Assembly (NCBI GenBank): GCA_002698995.1
Contig: PAAX01000029.1
Coordinates: 1 to 37,289 of the forward strand
Source: Ignavibacteriota bacterium
Lineage (GTDB): Bacteria > Bacteroidota > Ignavibacteria > Ignavibacteriales > Melioribacteraceae
Length of the DNA: 37,289 nucleotides
Direction of reading: 5' to 3'
Shown here: positions 1-37,289 of the stretch, in pieces
How the letters are laid out: every line of letters starts with the position of its first letter
How positions within the stretch are numbered: position 1 is the stretch's first letter
The notes under the pieces: model-generated
What the model saw: the letters and a program-made list of their open reading frames with translations, nothing else
Told to the model about the DNA's origin: nothing
Database searches by the model: none
Made by a program: the position numbers and the translations under genes

Positions 1-13
1 GATCAATTTTCTA

Positions 14-58
14 TGAAGATAAGCTTCGTTCGGCTACGCCTCACTTCGCTTATCTTCA
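14..58. repeat. Inverted repeat at window start
   Basis: Perfect 11-bp arms, TGAAGATAAGC (14-24) and GCTTATCTTCA (48-58), enclose a 23-base loop that contains the small palindrome GGCTACGCC. There is no T-run on either flank, so it is a poor rho-independent terminator. It lies about 95 bp beyond the stop of the DUF971 gene and looks like a dispersed intergenic palindrome. An open frame crossing it (13-213, plus) has no family resemblance and is not taken as a gene. Confidence 0.6.
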
Positions 59-153
59 ATCTTTACTTTAACCATTTACACAAAACTTTTTACACTACCC
101 AATATGGAGCGCTTTTTTGCGACATCCCGCCTTGGCGCTACTCAATACTAATT

Positions 154-507
154 TTAATGATCGTGATCAAAATCGGAATGAAGATTATTTTTTACTTCAA
201 TATATTCACCTAATCTTATGAGCAAATCCCACGAGTAAATTCCGTAATCGTAACCATCTTTCCAAGTAATTTGCATAGCGTAGTTTCCGACCATTTCTAT
301 CTTTTCAATTTCATATTTTCCCGGTTTATCTGCTCCTTTGGGAGGTGGAGGAATATGTTTCCACAAAATAGTTTCCCCTTTATTTCCGGCATCTGGCGAT
401 TCATCTCTTAAGAAAGTTAAGGGATAATTTATAGTTCTATCATTGTTCCAGGTTATATCTAAAGTCTGTTTTTCTTTATTTAATTTTATCTTTTTTGGTG
501 CATGCAT
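154..507 (-). CDS. DUF971 (GBBH-like N-terminal) domain protein
   Basis: This is a 117-residue cytoplasmic protein with no signal peptide, essentially one DUF971 domain. The signature 'LRDESPDA' lies at about residues 33-40 and the 'GIYSWDLLIRL' segment at about 88-98. The domain is also found at the N-terminus of gamma-butyrobetaine hydroxylase and in small stand-alone bacterial proteins, some linked to iron-sulfur or Mrp/ApbC proteins. The function of this one cannot be read from the sequence. An insertion with the tract PPPPKG and an Asp/His-rich tail (DFDHDH) could bind metal, which is speculation. The ATG at 507 is the only plausible start; no strong SD is seen. No co-directional neighbour is close. 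Confidence 0.85.
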   Translation of the reverse strand: MHAPKKIKLNKEKQTLDITWNNDRTINYPLTFLRDESPDAGNKGETILWKHIPPPPKGADKPGKYEIEKIEMVGNYAMQITWKDGYDYGIYSWDLLIRLGEYIEVKNNLHSDFDHDH

Positions 508-686
508 TTCGTTACTTTCGATTTTTTTGAATACAAACTTAATGAAATTTTTAGATAGATAATTTGATTATAAGCAGTGCTGATTGTATTGAATTTAACA
601 TCATAATTTTCACTGATTGCAAGTTATTACCCGAAAACTCCTTGTTGTAAATAGGTTTGTTGGAGTATTTCTGCACTTACTCTTTG

Positions 687-2435
687 TTATTTTATTAATA
701 ACATCTTGTTACTCTTTATATAATCATTTGCCTTTATTGTGTATATGTATACTCCGCTTGGCAACTTTTCCGCATTAAACTCCACTTGATGCATTCCTTC
801 TGATTTTAATTCATTTACCAATTCAGCTATTTCGTTTCCAAGAATATCATAGACTTTCAAACTTATATGCGTATTACTTGGTGTTGAGTATTCAATAATT
901 GTTTTTGGGTTAAAAGGGTTAGGGTAGTTTTGATATAAATTGTATGATGTGACAATTAGTTCACTTTCTTCAACACTTACCAAAGCTGTTGGTTTGTAAA
1001 TTTTGGTTTTTAATTCATGATCCTGATAATTATTAAAAACTCTATTTGTCATTATTAGAAGTTCCTCAAATCCATCAAAATTAATATCATACATTGTTGC
1101 TCCAAAATATACTCCCTCTGATTGTTCAAAATTATTCAGCTTCAAATAGAACAGTTCAAAACTCCACTCATTTTCTTCTCCGGTGAATTTCAATAACATA
1201 AATGTTTGATCTAAACATAAACCTATTTCTTCTGTTCCATCATTATCAATGTCTACAGGAAAACCATTGTATGCATCGAAAGAAAATCTCCCTATAATAT
1301 CTATTACATGTTTTGCTTCATATTGGTTGTTTCCTATTGCCTCTAAACAAGACAACCTTGTTATCGGTACTTCATCATAAAATGCCGCTCCTCCAACCCA
1401 TATTTCTTTCTTCCCGTTTTTGTCAATATCATTTGTGTTAAAATGAATGTAGACATTATATGTCCCCCCATCTCCATACCAAACATCACGATAGTTTTGT
1501 ATGTTTTCATCATATTCAAATATTACTATGTCTCCGCGTAAACCTCCAGTACTTAAATCAGCATACTCATCTCCGTCAATATCTTGGTTAGTTAAACCTG
1601 CAAGGTAAAATATATCTTCCGGGATTTGATAAACATATACAGTAGAAGTTGTATTTGTATTATCATCATATCTGGCAGCTACAACTCTTCGATCACGACC
1701 TTCTCCGCAATAAAATAAATCCGATCCCTCTCGTTTGTCATATTCCCCCCAAAGAGGATCATTCATTTGATTCCATTGTTTATAATCAAAAATAATTTCA
1801 GTAGGCAAATTTGTACTATCATTTATTCCAAGTATTCTCGCCACACGGATTCCTGCTAAAGTATCTGATCCAGGTTCATTTCCGGTAATAAAGACATTTG
1901 GTTTGCCGTCTTGATCGACATCGTATATTTGTTTGAATGATCCATAAGATTCAAGACCTTCCCAGGGCATGTCAGTCTTATATTTAAATCGTTTAGTATC
2001 TGGATTATATTCGTACATACTGCGCTCATTTATTCGAGGGTATGATCTGTACCTTGAGCCATATAACTCAGTTTTACCGTTTTGATTTACGTCCCCAACA
2101 ATTATTGTTTCCGGTGTAAAAGATCCAACCGGGACAGAAGTCCAATATTCATACATACCAGTAAATTGGGTAGTATCTACTAGATCGGGATAGATTTTTG
2201 CAGTATTAACTTGGTTTTTATTTCCTACTGTTTTTGGCACATAATTGTTCAAATTCTTGTAGGTTGTTCTGCCAGAAATAATATTTGTGATTTTGTAAAC
2301 TTCATCTTTTGCATCAAATTTCTCTATGCTTTTATAATTATCTATTTCTAATTTTTGTAGCAACCCTTCTCTTGTCTGACCATTTACAATGCCAAATATC
2401 AATACCAAAATAATTTTGAATGTTCGTTTGTTCAT
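687..2435 (-). CDS. Secreted FG-GAP/VCBS-like repeat protein with T9SS type-A tail
   Basis: This 582-residue exported protein has an N-terminal signal peptide (about residues 1-19, hydrophobic IILVLIFGIVNG). The central part carries at least six calcium-loop-like D-x-[DN]-x-[DN]-G repeats, such as DVNQNGKTEL, DVDQDGKPNV, DIDGDEYADL, DIDKNGKKEI, DIDNDGTEEI and DINFDGFEEL. They are spaced as in FG-GAP/VCBS beta-propellers. The last 85 or so residues are a type IX sorting domain, starting at 'NYPNPFNPKTIIEYS' and ending in KKxLLxK style (NKMLLIK). Family knowledge says such proteins cross the outer membrane by T9SS and are often surface-attached. Ligand or enzymatic activity is unknown. It lies 32 bp downstream of the next T9SS gene and is probably co-transcribed with it. 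The ATG at 2435 has a poor SD. Confidence 0.85.
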   Translation of the reverse strand: MNKRTFKIILVLIFGIVNGQTREGLLQKLEIDNYKSIEKFDAKDEVYKITNIISGRTTYKNLNNYVPKTVGNKNQVNTAKIYPDLVDTTQFTGMYEYWTSVPVGSFTPETIIVGDVNQNGKTELYGSRYRSYPRINERSMYEYNPDTKRFKYKTDMPWEGLESYGSFKQIYDVDQDGKPNVFITGNEPGSDTLAGIRVARILGINDSTNLPTEIIFDYKQWNQMNDPLWGEYDKREGSDLFYCGEGRDRRVVAARYDDNTNTTSTVYVYQIPEDIFYLAGLTNQDIDGDEYADLSTGGLRGDIVIFEYDENIQNYRDVWYGDGGTYNVYIHFNTNDIDKNGKKEIWVGGAAFYDEVPITRLSCLEAIGNNQYEAKHVIDIIGRFSFDAYNGFPVDIDNDGTEEIGLCLDQTFMLLKFTGEENEWSFELFYLKLNNFEQSEGVYFGATMYDINFDGFEELLIMTNRVFNNYQDHELKTKIYKPTALVSVEESELIVTSYNLYQNYPNPFNPKTIIEYSTPSNTHISLKVYDILGNEIAELVNELKSEGMHQVEFNAEKLPSGVYIYTIKANDYIKSNKMLLIK

Positions 2436-2467
2436 AAATTACACGCACTTTTTATTAATATATTTTA

Positions 2468-3343
2468 TTATTTGATTAACATCATCTTCTTACTTGTTAC
2501 AAAATCGTTTACTTGAAGTCTGTAGATATAAACTCCACTTGAAAGATTACTTGCATTAAAGTTTACTTTATAATTTCCCGCTGATTTTTGTTCATTAACC
2601 AATGCTGCTACTTCCCTTCCAAGAATATCGAACACTTTCAAACTTACATACTCTGTACTTGGTACTGAGTACTCAATATTAGTGGTTGGATTAAAGGGAT
2701 TAGGATAATTCTGATATAATTCATATTTCATTTCCGTTACATCATCTTCCTCTACACTTGTAACATAATTTGTATCCCCATATACTTTCCCATTTATTAC
2801 ACATCCTTTTAATACATAATAAATATATCCTTCCGTATCTTCATACAGTCTGCCTATTTCATCTGCCCACAAAGAGGTTTGAGTTAATAGCCCTTTATAA
2901 TCAGATCTTATTTCCCTTACTGTCATTTTTGTTCCAAAAACATTCGTCTCATATGTGCTTTCGACCCAACTCAAATATTCGCCAGGAGCATTCTCAGGAT
3001 AGTATTCAATTGTGTCCCCAATCTCCCATCCAACTTTATAATATGGTGATTCTGTATTAGGATATGTATCAATCTTGGAAAATACATAGTACAAGCTATC
3101 TTTAGAATCAAATCGTAAATATCTAAATGTATCAGTAAATTCCTCATCAGTTTGATACATAAAGTAAGGTTTATCATTAATTATCACAGTAGTATCTAAA
3201 ATAGTTGTTTTTCTACGCACGCCATTTTCATCTTCCCAAATCCAATAATTACCTGAGCTTAAAGGAGCTGGAAACTGAGCAAACAGAAAAATATTCCCCA
3301 AAATGAAGAATAATAAAAGCGAGCTAAATAATTTTTGTTTCAT
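2468..3343 (-). CDS. Secreted protein of unknown function with T9SS type-A tail
   Basis: This 291-residue protein has a signal peptide (LFSSLLLFFILGNIFLFAQ) and an N-terminal domain of about 180 residues rich in Trp, Tyr and beta-strand-like segments (WIWEDENG, YYKVGWEIGDTIEYYP). It ends in a T9SS type-A domain from 'NYPNPFNPTTNIEYS' to 'KKMMLIK'. I do not recognise the N-terminal domain. Its sorting domain is close in sequence to that of the downstream 582-residue protein (VSLKVFDILG versus ISLKVYDILG). The two are 32 bp apart on the same strand and probably form a two-gene unit. Predicted location is the cell surface or outside the cell. Start is the ATG at 3343. Confidence 0.8.
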   Translation of the reverse strand: MKQKLFSSLLLFFILGNIFLFAQFPAPLSSGNYWIWEDENGVRRKTTILDTTVIINDKPYFMYQTDEEFTDTFRYLRFDSKDSLYYVFSKIDTYPNTESPYYKVGWEIGDTIEYYPENAPGEYLSWVESTYETNVFGTKMTVREIRSDYKGLLTQTSLWADEIGRLYEDTEGYIYYVLKGCVINGKVYGDTNYVTSVEEDDVTEMKYELYQNYPNPFNPTTNIEYSVPSTEYVSLKVFDILGREVAALVNEQKSAGNYKVNFNASNLSSGVYIYRLQVNDFVTSKKMMLIK

Positions 3344-3426
3344 TTAAGATCATCTATTTTTCTTAATAAGTATAAGTGACCGGTATCTGCTTTTTATAGT
3401 GTAGAGAAATTATTTGTCATAAAGAA

Positions 3427-3472
3427 GTGCCGGAACTTATCTTGATTACGTCGATCAAGAAAGTACCGACAC
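3427..3472 (-). terminator. Long imperfect hairpin downstream of transglutaminase lipoprotein gene
   Basis: The arms GTGCCGGAACTT-A-TCTTGAT and ATCAAGA-AAGTACCGACAC pair over about 19 bp with one bulge and two non-Watson-Crick positions. The hairpin lies 14 bp after the stop of the gene ending at 3486. On the minus strand it is followed by a broken T-run (TTCTTTAT), so it could be a terminator. Its length and mismatches would also suit a decayed palindromic element. Confidence 0.55.
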
Positions 3473-3485
3473 CGATAATATACTT

Positions 3486-5474
3486 TTACTTATTCCACAA
3501 AACTATTTTTTCAACTGCTTTATCTTGTATTTTTTGATACGAATCCCGGAATCCCGCATATCTATTAAAGTTAACCGTCTTTGCCCTCAAATCGAAGTTT
3601 TCATTTATAGATAACTGATTGAAATTATTGCTCAAAAATTGCTTTTTGTAATTAAGTTCATTTGTGCTTACAACCAATTCTTCGGGCAGACCTTTTAATT
3701 CAAATTTCGATTCAGGATAATTAATTGTTATCTGTTTCTTAATTGTATATGGATAATTAAACTGCAGATCATATTTACGTTTTTCTTTTCCAAGCCAGCT
3801 TAATTCATCAAAAAATTCAAATGGATCGGTTGTTAGGAAATACATATCTCCTTGTTTCTGCAATACTTTTCCTACATTGAACTTGAAACTGAGATCAAAA
3901 GAATTTTTTATTGTACTAAGATCACTGAACTTAATATCACTTACCTGAGCATTTAAATAAGTATCTGCAACTAACTCTTGGCAGTAATCTTTTCTATCTT
4001 CTTCATTGATCCTCGAAAATAAATATCTCATTGAATGGTTTCTTTCACCAATGTATTTCAGATTAACATTAAACTCTGCATCACCGCTTTCATTAATCTG
4101 AACATACATGTTAATTAATGTTTGATTATCCGACGAATTACTGTTTGGAGTATTTTTCATTTCTGCAGTTCCGTCATCATGCAGAACCATTGCGGTAATA
4201 TCTTCGCATTCATAAGGAAGTTCGCCGAGTTCACAATGCGGTACTGTTGCATCAATCCATAATTCATCATCGCCAACATTCACTAAAACAATCATGTGAT
4301 TGAAATTCCAGCTTGGGAAATTCCTATCAACTTTTCCTTTTGAAGCAGTTAAACAAATTGCCGGTTTAGCACTAATTTCCTGGCTTCTTAAAAGAGCAAT
4401 TAATAGTGTCGATAAATCTTTACAGTCACCGTATTCTCTTTCTAAAACTAAATTCGGTTCCGTTGGTCTAATTGAACCGTCACCTAATTCGATTGCTACA
4501 TAGCGCAGATTTTGAATGTAGTTATAAATTTTTCTAACCTTTTCTTTATTGTCGGTTTCATCTCCAATAATTTCAGCGGCTTTATTCTTAACTGCCGAGC
4601 CAACTATAAGCTGAGGTTTGAAAAAATCTTCATAATACCATTTGGAAATATCATTCCAGCTTTTCCAATCAGATGGAGCAAACTTTACATATTTGATATA
4701 ATCTCTATGTGCACCCATATATGAATCGGGTTTAAAAGCCGGAACATTTTTTTGCTCCCATGTAAAAGTCTGCGAATTAGAAACCATGCTTCTTTCGGCA
4801 CTTAGATTTACACTTGCTTTAGGAGGATCCAAATATGTGTTTACAACATTGTAGTTCCAATCCCAGCCGACGCCTCCCGCAGCTTTACTTTTGATCAATA
4901 ATTCCGGTACCGTAATAGAAAATTTGTTTTTAATAATTGGAACATATCGCTGAATATTCCATACATCGGTTCTAAATGGATAATCTTTTATAATTTTATA
5001 TTTGTATTCGATAACGCAGTTTTCAACTAACCCCGGGAAAGTAAATTTGATTTCCTGATCATCCGAATAAAATATTCCATCTTTAGATTGACCGGTTGAA
5101 ATGTAAAATTCTTCTGCGGGAATTTCTAAAACTGTACCATCCGGTTTGATTGTTCTTGCAATAATGTAGTCTATTCTTTCACCGGAATTTAATGAAATTG
5201 TGAAGTCTGCATAATCTTCAACATTGTTAAAAAGCATTGTTGCTTGATGAACGGTTTCATGCGTATTTAAATCATAATTTGATGTTATTTCAACTTTTAC
5301 ATCATGTGATTCGATTAATATTACTGCATTATCTTCAGGATAATCAGATTTTGTGGGCTTTTCTGAAATGCTGTATTCGGCTAAAGTATCTTCAAGTGAA
5401 CTGAAGGAACCGCCTGAACATGCTGCAAATAAAAATGCGGCTGTAATAACTGTAAAATATTTTAACAACTTCAA
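3486..5474 (-). CDS. DUF3857 / transglutaminase-like lipoprotein
   Basis: This 662-residue lipoprotein has hydrophobic residues 6-18 leading to a lipobox, FAAC, with Cys19 as the lipidation site. Residues about 55-250 match the DUF3857 beta domain, including 'RIDYIIARTIKPDGTVLEIP'. The core from about 300 to 410 is transglutaminase-like, with a full Cys-His-Asp triad: C351 in 'EYGDCKDLS', H393 in 'FNHMIVLV' and D408 in 'WIDAT'. The C-terminal third is a beta-rich extension common in Bacteroidota homologues. The family is widespread in this phylum and probably acts on peptides or proteins in the envelope; the substrate is unknown. The start is TTG at 5474, supported by AGGAGG five bases upstream. 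That SD is folded into a hairpin (separate entry). Confidence 0.85.
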   Translation of the reverse strand: MKLLKYFTVITAAFLFAACSGGSFSSLEDTLAEYSISEKPTKSDYPEDNAVILIESHDVKVEITSNYDLNTHETVHQATMLFNNVEDYADFTISLNSGERIDYIIARTIKPDGTVLEIPAEEFYISTGQSKDGIFYSDDQEIKFTFPGLVENCVIEYKYKIIKDYPFRTDVWNIQRYVPIIKNKFSITVPELLIKSKAAGGVGWDWNYNVVNTYLDPPKASVNLSAERSMVSNSQTFTWEQKNVPAFKPDSYMGAHRDYIKYVKFAPSDWKSWNDISKWYYEDFFKPQLIVGSAVKNKAAEIIGDETDNKEKVRKIYNYIQNLRYVAIELGDGSIRPTEPNLVLEREYGDCKDLSTLLIALLRSQEISAKPAICLTASKGKVDRNFPSWNFNHMIVLVNVGDDELWIDATVPHCELGELPYECEDITAMVLHDDGTAEMKNTPNSNSSDNQTLINMYVQINESGDAEFNVNLKYIGERNHSMRYLFSRINEEDRKDYCQELVADTYLNAQVSDIKFSDLSTIKNSFDLSFKFNVGKVLQKQGDMYFLTTDPFEFFDELSWLGKEKRKYDLQFNYPYTIKKQITINYPESKFELKGLPEELVVSTNELNYKKQFLSNNFNQLSINENFDLRAKTVNFNRYAGFRDSYQKIQDKAVEKIVLWNK

Positions 5475-5501
5475 TCCTACCTCCTAATTTTTAGGTAGGA
5501 T
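5474..5501 (-). promoter_or_regulatory. SD-sequestering hairpin before TTG start
   Basis: Read on the minus strand, ATCCTACCT (5501-5493) pairs perfectly with AGGTAGGAT (5482-5474) across a 10-base loop. The 3' arm contains half of the AGGAGG ribosome-binding site and ends on the first base of the TTG start codon. Translation of the transglutaminase lipoprotein would therefore need this stem to open. The layout suits translational control by temperature, coupling to an upstream ribosome, or RNA/protein binding. This is inferred from sequence only. Confidence 0.5.
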
Positions 5502-5568
5502 CTCTATAAGGACTTGCCAAATATGGATATTTTTATCTTAAGATTCAATAACCAGTTAAAAAAATTTT

Positions 5569-8500
5569 TTATCGTACAATTGCAAATTTTCCAATTCGTG
5601 TATCAACTTCATTTCCGTTTGAATCTTTACCGATTACTCTATAAATATATATGCCGCTTCCGATTTTTTCACCGTTGCTGTTTGTTAAATCCCAATCCAA
5701 ACCGCCGTTGCCGTCTTCTTCTTTAATTGTATTTACAAAATCTCCGTTTACAGTTAAGATTGTTATTTCTGCTTTTTGTGTAAGATTTGCAAATGTTATT
5801 TTTTCTTCCGTAAGTTTACTCAAGTTAACCGGATTTGGATAGACATACATTTCACTCAAATTGTTTGCAAAATTTGAAATTACAATTACGCTCCCCGCAC
5901 CGTCATTTACTTTAATATTTCCGGTTTGAGCAGATGAATAAATATCCTTCAGCTCAAGCATGTACTCAATTCCAATTGAACCAACCGGATTCTTTGATTT
6001 AACAATTATCTCTTTGGGATTTGATGAAATTATTTCCGCACTTGTAATTGAATTTTCAGGAGTGAGTTTATAGTTACTGTAATTCGTAATTGTAGCGGGA
6101 TTAACATCAAGATTAAATTCGATTTTAATTCGATAGTTATCCATAACCTGATAATTACTAATGAAAAATTCTTGATTGACAATTATTTCATCAACTTTAA
6201 AATCTATTGTATCAAGTTGAATTGGAGAACCGTAATAATCTGTTAAACTGCTTACAACAATTTTATTAGTACCGATGGGAAGTTCATCTTTAAAGCTTAA
6301 GAGATAGGAAAATTCAGAAGCCGGTGAAACCGACTGCGGAATTCCAAAATCAATTACATTAAATGATTGAATATTATCAATGCTGTTTCTAATCTTTTCT
6401 GAAAATTTCAGATCAATACTTTTTGCAGATAATGCTTCAGCAGAAATTACTTTACCGGGTAAATGTGCAAATACAGCAATCACTTCAGATTGATCGGAAA
6501 GTTTATCCGGTTTCAATGGATCGAAAGTTCTTACTGCATAGTAATAATTATTATTTAGTTTTGTGATGCTGTTATCGGTATATGTTAGCTGATTAGTTGA
6601 ATCAATCAACAGAAGGTCATTCTCTGATAATCCTTTATAAATATAATTTTTTGTTCCTGATGAATTCCATTCGATTTTTATACTGCTGCCGCTTATTGAA
6701 TATCCTTTCAATCCGCTTGGTGTTGCCGGTTTAGTAGAAGTTGAATATTCAAAAAATTGTATTCCATTATTTGTAGGAAGAGCAGTTTCAAGAACTCCGT
6801 TTCCGTCAATATCCCCGACAAAAATATTACTGTACACTTCATTGGATTCAAAATTAATATTCTCTTTGTATGAAATTATTTTGTCTTCACCGTTAATATT
6901 TTTCAAAATGTATGCATAGGGATAAGAAAAAATTATTAACTCATCTTTAGAATCATTATCTAAATCCGCAAACTTTATATTCTGCTGCGGTGATTGTCCG
7001 CTTAAATTAAACTCTTGCGAAGGATCAATAAAAGCTTTTTGATAAATAAGATTAAACTCATCATTCAAGAAATTAAAAATTAGAAGAAGTTTAAATGGAG
7101 CAATATCAACATTATCATAGGATTGCAGAAGTACAGCAAGTTCATTAATTCCATCTCCGTTATAATCACCGCTTGATAGTGAAGCACGTCCACCATAAAA
7201 ACCGGTTTCTATAAACGCTGTATTTGCCGAATAAGAATTAACTCCGTTAATTTTATTCGCAACAATACTTCCATCAATATCAACATACCAGATTTCCTTT
7301 TCGCTTCCCGGTAAAATATTATCAACAACTGCAAATGGAGATGTTAGAATATTCGATTCAGAAATAGGACTATTCTGCTCAGATGCATTTACCAGCTTTG
7401 TTTCTTCAGCCAATTCAAAATTGTTAGATATCTGTTGAATGATCAGAGAATTATCCTTAATTGAGAGAAGTTCAAATCTGCCGTCGCCGTCAATATCTTC
7501 TGCAAAAATTGGTATGCTTGCCGAATCATTTGAAGATACATTAATAAATGAAGTTAAACCTGAAGCAGTCTGTTCATCAATAAACTGAGAGGGGAAAAAA
7601 TAACTTAGTAAATCTAATTTTCCGTTACTGTTAAAGTCTGCTGCAGTTCTCGGGATTCTTCTTTCCAAAAGCGAATCGCTTTTAACAAATCCGCTTCCAT
7701 CAAAATTATATATTGATAGATTTCTTGCATCAGTAAATTCATTCATCATCAAATATTTTTTATTGGGGGCAAGCTCTACAATGTTCTCAAATATTCTTCC
7801 GAACGGTAGTGAATAATTCTTTTTAACTTCAGATGCGAGTTCAAAATGGTTATCGGTTTTAGTAGTAAAATAATTTCCGTTATTATCGATCACAGTTTTT
7901 AATCCAACTAAATTTTCAGCTTCGAAAAAAATTTCATATTCGGCATTCTGCTTAACTAAAGATACTGGTATATATCCATAATGAAGATTCTTCACAAAAA
8001 AATTGTTTGTTGCAAATCCGTCAAGACTAACAAAGCTGAAATCATTCGCCCCTTTTTCTCGGTAAAACATTTTTGTAGTTGTCCATTCATCGGTGAACAA
8101 TGAAGCAAAAATTGTAGATTGATTTCCAAAGTATGCTTCTCCAAAATTAACAAGCTCAACTTCAGCCGGAGTTCTATCAACATGAAAATTAATTCTTTCC
8201 TCAAGAGATTTTCCGTTGGTAAGATTTAATTGAATTCGCAATGTATAAACCGTATCCGCTAAACCATTTACAGGCAATAGATAAACATCTTCATTTACTG
8301 TTTGTGTTCTGTTTTTTTCTAATAAAGTATTCCAATTATTAGGTGCGTCTCCAACTCCATAAAAAAGTGAATAATTAAGAAAGTAAGGAGATAAAACCGA
8401 AACATTAATTCTAATTTCTCCGGAAGAAACAGCATAATCCTGTGCTGGGAAGTTAAACTTAATTTCTGATGCAGCTGGAATTGATAAAGCTTTATAAAGA

Positions 8501-9810
8501 TTTAGTCTTCCCGCTCCGCTTCTTAAATCCCAGCCCGGTGAGTTAATGTCATCTGCAGTTGATTTTAATATTTGCTTGATATCTTCTTGGTTTAAATCAG
8601 GATTTAAAGCTAAAAGTAATGCCGCAGCACCAACAACATGAGGAGCAGAAGCAGAAGTTCCTCCTGAAGTTATATAGCCTCCTCCGTTTTGGGTTGATAT
8701 GATTGAACTTCCCGGTGCAGTTAAATCTAATGTTGAACCATAAGTGGAATTACTTGCTACAAAATCATTTTCGGTTGAATTACCAACACTTATAACTTCC
8801 GCATAACCTGAAGGATAATGCGGTGCTGAGGTTGGAGTATTTCCCGAACTTCCAACTAGAACAACTCCTCTGTCATAAGCATATTTAATTACATCTTTTA
8901 ACACATAAGAAAATTTACTATCGCCAAAACTCATATTTATAATTTTTGCTCCCATTTCAACAGCATAAATAATTGCGGCAGCAACATCATCTTCTTCACC
9001 GTTTCCCTTGGGATCAAAAGCTCGTATGTTCAATAGCTTACTGTTTGGAACAACTCCAGAAACCCCGGCAATATTATTCGATTCAGCAGCAATTATTCCC
9101 CCGACAAAAGTACCATGTCCTTGTTCGTCAATGGGATTATTATCCCAGGTAAGATAATCACCGGCAGTAGAATCAAAAGGGAAGCCGAATCTGTCTGTAA
9201 AATCCCAGCCAATAACATCATCAATAAATCCGTTTCCGTCGTCATCAATTCCATTAATATCAGCAGCATCTAAAATTCCGTTTCCGTTTAAGTCTTCTGC
9301 TGAGTTAACATAGATTTTATTTTTAAGATCAGGATGGAGATAATCAATTCCGGTATCAATTAAGGCAATCAAAATATCTTCGTTTCCTTTTGTTATATCC
9401 CAAGCATCAAAAGCATTAATTTTTGAAAGCGCCCATTGTTCGGAAATCAATGAATCATTAGGAGTCCAATCAAGTTTATAATTAACTGCCTGCTGCACAT
9501 ATTCAATAGATGGATCATCAGTCATTAATTCTTGTAGTTGTGATTCGCTTACTTCAGCTTCCGATTTTACTACTAAAATTCTGCCGATTGTCTCCTTCCC
9601 CTTGGACAATTCATCCGCAAGATAATTAACATGAATTTCCCCTAATAATTGATTTGTTTTTGATGAAGAATTAAGGAGATTTTTCGAGTTTACAATCTCC
9701 TCAATCCTATCAAATGAGATTTGCTCTTTATACTTTACAAAAAAGATTGTCTGCGCAGAATTATTCACTAAATAAGCAATAAGAAAAAATAAGAAAAGAT
9801 ATTTTCGCAT
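5569..9810 (-). CDS. Secreted S8 (subtilisin) peptidase with FG-GAP-like repeats and C-terminal sorting domain
   Basis: This is a 1413-residue secreted serine protease. The ATG at 9810 is chosen because it gives a clean signal peptide (MRKYLFLFFLIAYLVNNSAQ); a frame open to 9852 only adds a polar leader. The propeptide spans about 20-110 and the S8 domain about 125-450. The catalytic residues are D152 (ALIDTGID), H232 (EQGHGTFVGG) and S386 (GTSASAPH), with oxyanion N324 (SSGN). A calcium-like insert (DLNGNG, DDDGNGFIDD) follows the Asp, as in many Bacteroidota subtilisins. The middle carries FG-GAP-like repeats (DFNSNGKLDL, DIDGDGRFEL, DYNGDGINEL, DIDGNGVLET), then an Fn3-like stretch and Big-like domains. 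It ends in a T9SS-type domain (YPNPVN ... GSGIYIYRV ... GKFAIVR). It likely digests extracellular protein. The transglutaminase lipoprotein lies 94 bp downstream with no clear terminator between. Confidence 0.92.
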   Translation of the reverse strand: MRKYLFLFFLIAYLVNNSAQTIFFVKYKEQISFDRIEEIVNSKNLLNSSSKTNQLLGEIHVNYLADELSKGKETIGRILVVKSEAEVSESQLQELMTDDPSIEYVQQAVNYKLDWTPNDSLISEQWALSKINAFDAWDITKGNEDILIALIDTGIDYLHPDLKNKIYVNSAEDLNGNGILDAADINGIDDDGNGFIDDVIGWDFTDRFGFPFDSTAGDYLTWDNNPIDEQGHGTFVGGIIAAESNNIAGVSGVVPNSKLLNIRAFDPKGNGEEDDVAAAIIYAVEMGAKIINMSFGDSKFSYVLKDVIKYAYDRGVVLVGSSGNTPTSAPHYPSGYAEVISVGNSTENDFVASNSTYGSTLDLTAPGSSIISTQNGGGYITSGGTSASAPHVVGAAALLLALNPDLNQEDIKQILKSTADDINSPGWDLRSGAGRLNLYKALSIPAASEIKFNFPAQDYAVSSGEIRINVSVLSPYFLNYSLFYGVGDAPNNWNTLLEKNRTQTVNEDVYLLPVNGLADTVYTLRIQLNLTNGKSLEERINFHVDRTPAEVELVNFGEAYFGNQSTIFASLFTDEWTTTKMFYREKGANDFSFVSLDGFATNNFFVKNLHYGYIPVSLVKQNAEYEIFFEAENLVGLKTVIDNNGNYFTTKTDNHFELASEVKKNYSLPFGRIFENIVELAPNKKYLMMNEFTDARNLSIYNFDGSGFVKSDSLLERRIPRTAADFNSNGKLDLLSYFFPSQFIDEQTASGLTSFINVSSNDSASIPIFAEDIDGDGRFELLSIKDNSLIIQQISNNFELAEETKLVNASEQNSPISESNILTSPFAVVDNILPGSEKEIWYVDIDGSIVANKINGVNSYSANTAFIETGFYGGRASLSSGDYNGDGINELAVLLQSYDNVDIAPFKLLLIFNFLNDEFNLIYQKAFIDPSQEFNLSGQSPQQNIKFADLDNDSKDELIIFSYPYAYILKNINGEDKIISYKENINFESNEVYSNIFVGDIDGNGVLETALPTNNGIQFFEYSTSTKPATPSGLKGYSISGSSIKIEWNSSGTKNYIYKGLSENDLLLIDSTNQLTYTDNSITKLNNNYYYAVRTFDPLKPDKLSDQSEVIAVFAHLPGKVISAEALSAKSIDLKFSEKIRNSIDNIQSFNVIDFGIPQSVSPASEFSYLLSFKDELPIGTNKIVVSSLTDYYGSPIQLDTIDFKVDEIIVNQEFFISNYQVMDNYRIKIEFNLDVNPATITNYSNYKLTPENSITSAEIISSNPKEIIVKSKNPVGSIGIEYMLELKDIYSSAQTGNIKVNDGAGSVIVISNFANNLSEMYVYPNPVNLSKLTEEKITFANLTQKAEITILTVNGDFVNTIKEEDGNGGLDWDLTNSNGEKIGSGIYIYRVIGKDSNGNEVDTRIGKFAIVR

Positions 9811-9965
9811 TAAGATTTCCAAACAATTAGTTACAATATTTAACTTGAACAAAATCTATAAATTAGAATTAAGTATCAATTTATTTATTGCTGCCGGAAT
9901 AATTGATTGAAAAAAGTGTTGTCGATTTTTCATTTTTCATAACACTCTATTTTAGGATGAAATTG

Positions 9966-10040
9966 TTACTTGAGAAGAATCATTTTCTTGGTTTGATAAT
10001 AATTCCTAATCGTAATTCTGCAGAAAGGAATCCCCTCTTT
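9966..10040 (-). pseudogene. Remnant of a T9SS sorting-domain tail
   Basis: Minus-strand translation ending at the TAA at 9968-9966 gives 'GIPFCRITIRN' followed by 'YYQTKKMILLK' and stop. This fits the last 22-24 residues of a T9SS type-A domain, in which G-[IV]-Y-x-[CY]-R-[IL] leads to QTKKMILL[KR]. No start codon, upstream domain or signal peptide is present, and the frame meets a stop a few codons upstream. It is best read as the 3' end of a lost secreted-protein gene. Confidence 0.55.
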
Positions 10041-10098
10041 ACAAAGTCTTAAAAATCAAATTCAATAAAGTGTTGTGATAATAATAAATGAAGGAAAG

Positions 10099-10118
10099 AG
10101 CGAACCAAAAGGTCCGCT
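10099..10118 (-). terminator. Hairpin after small membrane-protein gene
   Basis: On the minus strand AGCGGACC, a TTTT loop and GGTTCGCT form an 8-bp stem with one G-U pair. It is followed by the pyrimidine-rich CTTTCCTTC and lies 10 bases past the stop of the 46-residue ORF. The tail is only partly T-rich, so this would be a moderate terminator. Confidence 0.45.
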
Positions 10119-10128
10119 TAAAATGGAG

Positions 10129-10269
10129 TTAAATATTTGATGCAAATGACAAGGAGATAAAAAATACTCCCGCACTAATTACTGCTGCAAGTAACCAACC
10201 AGCTGCTGAGATTGCCCTCTCTTTTATAATAATTTTCTTCTGATGTTCAGTCAAATCGTTCTTATCCAT
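10129..10269 (-). CDS. Small single-span membrane protein (46 aa), hypothetical
   Basis: The 47-codon frame begins with ATG at 10269. It encodes a charged N-terminus (MDKNDLTEHQKKIIIKERA) followed by one hydrophobic helix (GWLLAAVISAGVFFISLSF) and a short tail. The charge pattern suggests the N-terminus stays in the cytoplasm. It has no recognised family. Its standing as a gene rests on the clean amphipathic-then-hydrophobic layout, its place in an otherwise empty 600-bp gap, and the hairpin just past its stop. The SD is weak (AAAGATAGA). It is divergent from the PfkB-RmlD-amylase operon. Confidence 0.5.
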   Translation of the reverse strand: MDKNDLTEHQKKIIIKERAISAAGWLLAAVISAGVFFISLSFASNI

Positions 10270-10413
10270 TTCTATCTTTAGTTAAAATTACAATTTCAAA
10301 TAAACGTGAAATCAATTTCTTTTGCAGTGATGTATATCATAATGAATTATGTGCTGTTTTAGATAAAACAAAATTGAATTTATTATTATCTTCTTAATCA
10401 AAAAATTGAGATC

Positions 10414-11283
10414 ATGAAAGTTTTAGTAATTGGTTCTTCGGTTGTTGATGAAATTCATCAAAATAATATTGTTGAAATAAAAGCTGGGGGTGTTTTTTAT
10501 AATGTGTGCGGACTCTTATTAAATCCACATCACAATCTTGAAATTGACCTAATAACCAACTTTGATGAAGAACTTTCTTTTTACTTCAATCCAATTTATA
10601 ACCAAGTAAACTTTATTAAAATTGACGAAAATCGATTTATGCCCAACGTGAAGCTTTATGTTCATAAGGATAAAGAGAGAGAAGAATTTTATGACGGATT
10701 TTCACAATCTTTGACAATTCCGGAAAATATTAATTACAATGCTTATGACGGAATTTTTATTAATATGATTACAGGCGTTGATATTTCCTCAGAAATTCTA
10801 GTTGAAATTAGAAACACCTATGAAGGGAAAATTTATTTGGATCTGCATTCTCTTTCTCGCGGATTCGATCAATCAAACAATAGAGTTTTTAGAACCATTA
10901 ATGATACTGATAAATGGCTGAATAATGTTGATGTTGTTCAATGCAATCAGAATGAATTAAAAACACTTTATAAATCTGTGGATCAAAAAGAAATTATAGA
11001 AAAAATTTTATCTACAAATACAAAATACTTAGTTATTACAAAAGGAGAAAAGGGAGCAGAACTATATTCAACAAATTATTTTCTTAATGAAGAGACAGTT
11101 AAATTCAGTACAATTTCAAATAGCGTTGGATGTGGTGATATTTTTGGGGCGGTCTTTTTTTCTTCCTATATTTCGACAAATAATATTGAGTTTTCACTCC
11201 GTGAAGGTGTAAGGATTTCTTCTAATTTTACTCAATTTAAGAATGTTTATGAATTTTTAGATAAAGGAATTGATTTAGTATGA
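10414..11283 (+). CDS. PfkB-family carbohydrate kinase
   Basis: This 289-residue cytoplasmic ribokinase-fold sugar kinase has the N-terminal glycine motif at residues 24-30 (AGGVFYN) and the PfkB signature 2 near the C-terminus (NSVGCGDIFGA). The catalytic base is D242. The usual GAGD reads GCGD here, an Ala-to-Cys change next to the anion hole. 'VITKGEKGAELY' (207-218) is the nucleotide-binding strand typical of the family. The protein is slightly short and the N-terminal substrate lid is divergent, so the sugar (fructose, ribose, adenosine or another) cannot be named. It heads an operon and overlaps the RmlD gene by ATGA at 11280, implying translational coupling. The ATG at 10414 is used. 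Confidence 0.85.
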   Translation: MKVLVIGSSVVDEIHQNNIVEIKAGGVFYNVCGLLLNPHHNLEIDLITNFDEELSFYFNPIYNQVNFIKIDENRFMPNVKLYVHKDKEREEFYDGFSQSLTIPENINYNAYDGIFINMITGVDISSEILVEIRNTYEGKIYLDLHSLSRGFDQSNNRVFRTINDTDKWLNNVDVVQCNQNELKTLYKSVDQKEIIEKILSTNTKYLVITKGEKGAELYSTNYFLNEETVKFSTISNSVGCGDIFGAVFFSSYISTNNIEFSLREGVRISSNFTQFKNVYEFLDKGIDLV

Positions 11284-12179
11284 TTAAACAACGAATTATG
11301 ATTGTAGGCTCAAACGGTATGCTGGGACAGCGTTTAACGGAATATTATCTTTTACAGAACAATGCAGAAGTTTACTGCACTTCAAATGAAGATGAATCTT
11401 TTATTCCAAATGTTGATTATGATAAAATAGATTTGGCAGATAAAAAATCGGTAAAAAAAGCTGTTACAAAATTTTTCCCCGATGTAATTATAAATGCCGC
11501 AGCTTATACCGCGGTTGATAAATGTGAATCGGAAAAAGAACTAGCGTGGAAAATTAATGTAACCGGAGTAGAAAATTTAATTCATTATGCAAAATCTGTT
11601 GATGCAAAATTAATTCACATCTCAACTGATTATGTATTTGACGGTGAGAATGGTCCTTACGATGAAACTAAAATTCCAAACCCAATTAGTTATTACGGTA
11701 GAACAAAACTTGCAAGCGAAAATGCCTTGTTAACTTCCGGTATTAATTATGCAATTGTAAGAACTAATGTATTGTACGGGCATGCAAAATACGGCAGACC
11801 CGATTTTGTTAAATGGGTTGTTACTTCTTTACGTGACGGAAAAGAAATTAATATTGTTGATGATCAAATAAACAATCCAACCTTCTTAGATGATTTGGTT
11901 AAAGGAATTGATGGATTAATAAAATTTAAGAAAACCGGTTTGTATAACATTGGCGGAAAAGAATTTTTGAATCGCTTTGATTTTACAATTCGTATTGCAG
12001 ATTTTTTTGATTTGGACAAAAGCAGAATAAAAAGAATTAAAACAGCCGATCTTAATCAGCCTGCACGCCGTCCGTTAAAATCGGGATTAATAATATTAAA
12101 AGCAGAAACCGAAATCGGTTATAAACCTCATTCCATTGAGGAATCCTTAATCGTAATGAAAAGAGAACTTGGTTTATGA
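11280..12179 (+). CDS. rfbD: dTDP-4-dehydrorhamnose reductase (RmlD-like)
   Basis: This 299-residue extended short-chain dehydrogenase would reduce dTDP-4-keto-L-rhamnose to dTDP-L-rhamnose with NAD(P)H. The Rossmann motif is GSNGMLG (10-16). The catalytic set is T116 in 'ISTDYVFDG', with Y139 and K143 in 'YYGRTK'. 'NAAAYTAVDKCE' is also typical of RmlD. The other rhamnose genes (rmlA, rmlB, rmlC) are not nearby, so a related NDP-sugar reductase such as an MAT2B-like protein is possible. The start is the ATG overlapping the PfkB stop (ATGA); a second Met at codon 7 is an alternative. The stop overlaps the next ATG in the same way. Confidence 0.8.
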   Translation: MIKQRIMIVGSNGMLGQRLTEYYLLQNNAEVYCTSNEDESFIPNVDYDKIDLADKKSVKKAVTKFFPDVIINAAAYTAVDKCESEKELAWKINVTGVENLIHYAKSVDAKLIHISTDYVFDGENGPYDETKIPNPISYYGRTKLASENALLTSGINYAIVRTNVLYGHAKYGRPDFVKWVVTSLRDGKEINIVDDQINNPTFLDDLVKGIDGLIKFKKTGLYNIGGKEFLNRFDFTIRIADFFDLDKSRIKRIKTADLNQPARRPLKSGLIILKAETEIGYKPHSIEESLIVMKRELGL

Positions 12180-14011
12180 AAACTACTTTAATTTGTCTTA
12201 TTCTTTTTACACAAATTATTACCGCAGATAATTTTGATTACTTACATAATAATGTAAATAGCGGATCAAATTCCCAAAATCAACAAGGTGAAGAAAGATC
12301 ACTCGTTCCTAATTGGGCAAAGGGAATCGTTTGGTATCAAATATTTCCTGAAAGATTTGATAACGGAGATATTTCAAATGATCCAACTTCAGAAAGGGTT
12401 TTCAGCGATTCAAAAAATAAGATTGATAATTGGGAAGTTACTTCATGGACTTCAAATTGGTTTGCTCAAGATGAATGGATGGAAGAAAGTAAAAGAACCG
12501 ATGTTTATTTAAGAAGATACGGCGGAGATATTCAAGGAGTTATCAATCGCTTGGATTATCTAAAAGAATTAGGTGTTGGAGCAATTTATTTGAACCCGGT
12601 TTTTGATGCCGTTTCACTTCACAAATATGACGGTTCAACTTTTCATCACATTGATATTAACTTTGGACCTAATCCAAATGAAGATGAAAAAATAATAAGT
12701 TCAGAAATTCCACACGATTCCGGCACATGGGAATGGAGCAGTGCCGATAAGCTTTTTCTTCAGCTTATTAAAGAAGTTCATAAAAGAAATATGAAGATTA
12801 TAATTGATGGGGTTTTCAATCATACCGGAAGAAATTTTTGGGCTTTTAAAGATATTGTAGAAAAAGGTGAGAATTCCTTATACAAAAACTGGTACAGAAT
12901 AAATTCGTTTGATGATCCTTCAACAGAAAAAAATGAATTTGATTATAAAGGCTGGTGGAATATTGCATCTCTTCCGGAAATAAACAGAACTGAAAATGAT
13001 CTACATCCCGAGCCAAAAAAATACATTTTTGAAATTACCAAAAGGTGGATGGACCCTAACGGCGATGGTAATACCGATGACGGAATTGACGGCTGGAGAC
13101 TGGATGTTGCAAGAGAAGTTCCAATTGGTTTTTGGAATGATTGGAGCAACCTAGTAAAATCAATTAATAAAGAAGCAGTTATAATTGGTGAACTTTGGGA
13201 ACTATCACCCGATTTTGTTGGAGCTAATAAACCTTTTGACGGCTTAATGAACTACAATTTCGCATTTGCAGTAAATGATTTTTTTATCGCTGATAAAAAT
13301 AAAATTAAAAGATCAGACTTAATTGCCAACTTAAAAGAAATAACCAATACTTATCCCGAAGCTAATCTGCATGCATTGCAGAACCTTGTTGACAGCCACG
13401 ATACTGAAAGAATTTCATCAATAATTAAAAATCCAGATAGAAACTATGACAGAGATGGAAATTCGGGAAATGAAAATTATGATCCTTCAAAGCCTGGTTC
13501 GAATGAATATCAAAAACAAAAGTTAATTGCTGCGTTTCAAATGACTTATTTAGGTGCGCCAATGATTTATTACGGCGATGAAGTTGGAATGTGGGGAGCC
13601 GACGATCCACATTGCAGAAAGCCAATGGTTTGGGATGATAAAATTTATGATGATGAAATGATTGATGAAAATTCAGGTTTCAAAAAAGGATTTGGAAGTT
13701 ATAAAGTATTTCAAAATAAAGATTTACTAAGTACATACAAAAAGCTGATTGCAATTAGAAATAGCAGCAAAACATTGCAGATTGGTTCCGTTGAATTTTT
13801 AACTGAGATTATTTCCGAAAAATTATTTGGCTTTACTAGAGAATTTGAGAATGAAAAAATCTATGTGATTTTTAATCTATCTGATAAAGAGGAACTATTA
13901 GAACTTCCTTCAAATAATTATATGGATTTGTATAATAATTTTGAAATCAAATCGAATAATAAAAGTCTAATTTTAGTCCCAAACTCATTCGTAATATTGA
14001 AGGAAATCTAA
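12176..14011 (+). CDS. Secreted GH13 alpha-amylase/neopullulanase-type glycosidase
   Basis: This 611-residue protein has a signal peptide (MKTTLICLILFTQIITA) and so acts in the periplasm or outside the cell. The GH13 barrel starts at 'IVWYQIFPERFDNGD' (51-65), a hallmark of neopullulanase/cyclomaltodextrinase-like members. The conserved regions are DGVFNH (211-216), 'DGWRLDVARE' with nucleophile D310, 'IIGELWE' with acid/base E339, and 'DSHDTER' with D409. The last 90 or so residues form the usual C-terminal beta domain. Likely substrates are malto-oligosaccharides, pullulan or cyclodextrin. It overlaps rmlD by ATGA and is followed immediately by the HAD phosphatase. Pairing an exported amylase with a cytosolic sugar kinase and reductase in one coupled operon is unusual. 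Confidence 0.9.
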   Translation: MKTTLICLILFTQIITADNFDYLHNNVNSGSNSQNQQGEERSLVPNWAKGIVWYQIFPERFDNGDISNDPTSERVFSDSKNKIDNWEVTSWTSNWFAQDEWMEESKRTDVYLRRYGGDIQGVINRLDYLKELGVGAIYLNPVFDAVSLHKYDGSTFHHIDINFGPNPNEDEKIISSEIPHDSGTWEWSSADKLFLQLIKEVHKRNMKIIIDGVFNHTGRNFWAFKDIVEKGENSLYKNWYRINSFDDPSTEKNEFDYKGWWNIASLPEINRTENDLHPEPKKYIFEITKRWMDPNGDGNTDDGIDGWRLDVAREVPIGFWNDWSNLVKSINKEAVIIGELWELSPDFVGANKPFDGLMNYNFAFAVNDFFIADKNKIKRSDLIANLKEITNTYPEANLHALQNLVDSHDTERISSIIKNPDRNYDRDGNSGNENYDPSKPGSNEYQKQKLIAAFQMTYLGAPMIYYGDEVGMWGADDPHCRKPMVWDDKIYDDEMIDENSGFKKGFGSYKVFQNKDLLSTYKKLIAIRNSSKTLQIGSVEFLTEIISEKLFGFTREFENEKIYVIFNLSDKEELLELPSNNYMDLYNNFEIKSNNKSLILVPNSFVILKEI

Positions 14012-14785
14012 TTGCTGAATTTTATTGAGAAGTACAATAATTTTATTTTTGATTTGGACGGTACAATTTATAGAGGTGATAATTTAATTTACGGCGCCGA
14101 TAAAACAATAAATAAACTGGTTTCGTTAAATAAAAAGATAATTTTCATTTCAAATAAAACTACCGGATCAGTTAAAGATTATTATAAACTGCTTACCGGA
14201 TTTGGTCTTCAAGTAAAGAAAGATCAAATTATTAATGCTACTTTAGTTATAAAAAAGTATTTGAATCATTATCATAAATCTTCTCCCTTTTATGCTATAG
14301 GTGAAAAAAAGTTTATTGACGAATTAACAGCTGCCGGATTAACTTTTTCAACCGATCCGAAAAAAATAAAAGTTGTAATTGTAACTCTAGACAGAACATT
14401 AAATATCAACAAAATTGAAACTGCGGCAAAGGCATTGGAGAATAACGCAAAGTTTTATGCTGCCAATATTGATAATACTTGTCCGGTTGAAGAAGGAGAA
14501 CTTACCGATGCCGGAGCCGTAATATCTGCTTTAGAAAAAAGAACCGGTAGAACTTTAGAAAAGCATTTCGGAAAACCTTCTGATTATATGATCAAAGAAA
14601 TCAAAAAGTATTTTCCATTAAATGAAAAAACTTTACTTATCGGCGATAGAATTGAAACTGACATTGCAATGGGAAACTTAATGAACATAGATACCGTTTT
14701 AGTTTCATCCGGGGTTAAATATCATACAGAATTAAATAGCTATAAGCCGACTTATAAATTAGAATCGGTTTTCGATTTATTATAG
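14012..14785 (+). CDS. HAD-IIA family phosphatase (NagD/phosphoglycolate-phosphatase-like)
   Basis: This 257-residue cytoplasmic HAD hydrolase has motif I 'FDLDGTIY' (D14 nucleophile, D16 acid), motif II 'ISNKT' (S47), motif III K188 in 'FGKPSDYM' and motif IV 'GDRIETDI' (D212, D217). The cap is the C2 type placed between motifs II and III, as in NagD and AraL. Members dephosphorylate nucleotides, sugar phosphates or 2-phosphoglycolate; the substrate is not readable. The start is TTG at 14012, directly abutting the amylase stop, with SD AAGGAAA five bases upstream. It is probably translated from the operon mRNA as a housekeeping or metabolite-repair enzyme for the sugar kinase. Confidence 0.88.
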   Translation: MLNFIEKYNNFIFDLDGTIYRGDNLIYGADKTINKLVSLNKKIIFISNKTTGSVKDYYKLLTGFGLQVKKDQIINATLVIKKYLNHYHKSSPFYAIGEKKFIDELTAAGLTFSTDPKKIKVVIVTLDRTLNINKIETAAKALENNAKFYAANIDNTCPVEEGELTDAGAVISALEKRTGRTLEKHFGKPSDYMIKEIKKYFPLNEKTLLIGDRIETDIAMGNLMNIDTVLVSSGVKYHTELNSYKPTYKLESVFDLL

Positions 14786-14823
14786 AATACAAGTTATTTA
14801 TAAACATTAAAAGGAATAATTAA

Positions 14824-16992
14824 GTGATAAAAAGAATAAACCTTTTTCTATTTTCAATAGTTTTGATTGTTAATTCCACATCCGCACAAGAAGAACTCAC
14901 GTTGGATAAAATCTTTAAGTCGAGAGATTTTATGCCGGCCGCACTTTCACAGCTTCAATGGAACAGTGAAAATAAATTTTCGTTCTATAAAAATGATCCT
15001 GAAACGAAAACTGTAAGTATTGTTGCAGTTAATCCTGAAACAAAAGAGGAAACTGTTGTTCTATCGAACAATGAGATTGATTATAAATTTAAGTACGGAC
15101 AAATTTATAAATGGTCACCCGATTCTAAATTTATTCTGTTTACCGAAAAACTAAATGCAAGAAGAGATAAATCGGGAGGTAAATTTGTTATTGTTGATGT
15201 TGAAAAGAAAAAAGTACTCCTTGAAATTACAGATCAAGATGATCAAGAACTTGCCCAATTTTCACCCGATAGCAAAAAATTAGGTTTCGTAAGATCACAT
15301 AATCTTTTTGTTGTTGATATTGAATCCGGTACCGAAACTCAATTAACTTTTGATGGAAATGAGAATATCTTAAATGGTACTTTCGACTGGGTTTATGAAG
15401 AAGAATTTTCAATAATTTATGCATGGGAATGGGGAACGGACAGCAGACAAATTACATATTGGCAGTTAGATCAAACAAAAGTTCCAACCGTTCAAATTGC
15501 AACATGGGATTCTCTTTATTTTTCAGCATTTGATTTGAAATATCCCAAAGCCGGAGGGACAAATCCTAATATTAAGATTGGAGTTGTGAATGTTGATAAC
15601 CAAAAAACAACATGGATGAATGTTGAGCTTCAAGAAGATTTTTACATTCCAAGAATCAAGTTTTCCAATAATCCCAATCTATTAAGTGTACAAAGATTGA
15701 ATAGAGATCAGAACATTCTGGAACTCCTTTTGTGTGATACTAAAACCGGAGAATCGAAAGTTGTATTAAAAGAAGAATACAAAACTTGGATTAAAGTAGA
15801 TGACAATTTAACATTTCTGAAAGAGAATGATCATTTTGTTTGGACATCGGAAATTGACGGATTTAATCATATTTATATTTATGATTTTGATGGAACGCTG
15901 GTAAATCAAGTTACTTCGGGAAAGTTTGAAGTCGATAAAATTTCCTCCGTTGACGAAGAGAATGAAGTTATTTATTTCACTTCTAATGAATCCGGTGTTA
16001 CCAACAAGGATTTATATAAAATTTCATATGCCGGTAAAAATAAACAAAGACTGACAAGTGAAAATGGTACAAGTTCAGCATCATTTTCTGCTGATTCCAA
16101 ATATTTTATTAAGAAATTTTCTAATACAGAAACAAATACAATTACAACATTAAATTCAGCTGACGGTTCTTTAATAATGGAATTAAAGAAGCCGCAGATT
16201 GATGTAGTTGAAAAATACGACCTCACTAAAGTTGAGTTTTCAAGCTTTGTAACAACTGACGGTGAAACAATAAACTATTCAATTATGAAACCAAAGAATT
16301 TTGATCCTACCAAAAAATATCCTTTACTGGTTTATAATTACAGCGGACCGGGTTCTCAGGTTGTTTTAAATAGCTGGCGCGGTTCAAATTATGCATGGTA
16401 TTCATACTTGAATAATAACGATATTGTTGTTGCCTGGTTTGATAACAGAGGAACCGGTGGAAGAGGAAAAGATTTTAAAGATCATGTTTATAAAAGATTA
16501 GGAGATTTTGAAATAAACGACATTGCCGAAGGTGTAAATTATTTGGTTGCCGAAGGATTTATAGATATGGAGAAAATAGCAATCTGGGGCTGGAGTTACG
16601 GTGGATATGTTTCTTCATTAGCTTTGGCAAAAGTCCCATACTTGTTCAATTGTGCAATTGCGGTTGCTCCTGTAACCGATTGGAAATTTTATGACTCAAT
16701 TTATACTGAAAGATATATGTCAACTCCGCAAAAAAATCCGGAAGGATATAAAAACGGTTCCGTATTAACTTATACCGGTGATATTAAAGGAAAGCTTTTG
16801 CTTGTTCACGGAACAGCTGACGATAATGTTCATTTTCAAAACAGTGTTAAGTTAGTTGAAGAAATGATAGAAAAAAATATTTATTACGAAAGCTTATATT
16901 ACCCTGAAAAGGATCATGGAATTCACGGCGGTAACTCAAGATTTCATTTATATAACTATATGACAAATTTTCTTTTTAATCGATTGAAATAA
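14824..16992 (+). CDS. S9B prolyl dipeptidyl peptidase (DPP4-like), exported
   Basis: This 722-residue protein has a signal peptide (INLFLFSIVLIVNSTSA). The N-terminal beta-propeller spans about 40-460 and contains 'DWVYEEEF' with E192-E194, the double-Glu N-terminus anchor of DPP4. The alpha/beta hydrolase domain (about 480-722) carries oxyanion Y506 (YNYSGPGSQ) and the triad S591 (GWSYGGY), D666 (HGTADDNVHF) and H698 (KDHGIHGG). Known members remove X-Pro or X-Ala dipeptides from peptides, as in peptide-using Bacteroidota. The start is GTG at 14824, with AAGGAA upstream. It lies 38 bp after the HAD gene, so probably in the same operon. It would complement the subtilisin and M43 protease in this window. 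Confidence 0.92.
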   Translation: MIKRINLFLFSIVLIVNSTSAQEELTLDKIFKSRDFMPAALSQLQWNSENKFSFYKNDPETKTVSIVAVNPETKEETVVLSNNEIDYKFKYGQIYKWSPDSKFILFTEKLNARRDKSGGKFVIVDVEKKKVLLEITDQDDQELAQFSPDSKKLGFVRSHNLFVVDIESGTETQLTFDGNENILNGTFDWVYEEEFSIIYAWEWGTDSRQITYWQLDQTKVPTVQIATWDSLYFSAFDLKYPKAGGTNPNIKIGVVNVDNQKTTWMNVELQEDFYIPRIKFSNNPNLLSVQRLNRDQNILELLLCDTKTGESKVVLKEEYKTWIKVDDNLTFLKENDHFVWTSEIDGFNHIYIYDFDGTLVNQVTSGKFEVDKISSVDEENEVIYFTSNESGVTNKDLYKISYAGKNKQRLTSENGTSSASFSADSKYFIKKFSNTETNTITTLNSADGSLIMELKKPQIDVVEKYDLTKVEFSSFVTTDGETINYSIMKPKNFDPTKKYPLLVYNYSGPGSQVVLNSWRGSNYAWYSYLNNNDIVVAWFDNRGTGGRGKDFKDHVYKRLGDFEINDIAEGVNYLVAEGFIDMEKIAIWGWSYGGYVSSLALAKVPYLFNCAIAVAPVTDWKFYDSIYTERYMSTPQKNPEGYKNGSVLTYTGDIKGKLLLVHGTADDNVHFQNSVKLVEEMIEKNIYYESLYYPEKDHGIHGGNSRFHLYNYMTNFLFNRLK

Positions 16993-17004
16993 TTTGTCGA
17001 AAAT

Positions 17005-17028
17005 TGCTTAATTTAATTATATTAAGCA
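17005..17028 (+). promoter_or_regulatory. Hairpin between DPP4 and lectin genes
   Basis: TGCTTAAT (17005-17012) pairs with ATTAAGCA (17021-17028) across an 8-base AT loop, 12 bases after the DPP4 stop. There is no T-run after it, so it is either a weak 3' stabilising stem for the DPP4 mRNA or an operator/5' element for the lectin gene 51 bp downstream. Confidence 0.4.
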
Positions 17029-17079
17029 CATGTAAAATTAGAGGGTTTTAATTTTATCACAAATCAAAGGAGGCACAAT

Positions 17080-17436
17080 ATGAAAAAAGTAATTATGTTT
17101 GCAGGCTTGTTGTTATTAGTTGGAATGCTTACTACCATTTCTGCTCAAACTCAAAGTGGTTCATTCTTCGTTGATAAAAATACTCCAAATTACACTTTGG
17201 ATAAAAACGAAGGTACAAGATCAGTTGAGATTGAAGTTAGATTCGCAAATCCATTTGATACAATGCCTAATGTAATTGTGGCTAACACATTAATTGATGC
17301 TGCTAAAGATACCAAAATCAGATACTCTGTTGAGCCAAAAGCTGTTTCTAGAGATGGTTTTGTTATAAAAGTAAGCGTTTGGGGTGATACTCAATTAAAC
17401 GCTGTTGGCGGATCTTGGATAGCTCACACTAAATAA
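17080..17436 (+). CDS. Small secreted H-type lectin-domain protein
   Basis: This 118-residue protein has a signal peptide (VIMFAGLLLLVGMLTTISA, cleavage near residue 22) and a single compact beta domain. The pattern resembles the H-type lectin domain of discoidin and Helix pomatia agglutinin: 'VEVRFANPF.TMPNVIV' early, 'I.YSV.P.AVSRDGFVIKVSVWGDTQL' in the middle and 'GGSWIAH' at the end. The W-x-D-T and final G-x-S-W-x-A are the most telling. Family members form trimers or hexamers that bind sugars such as GalNAc. The gene has the best SD in the window (AAAGGAGG, 7 bases before ATG) and its own terminator, suggesting high expression as a single-gene unit. The assignment is from remembered pattern, so ligand binding is unproven. 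Confidence 0.65.
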   Translation: MKKVIMFAGLLLLVGMLTTISAQTQSGSFFVDKNTPNYTLDKNEGTRSVEIEVRFANPFDTMPNVIVANTLIDAAKDTKIRYSVEPKAVSRDGFVIKVSVWGDTQLNAVGGSWIAHTK

Positions 17437-17455
17437 GAAGTTCTTATTTACAATT

Positions 17456-17492
17456 AAGGCTGTTCTTTGAAATATAGGAACAGCCTTTTTTT
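17456..17492 (+). terminator. Rho-independent terminator after lectin gene
   Basis: AAGGCTGTTC (17456-17465) pairs perfectly with GAACAGCCTT (17478-17487) over 10 bp, followed by a T-run. It is 19 bases past the lectin stop. Confidence 0.9.
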
Positions 17493-17584
17493 ATTTCTAT
17501 CTATTTGTATGAATTTACCAATCTTGACTTTCTTTTATTTCTAAAAACTATACGGATAACTACCTAAATATTTTTCGTAAACAT

Positions 17585-17619
17585 AAAAAAATCCCCACCG
17601 GCAATTAGCCGATGAGGAT
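17585..17619 (-). terminator. Rho-independent terminator after M43 protease gene
   Basis: On the minus strand ATCCTCATCGGC pairs with GCCGGTGGGGAT (12 bp, two G-U) across TAATT and is followed by seven T. It sits 44 bp past the stop of the M43 metalloprotease gene and points the same way. Confidence 0.85.
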
Positions 17620-17663
17620 TCAAGATTCATTAAACCATCATTAATATTATTAACTAATTTATA

Positions 17664-19643
17664 TTATTTGATTAAAAGCATTTTCTTAACTTCTCTAACT
17701 TCAAAACCGCCGTCAATTTCGCTTGTCTGTGCTTCTAAAGTATAAAAATACATTCCCGAAGTAAGATTCGAAGCATCAAAATTAATTTCATAAAATCCGC
17801 TTGTCTGCTGGCCGTTTACTAGAATTGCAACAGTTTCTCCTAATGAATTATAAACCGCAACTTTTACATTGCTGTTATAAGGTAATGAATATCTTAAAGT
17901 TGTTGAAGGGTTAAATGGATTAGGATAATTCTGCTCCAACACATAAACAGAAGGAACAACTTCAATTTCCACAACTTGTGAATAATTTACTGTTCCGTCG
18001 TAATCAACTTGTTTTAATCTATACTCAACTTTGCTGCCGTTTACATTGTTAAGATTATCTGTGTAAGTATAATTTGATGTTCTAGCAGTAGTTCCCTTAC
18101 CCGCAATAAATGAAACTCTTTGCCATTCACTGCTTTGGTTTTCTGATATTACTCTTCTTTGAATTTCAAATCCTTCGTTGTTTGTTTCTGTTGCTGTGGT
18201 CCAATTAAGAGTAACATTTGAACCTGCAGCATTAGCAGTAAATGCCGTCAATTCAACAGGAATTAAATCATTCTGATAAACAATAAATAATTTTCCAACG
18301 CTGTCATTTGTTAAAACGTATGAACTATTTGACTTCATATCCACATCGATAGAACCAGATTGATCTTGTAATCTGAATGAACCTTCGGGAAATTTTGTTT
18401 GATCCCATTCAAATGTAAAAGGATAACTGCTTGATGGTGATTGGAAAACCAATTCCCAAGTTTCCATCATTGATGAAGATGATCTTAAATCCATTAATGA
18501 AGCTTTTGTGTTATCACCTGGATTAATAAATCTCGCATCAAAAAATCCCGACTCGATAGATGAAGCTAAAGAAACTTCACCAAACCCAACATCCAAACCG
18601 GAAGAAGCATTATCGTCTATACCAAATGTAACAACTTGCTTATGACTTAAATCTCTTGAAGCATCCGTTACTGTTATATGAATTTCTTTTGTAGAAAATG
18701 GAGGATCATTAAATAGTGAAGAACGGAAGCCGATATTTGTTGCCGACATTCTTTGAGTTTGTCCGTCAGTAAAAATATTCATACAAAGATCATTTGTATA
18801 ATCCATGTAGTTTTCAATCATATCAACCGATCCGCATGAAGTATGTCCTGTTGGGCAATTAAAATTTGCCGCATCAGATTCCGGTGTATCTGAAACAAGA
18901 TCGTCAACACCGCAAGGACCATCACCCCAGATATGATATAAACCTAACCAGTGCCCTACTTCGTGAGTTGCAGTTCTTCCTTTATTGTATGGTGCGGCAG
19001 GCGAATTAAATCCGAATGCAGAATAAAGTATTACAACACCATCTGTACTTGCTGATCCCGAATTTGGAAATTGAGCATATCCCAAAATACCACCTGTTAT
19101 ATTACAAACCCAAATGTTAAAATACTTGTTAGTTGGCCAAGCATTTACACCACCGCTCGATTCAAATTTAACTTGGTCATTTAAGCCGAATGTGGTTACT
19201 GTAGTTTGTTTTCTTGTTATACCTGTAGTTGGATTTCCCTCAGGATCAACTTGGGCTAAACGAAATACAATATTTGTATTTGACCCTACATCATCATTAT
19301 TGTATCCGGGAGTTCCTACCATTTTTCGAAAATCTTCATTTAGAACTCTTATTTGGCTCAGCACCATATTATCAGAAATATTTTGCGCCGAAGTTCTATA
19401 AACTATATGAACAACCGTTGGAATTACATAAACATTCTCTGCTTCTCTTTTTGCTAAACCGGAATTTATTATTTCTTGAAGTCTGCTTTCATTTAAATCC
19501 ATCTGCGATTCAAGTCTTGGATCCATTGATTTTAGTCTATCAAGATTTTCCATAGTGTAACATCTTACATACTTACTCTCCTGAGCAAATGTTATTGTGC
19601 CCAAAAGAGCAATTAGCAGAAAAATTGTAAGTCTTTTTGCCAT
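17664..19643 (-). CDS. Secreted M43 (pappalysin/cytophagalysin) zinc metalloprotease with T9SS tail
   Basis: This 659-residue protein has a signal peptide (RLTIFLLIALLGTITFA). The catalytic domain spans about 70-310 with the extended zinc motif H227-E-x-x-H231-x-x-G-x-x-H237 in 'THEVGHWLGLYHIWGDG' and the Met-turn region 'IENYMDY'. A central domain of unknown role follows. Next comes an Fn3-like module 'PVELTAFTANAAGSNVTLNW', the usual spacer before sorting domains in these bacteria. The T9SS type-A domain runs from 'NYPNPFNPSTTLRYS' to 'VKKMLLIK'. It likely cleaves extracellular proteins, together with the S8 and DPP4 enzymes. SD GAGGGA precedes the ATG at 19643. It is transcribed alone and ends at the terminator at 17585-17619. 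Confidence 0.93.
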   Translation of the reverse strand: MAKRLTIFLLIALLGTITFAQESKYVRCYTMENLDRLKSMDPRLESQMDLNESRLQEIINSGLAKREAENVYVIPTVVHIVYRTSAQNISDNMVLSQIRVLNEDFRKMVGTPGYNNDDVGSNTNIVFRLAQVDPEGNPTTGITRKQTTVTTFGLNDQVKFESSGGVNAWPTNKYFNIWVCNITGGILGYAQFPNSGSASTDGVVILYSAFGFNSPAAPYNKGRTATHEVGHWLGLYHIWGDGPCGVDDLVSDTPESDAANFNCPTGHTSCGSVDMIENYMDYTNDLCMNIFTDGQTQRMSATNIGFRSSLFNDPPFSTKEIHITVTDASRDLSHKQVVTFGIDDNASSGLDVGFGEVSLASSIESGFFDARFINPGDNTKASLMDLRSSSSMMETWELVFQSPSSSYPFTFEWDQTKFPEGSFRLQDQSGSIDVDMKSNSSYVLTNDSVGKLFIVYQNDLIPVELTAFTANAAGSNVTLNWTTATETNNEGFEIQRRVISENQSSEWQRVSFIAGKGTTARTSNYTYTDNLNNVNGSKVEYRLKQVDYDGTVNYSQVVEIEVVPSVYVLEQNYPNPFNPSTTLRYSLPYNSNVKVAVYNSLGETVAILVNGQQTSGFYEINFDASNLTSGMYFYTLEAQTSEIDGGFEVREVKKMLLIK

Positions 19644-19803
19644 GATTCCCTCATTTTTATTTGGTTAGATGATAGTTTTTTCAAATTAAGTTTTTCGTTT
19701 AGAAATAACAAATGTTTTTTAGACATAAAGGATTATTTTTTTCGACAAATATCTTAATAAATAAATTTTTTGATTCTTTACTACCATTTAGTAAGTTTTG
19801 AAA

Positions 19804-20976
19804 ATGAAAACTAATTCATCAAAGCCTCTTTACCGCAATTCAAATCTTCAGATTATATTCCTAATTACTTTAATGGCAGTTTTAGGAGTTTCAAGCATAA
19901 CTCCGGCTTTTCCAAAGATTGCAAAAGTATTTGAAATCTCCTCCGAAAAAGTGGGATTATTGATCATTGTTTTTACTCTTCCGGGAATTATATTAAGTCC
20001 TATTTTTGGAATTTTAGCGGATAGATTCGGCAGAAAAAGAGTATTAATCCCTTCTCTTATTTTGTTTGGAATAGCCGGAACTCTTTCTGCTTTTACAAGA
20101 ACATTTGAACTCCTATTACTTTTTAGATTTCTGCAGGGAATTGGTGCAGCTTCTATCGGATCAATTAATGTAACTTTATTAGGAGATATTTTTGAAGGGA
20201 AAGAGCGTGCGGCTGCTATGGGATACAACGCTAGTGTTTTAAGTATAGCAACTGCAACTTATCCTTTTATTGGGGGTCTTCTTGCAAACTATAATTGGTA
20301 TTTACCTTTTTTCCTTCCGGCATTTTCAATTCCAATTGCACTAATAGTTTTAACAAAACTGAAAAATCCCGAACCTAAAAAAGATGGTTCACTTAAAGTT
20401 TATCTGCATAATGCTTTTAACAGCTTAAAGAATAAAGAAGCAATTTTATATTTTACAGCAAGTTTAATAACATTTATAATTTTGTACGGTTGTTACCTGA
20501 CTTATATTCCGATTTATTTAGATGAATTATTCAATGCTCAGCCGTTTATGATTGGAATCCTTCTCTCAACCATGTCTATTACAACAGCTGTAGTTTCTTC
20601 TCAATTAAAGAAGTTGAGCAGTAAATTTAATATCAAAAGTTTATTCAAGATTTCATTTTTAATTTACGGTTCAGCCCTTTTTCTAATTCCTTTTATTAAG
20701 ATTTACGCTCTGTTATTCATTCCCATCATTATTTATGGAATTGCACATGGAATGAATATTCCTTTAGTTCAGACTTTATTGGCAAACATTTCTCCACTAG
20801 AATACCGCGGTGCTTTTATGAGTATGAACGGAATGATTCTGAGAGGAGGACAGACTTTAGGTCCTTTACTTACCGGAATATTTTACACTTTTTATGGAAT
20901 TAATTCTGTATTCTTTTTCGGCGGGATAATTTCAATTTTATTTTCGATTCTTCTTTTTATCAAACTTTCAAAATAA
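19804..20976 (+). CDS. MFS exporter, DHA1 (drug:H+ antiporter) type
   Basis: This is a 390-residue integral inner-membrane protein with about 12 hydrophobic segments. The loop 2-3 signature 'GILADRFGRKRVLIPS' and the motif-C-like 'GYNASVLSIATATYPFIGG' region place it in the DHA1 group of proton-driven exporters. 'RFLQGIGAASIGSINVTLLGDIF' is typical of the fourth helix. Substrate is unknown; drugs, siderophores or sugars are possible. The ATG at 19804 is preferred over an in-frame TTG at 19798 two codons earlier; neither has a clear SD. The gene is monocistronic and divergent from the M43 protease. It converges on pruA, with a shared terminator. Confidence 0.85.
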   Translation: MKTNSSKPLYRNSNLQIIFLITLMAVLGVSSITPAFPKIAKVFEISSEKVGLLIIVFTLPGIILSPIFGILADRFGRKRVLIPSLILFGIAGTLSAFTRTFELLLLFRFLQGIGAASIGSINVTLLGDIFEGKERAAAMGYNASVLSIATATYPFIGGLLANYNWYLPFFLPAFSIPIALIVLTKLKNPEPKKDGSLKVYLHNAFNSLKNKEAILYFTASLITFIILYGCYLTYIPIYLDELFNAQPFMIGILLSTMSITTAVVSSQLKKLSSKFNIKSLFKISFLIYGSALFLIPFIKIYALLFIPIIIYGIAHGMNIPLVQTLLANISPLEYRGAFMSMNGMILRGGQTLGPLLTGIFYTFYGINSVFFFGGIISILFSILLFIKLSK

Positions 20977-20992
20977 CTTAGCACAAATAAAA

Positions 20993-21030
20993 AATCCGGT
21001 TTACCAAATTACTTCATGATAAACCGGATT
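20993..21030 (-). terminator. Shared terminator between MFS exporter and pruA
   Basis: AATCCGGTTTA (20993-21003) and TAAACCGGATT (21020-21030) form a perfect 11-bp stem. On the minus strand it is followed by TTTTTTATTTG, a strong tail for pruA. In the plus direction the tail (AATATTTA) is weak, so it may stop MFS transcripts only partly. Confidence 0.85.
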
Positions 21031-21052
21031 AATATTTAATGTAATACTTCAC

Positions 21053-22684
21053 CTATTTTTCGGTCATAAAAGGATACTTCCAATCCTTAGGGGGATCAAA
21101 AGTTTCTTTCATTGTTCTGGCAGTCATCCATCTTAAAATATTCATGGCACTTCCGGCTTTATCATTTGTACCGGATGCTCTACCGCCGCCGAATGGCTGC
21201 TGACCAACTACCGCCGCTGTTGGTTTATCATTGATGTAAAAGTTTCCTGCAGCATTTTTTAATTTATCAGACATTTTAATCAATACATATCTATCCTGCG
21301 CCCAAATTGCACCAGTTAATGCATAAGGTGAAGTTGTATCACATAAATCCAAAGTTTCATCAAACTTTTCATCTTCGTAAACATATATTGTTAGAACCGG
21401 GCCGAATATTTCTTCTTCCATAGTTTTGAATCTTGGATTTGAAGTCACTACCGTTGTCGGTTCAATAAAATATCCATTAGTATCATCATAATTTCCGCCG
21501 GTTATAATCTCGGCATCTTCTGCATTCTTTGCAAAATCAATATATTCAGTAATTGATTTGAATGCACCTTCATCAATAACAGCAGACATGAAATTTGTAA
21601 AATCTTCTACATCTCCCATTTTGATTTTACTTACTTCAGCCACATATTTTTCTTTGAATTCACTCCAAATTGATTTAGGAATATACATTCTAGATGCAGC
21701 AGAACATTTTTGTCCTTGATACTCAAACGCACCGCGGATTGAAGCAGTTACTAAAGCATCAACATCTGCACTGTTATGAGCAAAAATAAAATCTTTGCCC
21801 CCTGTTTCTCCCACAATTCTTGGATAATATTTCATAGTCTTTAAATTTTCTGCAACGGTTTTCCACATTCCTTGGAAAACTGATGTAGAACCTGTAAAGT
21901 GAATTCCGGCTAAATATGGACTAGCCATAACCGGATTTCCAACTTGACCGCCAGACCCTGGAATAAAATTGATAACTCCTTTCGGTAATCCTGCAGCTTC
22001 AAATAACTTCATCATATGATAATTTGAATAAACAGAGCTTGATGCCGGTTTCCATAAAGCAACGTTTCCAACTAAAGCGGGAGCTGTAGGTAAGTTACCA
22101 GCAATTGAAGTAAAGTTAAAAGGAGTAACTGCAAATATAAATCCTTCTAATGGTCTGTATTCAACACGATTCCACATACCAGCCGGAGAATATGGCTGAT
22201 CGGACATTAACTGCGTCATGTAATATGAATTGAATCTCCAAAAATCAATTAATTCACAAGCCGAATCAATTTCTGCTTGATGAGCAACTTTAGACTGCCC
22301 TAACATAGTTGCAGCATTAATTCTTGCACGCCAAGGACCTGCAAGCAAATCAGCCATCTTTAAAAATATTGCAACTCTTTGCTCCCAAGGCATTTCAGAC
22401 CAAGTCTTTCTTGCTTCCAAAGCTGCTTCAATTGCCATTTCTACTTCTTTTTTTCCGGCTTTGTGATAAACACCAAGTACATGTTTTTTGTTGTGTGGAA
22501 TTACCATTTCTTCGGTATTTCCGGTTTTTACTTCTTCTCCACCAATTATTAGTGGAACTTCAATGTGCTGTGATTTTAATTCTGTCAGTTTTTTCTTGAG
22601 TTGATCTCTTTCGGGACTTCCCGGGATGTAAGTTTTTACCGGTTCATTAATTGGCACCGGAACTTTAAAATAAGCATTAGACAT
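21053..22684 (-). CDS. pruA: L-glutamate gamma-semialdehyde (1-pyrroline-5-carboxylate) dehydrogenase
   Basis: This 543-residue cytoplasmic aldehyde dehydrogenase oxidises glutamate semialdehyde to glutamate with NAD+, the second step of proline breakdown. Catalytic N190 lies in 'VTPFNFTSI', E293 in 'VGETGGKDF' and C327 in 'GQKCSAASR'. 'PFGGGRASGTNDKAGS' near the C-terminus binds the substrate carboxylate in this family. Length and N-terminus (AYFKVPVPINEPVKTYIPGSPER) match the mitochondrial ALDH4A1-like type found in Bacteroidota rather than the proteobacterial PutA fusion. No proline dehydrogenase is adjacent. The ATG at 22684 is preceded by GGAGG seven bases upstream. The gene fits peptide-based growth suggested by the exported proteases. 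Confidence 0.95.
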   Translation of the reverse strand: MSNAYFKVPVPINEPVKTYIPGSPERDQLKKKLTELKSQHIEVPLIIGGEEVKTGNTEEMVIPHNKKHVLGVYHKAGKKEVEMAIEAALEARKTWSEMPWEQRVAIFLKMADLLAGPWRARINAATMLGQSKVAHQAEIDSACELIDFWRFNSYYMTQLMSDQPYSPAGMWNRVEYRPLEGFIFAVTPFNFTSIAGNLPTAPALVGNVALWKPASSSVYSNYHMMKLFEAAGLPKGVINFIPGSGGQVGNPVMASPYLAGIHFTGSTSVFQGMWKTVAENLKTMKYYPRIVGETGGKDFIFAHNSADVDALVTASIRGAFEYQGQKCSAASRMYIPKSIWSEFKEKYVAEVSKIKMGDVEDFTNFMSAVIDEGAFKSITEYIDFAKNAEDAEIITGGNYDDTNGYFIEPTTVVTSNPRFKTMEEEIFGPVLTIYVYEDEKFDETLDLCDTTSPYALTGAIWAQDRYVLIKMSDKLKNAAGNFYINDKPTAAVVGQQPFGGGRASGTNDKAGSAMNILRWMTARTMKETFDPPKDWKYPFMTEK

Positions 22685-22812
22685 ACTACTGCCTCCATCC
22701 TCATCATTTTCTAAATAACAATTGTTTAAGCTGAATAAAAATTCATAAAGTAAAAATAGTATTAAGCCCTTGAAAAGACAACCTTAATGAGAACGATTAA
22801 CGGGGAATCATT

Positions 22813-22850
22813 AGGAGGTTGAGACGTAGAAAAGTTAAGAAGTTGAGAAG
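22813..22850. repeat. Degenerate 8-mer tandem stretch (AGTTGAGA-like)
   Basis: The units GGTTGAGA, AGTTAAGA and AGTTGAGA follow one another within 38 bases, the last two directly adjacent (22833-22848). It is not coding and lies just before the GTAGC palindromes. Confidence 0.45.
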
Positions 22851-22855
22851 TAATA

Positions 22856-22906
22856 TTGTAGCGATTTGATTTATCAAATCTCATTTTTGTAGCAAAGTAA
22901 ACTTGC
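22856..22906 (+). repeat. Two tandem GTAGC-headed palindromes (REP-like)
   Basis: TTGTAGC occurs at 22856-22862 and 22887-22893, 31 bp apart. The first copy is followed by the perfect palindrome GATTTGATTTATCAAATC (22863-22880). The second leads into GCAAAGTAAACTTGC (22892-22906), an almost perfect palindrome. A GTAG tetranucleotide at the foot of a hairpin is the hallmark of REP elements moved by RAYT transposases. Confidence 0.55.
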
Positions 22907-23125
22907 AATCTGTTAGGTTAACTGCAATACTAATTTATCTAAATACTTAGAAAATTTATGTGTTTAACAGGCTTTAGTTGCTACCTCTCTGCAGATGCAA
23001 AAAGTGCAAAAAATTAAACTGCACTTGTTAGTCTTTTGTACAATCGATATATTTTGAGTTCAACAAAATGACATACTGATCATTTATTGTGATGATTTAG
23101 AAATTCTATTAAAAAAATTATAACC

Positions 23126-23153
23126 GTAGGGGACAAAAATTAGTGTCCCTTAC
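23126..23153 (+). repeat. GTAG-headed palindrome upstream of lipoprotein gene
   Basis: GTAGGGGACA (23126-23135) pairs with TGTCCCTTAC (23144-23153) with one mismatch across an 8-base loop. It starts with GTAG and shares the core GTAGGG-GACA with the element inside the nuclease gene at 34080-34103. It ends 18 bases before the ATG of the lipoprotein gene, so it would form a stem in its 5' leader. Confidence 0.6.
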
Positions 23154-23171
23154 AAATACGGAAAATACTAT

Positions 23172-24170
23172 ATGAAAAAACTAATTCTCTCTACAATTGC
23201 ACTTTTAATAATTTTAATAACTTCATGCGATTCACCAACTGAAGTGATAGATGACTCTCAACCCGGAAGAAGAGATTATGTATGGACTGTCGATACTATA
23301 AAAGTTGATGCATCCGGTTATTTAACTCCCTTAAGAATTTGGGGTTCTTCTCCTAAGAATATATGGTTAACTTGTTCTTCCGATCGACCTAAATATAATT
23401 TATGGCATTATGATGGCAGTTGGAAAATAGATGCTGTGCATTATCTTTTCTCTATTTATGGATTCAATGAAAATCAAGTATGGGCTTCAAATAGTAATGG
23501 TGAATTTTGGTTTTTTAATGGAAGCTCGTGGAATCTCAGTTCAAAAGTTTCTATTGAAGGAGCAGATTTTGTTTCTTCCAATAATATTTGGGGTAATACT
23601 CCAAACAATATATTTTCTGTAGGATCTAGAGAAAAACGAAACGTAATTGGGCGTATTGGAACAATTATAAAATATAATGGAACTAACTGGACTAACCTTA
23701 ACATTCCAGATAACCCTTACATATTTCTAGATATTCGGTCGTTTAATTTTACTTTTGTTACTGCCTACAACATAGACTCAGGTACAAAACCTTATTCTTT
23801 GTTTATCTTAAACGACAGCACGTTAACAACAATTTATGAAGGTCCCAAACCGATTGTTTTGAGCTCCATGAGAGATCAGTGTTATTTCATTCAGCAAAGT
23901 AAAATATATAAATATGAAGGCAGCGAGTTAAGGATTTGGAAAGATTTCTCTTCAACAAACTTTATTGCTAGACTATGGGGAAGAAACGAAAATGATTTTT
24001 TCACATATAATTATGATGGTATTGGCCATTTTAATGGTGCAGATTTAAAAACAATTTTTAATACAAACGCTGTATTGAGAGATGCCGTGATATTTTCCAA
24101 TGATGTATTCTTTATAGCCCAAGGAGCATCGAACAACACTTTATTAGTAATTCATGGTAAACTTAATTAA
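23172..24170 (+). CDS. Lipoprotein with beta-propeller-like repeats, unknown function
   Basis: This 332-residue protein begins with a lipoprotein signal (LILSTIALLIILITSC, lipidated Cys at about 19). The mature part has recurring units of the form '[IL]WG-x-x-x-x-N-x-[IF]' followed by 'W-x-[FY]-[DN]-G-x-x-W'. Examples are 'IWGSSPKNIW', 'YGFNENQVWA', 'IWGNTPNNIF' and 'LWGRNENDFF', with 'HYDGSWK', 'FNGSSWN' and 'YNGTNW'. This resembles BNR/Kelch-type propellers. I do not recognise a catalytic site. Probably anchored to an envelope membrane. The start is ATG at 23172 with a weak SD (ACGGAAAA), just after a GTAG palindrome. No partner gene is adjacent. Confidence 0.7.
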   Translation: MKKLILSTIALLIILITSCDSPTEVIDDSQPGRRDYVWTVDTIKVDASGYLTPLRIWGSSPKNIWLTCSSDRPKYNLWHYDGSWKIDAVHYLFSIYGFNENQVWASNSNGEFWFFNGSSWNLSSKVSIEGADFVSSNNIWGNTPNNIFSVGSREKRNVIGRIGTIIKYNGTNWTNLNIPDNPYIFLDIRSFNFTFVTAYNIDSGTKPYSLFILNDSTLTTIYEGPKPIVLSSMRDQCYFIQQSKIYKYEGSELRIWKDFSSTNFIARLWGRNENDFFTYNYDGIGHFNGADLKTIFNTNAVLRDAVIFSNDVFFIAQGASNNTLLVIHGKLN

Positions 24171-24350
24171 TAATTCTTTGAAAGTATTACTCTTATTGCA
24201 GCTGTAATTTTTTAAAACATCCCCTTAATAAAATATAAACTTATACCGTATAGAAGTAATATTTTCATCCCCAACAATAAATTAATCTTACAGATTTTAT
24301 GCTGTTCTTAACTGCTTAGATTAGAGCACAAAAAACTTTCAGTCAAATTT

Positions 24351-25049
24351 TTATTTTGATTCCTCAAAAAATTCTGCTGAGAGTCCTTGATTAACTTTAT
24401 AATTAGAGTATGTTAAAGTAACTTTACCCGACATTGACTCTCCTCTTTTCTTCTTTTTTGTTTCTTCTTTTTGATCTCCTCCAATTTCACCAGAGAATGA
24501 TGCCGGAAGTTGAACATCTGAAACATTAAATGAGAAAACAACTGAGCTGGGTAATCCCCATTTATCTTTATTTTTGTAAGATAACTCAACCTTAAGAGTG
24601 CCGCTCGATTTAGTTGTTGTTTCAACTTTGCGAATGTAATGCCCTTCTATATCAATCCACAAAGTTGATAATACTACTCCGCTTGAATCGTTATTGGGAA
24701 TTACCTTAACAACATCAACTTTGTGATCATCGTAAATATCTTCTTTAACAAAAATCGCGGTGTAATCTTGATTCAATAATTTTATAGGTGAAAAGTTAAC
24801 TCCCTCTTTAGGAAGAAGTGCAAATCCTTCTGAATCTAGTTTTACTAAATCGGGCTGCTTAAAATAAATCTTAGCATTAGATTCGGGTACTTTCAAAAAA
24901 TCTACATCAACAAAAATGCTTACATCAACTTCATAATCTTTTATCTTGTTGAATTTGTCCTTCACTTCATTTAGTATTTGTTCTGCATCTTTTACTTGAG
25001 CATTAGTAAATCCCACAAGAACAAATAATATTATTGATAAAATTTTCAT
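24351..25049 (-). CDS. LolA/outer-membrane lipoprotein-sorting-like periplasmic protein
   Basis: This 232-residue protein has a signal peptide (ILSIILFVLVGFTNA). It then shows the LolA-type pattern: an amphipathic helix 'AEQILNEVKDKFNKIKDYEVDVSI', followed by alternating beta strands with 'AKIYFKQPDLVKLDSEGFALLP' and 'LWIDIEGHYIRKVE'. The LolA/RseB fold carries lipid or lipoprotein in a hydrophobic half-barrel. An odd feature is a Lys/Glu-rich insertion near residues 193-206 (DQKEETKKKKRGES) between strands. It starts 9 bp after the permease gene, so the ABC-2 transporter and this carrier are very probably one functional unit. Not canonical LolA, which is normally unlinked and shorter. Confidence 0.7.
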   Translation of the reverse strand: MKILSIILFVLVGFTNAQVKDAEQILNEVKDKFNKIKDYEVDVSIFVDVDFLKVPESNAKIYFKQPDLVKLDSEGFALLPKEGVNFSPIKLLNQDYTAIFVKEDIYDDHKVDVVKVIPNNDSSGVVLSTLWIDIEGHYIRKVETTTKSSGTLKVELSYKNKDKWGLPSSVVFSFNVSDVQLPASFSGEIGGDQKEETKKKKRGESMSGKVTLTYSNYKVNQGLSAEFFEESK

Positions 25050-25058
25050 TTCATTTTC

Positions 25059-25898
25059 CTATGATAAAATATCTTTTCTTTTGAATAAAAATAGTGTAAT
25101 AAAATAAAGACCAACAATGTGTCCCATCAATATTAAACCGGAATTAATAATTTCGGAATAGTTGATTGGGTCAGTAAAAAATCCTCTCCATTCACTCATG
25201 TGACTTGTAAAAAAGAATGGACGAAGCTGTTCAAAAAATTCAAATCTCAATGCAGAAAAAATTAGAAAGATTATAATAACCGCCATAGAAGCTACAATCG
25301 GACCGATTGCATTTTCAACCAAAGAAGAGAATAGGAATGATAATGCAAAGACTGTAGTCATACTTAAAGTAGCAAAACCGTAGGCATAAATAAATCTCCA
25401 CATAACATCATCCGAAGCAAAAATATAAATCTTATCTCTAAGCACAATTAATTCACCGGTTCCAAATATCATCATGCTAACAAAGAGGGATAAAAACATA
25501 AGCCAGAATAAAAGAAGATTTGTATAAATTACGCCGGAAATAAACTTAGAAGTAATTAATTGAAATCTGGTTATTGGTCTAGTTATAAGCATTCTGTATG
25601 TACCGCTGGTAGCTTCACCTGCAAGGAGATCTCCACCTACAAGAACAATTAAGAAAGGAAGATTAATATAAAGAGCCTGCAGAATAATATTTGCAATCAG
25701 ATAACCATTAAATAAATTGCCAACCATTACAAAAGACTGACTGATTGACTGCGTGTAAAAGTTAAGTGAATTTTGTCCTTCTAAATAAAGTACAAGCTGT
25801 ACAATAGGAGTTAAAATTCCGATTGCTATAAATCCAATATAAGATCTCCATTTACTGAAGATTTTGTGAAGTTCAATTTTTGTAAGTGTTAAAATCAT
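25059..25898 (-). CDS. ABC-2 type transporter permease
   Basis: This 279-residue inner-membrane protein has about six hydrophobic segments (near residues 20-37, 65-88, 110-135, 150-175, 185-205 and 250-270). A cytoplasmic segment 'LLAGEATSGTYRMLITRPITRFQL' after the second span is the typical ABC-2 coupling region (E-x-x-x-G-T-x-x-x-L-x-x-P). It pairs with the ATPase immediately upstream: the ATPase stop and this start overlap in TAATG at 25898. GGGGGGAAA precedes the ATG. Substrate is not evident; the LolA-like partner suggests a lipid or lipoprotein-related cargo. Confidence 0.85.
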   Translation of the reverse strand: MILTLTKIELHKIFSKWRSYIGFIAIGILTPIVQLVLYLEGQNSLNFYTQSISQSFVMVGNLFNGYLIANIILQALYINLPFLIVLVGGDLLAGEATSGTYRMLITRPITRFQLITSKFISGVIYTNLLLFWLMFLSLFVSMMIFGTGELIVLRDKIYIFASDDVMWRFIYAYGFATLSMTTVFALSFLFSSLVENAIGPIVASMAVIIIFLIFSALRFEFFEQLRPFFFTSHMSEWRGFFTDPINYSEIINSGLILMGHIVGLYFITLFLFKRKDILS

Positions 25899-26818
25899 TA
25901 TTTCCCCCCTTCAGTAATTTTTAAGAAATATTCTTCTAAAGAACGGGTTGGAATAACTGACATAACCTTAACTCCATTTTCGAAAAAGTAATTAGTCAAA
26001 TCGGGAATTTCTCCTTTATCCATTTCAAATATGTATTGTTCTTTTTCCTTCACTTTGAAATTATCTTTCCATCTGGAATTAACAACAAGCTCAATCACAT
26101 TTGATGAATCAACAAATTCATAATTTACTTTCATTGCTTCGGAAGCGAGAAGTTCATCAACTTTTCCTTCTATAATTGTCTGCCCTTTATTTATAATAAT
26201 CATTCTGGATGCAATCAATTCAACTTCTTTTAAAATGTGTGAAGAAAGAAAGATTGTTTTTCCTTTTTCTTTACTTAAGAAAATTATCAAATCACGGATA
26301 TCTTTGATTCCTTGCGGATCAAGTCCGGTAGTCGGTTCATCAAGAATAATAAGTTCGGGATCATGCAGAAGCGCCTGTGCAAGTCCTAATCTCTGTTTCA
26401 TTCCATGCGAAAAAGTTTTTACTTTGCTTTTATATCTCTTATCTAATCCAACTAGTTCAAGAACTTCCATTATTTTCTGTTTAGTTGGATTGATACCGGA
26501 AACTTTACCTAAAATTTCCAAATTTTTATAAGCACTTAAGTAGAGATAGAAATCAGGTTTCTCAACAATGGCTCCAATCTTTCTAAGAATTTCAATTCTA
26601 TCTGTCTTTAATGATTTTCCAAATATTTTAATATCCCCGGAAGTTGGTTTAATTAAGGAAAGAAGCATTCTTATTGTTGTACTTTTACCGGCTCCGTTTG
26701 GACCTAAGAACCCAAATACATCTCCTCGATAAACATTAAGATCAAGATTATCAACGGCTGTTAATTCTTTGTACTTTTTTGTTAATCCTTTTACTTCAAT
26801 AATTTTTTCGGAATTCAA
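25898..26818 (-). CDS. ABC transporter ATP-binding protein (ABC-2 export type)
   Basis: This 306-residue ATPase has Walker A 'GPNGAGKST' (about 39-47), signature 'FSHGMKQRL' (about 136-144), Walker B 'LIILDEP' (about 156-162), D-loop 'GLDPQG' and H-loop H194. A C-terminal extension of about 90 residues with 'SVIPTRSLEEYFLKIT' is usual in CcmA/NatA-like exporters. TTG at 26818 is preferred as start because GGAG lies five bases upstream and the product then begins directly at the ABC domain (NSEKIIEVKGLTKKY). A TTG six codons earlier (26836) is open but lacks an SD. It is the first gene of a three-gene unit with the permease and LolA-like protein. Confidence 0.9.
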   Translation of the reverse strand: MNSEKIIEVKGLTKKYKELTAVDNLDLNVYRGDVFGFLGPNGAGKSTTIRMLLSLIKPTSGDIKIFGKSLKTDRIEILRKIGAIVEKPDFYLYLSAYKNLEILGKVSGINPTKQKIMEVLELVGLDKRYKSKVKTFSHGMKQRLGLAQALLHDPELIILDEPTTGLDPQGIKDIRDLIIFLSKEKGKTIFLSSHILKEVELIASRMIIINKGQTIIEGKVDELLASEAMKVNYEFVDSSNVIELVVNSRWKDNFKVKEKEQYIFEMDKGEIPDLTNYFFENGVKVMSVIPTRSLEEYFLKITEGGK

Positions 26819-26953
26819 AATCTCTCCAATTATCAATAATAAATTAAAACAGAAGATTTTAAAATTTGGTTTCGATAAACCAATTTATTTTACAGTTATT
26901 AGTCGTTTTAAAAGAAAATTTGATTTATTTATAAAAGATTTTTTTTCGAAATG

Positions 26954-26997
26954 AAAAAGCTGTACCTAATAATTTATTTGTTTTATAGATACAGCTT
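26954..26997 (-). terminator. Terminator after GH3/serine-hydrolase gene
   Basis: On the minus strand AAGCTGTA and TACAGCTT form an 8-bp stem with a long AT loop, followed by TTTCATTT. It lies 20 bp past the stop at 27018 and closes the recycling operon. Confidence 0.65.
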
Positions 26998-27017
26998 ATA
27001 AAATTTGAGTAAGTTAT

Positions 27018-29894
27018 TTACTCTGTTTCATAGAGAACTGCTTCTGCAATAGCATCAGTAACTTTTGGTCTGAATCTTACAATTTCTCTATTATCTCTGG
27101 TTGGATAAACTCTGTTTGTTAAAAGAACTACATATACTCCGTTATCTTTATCTGCCCAGACAGAAGTACCGGTAAAGCCGGTATGACCAAATGAATTCAT
27201 TGAGAACAATGTTCCGAAAGATGAGTTCTCTTCAGATTTAGTATCCCAGCCCAATCCTCTTGTACTTTGATCGGTTTGTTTAGTTGTCCAAGTTTCAACA
27301 GTACTTTCTTTGAAATATCTTTTTCCCTTGTAAACACCTTTATTAAGCATCATCTGCATAAATTTTGATAAATCCTCTGCAGTAGAAAACAATCCGGCAT
27401 GCCCTGCAACTCCGCCAAGCATGTACGCATTCTCATCATGAACTTTAGCTTTTACCGTAGTCATTCTCCAGTAGTCATCAACTTCCGTTGGAAGAACATC
27501 ATACCAAAATTCTTCGGAAGGATTGTACATTGTTCTGTTCATTCCCATCGGCTTAAATATTCTTTCTTCAAGGAATTCGTCCAATCCTTTACCGGCAAGT
27601 TTCTCAATTATCTGCTGAAGTGTAATCATTCCAAGATCACTATAAACATAATCTGTTCCAGTTGGATATTTCAGTTCGGAATTCATTATAGCATTTATAA
27701 CTTCTTCTTTTGTAGAGAGTTTTCTGTAATACTCAACAAAAGCAATCAAGCCGCTGTTATGAAGCAGAAGATTTCTAACTGTAATTTTATCTTTGCCGTT
27801 ATTGTTAAACTCCGGAAGATATTCAATTACTTTTTTATCTAAATCCAATAATCCTTCATCATACAATAACATTGCAGCAGATGTAGTTCCCACTACTTTT
27901 GATACTGAAGCTAAATCAAATATCGATTTTTTATCAACTCCCCTAGCATCCTTATCATATGTGAACTTACCGAATGGTTTGTGATAAACTAATTTTCCTC
28001 TATGACCAACAGCCAGAACAGCTCCCGGAAATATTTTATCATTTACAGCTTCTTCCATTAATTTATCAACTTTAGAGAAATCATAAAGTGAATCGGCATA
28101 ATAATCTTCAAAAACACCAAGAGAGGCCAATTGAATTCCATCACCAAATTTGAATTCAGTATTTGGAATTGTAATCGGAAGTTTCCCTTGTATATTATTT
28201 TTCCCAACAATTGCATCTGCCATTGCATATTGCGAGAAATCAGTCTCGCCGTAAGTAACAGCATAAGTATTAATATTATCAAACTGATTAACTAAGTATG
28301 GATTTCCGAAGCTGATTAATACCACATTCTTATTTTCATTAAGAATTTCATCCATAAATTCTTTTTGCTTTTCATCAATTTCCAGACTTCTGCCCAAAGA
28401 ATTATAATAAGCCAAAATCACCAAATCAGATTTTGCCGCTTCCTTCAATGCATTTTGAAAATCTTTCTTTCTGCTTCTTAAAGAAATTTTTGTCGTTTTA
28501 ATATAATTGAGATTTCTTCCTATTGCATCTTCAAACACTTTCTCCTTTTTTAGACTGCTTAAAGATCTGGTATCTCTAACAATAATTAAATTTGTTTTAT
28601 AATATTTATCGGGATTAATTGGAATAATATTCTTTTCATTTTTCAAAAGAGTGATTGATTTTTCTGCTATTTCAGAAGCAAGTCTTTTATGTTTTTTTGT
28701 ATTTACTCTTTGATCTATTTCATCTTCTGCAATTAGTTTGTTTTCAAAAAGTCCCAGCCATTTTTTTGCAGCTAATATTTTCTTCACTGAGAAATCAATT
28801 CTGCTTTCAGGAATTGAACCCGATTTTACAGATGAAATTATTGCCTGCACAGCAGCTTCATCATTCGGTGGAAATAAAATTATATCATTACCGGCATTTA
28901 TTGCTCTTTCAACAGCATCTTCTTCTTCATAATATTTAGTGATGGCACTCATGTTCATTGCATCGGTAACAACTAATCCTTCAAATTTTATTTCATTCAG
29001 CAGAAGATTATTAATAATGTTGTTTGATAGAGTAGAAGGAATACTTTCGTTTTCCTCATAAGCTCTAACATCAAGATGACCAACCATTATTGATTTTACA
29101 CCTTCAGAAATCATTCTTCTAAATGGACGGAGATCATATTCTTCAATTTCATTTTTTTGAAGAGAAATAACCGGAAGCTCGTAATGAGAATCCAAATCGG
29201 TTGCTCCATGTCCAGGAAAATGTTTCGCAGTTGATAATACTTTCCCTTCATTCATTCCCTGAGTAAATGCAGTTGCGTGATTAATTACAACTTCAGGATC
29301 ATCGGAAAATGATCTGACATTAACAATCGGATTTCTGTAATCTCTATTTACATCTATCATTGGTGCATAGTTTTGATGAACACCAATCGCTCTTGCTTCA
29401 TCGGAAATATATTTACCGGCTAAGTATGTAAGATTAAAATCATTAGCTGCTGCAATTGCCATATTATATGGATACTCAACTGCATCTTCCAATCTCATTC
29501 CTAAACCACGTTCATAATCAGCAGAAATTAAAAGAGGAATATCTGAAAGTTTTTGAAGTTCATTAGTAATTGCTGCCTGCGGTTTAATTTCACCTTTAAA
29601 GAAAATTAGCCCGCCAACTTTTAATTCTTTAACAAGCTTAACTAATCTCTCATAATTTTTCGAATCTTTAGCAGTATCGGCAGCAGAGGCATAAGACATA
29701 ACCAATTGAGCACATTTTTCTTCCAGACTCATTTCGGATACTTTGTTTTCAATCCACAAATTATCCTCTTCAGAGAGATTAAAAACAGAAGAATAAGATT
29801 TAACTTCATCTTTCTTGTTAGTTGTAAAATCCATAGGAAAAACCAATAAAAGTGATATAATTCCGATTGTTAAAAATTTACCGCCAGTCTGCAT
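27018..29894 (-). CDS. GH3 beta-N-acetylhexosaminidase (NagZ-like) fused to serine beta-lactamase-fold hydrolase
   Basis: This is a 958-residue exported two-enzyme protein. The ATG at 29894 is chosen: it sits one base after the AmpG stop, has SD AAGGAA, and gives a signal-like helix (FLTIGIISLLLVF). The frame is open to 30002 but that part overlaps ampG. The GH3 domain (about 40-410) has the NagZ pattern K224-H-F-P-G-H-G, the Asp-His acid/base dyad D235/H237 in 'DSHYELP' and nucleophile D311 in 'VVTDAMNM'. A GH3 C-terminal domain follows (about 410-590). The last 350 residues are a class C beta-lactamase/esterase fold with S663-x-x-K666 (SVSK), Y751-S-D and 'GHTGFTG' near the end. It probably releases GlcNAc from wall fragments; the role of the second domain is unknown. 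Confidence 0.9.
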   Translation of the reverse strand: MQTGGKFLTIGIISLLLVFPMDFTTNKKDEVKSYSSVFNLSEEDNLWIENKVSEMSLEEKCAQLVMSYASAADTAKDSKNYERLVKLVKELKVGGLIFFKGEIKPQAAITNELQKLSDIPLLISADYERGLGMRLEDAVEYPYNMAIAAANDFNLTYLAGKYISDEARAIGVHQNYAPMIDVNRDYRNPIVNVRSFSDDPEVVINHATAFTQGMNEGKVLSTAKHFPGHGATDLDSHYELPVISLQKNEIEEYDLRPFRRMISEGVKSIMVGHLDVRAYEENESIPSTLSNNIINNLLLNEIKFEGLVVTDAMNMSAITKYYEEEDAVERAINAGNDIILFPPNDEAAVQAIISSVKSGSIPESRIDFSVKKILAAKKWLGLFENKLIAEDEIDQRVNTKKHKRLASEIAEKSITLLKNEKNIIPINPDKYYKTNLIIVRDTRSLSSLKKEKVFEDAIGRNLNYIKTTKISLRSRKKDFQNALKEAAKSDLVILAYYNSLGRSLEIDEKQKEFMDEILNENKNVVLISFGNPYLVNQFDNINTYAVTYGETDFSQYAMADAIVGKNNIQGKLPITIPNTEFKFGDGIQLASLGVFEDYYADSLYDFSKVDKLMEEAVNDKIFPGAVLAVGHRGKLVYHKPFGKFTYDKDARGVDKKSIFDLASVSKVVGTTSAAMLLYDEGLLDLDKKVIEYLPEFNNNGKDKITVRNLLLHNSGLIAFVEYYRKLSTKEEVINAIMNSELKYPTGTDYVYSDLGMITLQQIIEKLAGKGLDEFLEERIFKPMGMNRTMYNPSEEFWYDVLPTEVDDYWRMTTVKAKVHDENAYMLGGVAGHAGLFSTAEDLSKFMQMMLNKGVYKGKRYFKESTVETWTTKQTDQSTRGLGWDTKSEENSSFGTLFSMNSFGHTGFTGTSVWADKDNGVYVVLLTNRVYPTRDNREIVRFRPKVTDAIAEAVLYETE

Positions 29895-29895
29895 T

Positions 29896-31761
29896 TTAAG
29901 ATTCCTTTTTACCAAAATTCTCATCCAGGTGAATAAATTTAGTAATAATAAAAGCCGGGATTGTAGCAATAACAACCCAAACAAAAAAGTGTTCATAACC
30001 AATAAGTTCTTGAAGCCACCCGCTTATCATTCCCGGTATCATCATACCCAGAGCCATAAATCCGGTTGTTATTGCAAAGTGAGCAGTTTTATGATCTCCT
30101 TCCGAAACAAAAATCATGTAAAGCATATAAGCAGTAAAACCAAATCCGTAACCGAATTGTTCAACTGCAACAGAAAGACTTATTAAAACAAATGATTCCG
30201 GCTGCGCATAAGAAAGATAAACATAAACTAAATTAGGTAAGTTGATTGCTATCAACATCCACCATAACCAATATTTTAATCCATCTCTCGAAGCTAAAAA
30301 TCCACCTAAAATGCCGCCGAGAGTAAGAGCAATAATTCCGATTGTTCCATAAATAATTCCAACATCTCCAGTTGTTAAGCCTAAACCTCCAAGTTCTCTT
30401 GAATCAAGCATGAAAGGTGAAGCAAGTTTTACAAGCTGCGATTCACCAAGTCGATACACAAGTAAAAATGCAATTATGATTCCGATATTTTTCTTCTTAA
30501 AGAATAGAGCAAATGTTTTGAAAAATTCTTTAAAGACCGAACTTCCTTCAGCTTTAACAGCCGGTGCATCAGATTTTGGATAAGGAAGAATAAATTTATG
30601 ATAAACAAAAAAGAGTACAAATAATCCGGCTAGTATAAAGAATGTGATTGTCCAAGCTAAAGGAATATTTCCCGATCTTGCTTGAAAACTAGCAGAAGTA
30701 ATTTCATTAAGTTTAGGATCTAGTTGAAATATTGCGAGTGCCGGTTTTTCCCAGTTATCTTTTGTAAAAACAAAACGGGTTCCTTCAACCAGACCAATAC
30801 TTTTATCTCCCCCTTCGCTTCCAAAATTTACAACTATATTCTCTTCGGGCTGTTTTGATAAGTAAAAATAAACCAATCCAACATTTCCGGTTCCTTTGCT
30901 GACAATTACCGGAGCTTCTTCTTTTCCGAAAGTTGATTTAATAAAATTTTCAAACGGTTCTGATATTGATTCAGTAAACCAAGATTTTTCCTGTTGATTA
31001 TCAACAGACACTTCTGAACCATTTACTTTTTCTTCTGAATAAAAATTATTTTTTAGATTCCATTCCTTAACAAATGCAATAAGTGAATCAGCTTTTTCCT
31101 TTTCAATTTTTTCTATATTTAAATCAATATTATCAGCATTAGTTAATATTTTCAGCTCAGATTCTCTCTGCAATTGAAGCGAATCGGGATGCATAAAAAC
31201 TGAAGTGGTGTTATTCATTGTAGTATTAACAGATATATCAACCGGAGGAAGTCCGGTAGAGACTTCAAAAAATCCGGCTAGAATAATTAACAAACCCTGC
31301 CCGGTAATCATTGCAAATCGATAAAATGTACTTCTGATTCCGACAAAAAATGCCTGCTGATTCTGATTTAATCCGAGCATGTATAATCCGTCTGCTGCAA
31401 TATCATGAGTTGCAGAACTGAAAGCTATAAGCCAGAAAAATGCAAGCGTATATTGGAAGAAATTAGGAACCGGAATTGTAAATGCTACTCCGGCTAAACC
31501 GGCGCCGATAATCAACTGCATTATTACAATCCAAAATCTTTTTGTTTTGAATATGTCAACAATCGGACTCCATAAAGGTTTAATAACCCAAGGGAGATAA
31601 AGCCAGCTTGTATAAAGGGCAATATCGGTATTGGAAATTCCAAGTCGTTTGTACATAATTACTGCAACTGTCATAACAACTACATAAGGAATTCCCTGTG
31701 CATAATAAAGTGATGGTATCCAAAACCAAGGATTTCTTTTTTCTGTTTTTTCTTTACTCAT
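29896..31761 (-). CDS. ampG: AmpG-like muropeptide permease (MFS) with large extracytoplasmic insertion
   Basis: This 621-residue inner-membrane protein begins like Bacteroidota AmpG homologues ('FWIPSLYYAQGIPYVVVMTV', 'WLYLPWVIKPLWSPIVD'). AmpG imports GlcNAc-anhydroMurNAc peptides by proton symport. Hydrophobic helices 1-5 lie before residue 166. Residues about 167-365 are a hydrophilic insertion, and helices resume at 'LAWTITFFILAGLFVLFF' (368-385). By standard MFS topology this puts about 200 residues in the periplasm, where E. coli AmpG has only a short loop. The insertion includes a charged coiled-coil-like stretch (about 195-235). It lies between the sugar kinase (22 bp upstream) and the NagZ fusion (1 bp downstream), supporting a wall-recycling role. 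Confidence 0.8.
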   Translation of the reverse strand: MSKEKTEKRNPWFWIPSLYYAQGIPYVVVMTVAVIMYKRLGISNTDIALYTSWLYLPWVIKPLWSPIVDIFKTKRFWIVIMQLIIGAGLAGVAFTIPVPNFFQYTLAFFWLIAFSSATHDIAADGLYMLGLNQNQQAFFVGIRSTFYRFAMITGQGLLIILAGFFEVSTGLPPVDISVNTTMNNTTSVFMHPDSLQLQRESELKILTNADNIDLNIEKIEKEKADSLIAFVKEWNLKNNFYSEEKVNGSEVSVDNQQEKSWFTESISEPFENFIKSTFGKEEAPVIVSKGTGNVGLVYFYLSKQPEENIVVNFGSEGGDKSIGLVEGTRFVFTKDNWEKPALAIFQLDPKLNEITSASFQARSGNIPLAWTITFFILAGLFVLFFVYHKFILPYPKSDAPAVKAEGSSVFKEFFKTFALFFKKKNIGIIIAFLLVYRLGESQLVKLASPFMLDSRELGGLGLTTGDVGIIYGTIGIIALTLGGILGGFLASRDGLKYWLWWMLIAINLPNLVYVYLSYAQPESFVLISLSVAVEQFGYGFGFTAYMLYMIFVSEGDHKTAHFAITTGFMALGMMIPGMISGWLQELIGYEHFFVWVVIATIPAFIITKFIHLDENFGKKES

Positions 31762-31783
31762 TACAATCCTTTTTCTCTATTTA

Positions 31784-32698
31784 TCAGCTTAAGTTTTTTG
31801 CCATTATTACCGCACCAATTGCCGGGGGATAATCCGGATCCTGCAGTTTTACATTTCCAAGATCATTAATTTTTTCCTGAAACATTTTTGCATACAGATT
31901 TTCTGTTGTAATTGTACTTCCAATTAAAGAGAGTTTTAATGTCTCTTCTTTCAACAAATTATGAATCGCTTTTACATGTAAAGTAAGTTCATCACTTTCT
32001 TCTTCTAAAATTTTCAAACAAGCAATATCATTTTCTTCAGCAGCTTTAATTACAAAAGGAGTAACGGAAGCTATATCAAAATTCTCTTTATAAATTTTTG
32101 TTATTAATGTAGGAAGATCATCAATATTAAATTCGCTTCTTAAAAAGTCGGTTAATAATGTTGGATTGCCTCTACCGTCTAAATGTTTGGAAACAGCAAT
32201 TAATCCTTTTCGTCCAATCATAAATCCGCTTCCTTCATCACCAATAAATCTGCCGCATCCGCCTACTCTGTGAATAACTCCATTCTTATCTTTGCCAAAC
32301 ATTATAGAACCAGTTCCGGCAATTAAAATACTTCCCGGCTTACCGCTGAAAGCCCCTTCTAATGCTATTCTTGCATCACTTTCTACAAAAAAGTTTTTTA
32401 GTTTCAGATTCTTTTGGTGCGAGTAATTTAAAAAAGTTTCCTTCAATGAATTTGCATCATTAACTCTTCCGGCTCCGGTTGTTCCTATTAAAACAGCTTC
32501 TAAATCATCTTCATTAATTTTTGAATTTGTAATTGCTTCGTTGATAAGATTAAAAATCGTTTCGGATACTTTTTCTGTTCCAAGCATTAAAAAATTTGAA
32601 GGACCTCCGGTACATTCATAAATCGAATTATAATTTTCATCTGTTAAAATACATTTTGTCTTTGTTCCGCCCCCGTCTAATCCAATAAAGTATTTCAT
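31784..32698 (-). CDS. BadF/BadG-type ATPase, probable N-acetylglucosamine (amino-sugar) kinase
   Basis: This 304-residue cytoplasmic ASKHA-fold kinase has phosphate-1 motif 'GLDGGGTKTKCILTD' (D8, G9-G11, T12), 'GTTGAGRV' in the middle, the adenosine-side 'LIAGTGSIMFG' and 'GGCGRFIGDEGSGFMIGR', all typical of eukaryotic-type GlcNAc kinases and MurK. It would phosphorylate GlcNAc and/or MurNAc at C6 or C1 with ATP. As first gene of the operon, with the AmpG-like permease 22 bp downstream and NagZ fusion next, its natural substrate is probably amino sugar released from imported muropeptide. No MurQ etherase or AmpD amidase is in the window. The ATG at 32698 is used; it is divergent from the CHAD gene. 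Confidence 0.82.
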   Translation of the reverse strand: MKYFIGLDGGGTKTKCILTDENYNSIYECTGGPSNFLMLGTEKVSETIFNLINEAITNSKINEDDLEAVLIGTTGAGRVNDANSLKETFLNYSHQKNLKLKNFFVESDARIALEGAFSGKPGSILIAGTGSIMFGKDKNGVIHRVGGCGRFIGDEGSGFMIGRKGLIAVSKHLDGRGNPTLLTDFLRSEFNIDDLPTLITKIYKENFDIASVTPFVIKAAEENDIACLKILEEESDELTLHVKAIHNLLKEETLKLSLIGSTITTENLYAKMFQEKINDLGNVKLQDPDYPPAIGAVIMAKNLS

Positions 32699-32787
32699 AA
32701 CTGTAAAAAGATTCCTATAATTTTATATTTGAAAATAGAAAAAATTACTTACAATTATAATGCTTATAGAGAGAAAGATTAATTATA

Positions 32788-33669
32788 ATGCGATTTTATT
32801 TGACTAAAAGAGAATCAACACATCAATCAATTAAAAGAATTTTTACCGGATTGATAAAAGAGAATATTTCTCTGCTTAATAATCATAGCGAAGAGGTTGA
32901 TAAATCTATACATGACTGCAGAAAGAACTTCAAAAAATTAAGAGCAGTATTAAGATTGGTTCGTTCCGATTTAAGTCCCCATTTCTACAAAACTCATAAT
33001 ATTCATTTTAGAAATCTTTCAAGAAAAATTGCCGGACTGCGGGACAGCTTTGTAATTATTGAGGTTCTTGAGAATCTGTTAAAAAGCAATAACCAAAAAG
33101 TTGATGAATTTGAGAATCTTATAAACTCTTTAAGAGAAGAATATTTTCAGACAAAGAACAGAATTTTATTTGAAGAAAATCAGCCGCAAAGTGTAATTAC
33201 TTCTCTTAATCTTTCTTTGGATGAATTTGAGAATCTCCCTAAGATTGAAGAGAGATTTGCAGCTTTAGGGAATGGAATTAAAACCATTTACTCTAAAGGT
33301 AAATATTTTCTTGAGCTGACTTATTCAGATCCAACTTCGGAAGTTTTTCATGAATGGAGAAAGAATGTAAAATATCTTTGGCATCTTCTTCAAATCATTC
33401 AGCCGGTTAATTACCAAGTTATAAAGAGGATGACAATCGACTTCAAGAAACTATCTGATTTTATTGGTGATGAACATGATCTCCATGAACTGCAGTTACT
33501 TCTGATAAATAGAAATGTTACGAATGAATCTCTGTTCAGAATGATTAACAAAAAACAGTTTGAGTTAAGATCGGATGCATGGAAACTTGGTGAAAAATTG
33601 TATGAGAAAGATGCAGATGAATTTACAGCAAAATTAGAGAACTATTATAAAAAGTGGAAAGAGAAATAG
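32788..33669 (+). CDS. CHAD domain protein
   Basis: This 293-residue, alpha-helical, Lys/Arg-rich cytoplasmic protein has the paired helical repeats of the CHAD domain. The first is 'IHDCRKNFKKLRAVLRLVR' (41-59) with H42, R45, K49/K50 and R52. The second is 'FHEWRKNVKYLWHLLQII' in the C-terminal half, followed by 'IGDEHDLHELQ'. CHAD domains bind inorganic polyphosphate through these basic faces and are often targeted to polyP granules. No CYTH triphosphatase domain is fused or adjacent, so the protein stands alone. The ATG at 32788 is preceded by a weak purine run. It is divergent from the kinase operon and ends at two consecutive terminators. Confidence 0.88.
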   Translation: MRFYLTKRESTHQSIKRIFTGLIKENISLLNNHSEEVDKSIHDCRKNFKKLRAVLRLVRSDLSPHFYKTHNIHFRNLSRKIAGLRDSFVIIEVLENLLKSNNQKVDEFENLINSLREEYFQTKNRILFEENQPQSVITSLNLSLDEFENLPKIEERFAALGNGIKTIYSKGKYFLELTYSDPTSEVFHEWRKNVKYLWHLLQIIQPVNYQVIKRMTIDFKKLSDFIGDEHDLHELQLLLINRNVTNESLFRMINKKQFELRSDAWKLGEKLYEKDADEFTAKLENYYKKWKEK

Positions 33670-33739
33670 CAGTGTCGTTCTCAAAAATGTTATTTCGATT
33701 AGCTGGGGTTGTCTCAAAAGCAGCTCCGTCTTATCGATG

Positions 33740-33773
33740 CGTCGCTTCGCTCCTAACTTGAAGCGACGTTTTT
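33740..33773 (+). terminator. Terminator 1 after CHAD gene
   Basis: CGTCGCTTC (33740-33748) pairs with GAAGCGACG (33760-33768) over 9 bp and is followed by TTTTT. It is 70 bp past the CHAD stop. Confidence 0.75.
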
Positions 33774-33814
33774 GTCAGTTCGAGTTTATCTACGTTAGTA
33801 GACGACCACCTACT

Positions 33815-33851
33815 AAACTCCCGCAATTTAAAAAATTGCGGGAGTTTTTGT
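33815..33851 (+). terminator. Terminator 2 between CHAD and nuclease genes
   Basis: AAACTCCCGCAATTT (33815-33829) pairs perfectly with AAATTGCGGGAGTTT (33833-33847), a 15-bp stem with a three-base loop. A T-rich tail follows in the plus direction. It sits between convergent genes and may also stop minus-strand transcripts, although that side lacks a T-run beyond the stem. Confidence 0.85.
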
Positions 33852-33893
33852 TTGTCAATTTTTTCTCAATACTAAATACTCATTACTCAATAC

Positions 33894-35636
33894 TTATTTG
33901 AGCAGCATCATCTTTCTAACTTGCGAGAGGCCGGCAGTATTTAATTTGTAAATATAAACTCCGCTTGGAAATCCATGTGCATCAAAGTTTACTTTATAAT
34001 TTCCCGGTTGTTTTGTTTCGTTTACTAATGTTGCAATTTCATTTCCTAGTACATCATAAACTTTCAATGAAACTTGTGTGGACAACTCATGAGTTGTCCC
34101 TACGTTATTTGGGATAGAATATTCTATTGTGGTATTAGGGTTAAACGGATTCGGGAAATTCTGATTTAGTCCAAACTCAGTTGGAATTTCTTCTTTATCA
34201 TTAACAGAAACTGCGTTCTTAAAACTAAAATCTACAACCAAAGGAATATGATCCGATGCATTTACAACATCTTCTTTCTGTAAATTATATTTTGTGAGAC
34301 TATCAGCCGGTAAAGCTCTTGTAAAGAGAGAAAAGCCGTTTTCCTTTTCCAATACAGAATTTGAATAAACCACATAATCTAATCTGCCCGGAAAGAAAGA
34401 ACTGCTTTCACTAAACCATGTAAAAGTTGTGTTGGTATTGGTTGTAATTGGTTTAGAATCTGCCAAAGCTGTTTCATCCCAATCCGGATTAAAATCTGCT
34501 CCGTAAATACCGTTATAAAAAATATCTCCGGTAATTAAAGTTGTCTGCTGTCTTTTTAAGCCAACCAGATTCATATCTCCAACAATTACAATCGGTGTAT
34601 TTTCTTCAATAGGAATTGAACTTGTACCGTTTTTCGAATCGCGGAGAAAAGCCATAAATGCATCAATCTCTTCCTGTCTTTCAATATCATTTGTACAGCA
34701 AGGTGGATGGGCGCTGATAAAGAAAAGATCGGAATCATATTTTGGTCTTAAATCTAGAAGAAAAATTCCGTTGCCGTCGGTCTGTGCAGATTTCTTAACC
34801 GGAAATTTACTAACAACAATAATATCGGGAACTGCACTTGAACTGTACCAAGTTTCATCAGGCAGAATTGATTGAACAAAGTTTTTAACTTCTGCTGCCG
34901 AGTGATCATAAATTTCTTGAAATCCAATCACATCAGGATTAACAGCTTTTATTATTCTTTCAAAATATGCTTTCTTATTGTTGTCAAAAGGAGAATCGCG
35001 TTCTACGTTGTAAGATAAAATTCTTAAATGATCTTCATTCAATTTGCTGATTGAGTATGATTTATATTCAATCAAGTTTTTTTTCATTGCATAATCAACA
35101 CTTCCCAAATCGGGTAATCTATCACTGCCGGTATCTTCAACTATTATCTTTATATTATCAGAAGGATAAAGGATATTGCCCGATATTACAGAACTTTTAT
35201 AAATGCAGAATTCAAATCTATCCGACGTAACAGTCGGAGAGTTAATCAATTCAATATCATCATGAAAAACATTAACCGAACTTCCATTTGAGAAATAATA
35301 TTTTCCTCTTCTTTCACCAAATGTAAATTGAAAATCTACACCAATTCCATCTTTTGATAATCCTGTAGAGGAATTATTATCGGTATCAATAAAAAGATTT
35401 ATCGAATTGTTATCCTGGAGATTAATTTCAGTACCGACTTCCAGCAGAAAATAAATAAATTCTTCATCATCATTTACATAAAGCTTTCCGAAATTAATAC
35501 TGGATTGATTATCATCAAGAGAATCGGAATAAACCAACATATCATCAGTCCAATCACTGAAATCTTCATCTAAAATAATTTGCTGGGGAAAAACGATTGT
35601 AATCAAAGTAAAAAAAGTAATTAGTATTTTGGTCAT
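33894..35636 (-). CDS. Secreted endonuclease/exonuclease/phosphatase-fold protein with T9SS tail
   Basis: This 580-residue protein has a signal peptide (ILITFFTLITIVFPQ). Residues about 20-190 form a beta domain beginning 'ILDEDFSDWTDD', like CBM9/DOMON modules that precede catalytic domains in secreted enzymes. The EEP domain (about 205-475) has 'LSYNVERDS', metal-binding Glu in 'VIGFQEIYD', 'VGDMNLVG' and the terminal 'ASDHIPLVVDF', so the active site looks intact. It may act as an extracellular nuclease or phosphodiesterase; substrate is unknown. The T9SS type-A domain runs from 'NFPNPFNPNTTIEYS' to 'RKMMLLK'. Uniquely among the tails here, it carries eight extra residues (VGTTHELS) after 'IPNN', encoded by a GTAG plus 20-bp palindrome (separate entry). 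The ATG is at 35636. Confidence 0.88.
   Translation of the reverse strand: MTKILITFFTLITIVFPQQIILDEDFSDWTDDMLVYSDSLDDNQSSINFGKLYVNDDEEFIYFLLEVGTEINLQDNNSINLFIDTDNNSSTGLSKDGIGVDFQFTFGERRGKYYFSNGSSVNVFHDDIELINSPTVTSDRFEFCIYKSSVISGNILYPSDNIKIIVEDTGSDRLPDLGSVDYAMKKNLIEYKSYSISKLNEDHLRILSYNVERDSPFDNNKKAYFERIIKAVNPDVIGFQEIYDHSAAEVKNFVQSILPDETWYSSSAVPDIIVVSKFPVKKSAQTDGNGIFLLDLRPKYDSDLFFISAHPPCCTNDIERQEEIDAFMAFLRDSKNGTSSIPIEENTPIVIVGDMNLVGLKRQQTTLITGDIFYNGIYGADFNPDWDETALADSKPITTNTNTTFTWFSESSSFFPGRLDYVVYSNSVLEKENGFSLFTRALPADSLTKYNLQKEDVVNASDHIPLVVDFSFKNAVSVNDKEEIPTEFGLNQNFPNPFNPNTTIEYSIPNNVGTTHELSTQVSLKVYDVLGNEIATLVNETKQPGNYKVNFDAHGFPSGVYIYKLNTAGLSQVRKMMLLK
34080..34103 (-). repeat. REP-like GTAG palindrome inserted in frame in a coding sequence
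   Basis: The plus strand shows the perfect 20-bp palindrome GGACAACTCATGAGTTGTCC (34080-34099) followed by CTAC. Read on the minus strand this is GTAG directly 5' of the palindrome, 24 bp in all. It encodes VGTTHELS within the T9SS domain of the nuclease gene. Paralogous tails in this window have 7 residues between the 'YS' and the 'SLKVYD' strand, whereas this one has 15, a difference of exactly 24 bp. Confidence 0.75.
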
Positions 35637-35720
35637 TAAGTTTTCCTTTTTCTGTATAGGAATAATTTTGAATCTTTGTTTTTATAATTTCATCATACTA
35701 TCAAAAAATAAGCAAAACGA

Positions 35721-36308
35721 ATGAAAAAATTCTTATTAGTAATACTAATTACATTATTAATTAATGCGTGCGGAGAAAAGCTTCCCATAGAAGACGACTA
35801 TTCAAAAATTGAAACCGAATTATTAAACCAAGACAGTGTAAAAGTAAATTTTAATGATATCCTTTTAGGAAAGAATACCGTTATTGGATACATCTTCACT
35901 AACTGCCCCGATATTTGTCCTTTAACCACAAACAACATGCGCTTAATTCAAGAACAAGCAAATGAAGAAGGAATTGAAAATCTTCAGTTTGTTTCTGTCT
36001 CTTTTGATCCCGAAGTTGATAAGCCTTCCGTATTAAAAAAATATTCCGAGATTAGAAATCTTGATACTTCAAACTGGACTTTCTTAACCGGCGATAAAGA
36101 GACTGTTGACGGTTTAATGAAAAGATTGGGAATTATTGCTGTCGTTGGGGATTCTTCCGTTACATCCGACGGTAATACTGTTTACTTTTATGTTCACACA
36201 GATAGAATAGCATTGATTGATTCCAAAGGACAATTAAGAAAGAATTACAAAGGGAGTGAATTAGATAAAAATTTAGTTGTTAATGATATCAAATTATTAG
36301 AGGAGTAA
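35721..36308 (+). CDS. SCO1/SenC-family copper chaperone lipoprotein
   Basis: This 195-residue protein has a lipoprotein signal (FLLVILITLLINAC, Cys17) and a thioredoxin-like fold. Copper ligands are C62 and C66 in 'TNCPDICPLT' and H159 in 'FYVHTDRIALID'. 'VSVSFDPEVDKPSVLKKY' is also typical. SCO proteins help assemble the CuA centre of cytochrome c oxidase or respond to thiol stress. The next gene, a PCuAC chaperone, starts 2 bases after the stop. This classical pairing hands copper to SCO or CuA, implying an oxygen (or nitrous oxide) respiratory terminal enzyme elsewhere in the genome. Start is ATG at 35721 without a clear SD. Confidence 0.92.
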   Translation: MKKFLLVILITLLINACGEKLPIEDDYSKIETELLNQDSVKVNFNDILLGKNTVIGYIFTNCPDICPLTTNNMRLIQEQANEEGIENLQFVSVSFDPEVDKPSVLKKYSEIRNLDTSNWTFLTGDKETVDGLMKRLGIIAVVGDSSVTSDGNTVYFYVHTDRIALIDSKGQLRKNYKGSELDKNLVVNDIKLLEE

Positions 36309-36310
36309 TC

Positions 36311-36772
36311 ATGAAATATATTTCAGTTCTGTTTTTATTTTTTGTTTTAACACTTTCTGCACAAGAAAAGATAGCTGTAGAAATTAAAGAAGCTTGGATT
36401 AGACCGGCTGCAGCCGGAATGAATACCGCTTTATTCTTTAAAGTAACAAATCACACAGAATCAGTAGATACACTTTTTGATGCATCGTCAAATGCAGCTG
36501 ATCTTGTTGAAGTTCATGAGACTTATGTTGACGGCGATAAAATGGGAATGAGAAGAACAAAAGCGGAAATTAAACCGGGTGAAACCGTTGAGTTCAAACC
36601 TAGAAGTCTGCATGTAATGTTTATAAAACTTCTTAAAGATATGAAGATTGGAGATACACAAGAAGTTACTCTCCACTTTAAGAATGCCGGAGATGTTAAG
36701 ATTACTGCCGAAGTAAAAGATAACATGCCCGCCCCAATGAGAAAAGAAATGAATAAAAAGAAGATGAACTGA
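36311..36772 (+). CDS. PCuAC copper chaperone
   Basis: This 153-residue periplasmic protein has a signal peptide (ISVLFLFFVLTLSAQ). The copper(I)-binding H-x10-M-x~20-H-x-M motif is complete: H69 (VEVHETY), M80 (GDKMGM), H101 and M103 (SLHVMFI). The order of strands 'EAWIRPAAAGMNTALFFKV' and 'IKPGETVEFKPRSLHVM' matches the family. It delivers Cu(I) to cytochrome oxidase assembly together with SCO1. The C-terminus has a short Met/Lys-rich tail (MPAPMRKEMNKKKMN) that might also bind copper. The ATG at 36311 has SD GAGGAG six bases upstream and is coupled to SCO1. Confidence 0.93.
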   Translation: MKYISVLFLFFVLTLSAQEKIAVEIKEAWIRPAAAGMNTALFFKVTNHTESVDTLFDASSNAADLVEVHETYVDGDKMGMRRTKAEIKPGETVEFKPRSLHVMFIKLLKDMKIGDTQEVTLHFKNAGDVKITAEVKDNMPAPMRKEMNKKKMN

Positions 36773-36826
36773 TTTTTAATGCAAGGCTGTCACGGTCGCA
36801 GATACTCTCTCGTAAATCTCAAATGA

Positions 36827-36913
36827 GTCATTGCGAGACGATTTTTGTCGAAGCAATCTTTAGAATTTGCAACAAATCAATCCAATAGATTGCTTCACTT
36901 CGTTTGCAATGAC
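36827..36913. repeat. Palindromic intergenic repeat (GTCATTGC...GCAATGAC)
   Basis: The outer arms GTCATTGC (36827-36834) and GCAATGAC (36906-36913) enclose inner arms GAAGCAATCT (36850-36859) and AGATTGCTTC (36887-36896). The wording 'cattgcgag...gaagcaatc' is a common dispersed non-coding repeat type in many bacterial genomes, probably MITE/REP-like. Confidence 0.75.
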
Positions 36914-36966
36914 CACAGATATTCTAAGACAGTTTCTACGACCATGACCCCCAAGTAAAAATTGTA

Positions 36967-37013
36967 ATTTCTCCTCACAAAACTGTCTTAAGACATACAA
37001 AGTGAGGAGAAAT
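36967..37013. repeat. Nested inverted repeat
   Basis: The 12-bp arms ATTTCTCCTCAC (36967-36978) and GTGAGGAGAAAT (37002-37013) enclose the perfect palindrome TGTCTTAAGACA (36984-36995). There is no flanking T-run, so it is unlikely to be a simple terminator. Confidence 0.7.
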
Positions 37014-37077
37014 CCTTTAAATCTTTCCGACGCATTAATATCCCAAACATTCCAACAAATAAATCAACAAACCCACA

Positions 37078-37113
37078 ACTTTATGAACTTTATAAACTTG
37101 ATGAACTTTATAA
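37078..37113. repeat. Four tandem 9-mers
   Basis: ACTTTATGA, ACTTTATAA, ACTTGATGA and ACTTTATAA are directly adjacent. They do not lie in a supported open frame. Confidence 0.65.
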
Positions 37114-37119
37114 CTCATT

Positions 37120-37289
37120 AATGTAATTTGTACATTCGCTCACCAAGCATTTGGGCAAGGAATGTAGTTTGTACATTTGTCCACCGAGCATTTGGGCGAG
37201 GAATGTAGTTTGTACATTCGTCCACCAAGCATTTTGGCAAGGAATGTAGTTTGTACATTCGTCCACCAAGCATTTTGGCAAGGAATGTA
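37120..37289. repeat. 41-bp tandem repeat array, truncated by window edge
   Basis: Four full units (37120-37160, 37161-37201, 37202-37242, 37243-37283) are followed by six bases of a fifth. Units 3 and 4 are identical; units 1 and 2 differ from them at a few positions. Each unit contains AATGTAGTTTGTACATT, whose ends pair, and CCAAGCATTTTGG, also self-complementary. There are no unique spacers. The 41-bp period is not a multiple of three, so it is not a protein repeat. Confidence 0.92.

Follow-up and report, generated by a model that had tools for sequence, protein, structure and literature searches.

A palindrome within a secretion signal

REPs are named for their extragenic position, and how they spread is poorly understood. 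The window (the whole stretch of 37,289 nucleotides analysed here) raises the question of how an element of this kind came to be translated within the T9SS sorting domain of a putative nuclease. On the minus strand, positions 34103-34080 read GTAGGGACAACTCATGAGTTGTCC, that is, GTAG followed by a perfect 20-bp palindrome, and the codons GTA GGG ACA ACT CAT GAG TTG TCC are translated in frame into VGTTHELS, exactly as an earlier note on this DNA had described. The sorting domain scores above the curated cut-offs of both PF18962 (36.4 bits, cut-off 27) and TIGR04183 (37.5 bits, cut-off 23), and on these profiles the host protein is predicted to belong to the T9SS type A sorting-domain proteins. 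The residue counts given for its spacer were likewise correct, with 15 residues in the nuclease tail versus 7 in two tails quoted for comparison (TPSNTHI and VPSTEYV). The equation of the 8-residue excess with a 24-bp element stands as far as the net gain is concerned, which fits the nuclease tail, but the unit that is repeated in the genome measures 28 bp, not 24. The features and their coordinates are collected in Table 1.

Table 1. Features of the window, and tail-only palindromes of the source genome (G000), with their positions
Feature	Position	Strand	Basis
28-bp double-foot REP copy, in frame	34076..34103	-	26/28 bases match the family 28-mer
Perfect 20-bp palindrome core	34080..34099	.	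13 exact genomic places, the window one included
Intact 5' foot GTAG	34100..34103	-	sequence
Altered 3' foot ACAC (family: CTAC)	34076..34079	-	comparison with family copies
Host gene, 580-aa Exo_endo_phos (PF03372) protein with C-terminal T9SS sorting domain	33894..35636	-	profile matches
T9SS type A sorting domain (PF18962/TIGR04183), REP in the strand 2-3 loop of its model	33906..34157	-	
Comparison tail, canonical loop, no insert	2480..2707	-	
Comparison tail, canonical loop, no insert	702..926	-	
Comparison tail, canonical loop, no insert	17721..17927	-	
Tail-only palindromes (GAGAAATCTTnAAGATTTCTC, GTAGGGGACGCAAAcTTTGCATCCCCTAC)	G000:C15:102386, C17:16370, C17:67297		

A family of double-foot REPs

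A palindrome of this size might have arisen by chance in ordinary coding DNA. The 20-mer occurs once in the window and in none of 100 shuffles, and 6 of 60 Markov-1 simulations of the window contain a palindrome with arms of at least 10 bp, so that the palindrome by itself is not decisive, while the multi-copy family to which it belongs is. In the genome of 4.23 Mb the 20-mer was found at 15 places when up to three mismatches were allowed (13 of them exact, the other two with one and three mismatches), whereas the same pattern read backwards gave none; copies lie outside genes and in other genomes as well, which leaves a chance origin with a negligible probability. The element is thus not unique in its genome, a result that the earlier note would have taken as a refutation had it been otherwise.

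Alignment of the places gives a repeat unit of 28 bp, GTAGGGACAACTCATGAGTTGTCCCTAC, whose palindrome is bounded by a foot on either side (GTAG...CTAC). The designation as a REP with a GTAG foot therefore holds in that the element is REP-like and multi-copy, but has to be amended to a 28-bp double-foot REP with CTAC as the second foot; the family has both feet at the ends of its long palindrome, while the window copy, with ACAC, lacks the second. With up to three mismatches the 28-mer is present at 14 places in G000 (12 of them exact) and in 11 of 97 genomes, the source genome counted, and pairing is preserved in the variants CAGCTCATGAGCTG, CAACTCGCGAGTTG and CAATTCATGAATTG. A wider superfamily pattern, GTAGRGWCRN10YGWCYCTAC, which leaves the ten central bases free, matches exactly 29 times in G000 and is found in 44 of the 97 genomes (source genome included), its backward control giving 0 in all 97; most of the superfamily places listed are self-complementary in the free central part too. 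When two mismatches were allowed in six genomes, 57, 61, 22, 16, 36 and 58 matches were obtained (250 in total), against 1, 0, 0, 0, 1 and 6 (8 in total) for the backward control.

Read from the sequence, the sole open frame of the 28-mer gives V-G-T-T-H-E-L-S-L on both strands alike, so that its orientation is irrelevant; the window copy with its next two bases gives V-G-T-T-H-E-L-S-T-Q. CTAC is followed by a purine (A or G) at 94 of 122 ends that lie outside ORFs and at 65 of 74 within them, which fits the cutting at CT or CA reported for TnpAREP enzymes in the available passages of PMC8266576.

A RAYT gene that carries the repeat

The earlier note had suggested looking for a RAYT gene, and one that carries copies of the element was found at G000:C31:261102-261614. 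Its product scores 27.5 bits with PF01797 (cut-off 23) and 64.7 bits with NCBIfam REP_Tyr_transpos NF047646, under the cut-off of 80; the first PDB fold match of its model is 4er8, a RAYT bound to a REP hairpin. In alignment A3 it shows NHFH, KWQ and YIEENP (the HUH, WQ and Y-x-x-x-NP motifs), and differs from the NP(L/V)(R/K)xG motif given in the available part of PMC2817692 in that the final G is missing. By these motifs and the modelled fold, the protein is a predicted RAYT/TnpAREP. Identical 28-mers stand upstream of the gene, in frame inside it, and downstream, the flanking copies at C31:260984 and C31:261692. The inner copy follows NHFHG in a 182-codon open frame and would sit, after the HUH motif, in a loop that the model leaves poorly ordered.

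This arrangement recalls the double-foot REPs of TnpAREP subclass 2.4, which PMC6006769, in the passages available, describes with 5' GT[AG]G and 3' C[TC]AC feet, with NH[IFV]H and WQ motifs in the enzyme, as abundant in Bacteroidetes, and with REPs in frame within tnpAREP genes. The present family matches in its feet, in both motifs and in the REP inside the transposase gene, and it has a multi-copy REP flanking the RAYT gene and an in-frame REP between HuH and Y, both traits of that subclass. In those passages the insertions described are in the transposase gene, with no mention of T9SS tails and with a pointer to an earlier report for REP insertions in other genes, whereas here mostly secreted-protein modules are entered. 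The E. coli TnpAREP (4er8) and the group 3 TnpAREPs of PMC8266576, as far as the part of that source available goes, share the RAYT fold and the GTAG foot, and cutting at CT or CA would fit CTAC|A; their REPs have one foot, the present family two.

Among 30 RAYT loci, 22 gave an ORF by the search pattern, and 14 of these 22, that of G000 included, have an in-loop palindrome; among the other eight, L104 has a like peptide. We know of no biochemistry for TnpAREP subclass 2.4. The idea of a self-encoded recognition loop, with the inner REP always equal to the flanking ones, found no support: all three agree at L103, but at L106 the inner palindrome differs from the flanking ones. In the RAYT-like ORFs L222 and L232 (G042 and G054) at least two REPs lie in the loop after HUH in another frame, giving RRDKSRLVPT-like peptides.

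The sorting-tail loop as a host site

Regular expressions found 118 sorting tails in G000 (a profile found 134), and since six of the 118 were left unmeasured, loop lengths refer to 112 tails, 92 with the canonical loop length and 20 with a longer one. Palindromes with arms of at least 9 bp are present in 7 of the 20 longer-loop tails and in none of the 92 canonical ones. In a separate set of loci, 102 of 141 tails without the 28-mer have anchors exactly 13 residues apart, while the 41 tails with it have 16 to 27 residues between the anchors, a net gain of 3 to 14 residues, with the same codon phase in 41 of 41. A clean insertion of 24 or 30 bp was considered as a general rule and rejected, since the window tail gains 8 residues and others between 3 and 14.

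In the model of the nuclease tail (mean pLDDT 90.4) strands 2 and 3, at residues 16-23 and 35-42, flank the insert, which would thus lie in the β2-β3 loop; the model is less certain in the insert blocks themselves (pLDDT 76 and 83). Its first fold match is the mirolase CTD 8qb1, and is weak (E 2.2e-3). In the parts of PMC11285876 available, Lβ3β4 and the C-terminus are reported to matter for export by the P. gingivalis CTD, and LKK, which from the context is the mirolase CTD, is said to have a much longer Lβ2β3. The claim that the element entered a tolerant loop is thus in keeping with the variable loop length and with the position predicted by the model. The number of such tails is large, from 73 to at least 150 in the six genomes counted.

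REPs were also seen at neighbouring positions: at L084:1447 and L171:358 (G000), 28-mer-like REPs occupy the linker that immediately precedes the T9SS tail (VETHRGVSLP and VEMLRATSLP), and at L332:1500 a REP lies in a different loop of the tail, its last residues replacing the usual LPSGVYFY start (FN[VETRHASSLP]SGVYFY).

The nuclease orthologues

Whether the element is old or recent in the nuclease can be approached through its orthologues. In alignment A1 the element is present in 4 of 19 nuclease sequences (the window, G042, G043 and G055) and absent from the other 15, an absence that the earlier note had anticipated, and no sharing of the eight residues across genera with non-palindromic codons was found in them. 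The G042 insert, VGTAHELSV, is a variant of its own with its own junction; the G043 and G055 nucleases are identical proteins with the insert VGTTNELSLQ. Four of the 15 element-free sequences (L029, L031, L035 and L039) have other longer loops. A partial 20th orthologue outside A1, L044 from G054, has a different palindrome in the same loop (VKTGYIPSVE, GTAAAGACGGGATATATCCCGTCTGTAG), which belongs to a family also seen in G030.

The same loop of the same orthologue is occupied in three genera, which would also be expected had an ancient single insertion been passed down to G000, G042 and G043/G055 and disappeared from the other lineages. In a tree built without the tail, however, the carriers do not form one clade and need three changes, none of 200 bootstrap trees (0%) gives a single change, and strongly supported branches force at least two, though the tree is otherwise weak, with 10 of its 15 inner branches open. 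In addition, G023, of the same genus as G043 and G055, has no insert in its nuclease loop, the G042 insert stands apart in both variant and junction, and a different element occupies the loop in G054, which shares its genus with G042, all of which makes an ancient single insertion very improbable.

The closest full-length orthologue is 52% identical and the partial one 56%, and among the nuclease orthologues compared none offers an empty site in a near-identical gene, so that what is observed is the net gain, from which the inserted length may differ. Of the suggestion that the element jumped into the nuclease loop, the loop insert of a presumably mobile family can accordingly be retained, but a direct jump is less secure, given the distance of the orthologues and the occurrence of copying between tails.

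Distribution of copies and the question of targeting

In the nine genomes in which copies were classified, 50 of 83 lie outside ORFs, 3 in doubtful ORFs and 30 in clear genes; of the latter, the T9SS tail loop accounts for 23, an FN3-like loop for 4, RAYT genes for 2 and another protein for 1, so that secreted-protein modules hold 27 of the 30. The tally mixes definitions: the 20-mer with up to three mismatches for G000 (15 copies), the 28-mer with up to three mismatches for G043 (10), G055 (7), G023 (4) and G036 (3), other superfamily copies of these five genomes being excluded, and the exact superfamily pattern for G030 (15), G072 (14), G016 (9) and G082 (6/8). Three G072 copies in doubtful ORFs (L400 twice, L403) were kept apart from the gene counts, and L393 (G030) was tallied as having no ORF though it lies within an 88-codon RAYT remnant. 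G055 and G043 represent one genus whose tail copies are common by descent, the four of G055 probably being shared with G043 in this way; G072 and G023 have no tail copies in the tally. G042 (34 places) stands outside it, and the part that was read comprises 9 tail copies, 2 in RAYT-like ORFs, 11 outside ORFs and the nuclease copy L030. A second set of 98 copies, with 37 in ORFs (19 tail, 5 FN3-like, 13 RAYT), is biased by the RAYT and T9SS searches, and the 83-copy tally is preferred.

The FN3-like loop, so labelled by eye, has the motif GFEIQR...WE.IGF in secreted proteins and was entered in G000 by two element families (L007/L013/L014 and L064); among the four tallied carriers, three also encode a T9SS tail in that reading frame, and the fourth, L013, runs off its contig. 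The sole tallied REP in another clear ORF, L098 (G055:C23:20508), encodes VGTTHELSLK in a 585-codon frame, whose product may be DNA methylase-like. In L229 (G042) an FN3-like GFEVER loop also contains a different GTAG palindrome (GTAGCTCAGATTGC...GCAATCTGAGCAAC).

The concentration of in-gene copies in secreted-protein modules and the two RAYT loops could mean that the RAYT machinery prefers the DNA context of the tail loop, rather than that selection spares the insertions made there. In G043, tails account for ~0.8% of the genome yet contain 6 of 10 copies (P ~5e-11 in a naive binomial test), and all 41 tail copies keep one codon phase though a second frame is open in several families (RAYT inserts L222, L232 and L331); the excess of A or G after CTAC, set beside the CT/CA cutting reported in the available passages of PMC8266576, points the same way. 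The binomial test, however, assumes independent copies, and as copies are not independent where they have been copied, such enrichment tests overstate significance: when the G030 copies are collapsed to one event, P becomes ~0.05. It has to be noted that G016 and G082, whose tail counts were guessed, were excluded from these tests. In G072, with a tail count of at least 150, 0 of 14 copies lie in tails, which speaks against such a preference. Moreover, outside genes the flanking bases are biased in much the same way, the insertion ends examined revealed no target motif of greater length, and selection on the β-hairpin could fix the codon phase, so that a preference of the enzyme itself seems rather unlikely to us.

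Tail junctions differ among the G042 tails and among the G043 tails, which favours several insertions. Several element families and junctions thus recur at the tail loop, and not all of them are separate jumps, given copying and shared descent.

Copying between tails

Gene conversion or tail exchange could also have brought in the window copy together with part of another T9SS tail, in which case only the founding insertion would have been a transposition. Six G000 tails share the altered 3' end CGTCTCAAATGCA of another element family (VETL.., at 18 places in G000 with up to three mismatches and not confined to tails), eight G030 tails share one 3' junction, L[QH][HQ]VT, and the ACAC foot of the window copy recurs in a different tail, L199 of G043. 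The G030 tails agree in 27-28 of 28 element bases, whereas their downstream flanks show a mean identity of 76%, which suggests short-tract exchange between tails; identity between these flanks and canonical tails is 56%, a comparison limited to four canonical G030 tails. For the window copy itself, on the other hand, the G000 20-mer (up to three mismatches) is present in one other tail only (C14), diverged and with other junctions, so that no donor with the same junction is at hand, and the G042 tails mostly carry CAGCTCATGAGCTG, a variant also amplified in G042. Arrival of the window copy by tail exchange is therefore a doubtful but genuine possibility.

Some tails contain palindromes that are seen nowhere else. 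The long loops of L146, L189, L191 and L185 were tried as copies of the 28-mer element, and this was rejected; L146 and L189 share the palindrome GAGAAATCTTnAAGATTTCTC, present in G000 at those two tails only (up to one mismatch), and GTAGGGGACGCAAAcTTTGCATCCCCTAC, the palindrome of the L157 tail, has a single place in G000 (up to three mismatches). Such tail-only palindromes are possible fossils of lost repeat families, and to judge from the sequences the tails may keep element families that have vanished elsewhere, which the VETL.. family does not show.

Proposed mechanism and relation to known systems

The window feature is probably a copy of a RAYT-associated double-foot REP that lies in frame in the predicted β2-β3 loop of a T9SS tail and came there, directly or by way of another tail, through RAYT activity. 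The interpretation in the earlier note, that a T9SS tail contains a REP-like element read in frame, is supported, although the element itself had to be redefined and its setting has proved to be broader. This reading builds on the multi-copy family, the RAYT gene with its copies, the scattered carriers, the recurrent loop and the copying between tails. In the proposed model, the RAYT, an IS200/IS605-like HUH enzyme, would move single-stranded REP copies and put one into the loop of the nuclease tail, or into a sister tail from which it was later copied. An insertion of exactly 28 bp would put the codons behind it out of frame, and loss of flanking bases or later adjustment is therefore assumed; in-frame cases within tolerant loops would survive. 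The insert would be retained because the loop would be a surface turn dispensable for export and because the frame of the 28-mer is open in either orientation. After insertion the 3' foot would have drifted from CTAC to ACAC. With such a large tolerant target (73 to at least 150 tails per genome) similar events would recur, and a tail bearing the element could pass it to other tails via recombination.

Both REPs that are read in frame and REPs within RAYT genes have been published before. In its available passages, PMC3733652 describes GTAG-tagged palindromes within genes that are translated, as here, and that are thought to be neutral in linkers or loops. Its hosts are varied unrelated proteins, many of them in DNA synthesis or repair, whereas here almost only secreted-protein modules and RAYT are entered, at recurrent positions; in its main text the word "sorting" occurs 0 times and "secretion" once. 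The Rickettsia palindromic elements (RPEs) are, according to the same passages, palindromes that entered open reading frames without breaking the frame and have been kept there, with RPE-4 and RPE-6 grouped with CGTC repeats that have no dedicated transposase; they resemble the window REP in behaviour only, as in-frame palindromes, and their hosts differ. For recurrent insertion of REPs or palindromes into T9SS tails no description was found among the titles and abstract openings examined, which covered part of the longer listings of open-licence papers.

About a hundred homologous tolerant tails per genome would act as parallel traps that keep comparable insertions, and would make it possible to measure the rules of insertion and how far copying between tails extends. 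The tail sequences further suggest that T9SS signals may gain 3-14 residues in one loop and still be used, which is relevant to the question of which features the export machinery recognises. A more far-reaching proposal, which taken as a whole we consider unlikely, is that T9SS tails are a genomic safe harbour for RAYT elements, in that the enzyme or later recombination would favour β2-β3 loop DNA, of which there are about a hundred stretches per genome, that REP families would persist there in frame, pass from tail to tail and outlast the intergenic copies, and that a decapeptide dictated by the palindrome, V-[GE]-T-x4-S-L-Q, would have become a recurrent extension of the export signal.

Other repeats were noticed in the window. 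Two inverted repeats lie just 3' of the nuclease gene (33740-33768 and 33815-33847), one read by eye as CGTCGCTTC/GAAGCGACG and the other a terminator-like hairpin with 15-bp arms, and a 41-bp tandem unit (AATGTAGTTTGTACATTCGTCC...) is arrayed at the contig end, at 37120-37283.
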